A stretch of 64,000 bases of DNA from Eutypella sp. D-1 (Eukaryota; Ascomycota; Sordariomycetes; Xylariales; Diatrypaceae): the NCBI GenBank assembly GCA_023313575.1, contig JAJTTP010000001.1, positions 4,898,001 to 4,962,000 of the forward strand. The letters are read 5' to 3'. Shown in pieces: positions 1 to 64,000 of the stretch (position 1 is its first letter; each line of letters starts with the position of its first letter). The translations under genes and the position numbers were made by a program. The notes below the pieces were generated by a model. The model was not told the DNA's origin. It worked only from the letters and a program-made list of their open reading frames with translations, and searched no databases.

Positions 1-89
1 AGGGACAGTGCTCCTTTCGTTCAAGCAAGCCCCCTCCTCTTTTATACCACCCTTATCCCCTTTTACCCACCCCAAAACACACAAAAACA

Positions 90-887
90 ATGAGTTGTTG
101 CGGTAGTTCAACCGACTATGACCACCACCCGCAGCCGCGGGCCTACCAGGGGCCCCGTCCCCAGCCTCAGCCCCGTGCCGGCCAGCAGCAGCAGCGCAGG
201 CCGGACCGCGAGCGGAGGCGGGCACAGGCCAGCGCGACACGCGCAGCAAACGACTATGGCTGGACGGGACAGCGAAGCCAGACCCGGAACCGGGACTCGT
301 ACATCGAGCCGGAGCTCGGGCAGGCGCTGGTCGGGCTTCCGGGGAGTGACTACCGTGAACTAAGTGCGGCCGCGCACTCGAATCAGCTGCAGCGCCGGCC
401 CGTCGGCGGGCCCGCACCCCCCAGGCCCTCGTACCAAGCCGGACAGCGCCGCGCACCGGGGCCAGCTCCGCCGGCGCGGTACCGGCCGTCGCCGCAGAGA
501 CCACAGCAGTACCAGCACCACCAACAACAGCAGCAAAGGCAACAGGTCGTTCAGCGGCAGCCGGCCCGGGTACAGCCGATGGTCTCCGCGCCACCGCGGA
601 AGCGGCAGCAGCCGCCGCCGCAGCTGGCATCGCTCGGACAGCGGCCCGTAGTCCACGGAGTTGACCCGCGCGCTCTGGCGCAGCCGCAGGCGGCCGTGTT
701 TGATTACGTGCCGCAGAAGCCCGTACGTCGTGACAGCAACTGCGTTTCGGAGTGCGGCGACGAGGACGAATATGCCAATTGTAGATACCACACCGTCTCC
801 CCGGTCCTCTCGCCCGGGCATAGGATGGATCATGACCTATATGGCCAGGTGGGCATGGGTTACGGCCGGACTGGCGTCGCTTTTTAG
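90..887 (+). CDS. Hypothetical low-complexity Q/P/R-rich protein
   Basis: Single-exon frame of 265 codons. A TATA-like stretch (TTTTATA) lies about 45 bp upstream, and the ATG sits in a good fungal context (CAAAAACAATGA). The protein starts MSCCGSS and is then dominated by Gln, Pro and Arg, with poly-Q runs near residues 31-36 and 140-155. Only the ends look ordered: a Cys/acidic patch (SNCVSECGDEDEY) near residue 220 and a Gly/Tyr-rich C-terminus. I recognise no domain, signal peptide or membrane segment. The composition suggests a disordered protein, perhaps RNA-binding or scaffolding, but that is a guess. The high GC content opens overlapping frames on both strands, so gene status rests on the promoter and start context. 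Confidence 0.6.
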   Translation: MSCCGSSTDYDHHPQPRAYQGPRPQPQPRAGQQQQRRPDRERRRAQASATRAANDYGWTGQRSQTRNRDSYIEPELGQALVGLPGSDYRELSAAAHSNQLQRRPVGGPAPPRPSYQAGQRRAPGPAPPARYRPSPQRPQQYQHHQQQQQRQQVVQRQPARVQPMVSAPPRKRQQPPPQLASLGQRPVVHGVDPRALAQPQAAVFDYVPQKPVRRDSNCVSECGDEDEYANCRYHTVSPVLSPGHRMDHDLYGQVGMGYGRTGVAF

Positions 888-2537
888 GGATTAGTAGAAG
901 CTCATTGTTTGGTTTCGATCCGCTAAGCGAATCTGTTCGGCGCTTGGTTAGAATAAACAAAGACATAGAATGGAAGATACCCCTTCAGGTTTGATAGTTT
1001 TTAAACACCACGAGATTCGGCAAGTTAGGTGAGTCCCTAGTAACGTTGTGTCTCTTGATCCTTCTCTTACTCCCATATCCGAGTGCAACTAATCGCCTGC
1101 TTAGAGGGCTCTGATATGACGTACGTCCATACATTGTATTCAAGAAATGTGAACTGTTGATGGCTTGAGGCCATGTGTATAAATTGAACAGGCTTAGGTA
1201 CTTACTAGCTGACATTGTGATCCCTCGTTTTGGGAGGGGGCATGTATATATATGTTGTGGCTTCAGTCCCACCTACAATCGGACCTACCGCAAGCAGCGG
1301 GCAGGAGATCTAGTTGCGTATGTATATAATCTTGCCATGTGAAAGTCTCTAAGCAGCCAAGTCTGCATCGGCCCGGCTGGTGGATGTCAATTGGTGTTCA
1401 AGCCGTTGCTACTCATGCCCCTAGATGAGGTCTCCGCCGGCCGGCATGATCCTGCGATCCCGCATTCCGTGCTTCCTGCAGCGAGTGGAGTGGGGGGATC
1501 TGTCGCTCTTCCGCGCACTGCACTTCTATCTGTTTTGCCTTGAACATAGCATACCTATGTGTTACGAGATAGTCATGGCAACCTATTCCATTCTCGTTGA
1601 TACTTTCCCGTACGCACATCATCTAGTAGAAGATATCGTTAACAGCGATCCCGCTACCCTTGCTGCATGTCGGCTATGTATGGACGTAAGCAATGGAACG
1701 CTAACATATAGCTAACTAAATATGCTGCAGGAAACCTATAGATCCAAGATTTCGGTCTTAGCCTGTGCTGATTTATTCTGCTTGAGTGGACGACACGTAC
1801 GACAGAGTCTTCAAGACGAGAGAAATGACTGGCATATGATCGATTGATGGGCCAAATGACGGCTAGCTAGGTACATATATGTAAGTACGTATACAGGGTT
1901 CTAGTAAAGGATCCTTGGTGGGGAGCACCTAACACTGTACTCATTTGCTCCTGAATGGACGGCTGACGAGGACGGAGGCGGGGAAGGAGGTTACCATAAA
2001 GTCCGGGGGTGGGGAGGGTGGCAGTGTGATGTTCGGCCGGAGACAAAAATCCCAGCAGGCCTACATTCGGTGCCGAAAGGGTGAATCACCGTGCAGCATG
2101 AGCACAGTAGTGCCAGGGCACTCTATATATGGAACTTCTGCGCCGTCGCCATTGAACAAGATTTTTTTAAGGTCCCGGACGGACTAGGTAAAGCGCTTGA
2201 AGCATAAACCGTGTATTTCTTCAGATAAAAATGCCCCGCTACGTGATAAACCTTTTGACTGCCTGACTACCTGCCCGTAAGGGCTATGCTGTATACGTGT
2301 AGGAAGTCAGGCAAGTCAATCCCTCGGTTGTAACCATAACATCTAGTTATGTTGCGAGCCTATGTACATAATGAAAAAGACAAAAGCTCCTCTGCCTTCC
2401 TACATACATATACATGTGCCCCGCCAAACTGACCCTAATAGCAGCTCATCACATCTTGTCCAACATTGCACTAAAGCTACTTACCACAAGAGGAAGATTG
2501 GGAACCTAGGCAATTCGAGCAAACGGATTTTGTGGCA
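888..2537. other. Intergenic, no supported gene
   Basis: About 1.65 kb between the Q/P/R-rich gene and the sugar transporter. It holds scattered short frames, the longest being 96 codons at 1425-1715 on the plus strand with no recognisable family. The last few hundred bases before 2538 are probably the transporter promoter and leader. Confidence 0.5.
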
Positions 2538-4241
2538 ATGGAGGGGAGGGCAGGAAACTACGGGCAGGCACGTTCGCCCACGAACAACAACAACTACAGC
2601 ACCAACAACAGCAACGCGGATCGAGTTACACCGGAAGACATCATCATCGGAGAAGACGTAAAAAACAGTCACAAAATTGACATCATGGCAAGCTTGATCG
2701 ACGATAATGAAGAGATTCCCTTCCTCCAGGCCATCCGACGCTACCCCAAGATCGCGGCCTACTGCCTCGCCCTCACGACCTCCATCCTTCTATGGGGATA
2801 CGATCTGGTCATCGTGAGCTCCGTGACCGGCGTGCCTGCTTTCCAGAGGGACTTCGGCGAGCTCTTCGATGGCAAATACATCTTCCCGTCGACTTGGCTT
2901 TCGCTGTGGCTCGCGTTCGGTCCCCTTGGCTCTACCGTGGGGTCTGTCGCGGGAGGCTGGCTGCAGGATCGCGTCGGGCGAAAGCTCTGCTTGATGACCG
3001 GCAGCATACTGTCCGCCATCGCTGTGATGGTCATATTCGTCTCCGACATGCCCGGCGACGTCGCGGCCAAGAGAGGCGTCTTCCTGACCGGCAAGACAAT
3101 CCAGGGCTTCGCGGTCGGGTTCATCAAGATACAGGCCCTGACTTACGTCTCCGAGAACGCACCGACTAGCCTCCGCGGGTCCGCTATGGCCTTATTTCCC
3201 ACCTTTACTCTCCTCGGCCAGCTGATCGGCTCCGTAGTTGTCTTCTCGATTGAAGGCGACGAGACGAGCCATGGGTATCACGTTGCCTTCGGCTCCCAAT
3301 GGGCCCTCTCGGCTGCGCCGTTCATTCTTTCGTTCATCCTTCCCGAGAGCCCTGCCTACCTCGTGCGAAAGGGTCAAATGGACAAGGCTCTCCATTCAGT
3401 CAAGAGGCTTTACGAACCCAGGGTCAGTGCCACCGAGGCGCTGGAGATGATCACGCATACAGTAACGCAGGAGAGAATCAGCGCCAACGAGGTGACGTAC
3501 CGCAATTGCTTCAGCCGCGACAACCGCAGGCGGACGGGAATCATCATCTTCGTCAACCTGCTACCCGCCCTCTTTGGACTGAACCTCATGTCGAACGCGA
3601 GCTACTTCCTTCAGACCGTTGGCATGAAGTCGAGGAAGAGCCTGATGTTCATGATCCTAGGCGTCGTGCTCGGCATCCTCGCCAACGCAACCAGTGTCTG
3701 GGTGCTGTCGCGCGTGGGCCGCAGACGACTGACGATCGTCACGCTCGCCATCGCGGGTCTGCTCTGGGGCACGATGGGCATCTCGAGCTTCTGGTCAACG
3801 GAGTCGGCCATCCTCTACGCAGGAGTATCGATGATCATCATCATCTTGGTGGTCGGAGTGGGCTGTTGGCCGGCCGGCTACGCGATCATGGGAGAGACCA
3901 GCGCGTTGCGGCTGCGGGCGCGGTCGCAGGCCGTTGGCGGCGTGGCGCAGCAGGTCTCCTCGATCCTGATGAGCTTCGTGCTGCCGTACATCTTCAACAC
4001 GGACGCCGGCAACCTCAAGGCCAAGACGGGCTTCATCTTCGCCGGCCTCTGCGTCATCTCGGCAGCGGTCTCCTGGCTCTACGTCCCCGAGATGAAGGGA
4101 AGAAGCGTCGATGAGATTGACCACATGTTCCGACTCGGACTTCGCGCTAGGGGTTTTAAGAAATGGAGGGGTAGCGGGGAGGAGAGTGATCCCGCCGCCG
4201 TTGAGATGGACGGGCAGAAGAAGAACGGCTCTACGGTGTAA
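2538..4241 (+). CDS. MFS sugar transporter, alpha-glucoside/maltose permease-like
   Basis: Single exon, 567 residues from the ATG at 2538; a shorter start at 2682 (MASLIDDNEE) is possible. It is a plasma-membrane proton/sugar symporter of the major facilitator superfamily. Visible marks are the first helix with WGYDLVIVSSVTGVPAFQRDFG, typical of fungal MAL-type permeases; the loop-2 signature GGWLQDRVGRK; the mid-protein PESPAYLVRKG, the sugar-porter PESPR motif with Ala for Arg; and a C-terminal VPEMKGRSVDEIDHMF. About twelve hydrophobic segments and the length fit the family. The N-terminal 50 residues are Asn-rich and polar. The substrate cannot be read from sequence; alpha-glucosides are the best guess. 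No catabolic enzyme gene is adjacent. Confidence 0.9.
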   Translation: MEGRAGNYGQARSPTNNNNYSTNNSNADRVTPEDIIIGEDVKNSHKIDIMASLIDDNEEIPFLQAIRRYPKIAAYCLALTTSILLWGYDLVIVSSVTGVPAFQRDFGELFDGKYIFPSTWLSLWLAFGPLGSTVGSVAGGWLQDRVGRKLCLMTGSILSAIAVMVIFVSDMPGDVAAKRGVFLTGKTIQGFAVGFIKIQALTYVSENAPTSLRGSAMALFPTFTLLGQLIGSVVVFSIEGDETSHGYHVAFGSQWALSAAPFILSFILPESPAYLVRKGQMDKALHSVKRLYEPRVSATEALEMITHTVTQERISANEVTYRNCFSRDNRRRTGIIIFVNLLPALFGLNLMSNASYFLQTVGMKSRKSLMFMILGVVLGILANATSVWVLSRVGRRRLTIVTLAIAGLLWGTMGISSFWSTESAILYAGVSMIIIILVVGVGCWPAGYAIMGETSALRLRARSQAVGGVAQQVSSILMSFVLPYIFNTDAGNLKAKTGFIFAGLCVISAAVSWLYVPEMKGRSVDEIDHMFRLGLRARGFKKWRGSGEESDPAAVEMDGQKKNGSTV

Positions 4242-7200
4242 GGATAAGGGCCGGGGGGCTAGATCTTAGAAGAGGAATTATTTCTTGCTTTTCTCGGCAA
4301 TGAAAAAGTTCTCCCTAGGCACCCGAATTACGGATAGACGCCAGCGCGTCAACTCGCTATGGATGGATGATACCATCTTAAGTCTTCGCATGATATCCGA
4401 GAAGCCACCAACACAGCTTACTGTAATTAGCTGCATTCCAGACGGTCCAGACGGTCCAGACCTGCATACCACGTAACTAGCGCGTGCCAAATGCAAGTAT
4501 TCGTTTGCTGAGACCGAATGCGAGAAAGATCCCTCGTACATCTGCTAGTGATAAGGCTAGGGACAGGCTACGATAATATCTTGAGACTACGATGATGCAA
4601 AGTCGTAAGCATCCGGGCGTGAAGGGTTGCAAAAGTGAACAAGCCAAGGCGCCCCTGGAGGCTGCCGAGTTAAATGAATTCTCATTGGATGATAGACGTT
4701 ACGTGGTTATTTTGGTTATTGTCGCTATCGCGTAAGTACGTATGTACCTAAGCTAGACTGGTGCTCGCTCGTCTTAGATCAGGGATGATGCTCAATTAAG
4801 TAATCGATAGGGCTGAACTGGGCGGCAGGCCACCTGCACCTTCCCCCTCCCCGTGCTGTATCGTTTGTCTTCTTGGCTGCTTGGTAAATTCAGGTAGGGA
4901 CTTCCAAGCGGCCTGTCAATCAATCTATTTGGTACGTGCGTCTACAGATGTACGTGTCCTGACCTAGTAGGTATCCAGGAAGTTATAGAATAATGTAATT
5001 ATCTATCGCGCATATAACAAATGCTACACTATCAATTATCTAGGTTACCTACCTGCACACTTACATACCAGGTAAAACAGCCTACCCAGTATGCACTCGG
5101 TATGTACATATCCTGTACCATAGATACTGAGGTGGTTGGGGGTTAGGTATGGAGTAGCAGAGGAGGTGCGATCCAGACCACCAAGGTACTTTCTAAAGTA
5201 TGGGTGGAGGTTGAAGAGCCGACTTGCCGACTTTGCTACGAGTAACACCCACTTATCCCAGCAGGTTATGTGGACACGGGTACGGTTACCGCGATTTATG
5301 GGTCCTTGAACATGCCATCACGCATTCCGGAACGTTGAGTCACCCACCACCTATCACCATCCAATAGGATCTCACGGTTGGGACTTTCTCAACCCCCTCA
5401 TTTTTTCCCCTCGTACATTTCAAGTCGATCGCGCGGGTCTGTCTACTACTAGTAGACGATGATGGCATGTGCAGGTATACCTAACTAGATGAATATATCC
5501 GGGGTCCCTGATACCTTCCTGAAGTTCTATCCACCGTATAAAAGGGGCACACGGGGAGGCGAGCATTAACTAACGAACCTTATTTGCTAGGTGGATTTGC
5601 GGAGGGTGGGGAGGTGGACGTGGCAAATCAAGACACTGACAGTCCTATGTGCACTACAGTACATTGGCTGCTAGGAAAGCTTGTATGTAGTTGCACGCTT
5701 CAGTTGCGATGCCAAGACCATAGTCGCGTATTAATATGCGCGCACTCGTCGTTTTGAGGCCCTTTTTTCCTATGCAGAACAAGACGAAAATGTGACATTA
5801 GACGTGATGTGTCATGTGTAGCTGTGTTACTTCGCACGACAAGAATCACATTCCCTGGAGCAGGGTTGCAGGTAGTCAAGCAATCAAGTAAGTATTCGGC
5901 TGGGGGAAAGAAAGTAAAAGAAGCCGGATCGCTTATTAAAATGGCGACTTAGCCTCGATAGGACGATGTTGTCCTCCGCGGAATCCGGCGGTTCTAGGAA
6001 GGAAATCCGGTTCATAGAGATCTCGATAGGTGTTGGCGTTACCGCGTATAGTGTACTATCTACGAGACATTGTTTCACAGTATGACTCAAGAAGTCGGCA
6101 GAACTGCTGTCTCTCATTTCCACATGGAGTTGCAGATGGTACGCACTTGAAGGATGCAAGCACATGCAGCCCTACGGGTGTACTTCTACTTGATTCTGTA
6201 TGACAGAATCCGAATTTGAACATTTGTTCCCATGGGCGGCTGTCATATCAAGCCCTCGTAAGTTTACCTACAGTTTCGTATATTCGTACAGAGAGGATGA
6301 ATTGGACCTGGAATCCCTATAAGAGCATTTCCTAATAGGTAGGGCTTAAGATATTTATTTGTTTTTAGTTGAGAGGTCTAGCATCTTCTAAAATTTCACC
6401 ATAGGGGACACCATAGGGGACATTAATAATCAATTTCAGCGGATTCCTTCGGCACCGAGGGGACGCTCAGGACCGCTTAGGACTCGGGTAGTTTCCAGTA
6501 GCGGGCACGGTTTAAATATTACGCCGACTAGCCGGTACAATAACGTGTAGATGTGTTAGACAAATTGTACTCGAAACAAGAAACATCTTTGCTTCCTTCA
6601 AAGTAATGCGATGTGGTCCTTCACTCGAAGTCATTCAGAGAACTATTAATTAATACTTAAGTATAGATGGCCTGATGCTTTGATCGGTCCGCCGGGTTAG
6701 AAGCATATGGGCAAACGCGTCTTGCGAGTAAGAGCAAAAACTGCTACGTAGACTACTGAAGTACCCGTTTAGCTGAAATAGACCCATCCAAGCCCCCCAA
6801 GCTGGAGATGCGATGCTTGCTAGGTATGGAAGCTGGGAAGGAACGATCTCTGTATAGCCACAATGTTAACCCTTTTGATAAGTGGAACTACATCATTTCG
6901 CTACCTCGGATAGGATTAGAGGAAGGCGTAATTTTGGGTCTGTCACTATAGAAGGCGGCGCAGTTACGCTACTGCTGCAAAGACCTTGTAACATTTTTGT
7001 ATCTTTTGTAGCGTACGTACCTGGCGTACTTATCTTTTCTTAGAATGTACTCAGTCTCATATTATTTTCAGATGACTTCCAGATATAACCTTGGAAGTAC
7101 AGTCAGGTATGCTTGGTAATAGAAAGAGGTGGGGAGGAGGTGTTACATGCACCTCATTTACCTAATCGCATATTAACAAGCTTCCAAATTCTTCTTATGA

Positions 7201-8718
7201 GAAGCTTAAAACAAATTGACCTTGGAAAGTTTGGAGGCCAGTTTTGAGGTTACCTGATAACATTCCACATTAGAATACTACCCCCTAACCGTATAATCCA
7301 CATCCTACCTCCTCGGGTCTGCTAGGTGGCATGTACTACCTGTATGAATGCACTACATAAGTACCTACTAGGTGGACAGCGTTTTAGTCGGACGAGTAAA
7401 CGAAGCCTTTAACAGGTGGAAGGCGTAGCCGGGACTCGGAGATAGTCAAATCCATACTCCGTACAACTACCTAGGTACAGGTAGCTTTAGAGCATTATCT
7501 AGGGCAGGTAGGCAAGTAGGTACTTAGGTAAATAGTATCTTACTAAATCCGTAGCACCTGGGTGGGTACTTATGAATCACCTCCACTTTATCGTTACTTA
7601 GGAAGTACCAACTACTACATCATAGACTATAACACTACATATAAGTACATAGAGTGGAACCACAGCCCTGGGCCTGTAAGGAGATCGACAACCTTGAAGG
7701 CAGGGGTCCTTCAGGCTGCTGCCTAAACCCACACATCCTTTTGACTGGAACAACTTCCCATCTTCCCATCTAAACCCATCAAGCAAGCCCATCAAGCCCA
7801 TCATCTCATCTTCGAGGTCCCACGATTCTATCCACCATTCTCGAGGTTCTCTTTTTGCCCGCTATCTCATCCTGTAACCCCAGCACCGTCTCCCATTTCT
7901 TACATTTCTCACAATTTTACCTTCTTGCCTTATTTTGCCTCCATCGTCCATCATCTTTTGGTGTTTCTTCCACCCTGTTTTTTGAGGCCACGCCACCTTT
8001 CCTCCTCGTCTTGGACAATTTCATACTTTTATATACTTACTACTTGCCCTTGGTCTACGGCATTCACGAACCCCTACTTACTACTGGACTAACGGCATCG
8101 TTGTATGTCTTGACCTGTAACTTTCATATCGACGGTTACAATTTGTCGTGTTGTATAGATCTCTCGTCTTGTTTTATCATCGTGTCTCATACCTATCCAA
8201 CATCTTCCTCATCTCACTTTTGGACCAATGGTTCGTACCTAAAGACTTGCCCAAACTTGATCTCTGCGATTTGCACAAGGTAGTCTGTGCCTGGATACAC
8301 CTCACCGTCGAGGTCGAGGCACCGAGCCACAGTGACCTAGCATATCCCAGGACTAAGTATCTATCGACGAATTATAGGACTCGTCGTTTCCCTTGAAAGT
8401 AAGGACATTCTTCCCTATCCATACCATCCGCTGTCTGAAATTCTTCCCCGTTTCCCCTCTTCTTATTGTAAACCACACTCCATCGATTGGCCAATGTCGA
8501 TCCGATAGCTGTGATATCATCTTGATACCTCAGGCCACACTCCTGGTTGTTCGGTGTGGACGTAGCTTTTTTTGTGACTCACACCACACCCAAGGAAGGA
8601 GAGCCCAGCCGTATGTTGCATGAGGGGTGCTAACTGCTGCGTTATCTGTCTTGATAGAGATATAGCATTCTGTAAACACAGCTATATATCTGTTCCATAG
8701 GAACTCCCTCTCATCAGC
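4242..8718. other. Long intergenic region and leader of the zinc-finger gene
   Basis: About 4.5 kb without a supported gene. The first part is AT-richer, with many short TACCTA/TAGGTA words, including a full ACCTAGGT at 7469-7476, and a 12-bp direct repeat (CCATAGGGGACA) near 6400. A 93-codon minus-strand frame at 5884-6165 has no recognisable family. From about 7740 to 8700 the plus strand becomes strikingly pyrimidine-rich and holds several upstream frames. I read this as the promoter and long 5' leader of the C2H2 gene starting at 8719. Confidence 0.45.
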
Positions 8719-11106
8719 ATGTCTTTCTCCAACCCACGAAGGACTCCGGCCGCTCGCCAGGACCCTGATATCTCAAATGGCTTGAAAATCAAGACAAATC
8801 TCCGGAAGGGTGCTACCTTCCATTCGCCCACAACGCCGCCCTCTAGCCCGCCGGCGTCGACCTTTAAAGTTCCTTCTCTACCCCGTCGCTCGCAGACGAA
8901 TTTAGACGATGTCGTCGGTGCTCATCGTCGTAAGGCTGCCATGACTATTAGTCAATTTGAACACACCCTCATGGCTGCCGACTCGACCCATCCATCTTCT
9001 GGTCCATTTCGCGACGACAGCCTACCTATCCCACGAGGAGTTCTTAGCCATTCCATCGCGGATAACACCATGTCGGAAAAGTCCACGCCCATGGTCCCGG
9101 AGCGTCGGGTGCTCCATCCCCGCCGTCGCTCATCCAGGCACCATGACTCCGACAGCGGTTTAGGAACCTCATTGGATACGGCGAGCCAGAAAAAGGATGC
9201 CGTATCATCCGGTGTATCGACTATCAATCGCTCCGTTGTATCCTTCAACGGTGAGAGTGTACCACGGCTTAGTGAGCGTGCCATACACCGCATCCATGAA
9301 CACACTCTGGGTCCACTACTGGCAGCTGGTTCGCTGAAGGAGTTCCGGCCCATTGTCCATGATTGTCCCAGAAGGATCCAGGAGAACCAGATCGTTTGTC
9401 TTAGGGATCTCGAGAAGACCCTCATCTTTATGGCACCTGTGAGTCAGATTCTGAAAGACCCTGGCGTATGGGGAGTTACTTACCGAACTTTGTGTTTGAA
9501 GGAGAGAGCCAAATCTGTCGAACTATATCTCGACTTCTGCCTCACTTCCATCCGATGTATCCAGGCGACTGTGGAATACTTGACCGATCGTGAGCAAACT
9601 CGACCCCACGACCGGCCTTACAGCCAAGGCTACTTCATCGACTTGGTTGAGCAAATTCATCAACACGCCGAGCGGATGAAGGAAACTCGTGCCAAAAAGG
9701 CATCAGGCGAAACACTTGGTGAGATGGATGTCGAATCGTACGAACCCCAACACCAAGCATTTCGTCTATGGAGCTCAATCGCTAACTCATACAACAGAGG
9801 CGACGAGGTCAAGCTCATGGGCGGTCTCACTAAGAATGGACGCCCCGCGGAGCTGGTTAGAGTGAAGAAAGATGGCAAGGCATTTTCGATCGCTACTGGC
9901 ATGCCGATCGAAGATTATGACGACGAAGCCAAGAGCCCGATCCGATTTAAGCGGTCGATGAGCCAGCAACTCGAGGACGAGGAAGAAATCATGCGCTCGA
10001 TGGCCAGGCGAAAGAAGAACGCTAGCCCAGAGGAGCTGGCTCCTAAGAAATGCAAGGAGCCTGGCTGTAACAAAGAATTCAAGCGGCCTTGCGACTTGAC
10101 AAAACATGAGAAAACGCACTCCCGCCCCTGGAAGTGCCCCATCGCTACCTGCAAGTATCACGATTATGGCTGGCCCACGGAGAAAGAGATGGACCGCCAT
10201 GTTAACGACAAGCATTCGGCGGCGCCGGCTATGTATGAGTGCCTCTTCAAGCCTTGCCCGTATAAGTCGAAGCGAGAGTCGAACTGCAAACAACACATGG
10301 AGAAGGCACATGGCTGGACATATGTCCGTACCAAGTCCAACGGCAACTCTAAAAAGGGCGAGCCCAAACCAGGTAGCTCTGTTAAGGATACTCCGATGTT
10401 GACCAATCTTCCGACCCCCAGCAGCGAGAACACAAACCCTGTCATGACTCCGGTCATGACTCCTCCAGATGAAGATATGTTTGGGTACACTAGTGACTTT
10501 CCCGCTTACCCCACGACCGAGGAGTTCAATGCCACTACCGGCATCTATGATCAACATCTCTTCGCTGGCGACATCACGCTAGATTTCCCACATGAGTTCT
10601 CCCCAGAAGATCTGTCGCCCATCGACCATTCCACTCCGTCAACTGATGCTGGCCAATTCAACACCTATCAGGAGCTCAGCCCCGAATTCACCGGGCAATT
10701 TGAGGACATCTACGGTGCCCATGTGCAAATCCCAACACCTCCCAACCAGATCTACACAAAACCCGGCGGCCTGGAATCGCTGAATTTTGTCCCTGGAGCT
10801 GTTCAACAGCAACACATCTCGCCGGTTGGCCAGGCAAATGCCATGCTATTCACCCCCACTTCCATGCAGGATGTGGACGAAGGCTTTGAAGACTATACTG
10901 GTAACTACTCAATGGACGGAGACTTTTGTCTCTACCCACCAGAGAACATCAATCCGAAGTCCCAGGAGCTTGATAACCTATTCAATGGTTTCCCACCCAA
11001 TATGGGGTTTGGATATCCTGACATGTCCACCCAGGGATTCAGTGGTGAATACAACCCACCGATGGAATGGGCCCACGATCTACACGGCTTTCCCAACCAA
11101 CAATAA
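8719..11106 (+). CDS. C2H2 zinc-finger transcription factor
   Basis: Single exon, 795 residues. Three C2H2 fingers lie at about residues 445-535. Finger 1 is C-x4-C-x12-H-x3-H (Cys445, Cys450, His463, His467), finger 2 has an extended spacing (TCKYHDYGWPTEKEMDRH) and finger 3 is C-x4-C-x12-H-x4-H. The N-terminal 440 residues include a Ser/Pro-rich start and a conserved-looking helical region (about 190-340). The C-terminal 250 residues are rich in Pro, Thr, Asp and aromatic residues, which suits an activation domain. It is expected to be a nuclear DNA-binding regulator, but I cannot assign an ortholog or targets. The long pyrimidine-rich leader with upstream frames suggests translational control. 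Confidence 0.85.
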   Translation: MSFSNPRRTPAARQDPDISNGLKIKTNLRKGATFHSPTTPPSSPPASTFKVPSLPRRSQTNLDDVVGAHRRKAAMTISQFEHTLMAADSTHPSSGPFRDDSLPIPRGVLSHSIADNTMSEKSTPMVPERRVLHPRRRSSRHHDSDSGLGTSLDTASQKKDAVSSGVSTINRSVVSFNGESVPRLSERAIHRIHEHTLGPLLAAGSLKEFRPIVHDCPRRIQENQIVCLRDLEKTLIFMAPVSQILKDPGVWGVTYRTLCLKERAKSVELYLDFCLTSIRCIQATVEYLTDREQTRPHDRPYSQGYFIDLVEQIHQHAERMKETRAKKASGETLGEMDVESYEPQHQAFRLWSSIANSYNRGDEVKLMGGLTKNGRPAELVRVKKDGKAFSIATGMPIEDYDDEAKSPIRFKRSMSQQLEDEEEIMRSMARRKKNASPEELAPKKCKEPGCNKEFKRPCDLTKHEKTHSRPWKCPIATCKYHDYGWPTEKEMDRHVNDKHSAAPAMYECLFKPCPYKSKRESNCKQHMEKAHGWTYVRTKSNGNSKKGEPKPGSSVKDTPMLTNLPTPSSENTNPVMTPVMTPPDEDMFGYTSDFPAYPTTEEFNATTGIYDQHLFAGDITLDFPHEFSPEDLSPIDHSTPSTDAGQFNTYQELSPEFTGQFEDIYGAHVQIPTPPNQIYTKPGGLESLNFVPGAVQQQHISPVGQANAMLFTPTSMQDVDEGFEDYTGNYSMDGDFCLYPPENINPKSQELDNLFNGFPPNMGFGYPDMSTQGFSGEYNPPMEWAHDLHGFPNQQ

Positions 11107-13371
11107 GCATAACCTGCAGCCGGCCTATCATTTATCAGCACTTTCAGGGGGGCAAAGCCTAGAAAGCCAGGAACTTCTCTTCATTTGAGATCAACCAATT
11201 TAATCGCACATGGCGTGACCCTTTTCATGAGAAATGTTTTGTGAAGAGTACCAATTTCCTACACCCAACACCCCACTCAACAAAGGTGGTGTCTCATTTA
11301 TCATTACCATGTCTCTATAGCTATCGGCAAGCTTTTACGATATAACGATTATGAGCTTGAGGGAGCTTGATGGACAGAAGACGATTGCCACCTAGGGTCG
11401 CGAATGGCTTTCTGGAAGTATTATTAGTTCACATCGCTTAGGATTAGGTAGAGGCCCGGGGCCTATTAGCAATTACGACAAAAGAAATACAGTTAAAATC
11501 ATCTACTGCCCTTACACTTGTGACTGATGACGGTGCAGCAAGTGCGCCAGCTTGAACACTGTAGTTGACTTATGCCGCTAAACCCCAAGACCCCATCTAA
11601 TATCATCTTAATCCTACTCAGATGATCAAGTCACCGAGAATAGTTATATTCGCAAATCACATACACAAGAACCGTTTGGAAAGTAGGTAGGAAGTAAAGC
11701 GACTTGGTTACAATAAGCAGTTTTGGCAGTGTGTACGGTAGCTGGGAAGGCAGTGGTATGTGCGCAGCTGGCAACGGTTGGTGGTTGGTGGTTGGTGGTT
11801 GGCTGCGTGTGTATCTTTGCGGCTCCACCACCTCTTCGAATGTGGCTAGTGAAAGCCCAATATTAAAAGCTTTCTTATTCCAAGCTTTCTCAAGCTCTTT
11901 TCCTCTCTCTCCTCTTCATAACTTACGAAAACCAAACCAAATCAATTAACCAACCGAGCACCGCTGATTCCACAGCTTTTTTTTTCTTTTAGTAGCAGAC
12001 CTGCAGAGGGGATATTTATTTCTTTTTTTGCTCCTCGTGACATTTTCTTGTGTAAGTCGTGTGTTTCCTTGAAGTTTTGCGCAGCATGAGAGGAGAAAGA
12101 AGAAGACGAAGCGGAAGAAGAAGCCAAGGAAAAAAGGGAACCCGATTTTTCCTTTTCCTTTTCCCTTTTTTTCACTCTTTTTCTGTTTTTCCCCAAATGA
12201 TGATCCCGACACGAAAGTGTCAAACCTACCATACAAATCTTATAGGAAGAGCCGTATGAGACCGTCTCCGGGGGGTGTGTGTATGTACGGCCTTGCGCAA
12301 GCGGGGACGTACCGCGCCCGCCCTCCCTTTGGCTGACCCGTTGACCATCCGCGACCTTCCCTGACCCGGCCGTATGGGCGCCGCGTGTGCATCGTCATGT
12401 GCCTGCCGCGGGGTTCGGTTTGCTGGGACGGAGGAAGGTCGCTGGGTCTGGCGGCGAGGTGGGGATGTGTAGTGCTTACATGAATCTGGTTTCTGAAGAG
12501 GAAAAAAAAAGAAAAAGAAGAAAGAATGAATAAGCAACACCCACGCACGCGGATGTTGTTTTTTGTTTTTTCTAAGTTGTTCACTTACGCTTTGCGCGAG
12601 TCTCTGTTACTAACGGGCAACTTTCGTATACTTAGGACTTTCCATGTTTGAAACGACAACGACTCGACTCGAATCGAACCACGCCGAATGCGCCGCAGCA
12701 GGACAGGTAGGTCATTGCGAGCCAGCAGACGGGGTTTATATGGAGGCATCCTTATCCAGGTTATAACTATATGTCGTGTTAGATAGAGTGGTCTCTTTGT
12801 ATGCCAGCGTCTTGGATATTTATTCTCCTTCAGTCGTTCGGTGGGAATCCTCTTTACAACAAGTAGCCAGGTGAGCTTCGCTACTCGGAAGAGGGAAGAC
12901 AATATTAGCAAATAGACATGGGAATGTCGTGCTGGATTAGCCTAATACGACGCCTAGAATAATACTATGTACATGATGATATTCCGTTCTTATATAAGCG
13001 TCAACGTTTCTGTCATATGTAGCTGTAGGCGGGATGATGCTACTATTATATGCCTCTTAGATCTCTCTAGTTTCCATCAAAGTTTGAGTTTTTTTTGTAC
13101 ACCCATGTATCATACAACAGTACGATCACACTGCCGCTACGTGGCAGAAGAAAAAAAAAGAAAGACCGATGTAGCTCGGCATTCGAGCGCGCTTGTTTTT
13201 CACGCCTTGAATACCTTGTCTTTCTGGGTCCTCTCTAGGTCATCTTGTGCGTCCCTGACCATAAATCTGTAGCTTGTTAGTGATCAGCCATTGCCTCTTC
13301 ACCACAACACAGCACGAATTCGCGCGACTCATCACAGCGTGGCGGTCGGGGGGCGGGCTTAGCTAGTTTAC
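11107..13371. other. Intergenic, convergent 3' flanks
   Basis: About 2.3 kb between the zinc-finger gene and the 3' end of per1. It contains GGTTGGT tandem repeats (11776-11802), runs of T/C and A/G around 11980-12190 and 12500-12570, and a GC-rich patch at 12260-12480. Frames of up to 114 codons exist but show no recognisable family and overlap simple sequence. Confidence 0.5.
11776..11802 (+). repeat. GGTTGGT heptamer tandem repeat
   Basis: Nearly four perfect copies of the 7-bp unit GGTTGGT. The paired G runs could form a two-tier G-quadruplex on the plus strand. Confidence 0.85.
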
Positions 13372-14696
13372 TTACTTATACCACAAGACGACGGGGCCGA
13401 TGGTGCCGAAGTGCCAGAGGCTGTGGGCGTCGATGGCGTCCCAGAGCGGGGGGAAGTCGAGGAGCTCGAGGCTCATGGCGGACATCAGCCAGACGACGCA
13501 GACGGCGGGGAGGAGGGCCCAGGCGCGGCGGCGGGCGCGCCAGTGGAACCAGGCGAAGACGGCCCATAGGGCGTTCTGCAGGACGCCGACGACGACGTTG
13601 GCGGCCATGTTGTAGGTGTAGCTCCAGCGCCAGAGGGACAGGTAGGCGACGTGGGCGGCGTAGAGGGTACAGCAGAGGACGGACCAGAGGCGCAGGATCG
13701 GGCGGCGCGCGGGGCGGTCCAGCCGGAACACCCGCACCGTGGCGTAGTACAGTCCGTAGAGGATGCTGGCGCCCGCGGCAAAGTAGTCGAGGCGCTCGGT
13801 GAGGCGGAAGTCGCGGGTGTGAAAGGCGACGCTGAAGACCCAGGACGCGACGCCCAGGATGGCGAAGGTCTCGTAGTACCGGCGCAGCGGGTAGGAGGCC
13901 GGAATGCGCCGCCGCACCTGCACCAGCCCGCGGTAGTGCGCCGCCATGTTGCCGAAGCTGAACAGCACCGAGAACGGCTCCTGGATCCCCAGCAGTCGCG
14001 CGAACGGCCACTTCCCGTGGAACTGCGTCACCTCCTGCCCCGCCGCCCGCCGCCGCGCCGTCACGATCCGCTGGCACGTGTAGTCGCACTCCCTAGGGCA
14101 CGTCCAGAGCAGGAGCCGTCGGTGGAGGGCTGTGCGCCGGTCAGCGTTTCGGCTTTCTCGGGAGAAGTACATGTGGTATCCATTTTTGTTTTATTTTATT
14201 TTTGGGTTTTCCCCCTTCGGGTTGTCGACGGAATGGCTCAAATGTAGGACGGGCTCAGATAGTTTGCCACTGGAGGTGGAAGGAAGAAAACCCTCTTTAT
14301 TTAAGAGGTAGAGACTGCTTGCTTACCGATAGGCGTCGGGTCTGGGACGTCACAATTCTCACGCTCGCATATCTGTCAAGCCGTCCAGGGAGGCAAGAGA
14401 GTCGGGTCAGTCTGAGATGTTGCAGGCTCTAGCAAGAGACGGAGACGGGGGTCAGGGTCCAGGGTCAAGGTCAGAATCAGTGAGACAGCGCAGCGCAGTT
14501 GCAGTCGTCCTAGCATTGCCCTGCCGACCCGAACTCGCGTCTTTGCCTCCCTCTCTTGTTACAGCCATACCTGAACGCATTCCCGGAACTCGGGCAGCTT
14601 ATCACCGAGAGACGCCTCTGTCGTCCCGAGTAAAAGGCATGTGACGAACAGCAAGGCCAGCAATGGCCGCAGTCTCTCTACTTGTAATCGCACCAT
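13372..14696 (-). CDS. per1: Per1/PGAP3-like GPI-anchor lipid-remodelling protein
   Basis: I model complement(join(13372..14129,14327..14372,14571..14696)), 309 residues. Exon 1 encodes a signal peptide ending near TTEASLGDKLPEFRECVQ, and exon 2 adds ICERENCDVPDPTPI. Exon 3 carries LHRRLLLWTCPRECDYTCQ, then QFHGKWPFARLLGIQEPFSVLFSFGN and about seven hydrophobic segments. Donors and acceptors are consensus GT/AG and the frame closes exactly. The family acts in the ER membrane, where it removes the unsaturated sn-2 acyl chain during GPI-anchor remodelling. The Cys-rich luminal N-terminus and membrane core match the family in order and length. An in-frame ATG at 14172 lies in intron 2 and would lose the signal peptide, so I reject it as the start. 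Confidence 0.9.
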
Positions 14697-15756
14697 GTCG
14701 CGAGGGTCGTCGGGTTGGAGAGGAGAGAGAGCTCAAATCATGTCCTTTTCCACTACTTAGTCGGTAGGGGCTCTGAGGCGGCGCAAGGGGAGAGGGGGTA
14801 GAACAAGAAGAAGAGAGAAAAAAGGGAAAGAAAGGCGACGGACAATCCCTATAAAAGTGTTAAACAAGCTTGAAGCTTTCCTAAGGTTGCTGTTAACCTT
14901 ACTATGTCTACTTGCACTAGGAAGCTCTCTACTAAGTAATAGGTAGCATTTTAGCTCAGCGTTTAGCAGCTGTGCAGCCCTAACTTTTAGCGTATTACGG
15001 CATCCCTGGGGGTACTATAATGTTCGTATTTTAGTGAGTGATGCTATTAGTCAGGGGTTCCAGGTTGACTGGTCTTCAGGATTGTGTTTCCTTGGCACTT
15101 CCAGGTTGGGCCCTCTTTGACTGGTTATGGATTCCTCGGCTTCCCCCCTTGTCACAATTTGCCTGTTGCCTATGCTGATGGTAATAAGAATGATATCAGG
15201 AATTTTGGTACGATATGCATAGTAGACAATTGCGCTGGTCAACTAATCGAGTCTATATAGATTATGTGTCCTCCCCTCACCCGCACCCTCTTCCCCCGGC
15301 CTGTATCTCGGAGGAAAATACTTGCCATTCTTAGATATAAAAGGACAGCGAGGACCAAGAACCCAGAAAAAACAACGAGCTCAAGCTTTAATTATCTCAT
15401 GGCTGTGGTCACAAAACCGCTATGGTAAGATAGGCAGATGGACTGGGGAAGGAAGGTCCTTCGGAGGGCCAACTCCCGTCGACCTGCAGGAACACATACG
15501 ATACTAGGTGATCGAATACAACATAAATTGAGCCTCAATTCGGTATGCGCTTTAGTTACTGTCTGTTAGTGCTGCGTAACAACGCCCATGTGCTCATGAT
15601 CACACCCGATTCGCGGTCCAGCCGACCCAGGCACCTACAATTACATACGTGATGAGAATATATAAGAGACTGTCCACCCCTGACTGGTGTCTTCTCCTTC
15701 ACTAGGATTTCTTGTCTTTACCGGCTTGTTTCTGGACCATACGTGACAACTAGACC
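14697..15756. other. Divergent promoter region, per1 and mannanase
   Basis: About 1.06 kb between divergent start codons. Near 14770-14840 it is purine-rich, and the part toward the mannanase is AT-richer with TATA-like words around 15650-15670 (GAATATATAAGAG), about 95 bp before the mannanase ATG. No gene seen. Confidence 0.45.
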
Positions 15757-17178
15757 ATGAAGTTATCGTTGCTACTCTTCTGGTTAGCAGATGCCCTCGT
15801 CGCCACCAGGGCAGACACGCTCTCGCCAGTGACGCGCGATGGCTCGAGACTGCTCGTCGACGGGAAAGAATGGAAGGCGGTGGGGCCGAACATCTACTGG
15901 CTGGGCCTGGACGAGAACGTGGTCCCGCCCGCCGGGGAGCCCTTCGACCCATCGACGCGGGCGAGTTACCCGACCAAGGGCCGGATCACGGACGCCATGG
16001 CAACGGTCAAGGCGCTGGGCGGCACCATGGTCCGGAGCCACACCCTCGGCGTCAGCGTCGGGAACCCCCTCAGCGTCATTCCGGAGCCGGGCGTTGTCAA
16101 CGAGGACGCGTTCGACGCTATCGACTGGGCTGTCTACCAGGCAGGCCGCTACGGGATCAGGCTGATGGTTCCGTTAACTGATAACTGGGTGAGTTTGGTT
16201 TTAGCATCGTCCTCCTTATCCTTGTACGTCATATTTCTCACTGTATATCCTAATCCACTTCCGCACACAGGACTACTACCACGGCGGCAAGTACACCTTC
16301 TTACGGTGGGCGGGTCTGGATCTCAACGGGCAGCGCGACGGCAACAACCCGCAGATCCAGGAGTTCTACAACAACGCGACGATCGTGGCGTCCTTCCACG
16401 CGTACATCGAAGTACTGCTGGGCCACCGGAACCGGTACAACAACCTCACGTACGCGGAGGACGCGGCGATCTTCGCGTTCGAGACGGGAAACGAGCTCGA
16501 GGGTCCCGTGTCCCGGGACACGGACGTGCCAGCAGACTGGGTGCGCGGGGTCGCGCAACTGGTCGCGCGCCTCGCACCCCGCAAGCTCTTCGTCGACGGC
16601 ACCTACGGCGTCAGCGACGCCCACCTCGCCCTCGACGAGGTCGACCTCTACTCCAACCACTACTACCCCGTCGACGCGGCGAAGCTGCGCGCCGACGCTG
16701 CCCGCGTCGCGGACGCCGGCAGGGTGCTCTTCGCTGGCGAGTACGACTGGACGGGCCGTAACGAGGGCGGGACCGGCGACGGCGACGACCGCCGCCTCGA
16801 CACGTTCTACGCCGCCATCGAGGAGAACCCCGCCGTCGGCGGCGACACCTTCTGGAGCCTCTTCGGACGCAATCTTCCAGACTGCGATGTAAGTTCTCTC
16901 CGCTGGGTTCCTTGATCGGTTTGTACTTGACGATATATATAATCGGAAAGGAGGTAATATCCAGCCAGTAGATTTTACTGACCACTTTCCAGACTTTCGT
17001 CGACCACGCGGACGGCCTGACGCTGCACTACGGGAACCCGGCGAATACGCCGGCCATCGACAACCGCATAAAGCTCATACGGAAGCATTTCGTCGCCATG
17101 AGCCAGGGCTTGCAGATCAGTCCGAATGAGACGCTTCCAGATGTTCCGTGCCCGGCGCCTGCTCCAGGCAAGGAGTAG
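15757..17178 (+). CDS. Secreted GH5 endo-beta-1,4-mannanase
   Basis: Modelled as join(15757..16188,16271..16888,16993..17178), 411 residues, with consensus introns of 82 and 104 bp. Residues 1-19 form a signal peptide (MKLSLLLFWLADALVATRA). The mature protein opens with the family's substrate-cleft region (WKAVGPNIYWLGLDEN) and ends without a cellulose-binding module. The likely acid/base is Glu219 in ETGNELEG, and the likely nucleophile is Glu301 in LFAGEYDW, with the conserved NHYYP stretch between them. Family members cleave internal beta-1,4 linkages in mannans and galactomannans outside the cell. Asn sequons (NNAT, NNLT, PNET) suggest glycosylation. Mannanase (GH5_7-like) is favoured over other GH5 activities on overall resemblance. 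Confidence 0.88.
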
Positions 17179-17658
17179 CCAAGAAGTGGTTCGGGGGGGG
17201 GGGGGGTGGTGGAGTTTAGAGAGGGTCTGTCTTCCTGGTGATTTACAGGATGTGTACAGGCGTGTTACTTGATCTATATGAACGGTAACCGTAGTGTTGC
17301 CAAGTTCCAAAGCACAGGGCAATAAATAAATTCGTTAGGGAAACTCTGCCGCTACTGCTATCGTCTCGTCTTTGGCCTCGGACTTGGTCCGATGAGTATA
17401 TTGTTTCTGTACCAGGAACCATATTCGTCAATCAATCGAAGTACTAGCCTGAGATGGGGTTTGAATAGCCGTAAGACATTGATGTATGACTGTAGCTGTG
17501 CTCCCTGCCCACGCGAAGATCCGGCCCCATCTTCGAGTCCTTTTACTCCTGCGGCTATGCCGTGTCTGTGAAGTTCCACCGCCCCTCCACTATATATAAT
17601 CAACATCTGGCCTGGCACCCGGCGCCCCTCCCCGACCCGACGTTTCCCGGCAGCAGGT
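17179..17658. other. Convergent intergenic with poly-G tract
   Basis: 480 bp between the tails of the mannanase and metallophosphoesterase genes. It holds a run of 14 G (17193-17206) 14 bp after the mannanase stop. No gene seen. Confidence 0.6.
17193..17206 (+). repeat. Homopolymer G14
   Basis: Uninterrupted run of 14 G in the mannanase 3' flank. Such runs are unstable and error-prone in sequencing. Confidence 0.85.
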
Positions 17659-18729
17659 TCAAGCAGTCGGGAGATCCAGCTCAATGAACCAGGGTCTGTT
17701 CTCGGGGCGATAGTTCACCGTCATGATAGACGCATTGACGAGGAGGGTATCGCGGCCCCTGACAAGTGGGCTCTCGGCATCGGCCGAGACATCGGCCGCG
17801 ATGACGCCGTCGCCACTCCCGGTGTCAGGGTCGACGGTCGCGATGCCGTCCCGCCCTAACTGGACGCCCTCCTCCCACGCGCCACCGCCCTCCCACTCCG
17901 CGCGCCCCGCAGGCGCCGTGGCCACCGCGTCCGCGGCCCCGGACCACTCGATCCTCTCGGCGCCGTGGCCCTCGTGGATGTGACCGAAGCAGTGCAGCAG
18001 GGGGCGGGCGCGCATAAGAGCGCGCAGCAGATTCGAACAACCAGTGTGCAGCGGCACGGCACCGGCATGTGCCCCCGAGGGCACCTGGTCGAGGCGGCCC
18101 CAGGGCGGGCCGTGGGTAACCATGATATCGACTCTCCCCTCATGATCGTCTTGAGAGAACGACGGCACGGGCGCGCGCGCGACGTTCCGGACGTCGCGGA
18201 ACGAGGCCCCGGGGGCGTTGAACCGGTCGGCGTCCCGCGCGTAGGGAAACCCCCAGTCCAGGAACTCGGGCGTGTAGGGGCTGGCGTAGACGACGGCGCG
18301 GGCGCCGTTCGCCAGCGCCACGCAGTGCGTGCCCTCGTCTAGGAACGTGACGCCCTCGCGCGCCGCGCGGCCCGCGGGATCCGTCCACAGGGCGCGGTCC
18401 GCCTTCCATCTCGCCTCCGCGTCGTCGTCGTCGGAGGACGATGACGAGAGGATGCGCGCGTCTCCCGCGTGCGACTGCATGAACTCCCCGTCTAGCGTCA
18501 GGTCGTGGTTCCCCGCGATGACGAGCTTCACGGGAGCCTCGATCCGCGCCAGCATGTCGAGCGTCTGCTCGTACTCCGCCGCGGCGCCCGTCATGGTCAG
18601 GTCCCCGCAGTGGATCAGGAGGTCCGCGGGCGGCAGCGGCGGGGAGGTCGCCCCGAAGGCGCCGTGCGGGGCCCCGGCGTGCGTGTCGGAGATAATGAGG
18701 ATGCTGGTTTTCACGGTGTCCTTTGCCAT
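17659..18729 (-). CDS. Calcineurin-like metallophosphoesterase
   Basis: Single exon, 356 residues from the ATG at 18729 (MAKDTVKTS); the frame is open further upstream but has no ATG. The five metal-binding blocks of the superfamily are all visible: SDTHAG (residues 14-19), CGDLTMTG (41-48), GNHD (73-76), THGPP and GHIHEG near the C-terminal third. These residues hold two divalent metals that hydrolyse phosphate esters. The type resembles the fungal and animal MPPED/UPF0046-like group. The physiological substrate is unknown. A Ser/Asp-rich insert lies between blocks 3 and 4. No signal peptide is seen, so it is probably cytosolic. It converges on the mannanase gene. Confidence 0.85.
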   Translation of the reverse strand: MAKDTVKTSILIISDTHAGAPHGAFGATSPPLPPADLLIHCGDLTMTGAAAEYEQTLDMLARIEAPVKLVIAGNHDLTLDGEFMQSHAGDARILSSSSSDDDDAEARWKADRALWTDPAGRAAREGVTFLDEGTHCVALANGARAVVYASPYTPEFLDWGFPYARDADRFNAPGASFRDVRNVARAPVPSFSQDDHEGRVDIMVTHGPPWGRLDQVPSGAHAGAVPLHTGCSNLLRALMRARPLLHCFGHIHEGHGAERIEWSGAADAVATAPAGRAEWEGGGAWEEGVQLGRDGIATVDPDTGSGDGVIAADVSADAESPLVRGRDTLLVNASIMTVNYRPENRPWFIELDLPTA

Positions 18730-19401
18730 GACTGTAATCCAAAGGGGCAGAATAACTTTTTTTCTTTCTTTTTTCGTTCTAGCACGCACGTGGTTTTATA
18801 ATACCGGTGTTTTGATAGGCTACCCTACCTGGCTGCCCTATAAAAGCGGGTTGAACCTTGGAGGTGCGGAGGGATTGGAAGAAACGCGAACGCCCCACCA
18901 GAGCTGGCTTTAAGATGTATCTATCTATCTATTCGGCATCACCTTAGGGCATTGCTTGACCAAAGCAAGGGGCGCCACCAACTATTATATGGTATGGTAT
19001 AAAGAGATGAGTCACACCCATAAGACATGGCAAGGAACATTCTATTTTATGACGCGCCTTTCGGGTGGCTTCCTGGTTGCTAAATGGTTGACCGATCTTG
19101 CTATGTTGGAGGGCATCCCTGAGCCAAGCACGTCTTATTGGGTCGTGGGTGGCTGCATGATGGGAAATCGCCACCGAACTCTACTTTACTCTTGCCTTGT
19201 ATCCTAGCTACCATGTGGCACTAGTTAGCAGGTTATTAGATTGCAAGAGAATAGGAAAAAAAGTGACACCGCCATAACGAGCCGCCTGTTCTCGTGATAT
19301 GATAGGTCCTAGCACTGCGCACATAACACGAGATGCAGGTGCTAGAAGCGGAACTTGGGCATGTGCTATTTCGTGTAACGGCCCCACAGCGTCATAGCTA
19401 T
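18730..19401. other. Intergenic between two minus-strand genes
   Basis: About 670 bp: promoter of the metallophosphoesterase and 3' flank of bet2. It has a T-rich stretch near 18757-18775 and a small tetranucleotide repeat (ATCT) near 18915. No gene seen. Confidence 0.5.
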
Positions 19402-20520
19402 TTAAGTATCACGTTTGCCAAATATGCGCTCCGTCGTGGACTTCGGGAGGCAGTAGACGGGATCGACGGGATCGAGGCCCTCGTAGCCGAGGAGGCTCAG
19501 GCCGGCGATACCGAAGTGGGTGTGGTACACGTCGACGACGTTGCCGGGGCGGTCAGCGAGGCCACCGCGCTCGGGGTCCTGGCAGCGGAGGATGAAGGCG
19601 ACGAGAGGGGCGCGGTCGACCCAGTGCAGGCGGCCGATCATGGCGAGGCTGCTCAGCACCCACCAGCTGTAGCAGGAATCCTCCTGCTTCTCGGGGCGGC
19701 CGTTGAGGCCGCCGCCGGGGACCTGGCGCTCGCTGAGCCAGCCGCCGAGCTTCTGCGCGCCCGCGCCCGCGGCGTCCAGCCGCCCCGCGATCGACAGCGC
19801 CGCCAGACATGTGAAGATCTGGCCCGAGTGCGACTCCGCGCCCGGGCTGACGCCGTACCCGCCGTCGAAGTTCGCGCACGACTCCACGTACCCCGCCGCC
19901 CGGTCCACGTCGACCAAGTCCAGCAGTCCGAGGAGCGAGAGCGCGTTCAGCGCGCCGTATAGGAACCTCGTGTCTTCCTCGCCCCACTCGTCGCCGGCGA
20001 ACGTGCCCGTCTCTCGGTTCTGCAGATCCGCGATGACTGGGAGGATGGGAAAGGCGAGGGGTCAGCAAAGCAACTCTAGATGTTCATGCGGTGGGATAGA
20101 GAGAGGAGGCGTCGGGTGCCTTGAACGGACGAGGTGCGGGGAAGACTCACATTTACCTACTTGAGCCTTGCCCCCGCCCTTGCCACGCTTCTCTAGCTCT
20201 TCGAAGGCGTCGAGAAGGGCGAGGATCTGGACGGCACTGACGGTGTAGAGCATGTGGGGGTCGTGACCGGGGGCAGCGCCGAACCCGCCGTTCTCGTGCT
20301 GGCAGGAGAGCACGAAGTCGATAGCCTCGTCCCGGGGCAGGGCGTCGGGTCGCCGCAGCAGGTGGAGCGCCGTCAGACCCCAGTAGAGCCCGTTCAGCCG
20401 TAAGTGCTCCGTTATCCAGTACTCGTACTCATCCTTCCGCGCGTCGAGGCTCTGGATGTAACTGACGTGCGCCGACGTCGCCAGCTGGAGCTCTACTGGG
20501 AGGTCCTGTATATTGGACAT
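19402..20520 (-). CDS. bet2: Rab geranylgeranyltransferase (GGTase-II) beta subunit
   Basis: Modelled as complement(join(19402..20036,20151..20520)), 334 residues; the intron has consensus GTGAGT and CAG ends and restores KAQVGKFIADLQ across the join. This is the catalytic zinc-binding subunit that attaches geranylgeranyl groups to C-terminal cysteines of Rab GTPases, with the alpha subunit and Rab escort protein. Visible prenyltransferase repeats include [79 protein letters not shown] and [19 protein letters not shown]. The DSCYSWW cysteine and the VYHTHFG histidine are the expected zinc ligands. Length is normal for the family. Confidence 0.93.
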
Positions 20521-23500
20521 GATTGGGGGGGCCCTGGGGCTGCTTTGCCCTTCGCGGTAACGTAGAGTAAAGGCTCGATATCTGGCCGAGTTATCTCAAA
20601 GTTCAGATTACAAGTTTGTAGGATGGAAAGGCGTGTCACTTTGGCAAAACAGGGAAAAATAAAAGTCATGCAATCCGTCGACGGTATTTGTTTGTAAAGG
20701 AGTAGGAAAACACAACATAATATAGTTATGATTACTTTACGTATATTATTTACAAGTGGAGGGGTCTTGGCTTCTAACTATCCACATACCCACATACCGG
20801 TACGTAACTTAGTAACCTACCTGTACTTGCCACTGGTTGCAGCTGACCACAACTGTGGACGTGTGTGTAATAGGCTTGATAGGCGCAGAACTGCCACCCA
20901 CTGTCAAGTCTCTGTTGACCGCCTTCAGGTACCTAGGTATTTAAAGCCAGCTCCTCTGCCCCTCCGAACTGTATAGGAGGAGCCTTCCATTTCCCTTTCA
21001 TTCCCCAGCTCTCTTTGCCAAATGGCTTTCATCGGGTGCGGCTTTTTCTCTCTCTGCGCATGTCGCATGAACCGCTTGCCCACCGTGTCCTTGGTATCAC
21101 ACTGTCTCCAGGCGACGCGAACCCTCCCCCCAACCCACATCTCGTGATGTTTTCGTTACAGTCTTGGGCTTGACCTGAGATGTGAGGAAGACTTCCGGTT
21201 CGTGCATGGTGGCCAGATTCGACGGGCTTACGGTGATATGCTTTATATCGTATGGTGCACACATACGGGTATAATGCGGTGCAAATAACAGTGCTAAGGT
21301 CGCGTATGAATTGAGTCTTTCGCCCCTGCGTATATGTAGAACTCCGTCGGAGGCTAGAGCTAGGCCTGTCAGCCAGTCTGGGAACCTGGAACTGCCCCGA
21401 AGAAACCGACGGGCTCGTTACCCGCTTGGTATACAATACTGGATCCCTTCGGGCCCCATCTTCGTCGCGTCATGTTTCTTTTCTTAGAATACTTGGTAAT
21501 GCGAAGCTGCTCGGTCCGCTCTAGATAGACACAAGATAGCTCCACAGATCGACTACACATCAGCACATACAGGTGAACAGAACGGGTTGACGGGCACATG
21601 CGCAGCATCGCCTGGAATCGGAAGTTCTATGTATGTACGGCCTCCCCTGAACGGGACCCAGCCACTATCGTCATGTAGATGAGGGCACGGCTGTCACAGC
21701 TTAAAATAGATAAACTCTATCTAGCGCTTTCTTTCTCTCGAACCACTCGTTTGAAACACGGGCTAGAATCTATGGACATTTGTGCCACCAACAGCTCTCA
21801 CCATCTCTGACACGCATACATACCCGCCGCCATGGACATGGGCAAGTACATCATCATCCATGGAGGTCCAGTTGTATGTACTGCCGTGGTCGGTTGTTGC
21901 CTCGGTTAGCTCGACCTAAAGGGCGGATTTAAATGAAAACGCTTACAGAGTAACTACCTAGGTAGTCTTTAACTCTTTTTTGACCGATGTGCTTTGCTTA
22001 CATACTTCTCGGTGCGGGATGACGACCAACTCACCTTCTCTATTCAGTGACAATAGACCTTACAGAGGCATCGAGGCGCTTCCACGTGGAAGAAGATCAA
22101 AAACCCCATGCGCCGGAATCTATAAGGGGCAGGTAGACGTACATAAGCACCACATACAAACTTGACAAAGCAGCAGCCTGGGCAAGCATGGCAAAGCATG
22201 GGTAGGCCGTGGGTAGTAGGTAGGTATGTACATATGTAACCTCGAAGTTGCTTGAGTAGCCCAGATCGGTTTCAGAATGGCCCGTTTCGGATCCCAAGCC
22301 CAGTGGGCATTGAACATAACCGGCACGTTCCAGAGCTGGCCGCCCCCTTTCTACATATCTACCTACATAGGTACTTTACCTACATATGTAAGTTACAGCA
22401 GCTTATATACCCTACTTGTACTTATCTCGCTTGCCTGCGTTGTCTCGATATGCATATCCGTTGAAGATGTGGACGTGGCGCTGCTGTGAACAAAAATACG
22501 AGACTGGCCGAATAAGTGTAAGCCCGGGGATTGAGGCTTCTGTGGGATGATTGATGGCTTGGAAAACAGCAAACCCCCCTATTCCCGTAGTCTCGGGTTT
22601 TCAGTCCGCGTTAGGCAAGTATAAAACCAGGTTATGGTATGCACTCACTTGCTAATTAGGTAGCGGGCAGTGGCTGTGAGTTGAGATAGGACAAGGCACA
22701 TCAATAAGCGTGCCTGTATACCTTTATAGTGTGGTCTATCGCGGCCATGACTGCATGGTTGGGGTTTTTTATTTAATTTTTATATTTTTACATAGTATGT
22801 CCATGATAAGTCATGTATGCAGGCAAGTAAGTATGGAAGACCCAAGAACCGAGCAAATGCATAATACTACCGTGTTTCTTGTATTTGCAACACTTGACTA
22901 CACGCTGCTATCGTTACACTTGGGCAAATCTCCGTGTAAGTACCTGCCGGATGCCTGCCAATCCATGGGAATATGATATATGCATGCATGCACCTAGGCA
23001 TCCGTCCATTGCCATCCACCCATATGAGTGAGGTATGTAAGTCGGGTATACCTCTAGGTAGGTACTATTAGACGGATTTGCATTGCATTGCCCAAACTCC
23101 TACCTAAGTAGATTCGTAGCTTCTTAAATGCCCTATTCGTTTCTGCTTGTGTTGTAGGAACCGTTTAATTTCTATTGGATGGCTTATAACACTACATTCA
23201 AATCCTATCTCATCATCCCCTTGAGACCCATCAAATTAGGCGCAGACCAGGAACCGGGGCTGGCTGGCCATCTGCATACCTACCTAGGTATTATGTACTA
23301 CATAAGTATGCAGTTGACAGGCTTGAACAGGACGGATTCCACGATTCCATGGGTACGTAGATGGATCTGTGTCCTCAATTTACAATTCATTAATCCAATT
23401 TTTTGAAATCCATTGATCTTAATTAATTAACGGTTTTGGTCTATGAGCTTCTTTTCCCAGCTAAGGTATCTAAGATAGAAGAACGTCATTTTATCAGATT

Positions 23501-25084
23501 ATCACGGGCTGTTTTGAGGGGCACCGATGAACATCGATGAACATCGATAGACCTGCTATCCATCTCTACTTCATACCTAAGTACCTATCCATCTGTTCCC
23601 ATCTACATATCCATGGATCCATCCATGGATAACTTCCATTGAAACCTGTAATTAGATACTTTAAGTAGTATTAATAAGTACATACATAACAACACTTTAT
23701 GGCTGCATAGCAAGACCTCGGGAGGTGGCTTTTTATATGCAATCTGCGGCAATTGATCTGCGGCCTATACAACATACAAGCCAGGTCAGGCCAGGCACCA
23801 CGCCAGCCAGCCAGCCAACCAGTCAGTCAGCACGTTTTAGCATGCCGCTAACACCAACCAACGCCAACGCCAACGCCAATGCCAACGCCTACGTACCTGC
23901 CTACGCACCTACGTACACTGCTTACTTGCATACTTATGTACATGCCTCCTCCGTACGCCTATTCTATGTACATAATAGAATAGGTACTTCTCACGCAACC
24001 AACCTAATAACACCCACCACCACCTACTACTAACAACTAACAAACCACCAGAGCATACCTGGGCAACCTTGAAGGCATACCTACCTAAGGGAGGTCTTCC
24101 AGGGCATTGTATGCCTTTTTCCGTATTCTCAAGTTTCAAAAAAGTCTAAAGTAAAGCCGCAGCTTTTCGTATTATCATTCTAAAGGGCTGGCAACCAAAA
24201 TAAAAAAGGGAAGAAGAGTAAGAGGGAAAAGAGGAAGAGCAAGAGCAAGAGCAAGATAGCAAAAAAGTTCCCAGCAAGAAGACAACTTTGACGATACACG
24301 ATACACTCATACGCGATACCCCAGTATTCGTCCAAGTATCATCATCAAAGCCATTTGCCCATTTGCCCATTTTGCTCATTTTGCCCATTAAATCCATTAA
24401 GATCCATCAAACCCATCAAACCCATTAATAACCCAAGCTGCCAAGAATATTCAATTCGTTTACCATCGTAGATCCTGCAATCTGCCTATTCCCTTTTCCG
24501 TCTCTTGTTGATGATACAACCCTTTCTAACCCCCATTTTTTCGCCTTTCAACCCTTCCAAACATCCTTCTAAAACCCTCCTCATCCCAGCCGGTCTGATG
24601 CTCCCCCCCGATACGCCAATACGCCAATCTACTACTACCAATGTCCTGATACTCTAGTAATCCCCTGGTTCACCGTCATTTCACCTTGGCCGCGAAGACT
24701 TTCGAGACACGAGATCAGCCACCGCCACGAATCAGACGAGACCAACCAAACCCCCATCCCCCCCGATCCCCATCCCTTCCCCTCCCCCCTCTGGCCCCCC
24801 TCTCCCCTCCCCCCTGGCCGCCCTGGATCCCGCCCTGGATCCCGCCCTGGAGCCTGTCCTGGGATCTTCGATTCGAACCTGACCGACTTGCCGACCACAC
24901 TTGCACGCTTGCACGCCTCCTTAGGCTTGCAGCCTCACAAGCAGCATAGTATACAACATAGGCATATTACAGCACCTAGGTAGCACACACACACAGTACC
25001 AGCACGGACAGATTGATTGACAGGATTGACATACACCTAACTGCAGGCAGGCCATCTAGACCTGACCTGCTAGAAGGGCTGACA
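20521..25084. other. Long intergenic region with dispersed palindromes and short repeats
   Basis: About 4.6 kb with no supported gene. It holds several ACCTAGGT palindromes (20931, 21956, 23282, 24974), many TACCTA/TAGGTA words, a GCCAAC hexamer repeat (about 23861-23888), a short AAGAGC repeat near 24235, and repeated CCCAT words at 24350-24430. From about 24480 the strand becomes pyrimidine-rich, with a 12-bp repeat (CCCTGGATCCCG) at about 24830-24855; this is probably the RhoGAP leader. Frames here stay below about 105 codons and match nothing I know. Confidence 0.45.
23861..23888 (+). repeat. Hexamer (GCCAAC)n microsatellite
   Basis: About four to five copies of a 6-bp unit, one with a C-to-T change, in intergenic DNA. 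Confidence 0.7.
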
Positions 25085-27793
25085 ATGGGACGAAAGGGGG
25101 CCCCTGAGCCACTGTCCCTGTCTGATCATTCTCACACGCAGCAGCATACGCAACACACGCAACACACGCACACGCACACGTACTCGCTCTCACACTCTAC
25201 ACCCTCTACTACTACTGCTGCTGCTGCTACTACTACCGGACCCGAATATCTGACTGAGGCTTATAACCCCGCTAATACCAATATCAACAATAATAATAAC
25301 AGCAACAGCAACAGCAACAGCAACAACTTCTTTCCCCTGAGTGAATCATCCGTCTCTGGCTCTGCTTCTGCTGCTTCTGCTGCTTCTGCTTCTGCTTCTC
25401 TCTCCGCCACATCCGCCACCTCCGTTCCCAAGGGAAATGAGAGACTGAGCCCGGCTTCCTTTCAACATCAACATCAACATCAACACCTTGCTACGACGAC
25501 TCCGACTCCGACCTCGAACTCATCCAGATCACCCCGATCGCCGCGATCCCCCTCCGGCATTACCAATGCCGTTAGAACCCCCCAGTCACCGATCCACTCA
25601 CATTCACCATCTGAACCTCCCATCGAGACTTCAAGCCAGCTCATTGGCGGCGCCAACCGTCCACTCTATTCCGTCGACGACGTCAGCGCCCACCCAAGGT
25701 ATAATCACCTTCGCCAGGATATAGCGAACCGCCCCAAGACATCGTCCGGCCAGCAACCCTCGACCGCGAGACAACAGCAGCAGCCACCGTCCCAGCAGAA
25801 GCGCGGAGTCGATCATTCGAGAAGCGCCAGTCGCTTTTGGGGCTTTGGTAAGTCTTCCAAAGCCGCCAACCAATTCCGACACGCCCACGCGAATAGCAGC
25901 AACGAGGGCATGTCACGCGGTCCCGGCTACCCTCCAGCCCCAGACAAGGTATTGACCAAGAAGAATAAGTCCACCGGTATGTACCTATTATTATCATGGC
26001 CATGCCATCATACAACGATTCCTGTTAGACTAGAGTAGACACTAGAGTCTACACACTAGACTCTACACACTACCTATCTATCTACCTAGGTAGGTAGACA
26101 CTAAACATTGGACACTAAACTAATGAATGACACTCTCGGCTTTGTTGTCCGTCTCCTACTACTAGACACCGATCTATCATCCGCTGCTACTGGCTTGTCT
26201 AGCCACAAAGCCACTATCCCTTTGCCTGCTAGATCTGACACGTCATTGACATCCGCCGGCGACTACGAACATTACAACGCGAGGAAGAACAAACCAAAGC
26301 CTTTCGGACTGCTCGGCCGCAACAGGTCATTGAAAGAACAGGAGGAAGCTGGCGGCAAAGACTCATCAGCCATGAAGGATAGCGACTCGGAGAAATCCAG
26401 CACCCACCACGGGTTGCATCCTATGAAAACCGCCACCGCACCGCTTGAGCCTTACGACCGGTCTTTGAGGAATGTCGTGAACTCGTCCTCGCGCAACCAA
26501 TCGGCCGATCGGGCGCTCCCCCGCGACGTACCGGGCAACAACAAAGACGCACGAAACGATAAAGAACAGAACAGGAGTCATCCCTCCTCCTACAGGGAAC
26601 CCAGCGGCTCCAACTTCTTCACCGGCCTGAAGAACTCAGGTGCATGGGCATTTGACATGGGTAAACAATTCTTTGCGAAGACCACCCGGAGCGGCAGCAG
26701 CAGTACCAGCCACCCCAATTACGCCTCGGCAGCGGATTATGTGGACGATGAACACTATGTTTTGAAGGTTATCAACCTGCCGCTCATCGAACAGACGCGG
26801 CGAACCAGGATCTCGAAGCGCCTCGAGGATTCTCGTGACAAGACAGAATTCTGGATGCCCTCCTTTCCCTGGCGTGCCATTGATTATCTTAACTACAAGG
26901 GAACCGAAGTGGAGGGCCTATACCGCGTTCCCGGAAGCGGACCCCAGATCAAGAAATGGCAGCGGAAATTTGATGAAGGTAAGACTTCGGCTCCCCGTCG
27001 GCCGTCGGGCCGCTGTTCATAACCGCCGCTGACTTGGTGACTTGCCGCAGAGGGTGACGTCGATCTCTTTGCTCAGGATGACCTTTACGACATCAATATC
27101 ATAGGCTCGATGCTCAAGGCATGGCTGCGCGAACTTCCCGACGAATTATTCCCGAAAGAGGCGCAAGAACGAATCGCCCGCGAATGTTCGAATACCGAAG
27201 AAGTACCCCAGCTCCTCGTTGACGAGTTGTCCAACCTCTCTCCGTTTAACTACTACCTTCTCTTCGCTATCACATGTCACCTCAGTCTTCTCCTAGCCCA
27301 TTCTGATAAGAACAAGATGGATTTCCGGAACCTCTGCATCTGTTTCCAGCCCTGCATGAAGATCGACGCCTTTTGTTTCAAGTTCCTCGTTTGCGACTGG
27401 CGGCACTGTTGGCAAGGCTGCAAGAACGAAGCCAAGTACATCGAAGAAGAATACGCGATTCTTGAGCAGCCTGTCCCCAAGGTGCTACACACTGGTCCAC
27501 GCCTGCGTACCGATATATACGAAGACCGTAAGCTCTCCTCTTCCGACAGTAGTAAGCACTCGACCCTAGGCCAGGAACCAGTATCGGACGGTGTGTCCAG
27601 GAAAAAGCCCCTGGCGGCGGGCCCTTCCAATGGTAGCATGGAGTCGGACTCAACAGCGGCAACGTCATTGACGTTCAACAGCAACAATAACAATATCAAC
27701 AATATGAACGACAGCCGCGAGATATCGACGTCCTTCTCCTCGGAACTACGGCCGCTCTCGCCCATCAAGCCGATGTCACCATTAGGCTTCTAG
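25085..27793 (+). CDS. RhoGAP domain protein
   Basis: Modelled as join(25085..25976,26166..26978,27051..27793), 815 residues. Intron 2 is firm (GTAAGA...GCAG). The acceptor of intron 1 is the best in-frame choice but less certain. The N-terminal 480 residues are disordered, with poly-His/Gln/Thr, Asn/Ser and Ser/Ala runs. The RhoGAP domain (about 505-700) contains EVEGLYRVPGSG with the arginine finger at Arg551, then LKAWLRELPDELFP and NKMDFRNLCICFQPC. The protein should stimulate GTP hydrolysis by a Rho-family GTPase and so act in polarity or cell-wall signalling; which GTPase is unknown. The tail is Ser/Asn-rich. The TAG at 27791-27793 is followed in frame by 58 coding-like codons (separate entry). 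Confidence 0.87.
25286..25400 (+). repeat. Codon microsatellites (poly-Asn/Ser, Ser/Ala)
   Basis: AAT/AAC/AGC triplets followed by GCTTCT-type repeats inside exon 1 of the RhoGAP gene, encoding Asn/Ser and Ser/Ala runs. Expected to vary in length between strains. Confidence 0.7.
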
Positions 27794-27970
27794 GTAATGC
27801 TCGGCGACACTATTGCGAAAGAGAACGCGGAACCATTGGCTACGATCACCGGGATCCTCGAGAACTCCAAGGCGACCGACGACACACACGAGACGTCCGT
27901 TATCCCCGAGCTTCCCGAGCTGGCCGGCGCGCCCGTCGACAAGGTATCTGGTGGCGTAGCCAACACATAG
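27794..27970 (+). other. In-frame coding-like extension after the RhoGAP stop
   Basis: Directly after the TAG, the same frame stays open for 58 codons to a TAG at 27968-27970, starting VMLGDTIAKENAEPLATI. Codons are mostly C- or G-ending, as in the exon before, and the peptide (including VIPELPELAGAPVDK) looks like real protein. Possibilities are stop-codon readthrough, a recent nonsense mutation, or an intron whose 3' end is the TTCTAG at 27788-27793 (a GTAAGC donor lies at 27528). Confidence 0.45.
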
Positions 27971-30019
27971 GCATTGCCTGCCATATACGCTTGCGTTCTT
28001 TCGCTGTAGACCTTCAGGAGAACTGTATGTGGCGAATGCATTATTGATTTCTACGGCTGCGGTATTACTCGACGAAATGTTCTATCCATCAGCCCGAAAC
28101 TCTTTACCGGCATTCGGACGATGCCACTCCAGTCTATGCGCTTATCGAAATCCTAGCATAACTACCTAGGTATCCATATTCACTGGAATCATTCTAACCC
28201 CGGGAACTGGATTCGAATATGGCGTTGGCCACTAACTCGCCATTAACAACGACGATGCTATTTAAAAGCCATTAGACGATTTGTTATTTCGGCCCTACGT
28301 CGGAGCTAGCTTGCCTGACGGCATCCCTTCTTCGCATCAGAAAGTCCTGTCCCTTTTTGCACGATCATCAGGGGGGGTACAACACATACACATTCACACT
28401 TTATGCATCTTTTGCTTGTGGAAGATCCGGAGCATTGCATTATTCAACCATCCCTAAAATTAGTATTATCATTACCATTACCATGTCATCGTCCTTTCGT
28501 GCTCCTTGCCTCCTTTTTTTTTCTTGAAGATAAATACCCCCTTGCTGCGGCGGCATCATTCTTTGCATCCTTTGTTTGTTGGCTTCTTGTCTTACCTTGT
28601 CTTGTCTTGTCTTAGCTCGGCGCGGCGCGTTACGTGTAGTTGGCGGTGGCGCATACTGTGTGCTGGTTGTTCTTTTTAAGGGGCAAAGGCAATGGCAAAG
28701 GGGGGGGGGGCGGAGGGACTTAACGAATTTGCTAGGAGGGGGGAGTGGAAGGGAAAGGGACTTGCTATCATTTTGGAAAACTATCCTGCTCTGCCCTGTC
28801 TTGTCCTATCCTATCTTTATTCTGACTATCTTGTCCTTGCCTCGGTTATCGATATTGCCACATTCGCAGACCTATCCTTCTACACCTGGGTTGTCGACGG
28901 GCGAACGGATGGATATATGAATAGATGCGTATATTGCCCGGCCCCGGCCCGGGCGCACTGCGCATGATTTGGGAACCCTCAACACCCCCTGCCCCTACCC
29001 CCACCTGTACCGCAAGATATGGCACGGGATAGTGGAGGATAGCAACAGAGGGAAAAGGAAGGGTGTGGCTTTTTTTCCTGTGTCGATTTTTTTTTTTTTG
29101 TCGAAGCCTGCTTTTTTTTTTTGTTGTATTCTTTTTGTATACAGGTCGATGGAGGTGGTTAACTCTAGGGCATGGTATGAGGCAGAAAGAGAGAGAGAGA
29201 GCATGTCTTCTGTCTTCTTCTTTGTTTTGTTTGTCTGCGTGCATAATCATATGCGCGTGTGTAAAGGGCGTCGTCGAAGGGAGACGGGAGGACAGCAGCA
29301 GCAGCACCAAGCCCATAAGAGAGAACGTGGTTAGAGGAAAAAAGCAAAGAGACGAAAGGGGGAAGGGGGGGAAAGGAGGTGGAAGATAAATGAAAGAGAG
29401 AAGAAGGGCAAGAGACAGAGAGAGAGAGAGAGAAAGGAGAAAGAAGAGAACCTTTTTTGGTTAAGCTTATAGTAGCTAATAACACACACACACACATAAC
29501 TGCCTAGCTGCACACGAAACCGGTATTATCTGTTTCTCATTCTTGCTGCTGTTGTTGTTATTGCTGCTGTGGGTGATTGTCCAGCGGCGTTGGGCTGTTC
29601 TTGCATGCATCAGGTACTTTCTCCTATGATAGGGGGTTGGTTACTTAATCATTTTTATTTTATTTTATATATTTTTTTGGAACTCGATTTCTTTCTTTTG
29701 CTTCGAGCTACTGCTGAAGTAGGAGAAGCAATGGAATGAAGGAAAAAAGGGGGGGTGGGAGGCGTTATGCGTAACGTGGAGTCACGTATATAGACCCTTG
29801 AGGAAGTTAGATGTAGGATTCATGGAGACATCAAGAGATAAAGGGCAAAGCAAATATCGTCGAGTGAAACATAGCCGTTCCGCCGACATCCAATTAACTT
29901 AAAGCCAACCCGCAAACGCCGTGCCCATTCCCATTCGTATGTATGTATGCATGTATCATCTATTATATATGCTTGTGCAAACACCCCCCAGCCAGCCAGC
30001 CACTTACTTTCCTCCCTTT
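27971..30019. other. Convergent intergenic dense in simple sequence
   Basis: About 2 kb between the RhoGAP and rrs1 3' ends. It is packed with homopolymer and dinucleotide tracts: G11 at 28700-28710, T runs near 29085-29125, GA repeats at 29186-29201 and 29416-29433, and CA repeats near 29481-29496. No gene seen. Confidence 0.55.
29416..29496 (+). repeat. GA and CA dinucleotide microsatellites
   Basis: An (AG)n tract at 29416-29433 and an (AC)n tract near 29481-29496, in a region already rich in purine runs. Confidence 0.7.
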
Positions 30020-30974
30020 TCACCTCTTCTTCCCCTTCCCCCTCGCCTTCCCCTTCCCAGCACCACCGCCTCCATCCTCCCTAGCCTCCCTCTCAGCGCG
30101 CTCATCGACCTCAACAAGCCAATCCTTCTGGACAGCGCCGCGATCGCGGGCGTTGACGCGGTCGGCGGCGCGGCCGTCGCGGTCATGACCCCACGACCGT
30201 GTCCACTGGCCCGTCGCCTCGTCGAACCGCCGCGTTCGCGCCGCCCGCGCCTCCCGCGTCTTCGGCGCGATCCCCTTCCGCGCTGCGAAGCGCTCCCATT
30301 TACTCGGCTCCCGCGCCGCGGGCACCGGCTTCTCGCGCGGTAGGGGCGTCGTGTGGGGGTCTGGGCTGGGAAGGGAGAGGAGGACCCCGTCTGTTGTTGA
30401 TTGTAGCGTGCAGGTTGTTAGGAGTTGGTTTATCTGTTTCTTGTGAATTAGCTGGCTGGCTGGCTGGATACTTAAGGTGTGGGAAGGGGAGGAAGGGGAG
30501 GAAGGGGAGGAAGGGGAGGAAGGGGAGGAAGGGGAGGAAGGGGAGGAAGGGGAGGAAGGGGAGGAAGGGGAGGAAGGGGAGGAAGGGGAGGAAGGGGAGG
30601 AAGGGGAGGAAGGGGAGGAAGGGGAGGAAGGGGAGGAAGGGGAGGAAGGGGAGGAAGGGGAGGAAGGGGAGGAAGGGGAGGAAGGGGAGGAAGGGGAGGA
30701 AGGGGAGGAAGGGGAGGAAGGGGAGGAAGGGGAGGAAGGGGAGGAAGGGGAGGAGGGGATGAAGACATACGAGGGCTTGCGCGCCGTCCCGCGCCGCGGC
30801 TGATAACCGGTCCTCGAGCGGTGCCGAGGCGTCGCCGGCCGGAGAAGAGCTGTCGAATGGGTTCGGGTCGTTGGCGAGTAGCAACCCCAGGTCGAAGGTG
30901 TAGGGCGTCGGCTTGTCGACGACGACGTCGAGCTTCGGGCGCGCCCCGGCGGCAGTGGCAGTGGGCGTCGTCAT
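30020..30974 (-). CDS. rrs1: Ribosome biogenesis regulatory protein Rrs1
   Basis: Modelled as complement(join(30020..30433,30771..30974)), 205 residues. Exon 1 carries VVDKPTPYTFDLGLLLANDPNPF and ARDGAQAL; exon 2 resumes INQLLTTCTLQSTTDGVLLSLP, then PLPREKPVP, EPSKWERFAARKGI and a basic Gly/Lys-rich tail. The join rebuilds the conserved GAQAL-INQLL of the family exactly. Rrs1 works with Rpf2 to load the 5S RNP (Rpl5, Rpl11, 5S rRNA) into pre-60S particles in the nucleolus. The intron (337 bp; GTATGT donor, GAAACAG acceptor, CTAAT branch-like site) is filled by a 270-bp minisatellite. Retaining the intron leaves the frame open but shifts exon 2, giving a Leu-Pro-Phe repeat protein that I do not consider real. 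Confidence 0.93.
30484..30753 (-). repeat. 30-copy perfect 9-bp minisatellite in the rrs1 intron
   Basis: The plus strand reads AAGGGGAGG repeated with an exact 9-bp period from 30484 to 30753, which is 30 copies with no variants that I can find. On the rrs1 sense strand the unit is CCTCCCCTT, pure pyrimidine. Because the unit is a multiple of three without stop codons, it opens long spurious frames on both strands. Confidence 0.95.
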
Positions 30975-31485
30975 GGTTTCGGGTTCGGTTTTGTTGTTTG
31001 CTGCTTCTTCTTCTCTTGTTCTTTCCTGCCCTTTTTCCTTTCGTAGCGTTCGGTTTTATGTTACCGGTTTTATGTGTGTGTATTTGTAGAGTTGGTCGAG
31101 TTTGGTTGTTGAGTATAGGAAAGTCGAGTCCAAAAAGTTGGAGGGTAGGAACACCCTGGAAAGATAAGAAATTTAATTGGTTATCTAATCGATAATCGTA
31201 GAGACCATGTACGTATTATAAGCATGAAATAACACCCGGGCCATGGATTGAAGATCAAGCCCCACTGCAGGTCACCAGGCTTGGCAAGAGGGCAGATTGG
31301 TGGGAGTACTTAGGTAGGTAGTTTAGTTATGCATTAAAACGATCCTCAAAAAGCTCTTTTTATGGTAGACCCTCCGCTCGGGGTTTATTAAATCGATAAT
31401 TTATTTGAATAGAGGAAAGTCGATATCTGGAACAACCACAACTACACCCACGATCGTGTGTACATACACAAGTAGCCAGCCGGCC
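30975..31485. promoter_or_regulatory. Divergent promoter, rrs1 and rsm23
   Basis: 511 bp between the start codons of two ribosome-related genes, one cytosolic-ribosome assembly factor and one mitoribosomal protein. T-rich next to rrs1 and AT-rich in the middle. A shared promoter is inferred from the head-to-head layout; I identify no specific factor site. Confidence 0.4.
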
Positions 31486-33091
31486 ATGGCGAGCACCAAT
31501 TGCTGGAGGTGCCTGGCACGGCCCTCTCAACGCCTATGCGGCTCCGTCCCCACGATAATACCATCAATATCATCATTATCATCATCATCATCAACCCCCC
31601 CCGTCCCGACGACTAGAGCAGTGACCGCCACTACGACGACAACGGGAAAGGCCTCCTTTACGACATCGGCCTCTCAACATGCACCACCGAAGGAACCCAG
31701 CATGTCGCGGCATTTCCGAGCTGGAAAGAAGCTGATCCTGGGACGGAAGAAGAGGCCCCCGCCAGGCCGGCCTGTAGCGCCGGGCGAGCGCAAGGCCTTC
31801 CGGAAGCGGATCCTATTGTCCAACGACAATGCCTTGGCCGTCGAGGGGCATTCCAAACTGGACGCCGAGAACATAGCCGATCGGGAAGCCATAGGCAGCG
31901 TCGTAAGCCTGCCCAACGATCTCGTCGACCGTCTGCGCGCCGTTGAGGCCTTCAAGCCCACCCAGAAATGGGGCCTCTTCCGCTCGCCGCACATGCTGAT
32001 CCGCGGCGAGACCGTCGAGATCGCTCGCCGCATCAATGACGCCGCTAAGAACAAGAAAACCGAACGCATCGTGATCACCGGCGAAAAGGGCTCTGGCAAG
32101 AGCATCATTGGCTTGCAGGCCCAGTGTAACGCTTTCCTGAACAAATGGGTCGTTATCAACATCCCGGAAGGTAAGAAGAAGTGCGCCGGAGCGGAGGGCT
32201 TGAGTTCGGGGACCTTCGCTGGGTCTAGAGTTTTTCTATCATGCATGACAAGACATAAAAGTTTAATTGCTGACGGGTCGAACCTTTGCCAAAAAAACAG
32301 CCCGGGATCTGACAACCGCGCACACTGAGTACTCGCCGATCCCGCACTCGCAGATGTACGCGCAGCCCGTGTACACGGTGAAGCTGATGCAGGCGATCCA
32401 CCGGGCGAACCAGGAGGTGCTGTCGCAGCACCGGGTCGAGGGCGACCACATGCACCTGCCGATCTCGGTGACGCGCAACATGACGCTGGCCGCGATGCTG
32501 GTGGCGACCAAGGAGCCCGACTTCGCCTGGCCCGTCTTCCAGGCCTTCTGGCAGGAACTCCTGCGCCCCGGCCGCCCCCCCGTTCTCCTCGCCACCGACG
32601 GCGTCCACCACGCCATGCGCGTCAGCGACTACCGCGACCCGGCCTACAAGTTGATCCACTCGCACGACCTGGCGCTGGTGCGCCTGTACGCCGACGCGCT
32701 GGGCGGGCGCACGGCGTTCCCGAACGGCGCGGCGGTCCTGGGCGTGACGAGCCGGGGCAACTGCCCCGGCCTGCCGTCGGTCGAGAAGGCGATCGAGATT
32801 GCGAAGGCGATCCAGGCCGGCGTCGCGGCGTCGGACCTGCCGCAGCGCGACCCCTTCGAGCGCCGCTACGACGAGCGCGTCTTCGAGGCCCTGCGCGGCG
32901 TCTCCGTCCTCGACGTCCCCGGCGTCGACAAGACCCTCGCCCGCGCCCTCATGGAGTACTGGGCCGCCAGCGGCGTCCTCCGCCAGCGCGTCGACGAGTA
33001 CGCCGTCTCGGAGAAGTGGACCCTCGCTGGCGGCGGCGTCCTCGCTGAGATGGAGCGTGTCGCCCTCTTCGATAGCCGCATCTCTATGTGA
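31486..33091 (+). CDS. rsm23: Mitochondrial small-subunit ribosomal protein mS29 (DAP3/Rsm23)
   Basis: Modelled as join(31486..32170,32301..33091), 491 residues; the intron is GTAAGA...AACAG and the join gives NIPEARDLTTAHTEYSP. The frame is open upstream of 31486 but lacks an ATG. The N-terminus is Ser/Thr/Arg-rich and fits a mitochondrial targeting sequence. The P-loop GEKGSGKS lies at residues 199-206, as in the GTP-binding DAP3 family. Other family blocks are WGLFRSPHMLIRGET before the P-loop and LLATDGVHHAMRVSDYRD after it. The protein is part of the head of the mitochondrial small ribosomal subunit. Confidence 0.92.
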
Positions 33092-34246
33092 GAGCACAAA
33101 CATTGCGTGCCTCTCGCGCTACTGGGGTTGTCTGCGTTGTTGGGTTGGGGATGGGATGGAGCGTCGGTCGGGGCCATGATGAAGATGAAATAAAGAAAAG
33201 AGAGGGAAAAAAAACGGGCGGAGACGTGTGTGTATAGTATAAAGCACGGCTATGATCTCGAGGGAGATCGTAGCAGATATGTACAAAGCAAACCAGAACA
33301 GCTCGATAAATAAAAAATCAAGTCATAAGGCATACATACATGGAGGCTTGCTTGCGCCGTTTCTTCCAGACCTCCCCAATTACCGGGGTCGGCCGACCGG
33401 CCAACCTTACCCTATGTAGCCACGACGTGGGAAAGTAATGGTGGTGTTGGCTCCTCCACGGTAAGATAGAGAGAGCCATTATCCTAACGTCAGTCAAATC
33501 GAGAACTTGAAATTAAAACATCACACGTGATAAAGATAGCTGGGAGGGGAAGAGTAGTTGCAAGCGTCGTGATGTATGTTGCGCGCCTAATCTCACTCAT
33601 CCAATGTTGTTATCGCCGTCACATCACAAATAAGGAGGTATCGTGAATCTTCACTACATATACGATACGCACAAAAACTCCGGCCGTGCTGGCTTCTTCT
33701 ACGTTAGAGGAGAGAGGCTAGGACTAGCTAACTAGTAAGTAAGTAGAGCTCATCACGTATATCTCGCAAGTTGAGGAGGGATCCAGAGAATGTGATGTCT
33801 AGACAACCGGGACCGGGACCGGGGGCAAAAAAAAAAAAGAGTATTGCCATCAGCTTTCTATTTTCATTTCCCGTATTGCCGAGGTGTGTGAAGTCAAAAA
33901 GCTCATGGAGAAGACTCAACTCGGCGACCCCCGCTGCCGCAACCAGCACACCCTCCCTGCCTTAAAAAACGCCGACTATGTATGTAGGACATCTGGATAA
34001 CGAACGCGTGCAATAACTAGGTAAGCCAGGCGATCAATGCATGCATGCTTCCTTCTATAACTACCTAATGTACGAACACCCCCTCGTTTCGCCCGGTAGA
34101 GAGCCCCCCATTCATTTTTTTTCGTGCCTCGGATGCGTGGATGCCGTTATGCCAGCTTTTGATTGATTTTGTTTATTGCTACCGGAAAGGTGCGCGCTGC
34201 GCGATGCTAAGACTCGACCACGACAGTACCCCGGACTCGACTCGCT
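33092..34246. other. Convergent intergenic, rsm23 and mcm7
   Basis: About 1.15 kb of AT-richer DNA between two 3' ends. It holds an A12 run near 33828-33839 and small TGCATGCATGC-type repeats near 34040. No gene seen. Confidence 0.5.
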
Positions 34247-37157
34247 TTACTCGTCGTCGTCCGCGTTGTCGTTGGCGGTGATGAAGACGAGTCGGCTTCC
34301 GTTGCCGGCCGTTTGCCAGACCTGTGATGCCCGGGGTAGGCTTTGGTTAGTACGAGTTTACCAGAATAGAGAGTCATAGATATGATAACGGGAAACATTT
34401 GAGGGAAAAGGAAGGAGCCGAAAAAAAGGGGGGGGGGTGGCTAAGAGGTTACTCACATCAAGACTCGTGTACTCATCCAAAGCATTCAGCCACTGATCCT
34501 CCGTGAAGCCCTTCGCCAGCACACGCTCGCGGACCTTGCGCATAGCGAGCTCAACAGCGCCACCAGCCTCGTCGTCGTCCTCCTCGTCGCCATCGTCCGC
34601 GTCCGCCCTGCAGGCGCCGCTGTCGGCGAGCGACTTGACGAGGTTGTAGATGCGGCTGGCGGCGTTAGGGGCGCGGCGGTTGCCCGCGCCGGTGGCGGCC
34701 TCGTGGGCGGCGAGACTCTCCTTGCTGGCCTCGACGAGACGCAGGGCCTCGTCGACGTCGTCGCGGGTGACGGAGGACGCGAAGCGCAGGCGCGCGAGCG
34801 CTTGCGCCAGGCGCACCACGCCTAGCAGCGTACGCGGCGTCGTGTGCGTGAACTGCCGGTTCCGCTTCTCCGCGCGCCGCTGCGCCTCCCGCATCCGCAC
34901 GTACGTCCGCGTCAGGTACTCCGTCACGGACTCCGGCACCGTCGGCCGGTACGTCCGCGCCTGCGCCACGTACGCCCGCACCTCGTGCGGTGTGAATACC
35001 ACGCCCGGGTGCTCGCCCCCTTCCGCCTGCTGTTGCTGGTCGCCGTCGCCCGCGTTTGTGGCGTACATGTCCGGGTGCTTACTATGCATGTGCACGTAGG
35101 CGACGTGCTTGGCGAGCTGGGCGTCCGACTCGCGCGTCGGCGTGTCGAGCAGCAGGAACAAAATGTCGAAACGAGAGAGGAGGGCCGCTGGCAGGTTGAT
35201 GTTCTCGACGGGGGAGATACGCGGGTTGTAGCGGCCGTAGATGGGGTTGGCGGCGGCCAGGATGGAGGTGCGGGCGTTGAGCGTCGTCGAGATGCCTGCC
35301 TTGGAGATGGAGATGGTCTGCTGCTCCATGACCTCATGGATGGCCGTCCGGTCGTTGTCGTCCATCTTGTCGAACTCGTCGATGCAGCAGATGCCGTTGT
35401 CGGCCAGCACTAGGGCGCCGCCCTCGAGTATCATCTCGTCCGTCACTGGATCCCGCATCACCGCCGCCGTGAGACCGACGCCGCTGGACCCGCGGCCCGT
35501 TGTGTAGACGCCCCGCGGTGCGACCTTGGAGATATATTTTAGCAGCTGGGACTTGGCTACACCGGGATCACCCATCAGGCAGATGTTGATGTCGCCGCGG
35601 ATGCGCATACCGTCACCCATGGACTTGGTGACACCGCCAACGAGCAGCAACAAGAGCGCTTTCTTGACGTCCAGATGACCATAAATCTCCGGCGCGATCG
35701 ACTTGGCCAGCATCTCGTACACGGCGCCGGACTGGCTAAAGGCATTGATGCGCTTCAGCAGCTTGTCGTCGATGACCATTGCGTCGTACGCCTTCTTGTG
35801 CTGCATTATGTGGTGGGCCTCGAGGTACGTGTCGGTCAGAAGGCCGGCCCTCATCGCCTGGAAGCCGGTGTAGGGTGTCGGGAGGAAGATGCCGGAGATA
35901 TCTACGACGTCGCCGGGGTTGATCTGGCGCACGGCGCTTCCGTAGCACATAACAGTGAGTATGCGAGGGATTTGGCCGATGGGCACCTGCTCCGCCATCT
36001 CCTGGATCTTGACCTCCTGGAAGGGCTGGAACTTGGAGGCGCGCGAGGACTGAAATAGCTGACCCTTGGACTGGTTCTCCTTGCACTCCCGAGAGGGGCA
36101 GCTGGTGAGGGGTGCGTACTGCTTGTCGCTGACGGGCTGGAAGATCTCGCAGCCGCAGCGATCACAGGTGTAGGCGGCGACCTGCGCGATGGGCTTTACA
36201 TCGGATACCCTGGTGGCAATGCCGCGGATGGTGATGAGATGGCCTAGGTGATCTCCCCGAACCTGGCGGACGGCGAGGGCCTTGACGGGGTTCTGTGCAG
36301 TGGAGGACCTCGGCTTGAAGACAAGTGTGTATCTTCTCGTAAGTTGCGCCGGGAAGGTAGACTCGAGAAGCTCGGGGTTGTTGGTGTTAGCAGCAGCCTC
36401 GGCGAGATCACGATTCCGCGCTTGTCGTCGCTCCATGATGACATCCAATACATCGTCCTTAAATCTAGCCTGGGGGGTTAGTGATTGGTATGGGATGAGG
36501 GGTACCAAGAAGTATTAGGAAGGCTTGTCGTACGTTACGCCTGAGGTTGGGGGTGGCATCTTCTTGTCTATGGCTCGGGATAGAACCTCGACATAATGCT
36601 TGGTGTTGGCCTCGATGGACTGAACCAGCTTTAGCTCTTCATTGGAATCATCCTCCCACTGTATGGCACTCGTTAGTCGAACATGAACACCAACATGAAC
36701 ACGAAGCATAGTCGGGTTTGAATGTGAAAGCGGAAAGCGGTTGGACATACCGCAGCGACATCATCTAGCTCTATTAACACCTCGTCGATGGATCGGTCGG
36801 CCAGTTTCTGCATGATATCGGCATACTTGTGCTTGGGCAACTTGGAAGTGGCCCGCTCTTTTCGTCGTCTCTCATGTGACTCGTCATCTTGATCCATAAA
36901 GTCATAATCGTCGCTCAGGTCATCCTCATCGATATTGATCTGTCCAATGGCATGGGTGATGGTTTGTTCGGGGGAAGTTTTGAAATTCTCGAGAAAGTCC
37001 TCGAAGGCAGCTAGAAGAATGGTAGGTATGCTGGGTTAGCCCTGTGACAGGTGACAGGCGACAGGTGACAGGTTGACGCTCAACTCGAGAAATGGAACAA
37101 TCACGTACTCTGTTGCGCCTCATAGTCGACGATATTTCTGTATTGAAGAAGCGCCAT
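34247..37157 (-). CDS. mcm7: DNA replication licensing helicase subunit Mcm7
   Basis: Five exons: complement(join(34247..34321,34457..36464,36534..36658,36751..37010,37109..37157)), 838 residues, frame exact. It starts [16 protein letters not shown] and ends in an acidic tail, [13 protein letters not shown]. Mcm7 is one subunit of the Mcm2-7 hexamer loaded at origins. A C4 zinc-binding motif lies at Cys245, Cys248, Cys267 and Cys272; Walker A GDPGVAKS at about 443-450; Walker B CIDEFD at about 505-510; arginine-finger SRFD near 575. The stretch [21 protein letters not shown] and the zinc region point to Mcm7 rather than Mcm5. I chose the exon 3/4 splice because it gives [14 protein letters not shown], the expected family sequence; the neighbouring AG gives a worse join. 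SCB/MCB-like sites lie upstream. Confidence 0.94.
34428..34437 (+). repeat. Homopolymer G10 in mcm7 intron 4
   Basis: On the mcm7 sense strand this is C10 followed by T7, close to the donor of the last intron (34322-34456). Confidence 0.8.
37044..37071 (+). repeat. Heptamer repeat in mcm7 intron 1
   Basis: Four tandem 7-bp units GTGACAG, the third with C for T, inside the 98-bp first intron of mcm7 (37011-37108). They take up over a quarter of the intron. Confidence 0.85.
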
Positions 37158-38251
37158 TTTGAATGTCGGTGTGATGTTCTTCCTACTCTCCCTATTCTCC
37201 CTATTGATATAGGGGATTCTGATTTTTCAACAACTTTTTTCTTTATCAGGAAGAACTTGTGACAAATTCAAATAATTTCAAATAGCATGGCAGGATAAAG
37301 GAAAGAAGAAGAAAAAAGAAGTGGACTGTTATGATAGTGTGGTGGTGTATGGTAAGTGATTTCGGTATAGTGACGATAGATAGGTTGGCTGAGAGTACTT
37401 GATGGAGTACACAAATTCAAAAGTAAACTATGTACATGGCTGGCTGGATCCATTTAGCTTAAGCTGGGTTAACTGGATTGGTTTGGGGATTGGTTTGGCG
37501 CGGCGGCGCGAGCCGAGACGCGACTTTTCGCGTTGACACCAGCCTCACCATTTAAGCTTTCCAAGGTTGGTTTGTGGCTTAGTTACTTGTACCTAGGTAG
37601 CTACTTGGCTACCTCTTGGGGGCAATTGGGTTCCAATGCCAAAAGAGGCATGCAGGTATCCACTTGCACATGCCGACAAATGCCACAAATGCAAGGGCAA
37701 GGGACCTGTAGACAGGAAGAAGCTAGGAAGAAATAGGAAATCGAAGGGAAATGGTCCAAGCTCCACTACAGTCTAGTCCATCTAGAGTAAAGGCATTTCT
37801 AAACCTCGGTAGCGCATCGCAACGCAAAGTCGGGGTCCCGGCCTTGCAAGCCTTGGAACCGACGAACTTCAACCTGTGCGTGGGTGGACTTTGCTTTGCC
37901 GCATCTCCAATGCAAATGCATGCACGCACGATCCAACTTATCCGGTATCCAGTGACCGATCCAGTCAAAGAGAGTATCTACATATTCGTAGACCTCCTCT
38001 TATTTACTTGTAGTCATCACTCCGCCAACAATAAATAATATCAAGTTAATATCAAGTTCTTCTATTATATCACATCCATGGTATCATCGTGTGGTATCGT
38101 ATCTTTTTAAAAATCCCCAGTAACCAACTCTTAATACCAATACCAATTCCTAACATCAATTACTCCCACAAGTGTACTGCCTGATGATTTATATACACAA
38201 TACATAATAAAACAACCACGTTGATTTCCTCGTCCTCCGAATTCGCCGGAA
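37158..38251. promoter_or_regulatory. Divergent promoter region, mcm7 and pex1
   Basis: About 1.1 kb between divergent ATGs. It includes the cell-cycle-like sites at 37518-37533, an ACCTAGGT at 37591-37598 and a CCTCGG at 37804-37809. CCTCGG is the core recognised by the fungal fatty-acid regulators FarA/FarB, known to control peroxisomal genes, so it may serve pex1. No gene seen. Confidence 0.35.
37518..37533 (-). promoter_or_regulatory. Candidate SCB/MCB cell-cycle elements of mcm7
   Basis: ACGCGA and, five bases on, TTTTCGCGT (reverse ACGCGAAAA) lie about 360 bp upstream of the mcm7 ATG. These match the cores bound by SBF/MBF-type G1/S regulators in yeasts, which fits a replication gene. 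Motif match only. Confidence 0.4.
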
Positions 38252-41200
38252 ATGGCTCCCACTCAGCGCCAGAATGCGCATTCTACCGCCGCCGAAATCT
38301 CCCTCGTTCACTTGAAGAGCTGTTTAGTCAACCTCCCTTCCTCACTTGTAAACCTCCTTGTCACGATCAATACCGTAAGCCTGCCTCCTTACTTACCTCT
38401 TTGAAAATATTTCACACGCTTTACATGCTTTACTGCTTGTTGCAGTTGCTGCCCCCCAAACCCTTACTTACTGTACCCGTGCCTTTCTAGCCCGCCCAGA
38501 ATGTCATCGTCGAGCTCAGCTATCGCGCCCCCTCTTCCTCTTCCGCGAACGGATCCCAGTCGGGTAGTGGTGGCGGCGGCGGCAGCTCCTCATCCCAACG
38601 CTCCATATATCTCGGCTGGACTGGTATGCCCAGCAAGCGCAAGATAGCGCCCATAGTCGGACGAGACGGGATCAACACCACCCGTGGTAGTGGAAGGGAT
38701 CAGGAGGTTGCCTCCGTCGAGATCGATGCGACTTTGGCCGCCACATTGGGATTATCCGACGGCCAGAAGGTCACCGCCGTTATCCACATCGATCCTCCAT
38801 TGGCGCATACCGTCAACATCGAACCCTTAACCCCCGAAGACTGGGAGATTATCGAGTTGCATGCGTCGTTCCTAGAAATCAACCTTGTGTCCCAGGTTCG
38901 CGCTTTTCCTAACCCTACGTATTCACCGGGCGAAGGCCAGAGCTCCAGTACACACCCATTGACTCTGCACTTGTCGCCTACTTCCACTGCGAACATTAAA
39001 GTCGTGTCCGTCGAGCCTGCGCTCCCAAAAGATGCCGCTTTTGTCAAGCTTGATCCCAAGGCCGAAATTATCGTCGCCCCCAAGACACGCTCCAGAACTT
39101 CCAAGTCTAGTACTCAGAGTCGTAGTGTCGGTGGAAGCACGAGGAGGAGCGCTAAGAGTTCGGCCAGCACGATCCGGAGAAAGGGCGGTCGCGAGGAAAA
39201 GAGAGCTGCGCTGTTCTTAAGAGGCATTGATAGGCAGCTCTGCCACGAATGGTTTGATGAGGACTCTGCTCCGCTCGATCTCAGCATCTGGGTAGATAGG
39301 GACCTACTGCTGTCAAACGATTTTCGGGGCGTAAATTGGGTGTCGGTTAATATTGTGAAGCCGGCCGGACTGCAACCTCCAATTGACCCCCAGAAGCAGC
39401 AGCAAGAAAACGCGGCCAACTCGGAAGGTATCAAAGCTGCCGAGAAGGTCATCGCTCAGCTTCGGCCCTGGGATGACCCTCCAAATGGTCAAACAGCTGC
39501 CCTCACAACGTCGCTATGCGCTGTATTAGGTTGCCAAGGAATGGTTGGCGGGATTGTGAAGGTCGAGCCCGCGCCGCAACCAATTTCGCGAAGCACGATA
39601 CAACGTCTGAAGATTTACCCATTCTCCGGCGCAGACACGAAAGCCGTCGAGGGACTTAAATTCGGCGGCGAGTCGAAGGCCGAGAAGGAAGCCGCTGCTA
39701 AAATGATAGCGCGTGTCTATGGCTCAAGTCGCGGTCAAAAGGGCCTGCTACAGGGTCCTTTGACCGACGGGATGGTGTTAGGGACGTATGATGGACTCGA
39801 GCTACCTCAAGGCTGGGAAGGGGGCCTTCTCAAATTCGAACCTCCCTCACTGATCACGAGCTCCAAGGAGCCGTTGATTTGGTGCCTGGGTTCTGATCGT
39901 CAAGGGACCATTGAAGTGCTACCTCCCATTGCGCCTCCAACGTGGCTGTCGGAAAAAGAAGAGGGTGCTATACCTTCTAGCGACTCTCTATTAGTAGGAA
40001 TCGACGCTCTATTGTCTAACCTGAAGTCGCATCTCTCACACATGTCGTCGGTACTTTTGACTGGGGCCTTAGGCTCTGGGAAGACTGCCGTTGTCCAGTC
40101 TCTTGCTCGGACTCTACGAAGCGAGTATCTCTTCCACACGACATATTTCCCGTGCAGGAAACTTGTCAATGACGAAAGCAGGATAACCACCATCAAGGAG
40201 ACCCTGAATAGGGTGTTCATGAGTGCAAGCTGGGGTGCGCGGCTCGGCGGCCAGGCAATCGTCATACTCGACGATTTGGACAAGTTGTGTCCGGTTGAGA
40301 CCGAGCTGCAGGTCGGGAACGACAATGGCCGGAGCCGACAGATTAGTGAGACGATATGTTCGATCGTCCGGCAGTACTGCGGACGGGACAGCGGCGTAGT
40401 CCTGCTCGCAACCGCACAAGGCAAGGACTCCCTTAACAATGTCGTCATCGGCGGACATGTCGTTCGTGAAATCGTGGAGTTGAAGGCCCCAGATAAGGAA
40501 GCTCGCAGGAGGATCGTAGAGGCCGTCGTCCGGACGCACACGGTCAGCCCCGATTCGTTCCGTGCCACGGCCTCCAATAGCAGTCGCCCGCCAACATCCG
40601 ACGGAGGTGCCCCGGATGGCGAGGAGGGCGGTGCATGGATGGACGGAGGTAGCCAGCCAAGCAGGAGCAACTCTATATCCAAGCCGAAGAGCGAGGGGTT
40701 TCTGCTCGACCCAGAGCTAGACTTCCTCGATCTTGCGGGCGAAACAGATGGCTACATGCCTGGCGACCTCATTCTTCTAGTTTCGCGCGCCCGCAATGAA
40801 GCCCTCATACGAGCAGTTAGCGAGGTCTCAGCGCAGAAGGAGTTGGACATCGTGCAGCTCGGACGCGCGGACTTCGACAGCGCACTTAAAGGTTTCACGC
40901 CGGCGTCGCTGCGGAACGTTACGCTGCAGACGTCGACGACGAAGTTCGACTCGATCGGCGGGCTCAAAGAGACGCGGCGGATCCTGCTTGAGACACTCCA
41001 GTACCCGACCAAGTACGCGCCGATCTTCGCGCAGTGCCCGTTACGGCTGCGCTCGGGCCTCTTGCTGTACGGGTTCCCGGGCTGCGGCAAGACGCTGCTG
41101 GCGAGCGCGGTGGCGGGGGAGTGCGGGCTGAACTTCATCTCGGTCAAGGGGCCGGAGATCCTGAACAAGTACATCGGCGCGAGCGAGAAGAGCGTGCGGG

Positions 41201-42189
41201 ACCTGTTCGAGCGGGCGCAGGCGGCACGGCCCTGCGTGCTCTTCTTCGACGAGTTCGACTCCATCGCGCCTAAGCGCGGGCACGACTCGACGGGCGTCAC
41301 GGACCGCGTCGTCAACCAGCTGCTCACGCAGATGGACGGCGCCGAGGGCCTGTCGGGCGTCTACGTGCTCGCGGCCACCTCGCGGCCCGACCTCATTGAC
41401 CCCGCCCTGCTGCGCCCCGGCCGCCTAGACAAGAGCCTACTCTGCGACTTCCCCGACCTCGATGACCGCCTCGACATCCTGCGCGCCCTCGGCAGCAAGG
41501 TCAAGCTCGCCGACGAGGTCCTCGCCGCGCTACCCGCCGCGGACCAAGATCAGGCGCCGCAGGTGGCGGAGGGCCCGCTCCTCGAACTCGCCAGGCAAAC
41601 TGACGGCCTCTCCGGCGCCGACCTCCAGGCCCTCGTGTCTAACGCGCAGCTTGAGGCTATCCACGACGTTCTCGGCGGGGCCGACCAACACTCCTCCCAC
41701 GCGGCGACTTCGAGCTCCAGCAAGCGCTATCGGTCACAGGCGGCGTCGTCATCATCCGGCGCCGTACGCAACTTCCTGCAATTCCGGTACGGGGATGAAG
41801 ACCAAGATGGCGCGGGCGGCGCGGGCAGGACTTCGAGCCAGTCCGCCAAACTCGCGGAGAACGCGGCCATCGCCGCCAAGCTCGCCGAAATCAAGATGGC
41901 GCGGAAACGGGCGCGTGTCGCTGGCGGCGCCAACAACAATAACAAAGGCGGCGCCGAGAATGCCGACCCAGCGGCTACTGGGAAAGACGGGGCCGGGGCC
42001 GGCACCCCCGAGGTCCGGGTCTCCTGGAAGCACCTGTACAAGGCGCTCGAGGCGACGCGGCCCAGTATCAGCGCGCAGGAGCGCGGGAGGCTCGAGCGCA
42101 TCTACCGCGAGTTCGTGGTCGGTCGGTCCGGCGAGATGAGGGATGGTCAGCCTAGTATGGAGGTCGGGGGTCGTAGTAGCCTCATGTGA
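38252..42189 (+). CDS. pex1: Peroxisomal AAA ATPase Pex1
   Basis: Modelled as join(38252..38374,38491..42189), 1273 residues. Exon 1 encodes MAPTQRQNAHSTAAEISLVHLKSC...VTINT and exon 2 continues PAQNVIVELSYR. Without exon 1 the family N-terminal domain would be incomplete. Pex1 and Pex6 form the hexamer that extracts ubiquitinated Pex5 from the peroxisome membrane for recycling. The degenerate first AAA module has Walker A GALGSGKT near residue 566 and Walker B IVILDDLDKL. The second, well conserved module has GFPGCGKT near 902, LFFDEFDSIAPKRG near 957 and the second region of homology ATSRPDLIDPALLRPGRLD. The C-terminal 200 residues include an Ala/Ser/Asn-rich, probably disordered segment. 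Length fits Pex1. Confidence 0.94.
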
Positions 42190-43229
42190 GTTGAGCGAGT
42201 GGGAAGTGGGGGATGGGGGAGACTGTTATGTGTGCATGAAGTACGATGACATGGAAGTTTTGTGATGAAGGGGGTTAGGGGTAGGGGTGTATGTTGGGTG
42301 TATATGGGGTAAGTGCAGATGAATGAATGGTATATATATATAATTACAGAGTCTATATAGCATTGAGTACCTACTGTTGTCTTGTCATCGATGAAATGGA
42401 AGAAGCGTTCAGTGTTTGGTCATTGCTTAAGCACTATTTCCTATCGCCATCCCCGCTTAGTAGTTACCTAAGTAGTTCGACTGCACAGTCTAATGGCCTT
42501 GCACCAGGCGCTCGATGCTCTCACTTTCCAAATTACCTACCCTGATACCTTGCAGCTCGGCTGTATATAATATCTGTTAGGCTACATATGGTAGGAATGT
42601 GTGTGCACTTGTATACCTATCTCGCACATGGAAGAATTCCTGGACACTACACAAGCAGAGTAGATAAAGAACAGTACGGCAATCACAAGTAGACAAAGCA
42701 TTTTGCTACCTTTTTTGCTATCTCATATTAGCTGAGAAGCAGCCCGTATCAAAAAAATAGTGAACAAAATCACTTCCCTATATGTCACAGGAACCAGTGG
42801 TTATAACGTTATGCTAACAAGATCCTCTTGTGCCCTTCTTATCCACGAAAAGGAGGTAGAAATAGAGAAACGTGGGGCCCAGAGGTACATGGCTACATTC
42901 AATGGCGGGGACGTCACAGAAAGGTATGGAGAAATATCGCTAATCACGCTAAATACGCTAAGACTCGACTTCTAGGCGGCAATAATCATTCTCATTGGCT
43001 TGACCTGGCACGCTTTCACCGAAGTTGGCTTAGCGTAGTATCTAGGTAAGCATGCTGGATGTACCCTGCATTTGTCGGTTGTCCCATCCGCCATCCATGC
43101 CCAAGCTGCGATGCCAAGTAGAGAACCTCCCATCAACAACCCCTATCTCGTTCACAACGAACAACGGCTTTCTGGACCACCACCACAACATCCTAGAACC
43201 ATCATAAAGGGCTAGATAGGCGCTCCTGG
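42190..43229. other. Intergenic after pex1
   Basis: About 1 kb. It begins with G-rich pex1 3' flank (one TTAGGGG-like patch near 42272), then turns AT-rich. Short frames only, none recognisable. Confidence 0.5.
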
Positions 43230-43982
43230 ATGTCCGCAAGGGCCCGAGAGTTTTTCTGGTGCGATTATCGGCTTTCCCCGCGGAGTGCACGCTTCCGGAG
43301 CTCAGGGCTGCCGATACCGCCTGTATCGCGGGCCCTCCTTATTGTCCCGGGCCTGGATATACTCGGCGACATTTTCGACGACACGGCCGGAGGAGCTCTT
43401 GTAACTCTCCTCGACACGCGGGCAACAATAGGGAAAACACCTGACGCGTCGCTATCTGTAAGTATGTATTTCTTTCTCGTCTGCCTACTTTTTCTTCTCT
43501 TCCTCCCATCCCCTAGACAAGAATGTAGTCAAGAAGCTATCACGAACACACTTCGGACCCCTATTCCTGGATTTCTCGCGTTCTTTTTTACCATCATTTC
43601 TGCCTACATGGAACCAGATAAAACATATAACGTATGGGCTCGAACCATCCCAGATTGGGCCGTTGTGGACGATCCTCTTGATATCGATTGCAACGATCGG
43701 ACCAACCCGGGCCTCAGGGCGGGCCCATACGCCCCTGCGTATTACGCAGGGGATCTGTTTCGAGACGATATCTATCGTCTGGAACGTCTTGCGGAGGGGA
43801 TTATAACTAGGCATGTTAACTATAACAGGAAATCCCCAGCATTATTATTCGCATTGCTTTGTATACACGCTCACTGGGTGTTTGGTCCACCTTCCTCTGC
43901 CCACTCATTCATCCCTCAATTTATTCATCTGGATATACACATATCACTGTCACTTATGATCTATTGTGGATGCTTTAGCTAA
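43230..43982 (+). CDS. Uncertain 250-codon frame upstream of the kinase
   Basis: Open frame from an ATG to a TAA 58 bp before the kinase start. The middle (about 43450-43600) is pyrimidine-rich and contains GTAAGTATG, which looks like an intron donor, and hydrophobic Leu/Phe runs there look like translated leader. The part at 43600-43810, starting MEPDKTYNVWARTIPDWAVVDD, has more protein-like composition. I recognise no family. It could be a small gene, an upstream frame in the kinase transcript, or chance. Confidence 0.25.
   Translation: MSARAREFFWCDYRLSPRSARFRSSGLPIPPVSRALLIVPGLDILGDIFDDTAGGALVTLLDTRATIGKTPDASLSVSMYFFLVCLLFLLFLPSPRQECSQEAITNTLRTPIPGFLAFFFTIISAYMEPDKTYNVWARTIPDWAVVDDPLDIDCNDRTNPGLRAGPYAPAYYAGDLFRDDIYRLERLAEGIITRHVNYNRKSPALLFALLCIHAHWVFGPPSSAHSFIPQFIHLDIHISLSLMIYCGCFS
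43732..43752. other. 21-bp perfect palindrome
   Basis: CCCCTGCGTA, a single T, then TACGCAGGGG: ten-base perfect inverted arms around one base, about 290 bp upstream of the kinase ATG. It could be a dimeric regulator site or a hairpin in the transcript. Confidence 0.6.
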
Positions 43983-44040
43983 CCAGATGACATAGTGAGG
44001 ACGAGCAAGAAGAGGAGGAAGAGAACTACGATTTACAAGC

Positions 44041-46809
44041 ATGGCCCATTTACAGGTGCTGGGCGAAGGCCTCAGCGCGGGCAAGCAGAGGGCTTTCGAA
44101 GATGCAAGGAAAATGCAAGCGAGCGTGGCGGCAGACTGCAACAAGAGCGGGAAGCCTATACCACCGTATCGCCTCACGGAACTCATCGGCAAAGGAAGCT
44201 TCGGCCGCGTCTACCGCGCGACCGACCTCAAGAACAAGCAACTTGTAGCCGTCAAGATCATCAACGTCGACGAGAGCGACACGGTGAACCCCAAGCTCGC
44301 CGACACCTATAGCGACCTGCTCAAGGAAATCAACGCACTCCAGAGATTAAGCGAGATCAAGGCCCAAAACATCAATCATGTCATCGAAGCGCTTCCCGTT
44401 GGCCACGCCATGTGGATGGTCACTGAGTATTGTGCCGGCGGAAGTGTCGCCACCCTTATGAAACCTACAGCTCCCGGAGGTCTACAGGAGAAGTGGATCA
44501 TCCCTATTCTACGCGAGGTGACCGTCGCCATCCATTGGGTCCACAAGGAAGGAATTATTCATCGAGATATCAAGTGCGCAAACGTATTAGTCACGGAGGT
44601 CGGCAGCGTACAGCTCTGCGATTTCGGAGTAGCCGGCATGATGGAGTCTAAGTTCGACAAGAGATCGACCGTTATAGGAACGCCACATTGGATGGCACCG
44701 GAGCTTTTTGATCAGAACGCCCAGTACGGAACGGAGGTAGATATCTGGGCCTTTGGCTCCATGGTCTTCGAGCTTGCGTCCGGCCTGCCCCCAAACGCTA
44801 GGGCCGGTGTCGGCCTTCCACACCTCGGCGATTTCCTAAGAGAACACATACCACGACTAGAGGGCGATCAGTATTCCGCCCAGCTCAAGGACCTCGTAGC
44901 ATTCTGTCTTGTGGAGAATCCCTCCCAACGTCCTACTATCGAGCAGATCCAGAAACACCCTTACATATATAACACCAGCGCGCAATATCCTACCCGCACC
45001 CTCGCTAACCTCGTCAAAGCCTATAAGCTATGGGAGGATCGCGGCGGCAGCAGAAAGTCGCTGTTTGGACCGGGTGGCGCGCAGGCACCGGCAGATCTGG
45101 ACCTAGATTCTACTTCCCTCGCAGCAGACGAGTGGAACTTCTCTACCACGCTCGCCTTCGATAAGTCGCTGCACGACGATACGGATACTATGTCGGAGGC
45201 TCAGGCGGTGCGCGATGTTTACGGCTCGGCCGTTGATTTCCCCAGCCATAACTTTGGTGGCGACACGGCCAGACCCCCTCCAAAGGGCGGCAATAAGGGT
45301 AGGCGCCGCCCCCCGCCCCAGGCCCTGGCGGCGGTTAAAGCCCCGCTCGAGAAGGTCTTCGACCCGAACACTATATCTAATTACGACGAAAACTCGCGCA
45401 TGTACTACAACCGCGGACCCATGCCCCCGCTCCCTCCCCCCAACGCCCCGGGCCAACCCCCGGCTCGCGCTGCCTCTGCGTCCGACCTTCCGCTGCGGGA
45501 CGACTCGTTGCATTCTACACTTAGGGAGTCTCTTATAGACCTCGATGCGTCTCTCGGCGGTGGTGATCTGGCAACGTTCACGGATGTGGGCACCATTAAG
45601 GCCGGTGGCCCCTCCCAGCAGCAACGGCCCATGCCCAGACCGGGCCCCCGCATGTCTATGGACAACAACTGGTCTTTTGCGGGCGCCACCACAGAGTCGG
45701 CCTCGTCACAGCAGTACCACTACGACAGCGCACCTATGACGCCCGCAGGCGACTTGAATCATGAGCGTCCTGAGATCGAGTGGCAGTGGCCAACGACGAT
45801 ACCACCTGCGCCGTCGTCCAACCCCGATCATTTCGGTCCATCGTCGTACGACGACATGCCCCCGCTGGACACCCCGGGCCGCCCACGCCTCATGCACCAT
45901 CCTACAGACCCGGTTGGTCTACCTTCGCAGGGCTATGATCCTCCGCGAACTGCCACCTCTCTGAGCGCTACTAACGCCGCGTCTACGGCCAACGACCGCA
46001 TGTCTATGGCATCGCTGATCGACCTGGACATGAGCATGCCAGAGCCGGTGACATCCACAATGGCGCCGCCAGCGCCCTACGAACACCTGACGCGCCCGTC
46101 CACGGCGAACTCGGACGCGGCGTCCATAACGGGCTCCGAGAGCGGTGGCGGCGGCAACCCTTTCGAGCTCGAGCGCCACGCCTCCGTCTACGCCCCACTG
46201 TCCATGACTACGCGTGAACCCTCCATCTACGTATCCGAAGACATGGATCTACCCTCGGCGTTCGCCCGCCAGCAGCCGCCTCAACACCAGCAGCAACCGA
46301 GCTACCCGCAGCAACCGAGCCACCAACAGGCGAGCCCGCAACAGCAGCACCAGTACCATTACAGCCACCAGCCGCGCGAACCCTCCCTGTACTACCAGAG
46401 CCCACACCAACTGCACGAGCCGCAGCAGGCGGAATACGTCAACGAAGACGAGGACGAATACGACGAGCAGCGCAGCACGGACGGAGGCGGCGGCGGAGGC
46501 AGTGGCGAAGAGGAAGACGTTGTTGACGAACAGTTCGTGCCTAGACCTGGCCCTGGCCCTGGTCCCGGCCACGGCCATGCCCACGGTGCCTCCGCTCCCA
46601 CATCCTCCTCTACTGGCCCGCTCCCTCCCCGCTCTATGCCGATGCCGCTCCCGCCCCCCGTGGCGCCCCCCTCGGCCGCCGTCATGGAGGGCCGCGCTAC
46701 CCCCGGCGACGTCACCAACGAGATGCGCCGCCTCATCGGCGCCCTCGGCGAGCACCTCTCCCTTATCGGAAACCAAGTCGCTGAGATGGAGCCGCGGAGG
46801 GCAAGATAG
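44041..46809 (+). CDS. Ste20/germinal-centre-type Ser/Thr protein kinase
   Basis: Single exon, 922 residues. The kinase domain lies at about 44-310: glycine loop GKGSFGRV (about 50-57), catalytic lysine in VAVK (about 72), HRDIKCAN with Asp176, DFG at 194-196, and activation segment STVIGTPHWMAPE. The GTPHWMAPE signature and overall pattern are those of Ste20-like GCK kinases; among filamentous fungi it most resembles the MST-1 group, working near the septation and RAM/SIN pathways. That subgroup call is tentative. The remaining 600 residues are low complexity (Pro, Gln, Ser), with poly-Gln near 750-790 and an acidic patch, except for a conserved-looking helix at the very end (DVTNEMRRLIGALGEHLSL) that may bind a partner. 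Confidence 0.88.
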   Translation: MAHLQVLGEGLSAGKQRAFEDARKMQASVAADCNKSGKPIPPYRLTELIGKGSFGRVYRATDLKNKQLVAVKIINVDESDTVNPKLADTYSDLLKEINALQRLSEIKAQNINHVIEALPVGHAMWMVTEYCAGGSVATLMKPTAPGGLQEKWIIPILREVTVAIHWVHKEGIIHRDIKCANVLVTEVGSVQLCDFGVAGMMESKFDKRSTVIGTPHWMAPELFDQNAQYGTEVDIWAFGSMVFELASGLPPNARAGVGLPHLGDFLREHIPRLEGDQYSAQLKDLVAFCLVENPSQRPTIEQIQKHPYIYNTSAQYPTRTLANLVKAYKLWEDRGGSRKSLFGPGGAQAPADLDLDSTSLAADEWNFSTTLAFDKSLHDDTDTMSEAQAVRDVYGSAVDFPSHNFGGDTARPPPKGGNKGRRRPPPQALAAVKAPLEKVFDPNTISNYDENSRMYYNRGPMPPLPPPNAPGQPPARAASASDLPLRDDSLHSTLRESLIDLDASLGGGDLATFTDVGTIKAGGPSQQQRPMPRPGPRMSMDNNWSFAGATTESASSQQYHYDSAPMTPAGDLNHERPEIEWQWPTTIPPAPSSNPDHFGPSSYDDMPPLDTPGRPRLMHHPTDPVGLPSQGYDPPRTATSLSATNAASTANDRMSMASLIDLDMSMPEPVTSTMAPPAPYEHLTRPSTANSDAASITGSESGGGGNPFELERHASVYAPLSMTTREPSIYVSEDMDLPSAFARQQPPQHQQQPSYPQQPSHQQASPQQQHQYHYSHQPREPSLYYQSPHQLHEPQQAEYVNEDEDEYDEQRSTDGGGGGGSGEEEDVVDEQFVPRPGPGPGPGHGHAHGASAPTSSSTGPLPPRSMPMPLPPPVAPPSAAVMEGRATPGDVTNEMRRLIGALGEHLSLIGNQVAEMEPRRAR

Positions 46810-47465
46810 AAGCGATGAGCATGGATAACAAGTGAATCATCAGAATCTGGATGACCGTCCGGTCGACAACGAGCTGACTCGACCGACCTCCGACATCATG
46901 GACCCCCGTATTATGTGATTTTGCTGTTTCTGGCGTTAATGAGGCGCAGGAGGGGCCGAAAGGGAAGGAAAGGGGGACTAATCATAGGCGTTCTTGTTTC
47001 TATTGTGTGTTTAGTTTAAGTATACGAAGGCAATTCGCTCTAATTCTTTATCTTGTTTACTACGCGAGATGCCGTGACCATGCCGTGGTTAAGGGAACCC
47101 ATCCCCTGATACATAATGCAGCGTAAAAGAAAAAAGACCAACGCTAATTCAGCTGAAAGTGAACTGTTCGGCATCAAAAAGCAACAATTATTTTGTCACT
47201 CCCTCGAATTCACAGCAGAGTAAAGTAAATAAAAATTGAAGCCGCCCCTTTAAGTTGGCTTCAGGGCTAAGTAGGTAGGTTATCGATAAGTGAATAATAT
47301 CGATCGGGGCGCCCCTTTAAAGCCGTAGCCCAGAACCGCCGGACCCGGTTTGTCTAGACTCTGCAAACCCTGCGGCATTTTTTTTTCCCCTCCAATCCAA
47401 CGACAATGGCAGGCAGCGGATAGATAGATAAGACTGAACAAGGCAAGCCACACTCAACAATCACA
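46810..47465. other. Intergenic between kinase and tRNA
   Basis: About 650 bp, kinase 3' flank then tRNA upstream region. Contains a GCGCCCCTTTAAAG-like repeated word (47243 and 47308 areas) and a T8 run near 47380. No gene seen. Confidence 0.5.
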
Positions 47466-47574
47466 GTCTTCGTGGCTCAGTTGGTTAGAGCGCCGGTCTC
47501 ATATTTACATCAATATGATCCATCCAGTAGGTTGGGATATCCGGAGATCGCCAGTTCGATCCTGGCCGAGGACA
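47466..47574 (+). tRNA. tRNA-Met (CAT), elongator type, with intron
   Basis: The 7-bp acceptor stem GTCTTCG pairs with CGAGGAC (one G-T wobble), with discriminator A at 47574. D arm is GCTC/GAGC, anticodon loop CTCATA with anticodon CAT, T arm GCCAG-TTCGATC-CTGGC. A 35-nt intron (about 47504-47538) interrupts one base 3' of the anticodon, the standard position. The T loop TTCGATC indicates elongator rather than initiator tRNA-Met. Mature length is about 74 nt before CCA. Confidence 0.92.
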
Positions 47575-47582
47575 GCTTCAAC

Positions 47583-47589
47583 TTTTTTT
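47583..47589 (+). terminator. RNA polymerase III T-run terminator
   Basis: Seven T on the non-template strand begin 9 bp after the tRNA end, the usual Pol III stop signal. Confidence 0.8.
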
Positions 47590-47861
47590 GCTCGTTTCTC
47601 CTTTCACATAACTTTCTTTTTTTGTTTTTCTCGGTTCACTTCGATATTTGGGGAGGCAAGGGAAAAAAAGAGGCGTAGACCGACATAGTTGTATACAAGT
47701 TAATAAGCATAGTAATGAGATTTATTTTAATATATTGTTCAGAGCGACGTCTAGCAGGTACGACATTATGTTTCCAGTTTATTCATTGCGTCCTGGAAGG
47801 CTTTCGGGATTATACGTTGTACTACATTATCTACCAGTACTCTGCCATTGCGACCAGGATC

Positions 47862-50800
47862 TCAGGTAAACCCGATAAGGTCACCCATAAGCAGGGCCTG
47901 ATACTTGTCGACGGCTTCGCGTAGGCGGACCAAGACGCCGGCGGCCAGCATTTTGACCTCGTTCTCCTCACCGGCGCCGACGGCCCCTTCGCCGTCGCCG
48001 CCGCGCGTCCCCTCGAACACTGCGGCCACCCACTCGGTGGTCTCGACGACCTCGCGCCCGTGCCGCTCGCAGAGCCCGCGCATGTCGTTCTCGTTGACGT
48101 CGAGCAGCGCTACGAGGGCGAAGAGCAGCGCGCGCGCAACGCCCATGTCCGGTAGCGATGCGCCTGTGCCTGCGCTACCGACCCCCGACCCTGCCCCCGC
48201 TCCCGAGAGAGCGGGTCCTCGCGCTCCGAGGACCAGGTCCCAGAGCTCGGACGTCATCTGAGGCAGGGCGAGGGTCGAGGGTCCCGCGGCGTGCAGCAGC
48301 AGACCCAGCGTCCGTAGGTAGAGCGCCAGTAGTTCGGGTTGGAAGAGTACGCCGCGGCCGCGCGATGATGCGTATAGCGCGGCCTGGAATCGCGACGTTA
48401 ACGGGAAGAAAAAGGACTCACTGATCAACGAGGCTGTCGTGTTGGGAATCGCGCGGACGCCGGGCTTTTTCTTCCGGGCCTTGGTGACCGATCCCGCTCC
48501 TGTTCCCTTTCCGGCCCGGTTGTCCTGTTGTAGCCGTGACGTGAAGGACGATATTTTCAGTGCGTCGGGACCCGTCACTGCGTCGGCCGCCTCGGCCGCC
48601 ATAGGTGCGAGGAAGGCTTGTGAGAGGGACTGTGCTATGTTATCTATAGCGTTAGGAGGCAGAGCCTTGAGCTTGGAAGCTGAGGATGAGGGGAGGCCGG
48701 GCGCGGAAGGCAAGGCGTAGTGCTTCTCGACTTTGGCAGGGAGCCTCTTGGAAGGAAAGGCCGCTGCATCTGCATATTGGGATACTTCAAAGCCCGCAAT
48801 CTCGCGAGCGCTGAGGCCGAGGACGATGAGAATCGAGGACCGCTGGGATAGCGAGTAGTCGCCGTCGAAGAACGTTTTGGCGAACCACTGAGCCATCTTC
48901 TTGGGCTGCGCTATGACCACGGCTATCATTCCCTGGAGACGCAATTCGTGGAAATTCTCAAGGTCGTAATTGTCCTGGAGACCGACGAGTAGAGTTGCTA
49001 GTTCCTCTGCGTGGGAAGCAACCTCAGTTCCGTATGCCGCCTTGCGGCGGATCAAGACCGGCGCGGTTGTCAGCGCCAGTTTCTGCTTATCGTAGTTCTC
49101 CGTGTCGCGTAAATATGTGATAAGATCCCTAATGTAAACAGGTGCTTTGGGCTTATCCCGGTTGATCAAGGTAGGATCATCGTCAGAGTCCTCTGCGTCG
49201 GAATCCGGTTTAGCATACGGAACTAGATCGGAATCTTCCTCCTCTTCGTCCTCAACCTCTTCAATGATGAAGCCCGTTTTCGGCGCAGCACTTGCAGGCT
49301 GCGGTGCGGGTTTTGGGTTTGAATTTGTCTGTTTCGTCTTCTTGGCCGGCTTCGAATTGCCTCCAGATTGACGGAGGGGATCCAAGGGCCCGACCTTGTC
49401 GGAGACATTCACAAGTGACTTGTACCAGTTAGCGTCGTCTGTGTTCATTTCGTCCATTTTGAAATCGAGCTTCTTGTCAGCGCCGTGAACAAGACCTGAC
49501 AGCGCTTCGCCAACCACCATGCCCAGAAAGCGGGCCCGGAGCTGCGTTGCAGTGAGGCGGTTGGATATGGCATTCATGTATGTGCCAGACCGCGTCAAGA
49601 TGGTGAGTTTGATGGGCGCAAGTCTGTGGACATATCCTGCGCTCAGCAGGAGCACCTGAGCATGTGCTAGAACACCATGCGGTTAGTGATGCCAACTAGC
49701 TGGGATTGGTACCTTTCTCACCTTCTTGTTGGACTATGGGAGTATGTCTCATGTAAAGTAGGTCGCCGAACTGGCTCATACTCTTCTCAAGTACCGTTAT
49801 GAGTGCCTCCTTATCATCTGCAAGGACAGCCAGGGCGGCCCGTCTGATACCGCACCCGTCTCCTATTCCAGCTCCAGGTGAGGCGGTCAGCCAGCTCGAA
49901 AGATGACCTTTTCGTACTTCATCCTTCCCGATGAGGGCTTTTAGAGCACCAGCAGCGGCCCATATGGCAGGGTAATCTTCTGTCGCGTCGTTGGTATCTA
50001 ATGCACCCAAATATGTATCGGCCAGAAATTTAAGTATAACTAGTAGCATCTTTCGCTGTTCAAGGGAAGGCAGGCAGTCAAATAGCTTTCCGAATGCTTC
50101 AGGATTTTTGCTATTTTCCACGAGGAGGTTTGTGAAGAGTTTCTTGGTAATCCTTTCTGCGCATGATACTTAGCTTGGCTTGGTCCCAGGCGGGACGTAT
50201 GCTACTTACCAGAGTGTGCCAGACGTGTTGCACGCGCTATAATGTCTGCGCACAGCTTCAGTTCATCATCATCGACACCACCTTTCACCCATTCAATGAG
50301 ACTGCGACCAAGCCAGTCAATGTAGGCCTTGGGATCAGCCTGCCATGTTTCATCATGAGCTCTATCTGCCTGGCGCAGGACATCTTCAGCCTCCGCCGAG
50401 AGGGAAACAATCTTCCCATTGGTGAATAGTGCAATGAACTCCTGCCGAAGAGGCCGGGCACGAGCGGGGTTGTCAAGATTCCTCACTGGAGCCCACACAC
50501 GTCTGATCGCATCTTCAGATTGTAGAATTCGTGACAATGCGTCAAGGATAAAGCTGATGTTGAAGGACGTATGTGATTGCTTCAGTCCCTTGGGGTCGGG
50601 TTTCGCCTCTCTAAGCAATGCTCGCAGATAAGTGAGCAGGGAGTTGATTCCAGGGATACTTCGTAAACAGGTCAACAGGGTTCCAAGATCACTTGTCTGC
50701 TGGCCGGCAGATCCTTCGGACAACACCGTCCAATAATTCGGAATGATCTCGGTGGTGAGGACATGGACCAACTGAGCGGCTTGGGGCCCCGGTCTCCGGA

Positions 50801-51035
50801 TATCGAAGAGGTGCTTTCCCTGGATCCCCCTGCGAAGATACCCCAAGACCGATAGTAAAGCTTCGTAGTCTGGTTGGTTTTTGAGAACCTCCAAGGCCTC
50901 CTCGGGTGACGACCCTTTAAATTCGATAACAGGCTGTTCAGGCGCAGAGCTAGCGGGCTCCGAGGGACGTAATAACGGTTCGTCCTTAACTGGATCTCGG
51001 TAACTCCGGCTTACCTGGGTAAGGAGCCCATCCAT
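47862..51035 (-). CDS. tel2: Telomere length regulation protein Tel2
   Basis: Modelled as complement(join(47862..49666,49722..50156,50210..51035)), 1021 residues with two short consensus introns (53 and 55 bp). Tel2 is the scaffold of the TTT complex (Tel2-Tti1-Tti2), which with Hsp90 matures PI3K-like kinases such as Tor, ATM/Tel1 and ATR/Mec1. The protein is alpha-helical and HEAT-like throughout. The central Telomere_reg-2 region is recognisable (APVYIRDLITYLRDTENYDKQKLALTTAPVLIRRK). Before it lies an acidic Ser/Asp-rich linker (EEVEDEEEEDSDLVPY) where CK2 phosphorylation recruits the R2TP chaperone in other species. The C-terminus has a Gly/Ala-rich insert near residue 910. Confidence 0.9.
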
Positions 51036-51729
51036 GCCGTCAACAGCTAGCCGTGATATGTTATATTTAGGCTGGGATCTCCTGTGTAGGTGGATAGACA
51101 GTTGCCCTGGAGTTGGGCCAATCTCTAGTGGGAGTTTCCTACTATTTAGTTGATCACGGTCGAGTTAGTTGTACGAGATCGATGCTGGGTTCTCCCATAT
51201 TGAAGTGCTTTTCCCGAGAATTCTCGTCCATTAATGAGAGAATAATCCGATAGAGGCTTCGTAGTATGGACTTTGTATATAGAGGCACGAAGTAGTTGAC
51301 AATTACTTGGACCCCAAGCTTTTGACAGGCTCAGTTGGTTCAGGGTATGTATATGCGTATACCGAGTTGATACTTACATAGGTACATACATGTACATAAT
51401 GGGACATCCTAACACAATAGGGCTGACCAATCGTCATGCTACATCTTGGGCATCCCACTTCGCGCGCCCCGATAAGCGCTTATCAGCAATAGAGTGACGT
51501 CTCTTACCTTACTTAAGTACCTACTAAGTACATTGTATTGGAAGTTACATAGACTCAAAGTCAACAAAGCAACCTGTAACCGAGCAGCTCAACCTAAGCT
51601 CTTGTAACCATCCAGCTACAAAGCTACTCCCAAAACTACCTCTACTCCTGCACGTGCACCTACACGTTCAGGCAGGAATAAATTGACGAAAATAATTTGA
51701 CAGAAAGAAACCGAGAGGATCAAATCGAG
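51036..51729. promoter_or_regulatory. Divergent promoter, tel2 and uba3
   Basis: About 690 bp between head-to-head genes. A CACGTG E-box lies near 51654, about 75 bp before the uba3 ATG. AT-rich middle with TACATA/TACCTA words. No gene seen. Confidence 0.4.
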
Positions 51730-53146
51730 ATGGACGTCGCCGCTACAGATATTAATGCCGCCTCTAGGTGGCAATACCTAGATAGACTACGCAAAACTCG
51801 CGGCCCCTTCAACGAGAATACCGACATCAGCGAGGAAAATCTCGCGAATATTGACCGCGCCAAGATCCTCGTGATCGGTGCTGGAGGCCTGGGCTGCGAG
51901 ATCCTCAAGAACATCGCCCTGACCGGCTTCAAGGACATCCATGTCATAGACATGGACACGATCGACATATCCAACCTCAACCGCCAGTTTCTCTTCCGGA
52001 AATCCGATGTTGGCAAGTACAAGGCCGAGGTCGCCGCCGCCTTCGTCGAGCAGAGGGTTGAGGGGGTCAAGATCACCCCGCATAACTGTCGGATACAAGA
52101 CTTTGACGACGACTTCTATATGCAGTTCCAGATGGTTATCTGTGGACTAGACAGTATCGAGGCCCGGAGGTGGATCAATTCTACACTTGTCAGCTTATAT
52201 GAGGAGGATAACCCGGATTCCCTGAAGCCATTGATAGATGGTGGCACTGAAGGTATGATTCCTCCCCCCAGCGTTACCTACTCCGATGATTGTATGAGCG
52301 AGTGAGAAAGAGAGTGAGAGAGAGTGTGTAAGAGAAACAGAGAGAGAAAGAGGACCCCTCCGCTAACTTCTATTAGGCTTCAAGGGCCAGACTCGAGTCG
52401 TATTCCCCACCATGTCAGCATGTATTGAGTGCCAACTCGACCTGTATACCCCGCGAGCCGCCGTGCCCCTCTGCACCCTTGCCACTATTCCACGCCAACC
52501 TGAACACTGCATCGAATGGGCACACATTATAGCTTGGGAACAAGAGAAGCCGTTTCCGAACCTAGACAAGGACGACCCCGAACACATCACATGGTTATAC
52601 CAGAAGGCGTCGGCGCGGGCTGAAGAGTTCGGCATCGGCGGCGTGACCTACTCACTCACGCAAGGGGTGGTCAAGAATATCATCCCGGCCATTGCCTCGA
52701 CCAACGCTATTATTGCCGCGAGCTGCTGTAATGAGGCGCTGAAGATCGCTCTGGACATGCGCTCTGCCCTCGGCTTCCGTGAAAACTACATGATGTATAC
52801 CGGTGACGAAGCCATCTACACACACGTCTACGAGAACGAGCGCAAGGAAGACTGCCCTGTGTGCGGCGATGCTGCCAAGCCGCTCACGGTGGATCCCGAC
52901 TGGACCTTGAGAGAGCTCCTCGACTCTTTCGCTACTAAGGCCGACCTGCAGCTCAAGAAGCCTTCTGTCACTGCCCACCGCAAGACGCTTTATATGCAGT
53001 CACCGCCCAGCATCGAGGAGCAGACCCGCCCGAACCTCGACCTAAAGCTGCGCGACGAACTCAGCCTGCAGCACGGCCAGGAGATCGCCGTCACGGACCC
53101 AGCATTCCCGAAGCTGCTCTTTACATTCTATCTCCAGTTTTCGTGA
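51730..53146 (+). CDS. uba3: NEDD8-activating enzyme E1 catalytic subunit Uba3
   Basis: Modelled as join(51730..52252,52377..53146), 430 residues; the intron is GTATGA...TTAG and the join gives GGTEGFKGQTRVVFP. The frame is open before 51730 but has no ATG. Uba3 adenylates NEDD8 and takes it as a thioester in the Uba3-Ula1/NAE1 heterodimer, then passes it to Ubc12 for cullin neddylation. Seen here: nucleotide loop VIGAGGLGCE (residues 50-55), the DISNLNRQFLFR block, catalytic Cys207 in AVPLCTLATIPR, and zinc ligands at Cys190, Cys193 and the later CPVC. The intron is purine-rich with GA repeats. A coding-like segment in the +1 frame follows the stop to 53255, so the exact C-terminus is less certain. 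Confidence 0.92.
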
Positions 53147-55560
53147 GCTGTCCAATAGCGGAGTTCCCAATGACTCCTCGTACATTTTGGCGTATGAAAA
53201 GGGAGACAATATGACGGAGCAGGCGATTGCCTGGTTGCGTTTTACGGAGTTCTAGCGGTATATCTCGAGTAGACCTGCATAGTGGCTGAATGGCACTAAC
53301 TTTGACATTGTGAACTGAGAAGCAGACTTCGGGCGTTTATGCCTTGACTGTGCCCTTGCTTGTGCCACTTAGATTCTCTTCCACGTAGTACTGAGCGCGT
53401 GTCCCCAATCTTAGTTGGGCTGCACTTATATAGGAGATGCGAGAAGCTCTTCTCCTATTTGATATCTGACACACCTATCGGATAAGATACCATGGAAATT
53501 TCGGCCCAAACTCGTCATCTACTTGTCCACATGCATGTCGTTTCTGTATTTTATCAATTTTGCTAGCGTAAGTGACGAGGCGGGCACGTACGTTACCCAA
53601 TCCTCATAATGGAACAAGGAGGCGCATAGCGGAGAGCCCTTTGGCAAGGCCCACATTACTGGAGACCGCGGGCCGTGCCGGATGGCTACATCTTGAACTA
53701 CCACTGAAATCAGGGCTGGGACTGCTCGGCACTTGAACTCGCACATCGACAAGCAGAGGATATGCTCCATCGGGTCCTATCATCGGGTCCTAACATCACT
53801 GCCTCGTCGATCCCCGAATGCGGAGGGTCTAGTACTTCACTGACGGAGATGTATGGTATACAAGTGGGTAGGTGGTAGCAGGACCAACGAATAGCTGAAA
53901 GCTGAGTGTGCTAGGGACAGCGGACGTGCGTCTACTAAATTGTTAAAGTTTGAAGCTAAGAAGAGAACACGATAAAGGTTAATAGGACCGGATCTACTGC
54001 AACATATAAGGGCAACTGAGAGGTCCGGACGACTGCAAGCCTTCAGATATCAGATTTCAGTCGCCAAATTGAAAGGGAAGGCGGCCAGGCTGGCTGTGCT
54101 TTAAGTCAGGCTACATTGCATGGGAGGCTGTGTGACTCTGTCTATGTATGGATGCGACTGGACTGCATGCTCGAGCTCTTTAGATATTGTCAGTGGTAAA
54201 TGGCTTAGACATTCGGATACTACTCACTCCTCATTAATTGACGTCGTCGCAACTATATCGCGCAATAAACTATATATGCGAGGCCTAGTATGTTTCTTAT
54301 ATAAATATACCTTGAATGAAGGTAAAGAGAAGGGGCGTTTACGACCTATACTTGCAACACAGTATATCGAATAAGGCGGTTCGTATAGCTCCGCCCCCGC
54401 GCTCAGGTGTATGCAGTAGCTTATCTACCTACTTAGGTAAGTATATGTACATTGTAGGCAAGTAAGTGACCTTCTCTATGTGGTTTTCTGACCAACTAAC
54501 TTCCAGAAATCTACATGGGTAAAGTATGTAGCGCTTTATGGAGCTTGAACGGAGTAGGTTGGGAGCAAAAGTATTTGGCCCCCTAAGCATGTGTCTAAGC
54601 ACGATAATAATTTAGATACTATGTATCTGTACTTAGGTAGTGGAAGGCCTGGATGCCAAGTCTTACTAATTAATTTTCACTACCAATTAATGAATAACTA
54701 GCGCATCCACACTCCCTTTACTTGCCATCACCAAGTCAACTCCTAGGGTTAACTCTGTCTATCTGTTAAGCTCATCTCTATTGTATTGAGGCCTTCAGGT
54801 TCCTATCGGATGTAGGTACGTTGTTAAGTCAAATCAGTTGGTTTAAATCGAGAGCTTTCAGCCAGTCAGCCGATTCTCAACCTAAAGCTCTAATGTGTAC
54901 TACTGCGTTTTTGATATCAAGATGAGGGGTCAGCATACATTAAATAGGCCCGAACCAGTAGGAAAGCATTAACGTAGTGGCGTAAAAGGCAGTGCTAAAC
55001 GTGCATCGCATATGCGATTGAATCAAAGCCTAGCGACCTATGAATCTTCATCATAACATACCTACCTAAGTAAGTATGCACGTACCTGGTGGATAAAAAC
55101 CAAGTAGGGCTGTAGTATTAACAATTGGAAACCATGTCGAAAACCCAACTGGGCACTACTGCTCGGAGCTAGTAATACATCGCTATTTACTAAGCCTTCG
55201 CCGGGTCGCAATCAAGTAGTGGCGAGACAGCTATCTATGCCTTACGTACGACTGAAATTTTTGCAAGGTAGGCTTGTCTTATAATATGGTTTAAGTGTAA
55301 ATATTGGGGTGCCGTCATTTCGCCGAATATTAAATTTTAGCGGTCAATGGCGCGGACTTGGAATTAAAGCTCAGTAAAACTCGCGGGGTAAATCACCTGT
55401 GATGTCAAACAACGCGTAGAGAGTTACAGTGATATAAGCACAAGCCACGAAGGATCAAGCACCTTGGGGAAACAACTTTACTTTAAAGGTCTTCGCCTCT
55501 ACCAGTTCCATCACTACTTCAGCCACACATCGTGTACGACCGCTGTAATCTCTCTATAAG
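53147..55560. other. Intergenic, upstream of the cell-death-like cluster
   Basis: About 2.4 kb of AT-richer sequence. The first 110 bp contain a coding-like frame continuing from uba3 (53145-53255, ending AIAWLRFTEF). Beyond that I see only short frames, TACCTA/TAGGTA words and no recognisable family, repeat or tRNA. Confidence 0.45.
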
Positions 55561-56490
55561 ATGCCTGCAGCCACAAAGTGGCTATCGACTGTACTTCTGC
55601 CGATGTCCGCCGTTGCCCTTGGACGATTCGTAGGCGACCTATCGGACCCCAACGACACTTTTCAGGACACTCTTCAATCGGAGGAGTGGCCAGATGGTCC
55701 CACATCCATAATCGAAAATAGTCGAAAATGCTTTCTTTACGATAGTGCTGTAGACCGGCACTGGGGCCTCTCTGTCGCCCTGACTGCCGTTTTGGGCTCG
55801 ACCTTGTCCGTACAGAAAGAGGAAGTCTCCACTATCAAGGCCGATTACGTCACCACTCGACAGCTCTCGAATACTGTCAAACATTTTGAGAAGGCCTGCC
55901 AAAACGAAGATGTACGGGAATGGCTTGAACAACAGTGGCGGGGACGGCGAAAGGCTTATATAGTCACCGGGGTTATGACTCTTCTTAACGCACATGTCAC
56001 GTTGCGCCGGGGGAAAAAGATGGAGACAAGCCAAGGGGTCGGCGTCCCAGGGTCGGTCATACTTCTTGCAGCTACGCAGGGCGCTGTGCCTACATTGGGT
56101 GGAATTGAGAGTGTACTCGACTCTGAGGTCACGGTAGCATGGGGTACTACGGGACGGGTGGCGAGCAGCTTTGCGGCTCCTGGAGAAAGCATCATGGCCG
56201 TTCAGTATCGACAAGTGGATTTCTCATGGTTCCGGAAACCATCACCAAAAACCGTTACACTGTCAAGTCGCTCAAAGTGGAAGACATATCTGGGTAGCCG
56301 TGGCGAGGATTCGGATGACACGAGCGATGAGGACGAAAGCTTCAGTGAGGATATGAGCGACGCCGACGCGGATCTTGTCACTTTGCAAGCTGTTGTTGGT
56401 GGCGACATCAGCTCTAGTGATCTGGGCGACTATAATATCTGTGAAGACTACGCCTTGGATGGTGTTGAGGAAATATGGTGCGTCTCTTAG
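55561..56490 (+). CDS. Candidate fungal gasdermin-like pore-forming protein
   Basis: Single exon, 309 residues. The start (MPAATKWLSTVLLPMS, then VGDLSDPND) and middle resemble the gasdermin N-terminal pore domain: an amphipathic first helix followed by an Asp/Asn turn; a helix before a strand (about 97-148, with RKAYIVTGVMTLLNAHVTL); and a late strand after a Pro/Gly turn (AAPGESIMAVQYRQVDF, about 206-221). The core of about 240 residues is typical of fungal gasdermins, which stay inactive until a protease trims the C-terminal tail. Here the tail (248-309) is very acidic and follows LGSRGEDSDD. A caspase-like gene and a TPR-CHAT gene sit beside it, the expected activators. Codon use is less GC-biased than in the housekeeping genes. 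Family assignment is inference from pattern and context. Confidence 0.55.
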   Translation: MPAATKWLSTVLLPMSAVALGRFVGDLSDPNDTFQDTLQSEEWPDGPTSIIENSRKCFLYDSAVDRHWGLSVALTAVLGSTLSVQKEEVSTIKADYVTTRQLSNTVKHFEKACQNEDVREWLEQQWRGRRKAYIVTGVMTLLNAHVTLRRGKKMETSQGVGVPGSVILLAATQGAVPTLGGIESVLDSEVTVAWGTTGRVASSFAAPGESIMAVQYRQVDFSWFRKPSPKTVTLSSRSKWKTYLGSRGEDSDDTSDEDESFSEDMSDADADLVTLQAVVGGDISSSDLGDYNICEDYALDGVEEIWCVS

Positions 56491-56949
56491 GTTGTTGCCC
56501 CTGGTATAGGTATCCCTGGAACACACTATCATATATACTTCAATGTATCGTCGGCCACTAAAAGTTGCTGTTGGCTATGGGTGGACGGTGTAACGAAGCC
56601 GTCACCACAGAGTCTTGGTTGCAGATAACAGAAGATGCAGAAGGGATAATTACTTAGATTGATCGCTGGCTACATAGCTAAAGGAGAAGCTATCTAAGAC
56701 GGGATAGGCGAGGAAGGTGTCGTCGCCAAGTGACCTTATTGTTGTTATTATCCTGGAATGGGTGGTTTGTAGCCTATGATTATCAATACTGGGAAAGTCC
56801 GGACAGAATACCGTAGTGCAACTTGAATCCGACAAGAAGAGAGAGAGGTGGAGGGGTCGTACGCCCCTGTTGCCCTTAAACATGTTCAATCTGTGTGTCT
56901 CCTTATCATGCCCTCCATCACGAAGGCCGTAGTATCAACCGCAACAAAC
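56491..56949. other. Convergent intergenic, gasdermin-like and caspase genes
   Basis: 459 bp between convergent stop codons. Nothing recognisable. Confidence 0.6.
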
Positions 56950-59142
56950 CTAGTCCTTGCCGGGCTCGCCCTTGGTACGTATTTTGAACGTCAGAGTAAT
57001 CCATAAATCTTCATTCGACACATCTTTACGGACAAACCCTCGGCCTGGCATCCCTATGCTGTCAAGGAGTTCATCCAGGCTGTCATCCCCCCGTTCCACA
57101 GTCATCTCGGTACTCTCGTTAAGGTCCGGCATCTCGACAGACCTGAAAGTATTGATTGAAAGTTGTTTGTCAGAGATGAAAATCTTGGCGTAGTCGATGT
57201 AATCCGTAGATTGGTCCCAACTCGTGGGTAAGGGTTCTGCTAGCCAGCTCACAGTCTTACTCTGATTACCAGATATTCGGTCGAACTCTTCATTCTGGGG
57301 GTAGAACAATTGAGCCCCCCAAAATGGACTGAAGTTGAGACCTGCGATACTCAATGACTTATCGGCCGTGTTGTGAATTTCAACTGTGTTTTCGCCGACA
57401 ACGACATCAATTGGCTCGTAATAATTCGGCCGATCCCCATGGGGAATGCAATGCGGCGTAATGTCAGTCCCGTTAATGACGATTTTCAAACAATTCCGAA
57501 TCCATTCGGGATGGAACGGGTTCTGAATTTTCATGAGACTTTCGAACCGAGCCATGTGTAACAGACGAGAGTAGAAAATCTCCACGTCGTCGCTGGATGG
57601 GAATCGTGGGATAGGTTTCCTGTCGTTGCTATTATCCGTGAGCCGATACAGCAGGTCATCGCTCACGGAGATATTATAGGGAGCTGAGCTCTCCTCAAAA
57701 TCGACCATAGCGTGATCAGAGTCATCGGAAAGGTTTTCTTGCCTGACGAATTTATGGAGGTCATTGTATTTGTCAGCGATCTCTCTGTTGACACTCCTAG
57801 GTGTCTTGTCTAGGCTGATCAGGGTTTTGTCGATCTTGTACTTGAGCAGAACAGCCCGAGAACCGATTGGTGTGTCACATGGCTTCGTAATCCACTTTGT
57901 AAGAGATCTGTCTGCGTAGACAGCGGTGATCTTGACTTGCGGTCTCTTTGATTGGTCTCCGGGGTCTGTCTCATGCCATGGGTATATGGCATACGTCGAG
58001 CCTCTCGTGACCCCTTGGGCTAATCCCTCTGACAGAACGGGACAACCGTAACAGGTAGAGACGACTAAGAGTGACCGCATGTAGGTGCCTTCAGTATCTC
58101 TCAACCAATGGCGGTCTCTGTTCCCGGCGAAAATCGGAGTCTGGGACTGCCTAGTTCTGAATGTAGCAATGAAATTGTCATGAACTTGCCCGAGGGTAGG
58201 TATTATCTTCTCCTTTCGGCAGGAATCAAGGAACTCCAGCAAGGTGTGAGTGTAAAGTCCACAGTACTTGCCACCATGCCTCGTCTCCATAGACTTTTCA
58301 TCTTCACAACACGAGCCGAATAGATCATGCTTCACTGGGAGCAAAAGGCCAGTATAACCTTCCCGCCGTCCAGGGTGATCTCGAGCCAAGACACCTTGAA
58401 GTGACTGCAAGAGCTCGGGATCATCCTGGGGAAGAGGCATCGACTCTCCCCATTTACCCTGTGTCTCTGAGCGGCTGGCACACCTTGGCGCGGATCCAGT
58501 TATTCCTCTTGAGCTCACGTCTTCCATGTCGTCTTCAGGGGAGTCTTCCGTGTCTGAATCATCGGAATCATCTTCATCTGTCTCTCCTCTGGACACACTG
58601 CCTGCATGACAACAGTCGCAGAAGACAGACACACGAGCCCCCTTGCGAGTAATTCCTTGGAGGAGTATGGCCAATTCGATGTCTCTGAGAGGCCTCCTGG
58701 TGCTCTTGATGTCGTAAGGGGCAATCGACTCATCAATACCATCTGCCCCTTTGATTTCTGGGTACTGGGTGTCGACTCGAATCCCGTGACAAGAGAAATG
58801 AACATGGACAACATCCCCCCTGTTCTTGTTAACTGCTCTTTCAACTTTTTGAAATGCGGAGACGATGTTCTCGTATGTCGGGAGCTCGTAATCTGGTTCT
58901 GGCGGGATTTTTGTCCCGTCATTCGGGAATGACGAGGTAAGCTGAAAGATCTGTGGATCCTCGAAGGAAGGCTCGTTTTTGATATACTCGCGGAGACGAA
59001 TCACGTCTGTAACTGCCCCCTTGAGATTAGGGATTTTGGGGCGAGGGGTATTGTTCTTGACAGGTGCATTTCGAGGAGCATAGAATCCAACTCCTACAAG
59101 GATAAAGAAGAGCTTCGGCTTGGTGGATTGAGTTGATGACAT
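56950..59142 (-). CDS. Caspase-fold (C14-like) cysteine protease
   Basis: Single exon, 730 residues from the ATG at 59142 (MSSTQSTKPK); the frame extends upstream without an ATG. The N-terminal caspase domain begins with the first strand LFFILVGVGFY and GAVTDVIRLREYI. The catalytic dyad is visible: His119 in HVHFSCHG and Cys178 in VFCDCCHAG. Directly after the active site comes a 30-residue acidic loop (185-212) flanked by SRG on both sides, where a p20/p10-type processing linker would lie. The second half of the fold continues to about residue 345 (GLYTHTLLEFLDSC). The remaining 385 residues have no recognised domain and look beta-rich near the end. It may cleave the convergent gasdermin-like product; metacaspase-type enzymes prefer Arg or Lys. 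Role inferred. Confidence 0.82.
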   Translation of the reverse strand: MSSTQSTKPKLFFILVGVGFYAPRNAPVKNNTPRPKIPNLKGAVTDVIRLREYIKNEPSFEDPQIFQLTSSFPNDGTKIPPEPDYELPTYENIVSAFQKVERAVNKNRGDVVHVHFSCHGIRVDTQYPEIKGADGIDESIAPYDIKSTRRPLRDIELAILLQGITRKGARVSVFCDCCHAGSVSRGETDEDDSDDSDTEDSPEDDMEDVSSRGITGSAPRCASRSETQGKWGESMPLPQDDPELLQSLQGVLARDHPGRREGYTGLLLPVKHDLFGSCCEDEKSMETRHGGKYCGLYTHTLLEFLDSCRKEKIIPTLGQVHDNFIATFRTRQSQTPIFAGNRDRHWLRDTEGTYMRSLLVVSTCYGCPVLSEGLAQGVTRGSTYAIYPWHETDPGDQSKRPQVKITAVYADRSLTKWITKPCDTPIGSRAVLLKYKIDKTLISLDKTPRSVNREIADKYNDLHKFVRQENLSDDSDHAMVDFEESSAPYNISVSDDLLYRLTDNSNDRKPIPRFPSSDDVEIFYSRLLHMARFESLMKIQNPFHPEWIRNCLKIVINGTDITPHCIPHGDRPNYYEPIDVVVGENTVEIHNTADKSLSIAGLNFSPFWGAQLFYPQNEEFDRISGNQSKTVSWLAEPLPTSWDQSTDYIDYAKIFISDKQLSINTFRSVEMPDLNESTEMTVERGDDSLDELLDSIGMPGRGFVRKDVSNEDLWITLTFKIRTKGEPGKD

Positions 59143-61423
59143 GATGAGTAGATATAATATGCCTTGAACTAGGCAATTGATGTTCCCGACAACAACAATT
59201 ATTAAGGACAAAGAAGAATGTACGAGAAATGGAGGGAGCTCGGGATGTGGTTTTAAACTTTGTGTATGTCAGAGTACATGCAGCAATGCAAGATAGAGAC
59301 CAGGCGTTACTTTTAGGTAGATGGACAGTATGAGAATTGATGGAATAAGTATTGAACAATGACCCTTTCTGAACATGAAGGGGCCAAAGGCTCTTACTTA
59401 TAGGAAAGTCCAGTTCACCACAGCATATAGATAATGGCGGGGATTTCAGTAGAGCCCTTGATCTACTATTATTGGAGAACGAGTTTGATACTACCTAGTT
59501 CACGAGTAAGGCTGTAGAAGGAATAGATGAGGGGGGTCAGGGATTGGTGAGTGTCGGTAAGCCACGAGATACCCGTGGACATGTTCTGTCAACAGCCATG
59601 ACCCCTCATGAAAACTTGGGTTGCAACCTTTGTAGCCACCGGCAGTGCTCCAGACCCTGTTCTGCTTATCCGAGGCTCACACAACAGGTTTCTCATGTTG
59701 ACCGGTGAGAATACTCAGTTCTGACCGGATGATCTAGATAATATGGGGCAGGAAGTAAGGTCGCTAGCACATTATGGCCTTGGGTTGGGTCTTTGGTATA
59801 GCCCATGTATGCATGTCTACCTAGGTGTTGTGTACTGACCTGGTGCTTACATTCTCCTGCCGAAGGACACCGTATTTTTCCGCTAGAACAGGCTACCGCC
59901 ACAATAGTCGGAATGGCGGGGTTGCTGTGATGAACTATATATCAGGTCGCCACGGAAGCACAAAGATTACCAATATGTTATAATATGATGTCGTTTCAAG
60001 ACCATAAGTTGGCCGGTAGATGCGTAAATATCCTGTGTGACTGCTGCAATATGAAACGAGGCTGCCAATATTACCACCCACCTTCTATCTATTGTGCATA
60101 TGTTCTCTCACCTGATACACGGAGGCGGCCCAAAACAAGGATTTCGGTACATGTTGCTGAGCTGAGAGCAGCCGAAGATAATCTGATTTGACTGATGCTA
60201 TGGGACTGCATGAAATGTCATTCATCGAGATTCATGATAGGTAGCCAAGCGGGTGCTGTACCCGTAGCATAGCATGATGCATCCATGGCTCCGCCACCCT
60301 TTTTGTCTCGAGTCGGGATAGATGAAGGATAAGAGTCCCCCGCGTATACTTGCCCTAAACAACATATTCATTGATATTATTCAGGTTTTACTTGGACAGT
60401 TTTAATTTCTGGTCGATGCCGCTTATCTAGGTAAAGCTGCAGATTCAGATGCATAAAATCAGTACATATACATATGCGCCACACGAAGTCTACGCCGAGA
60501 TAATGATTATATTGATGTAGACCGTAGTTTGCTTGGCTATGCAGTGAAGTACACCACTCCCTCGCTCACCGCATATTCCACAATGGTCACGGGATTAAAG
60601 GACGTGTGTATTGTTAGAGCTTATCTTTCTGTGACTTTGTTGAAGCTGGCTCTATTACATTTAACTTGTGACTGAAGGAACTCGGCTTTAAAATGGAGGT
60701 AAGACTTACTATATATATTGCGATCTGTTCATAGCTGTCTCCTAGTCCCTTTTGGCAGTTTGCTCTCATTAATTTACTCTGACTGCAGCCCAAAACTATC
60801 CAGATAACCGCCTCAATAAATCATTACCTGGTGATGATTACTGTCGATCAACTTGAATCATATCAGAATGGCTAAGGTTTGTAACTCGTTAACGTCCTAT
60901 ATATACTAATCGATTTGACAAATTGGTCTATCCGCAACGCACCGATTTGTGTCAAGATCTGGGTTTCCGCTTTCATTTTTGCCTCTGCATGCCCGACTAG
61001 TGCATTTGAGTCACGAAAATGCAACAATCTAGGGACATGGGGATGGTTGACTGATTGCCGTTCATATATGTGAGGCTCTTTCCCCAACGATTGGCATTGT
61101 CTTGCTCGGGATAATAGTATAAAATTCAGGAGAGACTTAAAATCCAAGCCAATGCGCAACTAGACTGAGAAGATATGATTCATACAACAGCCAGAAATAC
61201 AACAAGACAATGCTAGGTAATATCTGGAGAAGGCTATCTTTCTACTGAGAATGGCGGATAAACATGCTACGAATCCCACCTAAAGCCATCAACAATCTTA
61301 CGCACGGTAGCTCTCACTGTGCTACGAACTTTAGGGGAATGAACTCGACTTCCAAATGCAGCAGCTGCACAGACAAAATCTTTGCGCGATGTCAGTCATC
61401 AATATATCGATAGACCTGCGATA
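59143..61423. other. Divergent intergenic, caspase and TPR-CHAT genes
   Basis: About 2.3 kb. Promoter of the caspase gene and, probably, leader or further 5' exons of the TPR-CHAT gene. An in-frame stop at 61340-61342 bounds the TPR-CHAT frame; an ATG at 61339 in another frame encodes a short Cys-motif peptide (KCSSCTDKIFARC). ACCTAGGT occurs at 59819-59826. No other gene seen. Confidence 0.4.
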
Positions 61424-64000
61424 ATGAATAGTCCTAGCATGATCCTGAGAGAAAGCTACAAGAACAGTTGTCAGGATATCGATAGCCTCAGGGATGCTAC
61501 CATGCTGACACGGGATACAATCAACAATTGCTCCGGCTCCGACCACCAGAAACTATCACTCATGACTGGACTTGCAACCAATCTTGGCCTTATGTACGAA
61601 GCGGCTAAAGAAGCGAAATATCTCACCGAGGCTCTCGATTACATCAGCCAAGCCGTTCGGATAACAGCGGATGACGACCCAATGGAGCCGGCTAGATTGT
61701 GCAATGCTGGGAACAACATTGTTGAACGGTACAATCTCTTGAACGAGTCTAATGAGTTTAAACAGTCGCTGGAATACAGAACGCAGGCTTCGACTTTGAT
61801 TCGAAAGTCAACGAATGAGAGCAACTATTTGCAGATAATCAACTCTTTATTAATTCGTCTGCGTCAGTACTCAGAACGGACTAGTGATAGGCTTAGCCTT
61901 GATGGATCGATCAAATTGCTGGAACAACTTGCCCAGCGTACGCAAGGTGGCCATCGAATGTGGATCACGCATGTCAACAACTTCTGCAACGGGCTACTCG
62001 CTAGATACGACAACGATGGTAATTCAGAGGACCTTCGAATGGCTACTGAAAATATTCAGTTTGCATATCTTGAGGCACTCAAATGTGAAGATGTGGAATT
62101 ATTAGCACCGATACTGCATACATTATGTATCGCCATCAGATCTAGATATCGCATCACAGGTGCCTTAGGCGACTTGGAAGAGGCGGCTAAACGAGCTGAT
62201 CAGGCACTGGAAATCATCCCAAGGGGACATACGGAGTACGCCTCCGCCATGCAAAACAAATCTGTAACATTCGCAATGATATTTCAAAGACTGCACAGAA
62301 AGCCCGATCTTGAGACAGCTATCTCCTGTGGCGTAGAAGCCGCAAAAAATACTACACAAAAATATCGACAAGCGGTCATTTACTCAAACTTGGGGGTATT
62401 ATATGGAATTCGGTTCGAACACTTTGGAAGAAATGCAAAAGATCTTGAGAAGGCCATCGAATGCTGCCGGGTTTCTACTGATCTCGACATCCTTGGCTTT
62501 AGTAGCTCTGTCAATCTCGCCAACTGGTTAATCAGCTCATACCGATATTCTAGAAACTCGCCTTGCCAAGAATCAGTACTGAAACAGCAAAATCATCTAA
62601 ATGAGGCTGTCAGACTGATGGAAACAGCCTTTGAGATAGCAGAAACAACCCCGACTCACCCTGATAGATCCAAAGTGGTCCTCGCACTTGCTGAGGCTTT
62701 GGAGACAAGATACAGAAGCCCTCCTCGACACGGCGGCGGAAAGACATTGGACCGAGCTCGCGCAAAGGAAATCTTAGAGCAGATGATGACGGATTCGAAC
62801 ACATCACCCCCAATTGACCGGATGAAGGTTGCTCTTAACCTCGCTGATATTGCCTCACTCGAAGGAAACTGGGCCGGTGTGCACAAGGCTACGGCAACCG
62901 CCGTGGGCCTCCTTCCACTTCTTAGCCCTCGGTGTGTGAACCAAAGCGACCAACAATACCACTTATCACTGTTTCCTGGTCTCGCCAGCAAAGCCGCAGC
63001 GTCGGCAATTGAAATAGGCTGCAGCCCTGAGGAGGCGTTGCGGCTTTTAGAGCAAGGCCGTTGCGTCATGTCAGGGCACCGCTTCGAACAACGCATCGAC
63101 GTTAGCCACCTTCATACCAAATATCCAAATCTGTCTAAGAAGTACGAGAACTTATGCTACGTTCTGGACTCCCCACAACCAAGTAATATAAAGGAGTATA
63201 CTGGGGATAGCCTCGCTCGGTCACAGCGACACCGCGCTGAGGCGGAACTATATGCACTCATTGCCGAAATCCGGAAGAAACCAGGGTTCGCGAGTTTCCC
63301 CAATATGATTGAACCAAAGTCACTGCTAAACAGAAGCTCGCTAAATGCAATAATCGTCATTAACATTTCTTTTCGATCAGGCGCCTTTCTGGTCCAAGAG
63401 AATCAAGTACGCTACTTGGACCTGCCCGGCTTAGCGACGGAAGACTCTATTAGTGAGATGACTGCTCGGTTTACCGCTAAGTTTCAAGTCAACTCAAGCT
63501 ATATGGATCTATACAAAGAGCTAGAATGGCTGTGGGATACAGCGGTAGGTCCTATTCTGGATGCACTTAACTTGACCAATCCTTATTCTGGAGGTGAATG
63601 GCCACGCGTGTGCTGGGTACCTACGGGGCCGCTTTCTCGCCTACCGTTGCATGCAGCCGGATATCACCATGACCAGTCGCAGCGAACGGCACTGGACTGT
63701 GTGATTTCTTCATACAGCCCATCTATAAAGTTTTTGCAGTATACGGCAGGCAATAGATTGACCCGGCACAGACAAGTGGCTCCGCATCACCACAGGATCC
63801 TCATAGGCAGTATGACGCGCACACCAGGGATGCCATCATTGCCTTGCGCTGGCAAGGAGGCAAAAGCCGTAGGCCGGCTGTTACACTCTAAAATATGCAT
63901 TAACGAGATTGAATCTCCGACGCGGTCATATCTAGTTAACGAGCTCCAAAACTGTACCATGTTCCACTTCGCTGGTCATGGCAAGGCCGACGCGGTAGAT
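61424..64000 (+). CDS. TPR-CHAT protease, 3' end beyond the window
   Basis: A frame stays open from 61343 to the last base; the first in-frame ATG is 61424 (MNSPSMILRES), giving 859 residues without a stop. Residues 30-650 are helical repeats of the TPR type, for example KLSLMTGLATNLGLMYEAAK, YLTEALDYISQAVRI, DLEEAAKRADQALEI and YSNLGVLYGIRFEHFG. A CHAT (caspase-like) domain follows: YLDLPGL, then RVCWVPTGPLSRLPLHAAGY, and MFHFAGHGKAD with catalytic His852. The catalytic cysteine lies beyond the window. Fungal TPR-CHAT proteins often sit beside death effectors as sensors/activators. Extra 5' exons are possible, so the start is uncertain. Many A/T-ending codons contrast with the housekeeping block. 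Confidence 0.85.
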   Translation, partial: MNSPSMILRESYKNSCQDIDSLRDATMLTRDTINNCSGSDHQKLSLMTGLATNLGLMYEAAKEAKYLTEALDYISQAVRITADDDPMEPARLCNAGNNIVERYNLLNESNEFKQSLEYRTQASTLIRKSTNESNYLQIINSLLIRLRQYSERTSDRLSLDGSIKLLEQLAQRTQGGHRMWITHVNNFCNGLLARYDNDGNSEDLRMATENIQFAYLEALKCEDVELLAPILHTLCIAIRSRYRITGALGDLEEAAKRADQALEIIPRGHTEYASAMQNKSVTFAMIFQRLHRKPDLETAISCGVEAAKNTTQKYRQAVIYSNLGVLYGIRFEHFGRNAKDLEKAIECCRVSTDLDILGFSSSVNLANWLISSYRYSRNSPCQESVLKQQNHLNEAVRLMETAFEIAETTPTHPDRSKVVLALAEALETRYRSPPRHGGGKTLDRARAKEILEQMMTDSNTSPPIDRMKVALNLADIASLEGNWAGVHKATATAVGLLPLLSPRCVNQSDQQYHLSLFPGLASKAAASAIEIGCSPEEALRLLEQGRCVMSGHRFEQRIDVSHLHTKYPNLSKKYENLCYVLDSPQPSNIKEYTGDSLARSQRHRAEAELYALIAEIRKKPGFASFPNMIEPKSLLNRSSLNAIIVINISFRSGAFLVQENQVRYLDLPGLATEDSISEMTARFTAKFQVNSSYMDLYKELEWLWDTAVGPILDALNLTNPYSGGEWPRVCWVPTGPLSRLPLHAAGYHHDQSQRTALDCVISSYSPSIKFLQYTAGNRLTRHRQVAPHHHRILIGSMTRTPGMPSLPCAGKEAKAVGRLLHSKICINEIESPTRSYLVNELQNCTMFHFAGHGKADAVD

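Follow-up and report, generated by a model that had tools for sequence, protein, structure and literature searches.

Do three neighbouring genes in this fungal genome, for a gasdermin-like protein, a caspase-like C14 protease and a TPR-CHAT protease, form a cell-death module, and how would such a module be switched on? The window, that is, the whole stretch of 64,000 nucleotides analysed here, corresponds to positions 4,898,001–4,962,000 of contig C1 in a 48.5 Mb assembly of 72 contigs. According to passages of three reviews (PMC12881547, PMC10197012, PMC10989679), protease genes adjoin about 80% or more of the gasdermin genes of fungi, and CHAT partners are found for 17–19% of them; as they relate Clave et al. 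2022, a TPR-CHAT protein activates a gasdermin of Podospora anserina. The three neighbours described here may represent a built-in cell-death switch, perhaps one with two proteases rather than the usual one.

Gene content and genomic setting of the locus

Along the locus, the gasdermin-like gene (plus strand) is followed by the C14 protease gene (minus strand), which occupies the middle position, and by the TPR-CHAT gene (plus strand). The features discussed below are as follows:

55561..56490, plus strand: gasdermin-like gene, 309 aa, a single open frame (eight relatives, fold searches, profile match to RCD-1)
56296..56487, plus strand: acidic C-terminal tail, residues 246–309 (21 D/E vs 1 K/R)
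56296..56307, plus strand: candidate cut site, S246-R247-G248-E249, where the tail begins (SRG in 8/8 tailed orthologs)
56950..59142, minus strand: metacaspase-like C14 protease gene, 730 aa, ATG at 59142 (PF00656, 47.3 bits)
58522..58593, minus strand: SRGE and acidic run of the C14 protease, residues 184–207 (motif in 5/5 gasdermin-linked caspase orthologs)
58609..58611, minus strand: codon of catalytic Cys178, the second Cys of DCCHAG (invariant in 6/6 aligned proteins)
58786..58788, minus strand: codon of catalytic His119 (invariant in 6/6 aligned proteins)
61224..61345, plus strand: stretch with internal stop codons that weakly matches, by tblastn, the extra TPR-CHAT N-terminus of relatives
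61424..64000, plus strand, continuing to C1:4,962,456 beyond the window: TPR-CHAT gene from the first in-frame ATG, 1010 aa (CHAT, 117.8 bits)
63977..63979, plus strand: codon of the catalytic His of CHAT (His and Cys kept in 7/7 aligned proteins)

On one side, the cluster is flanked by a gene that encodes ThiF and E2_bind domains in two open frames (51697–53146), which we take to be of the UBA3 type. Genes for a MYND-finger protein and for an RNA polymerase subunit lie outside the window. Third-position GC is 0.50–0.54 in the three cluster genes and 0.69–0.72 in three window genes outside the cluster.

Both protease genes lie within 10 kb of the gasdermin-like gene. In the 48.5 Mb genome, C14 domains were found at five places (seven matches, two genes each matching as two pieces) and CHAT domains at two, one of them with stops; by chance alone, the computed probability of having both domains within 10 kb of any one chosen point is about 2e-6. 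Because of this expectation, and because the linkage recurs in relatives (see below), the proximity of the two proteases to the gasdermin-like gene exceeds what chance would give. An S8 partner of the HET-Q type was rejected for this locus, which lies at 4.95 Mb, as none of the 43 genomic S8 matches falls on C1 between 0.87 and 5.38 Mb.

The gasdermin-like protein and its acidic tail

The first-pass annotation had proposed a gasdermin-like layout for the 309-aa protein. The gene itself is real, being an open frame conserved in eight relatives at E≤10 with 47–97% identity, of which six share its start position and two start later. For its identity, the structure search set beforehand as a possible refutation put gasdermins first, with models of modest quality (pLDDT just 53.5 and 59.6). 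In Foldseek searches with these two models, which were built from different alignments, gasdermin entries took ranks 1–28 and 1–27, and in VIA-align the first 23 entries were all gasdermins; gasdermin chains of the complex entries 8gtj, 7wjq and 6vie were recognised from titles and lengths. The next entries were cholesterol-dependent cytolysins, which have a related fold, and the nearest solved structure was RCD-1. A profile search with the protein gave 12 hits, none below 1e-3, headed by RCD-1-2 (E 0.021) and including HET-Q1 (E 1.8). One of the models also contains predicted strands E132–150 and E200–225, in agreement with the strand blocks annotated at about 132–148 and 206–221; the supposed amphipathic N-terminus is modelled, at the same moderate confidence, as a strand (E6–14) and not as an amphipathic helix. 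Overall, the protein almost certainly has a gasdermin fold.

The Pfam gasdermin model PF04598 did not match the protein at E≤1 and found nothing genome-wide; it was likewise silent in all 14 control genomes and is hence uninformative here. The sole Pfam candidate was SegE_GIY-YIG (E 0.18, under its cut-off), and phmmer against PDB at E≤10 returned a V-type ATP synthase beta chain (0.48), a histidine kinase (1.8) and nothing else. Non-exhaustive searches with gasdermin queries recovered the window gene, a broken copy on contig C12, which is the only paralog found, and one further match at E 0.85. A 167-aa ORF near the other fungal-type C14 gene, on contig C13, was considered as part of a second caspase–gasdermin pair and discarded: its gasdermin resemblance had been seen by eye, profile probabilities of 0.42 and 0.17 lend it no support, and it had neither a PDB hit nor a Pfam match.

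For the removable-looking tail of the annotation, the acidic character was borne out by the composition listed above and by a calculated pI of 4.05 for residues 250–309, as opposed to 8.85 for residues 1–249. An acidic tail is present in seven of the eight relatives; the eighth record (P0008) stops ahead of the tail and was excluded from the tail count. In all eight gasdermin orthologs with a tail, SRG is followed by E or G and then by an acidic run, and nine more distant gasdermin relatives show, by eye, a basic residue at the corresponding point of the tail. R247 is the candidate site for a predicted cleavage.

The two proteases and a shared motif

The C14 protease matches PF00656 well above the curated cut-off (47.3 vs 21.4 bits), and the ten PDB sequences that it matches at E≤1 comprise seven metacaspases, one uncharacterized bacterial protein (GSU0716) and two unrelated weak matches. 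It is encoded on the minus strand from the ATG at 59142, with His119 and Cys178 intact, just as had been annotated. In an alignment of the window protein, four orthologs and a C13 paralog, two Asp residues that bear on a putative acidic S1 pocket and preference for a basic P1 are invariant in all six proteins; by eye, from the surrounding motifs, they were paired with TbMCA2 Asp95 and Asp211. At the position paired, also by eye, with TbMCA2 Cys92, the five gasdermin-linked C14 proteins have Ala. These three TbMCA2 residues are named in passages of PMC4357240, which also describe both Arg and Lys as acceptable to metacaspases at P1.

The TPR-CHAT protein has a CHAT domain scoring 117.8 bits over positions 3–288 of 289 (curated cut-off 24), while TPR models gave E-values of 0.0009–0.009, all under their cut-offs. 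In PDB at E≤0.001, it matched only the CRISPR-associated TPR-CHAT protein Csx29 (E 0.00091). The annotated CHAT protease stands, with its domain and catalytic dyad present and its frame running past the window end; the catalytic Cys falls outside the window at ~64106, about 100 bases past the end. The N-terminus is longer in five of the six aligned relatives, and the gene either begins later in this genome or has lost an N-terminal repeat. As the remaining frame is long and open, the gene appears to be still maintained.

A short motif is common to the gasdermin and the C14 protease. The gasdermin tail opens with LGS-R247-GE. In all five linked caspases, SRG or TRG precedes D, E or G and then an acidic run, and the motif Arg (Arg185 in the window protein) comes seven residues downstream of the catalytic Cys. 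Elsewhere among 141 scanned proteins, this combination was seen in one more, the CHAT protein P0066. Across 304 open frames from the window and nine genome loci, 57,469 aa in total, the pattern occurs eight times, and an acidic run follows it only in the window gasdermin and the window caspase. The motif is absent from the other four C14 places of the genome; the C13 paralog has NRGDT, with the R-G pair. The next 30 residues contain 15 D/E in the window caspase, 7 in the C13 paralog and 3 in the rest. The sharing was noticed post hoc, and a structural reason for it is possible, since the C13 paralog has R-G and distant gasdermins have the basic tail residue. In animal caspases, according to passages of PMC4357240, processing takes place about 14 residues beyond beta4, which makes a cut in this loop of the C14 protease plausible by position.

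Linkage in relatives and the mode of activation

Linkage was searched with a joined caspase and CHAT query, which scored 7,995 candidates, with the best 120 of 400 matches listed; we used the named top matches and four matches covering the caspase part. In Cladobotryum mycophilum, the genes for CHAT (PT974_03677), C14 (PT974_03678) and gasdermin (PT974_03679) carry consecutive tags in the order seen in the window, and in A. nitens (Annulohypoxylon) all three share a 785,777 bp contig. The other two of the four relatives have a pair only among the matches listed: X. bambusicola has CHAT (RRF57_003334) and caspase (RRF57_003335), with no gasdermin found among those matches, and in X. arbuscula a 324,266 bp contig carries gasdermin and CHAT, with no caspase among those matches. 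Same-contig placements were deduced from identical contig bp totals. The relatives that carry names belong to Sordariomycetes, which makes the host probably a filamentous ascomycete. Cladobotryum belongs to Hypocreales and Annulohypoxylon to Xylariales, so the neighbours have been retained across two orders, and the adjacent trio in the former and the same-contig trio in the latter uphold the proposed conserved linkage of the three genes.

These data make it highly probable that the three genes work together and, with nearly as much assurance, that one of the linked proteases activates the gasdermin. On balance we favour the reading that the three genes are a conserved gasdermin cell-death module of filamentous ascomycetes and that the linked proteases activate it, a reading that leaves the cut site and the order of action open. 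In the mechanism that we propose, the short acidic C-terminal tail would keep the basic, beta-rich gasdermin core inactive. The TPR-CHAT protein would sense an upstream signal and the metacaspase-like C14 protease would then be activated, probably processing itself at SRGE, seven residues past its own catalytic Cys. It would cut the gasdermin after the conserved Arg247 (LGSR|GE) and release 62 acidic residues, and the freed basic core would insert into membranes, make pores and kill the cell. Self/non-self or antiviral defence would be the most likely role. It is conceivable, though we hold it tentatively, that the C14 enzyme itself makes the cut at Arg247; the full two-step cascade, in which the TPR-CHAT sensor triggers C14 and an (S/T)R|G code before an acidic run serves both self-processing and gasdermin release, is a speculative proposal.

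A competing explanation, rather unlikely yet the most serious one, is that TPR-CHAT alone senses and cuts, with C14 doing something else, be it as an executioner in parallel, as a brake through degradation of the pore protein, or in the regulation of CHAT. The CHAT protease is, in passages of the reviews, the known activator in the two-gene cluster of Podospora anserina, and X. arbuscula shows just such a pair among the matches listed; however, Cladobotryum retains the caspase next to the gasdermin, Annulohypoxylon retains it on the gasdermin contig, and the SRG-acidic motif is common to caspase and gasdermin, not to CHAT. There is a small chance that the module is ancestral and real yet decaying or silent in this genome. 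The stop codons upstream of TPR-CHAT, in the stretch weakly matching the relatives' N-terminus, and the broken state of the sole gasdermin paralog found would fit decay, but the open frames of 309, 730 and 1010 codons retain their catalytic residues and one relative has a full-length gasdermin with 97% identity.

It is less probable still that the gasdermin works uncleaved, by variant pairing like Neurospora RCD-1, and that the proteases belong to another pathway. RCD-1, the nearest solved structure, is activated without cleavage according to a review passage, which is countered by the acidic tail in every relative whose record extends that far and by the recurrence of protease linkage among relatives. 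Hardly credible, finally, is that the 309-aa protein is not a gasdermin: the lack of a significant Pfam match, the low pLDDT and the weak sequence scores would allow it, but both models, from different alignments, rank gasdermins and then the related cytolysins first, and RCD-1 and HET-Q1 come up independently in the sequence profile search.

The preferred module, with its linked proteases, resembles several known systems in part. As in the Podospora anserina pair, described in part of the literature cited above, a gasdermin lies next to a TPR-CHAT protein taken as sensor and activator; unlike that pair, the window locus has a separate metacaspase-like C14 gene in between, which is kept in relatives. 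With HET-Q1/HET-Q2 of the same fungus, it shares the short C-terminal tail, about 40 residues being removed from HET-Q1 by the linked protease according to a passage in PMC10989679, and the resemblance extends to the HET-Q1 hit in the profile search. HET-Q2, however, is an S8 subtilase of a kind not found near the window locus, and HET-Q1 is cut after Phe, whereas the proposed cut here is after Arg. RCD-1 of Neurospora crassa is the closest in fold but, in the review passage cited, relies on variant pairing, whereas the window gasdermin has both an acidic tail and protease neighbours. Bacterial gasdermin operons also place C14 or CHAT proteases beside gasdermins, as described in passages of PMC9612521, but are prokaryotic; those passages contain no operon with a separate C14 plus a TPR-CHAT gene. 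The animal chain likewise runs from a receptor through a caspase-clan protease to a cleaved pore protein, gasdermin D, but the window gasdermin lacks a homologous C-terminal domain and its metacaspase-like protease is predicted to prefer a basic P1 residue, not Asp. Two-protease gasdermin systems reportedly exist in bacteria (Wein et al. 2025).

The titles and abstract openings found in literature searches mention no fungal gasdermin cluster with both a separate C14 and a CHAT protease; the neighbourhood tables of Clave et al. 2022 may list some. A review passage treats the activation of the sensors controlling fungal gasdermins as an open question. With a conserved gasdermin/C14/CHAT set and a specific predicted cut site, a fungal two-step protease relay becomes directly testable in yeast. 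To our knowledge, little is known of the natural targets that metacaspase-like proteases of fungi have in death pathways. If the two-protease cascade is true, a microbial eukaryote would have a pyroptosis-like pathway, as a compact, basic-residue counterpart to the receptor/caspase/gasdermin D chain.

Gasdermin-like and C14 genes on other contigs

Outside the window, the same genome carries further genes of the types found in the gasdermin-like cluster, and one unassigned ORF, on contigs C12 and C13:

L014:9154-9780, contig C12 near 722,274 (-), second gasdermin-like gene, broken
L016:7649-9808, contig C13 (-), second fungal-type C14 gene, 719 aa
L017:4181-4684, contig C13 (+), 167-aa ORF about 4 kb from this C14 gene

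An in-frame TGA disrupts the C12 gene, as does a change of frame close to the tail; the gene is adjoined by a HET-domain gene (L015:867-2456, E 7.8e-29), and an S8 subtilase match lies about 13 kb away (C12:735,679). On C13, the 167-aa ORF near the C14 gene looked gasdermin-like by eye, and a kinship with gasdermins found no support in the comparisons run (profile comparison, PDB and Pfam).

CHAT sequences

Stop codons occur within 61224-61345, where the sequence is weakly similar to the N-terminal part of TPR-CHAT in relatives; the first repeat may therefore have been lost from the window copy, or the protein may start further downstream. The sole other CHAT match in the genome (C34:3072519-3073091, loci L011 and L018) contains two internal stops and looks decayed. 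In P0066, a CHAT protein of Fusarium zealandicum, the SRG-acidic motif of the cluster recurs as SRGD plus an acidic run at residue 1050, close to the C-terminus, and is perhaps another processed site.

Base composition of the cluster

At third codon positions, the three cluster genes (55561-64000) have a GC content of 0.50-0.54, as opposed to 0.69-0.72 for three other genes of the window (44041-53146). The gap might stem from differences in origin, in expression or in mutational history.
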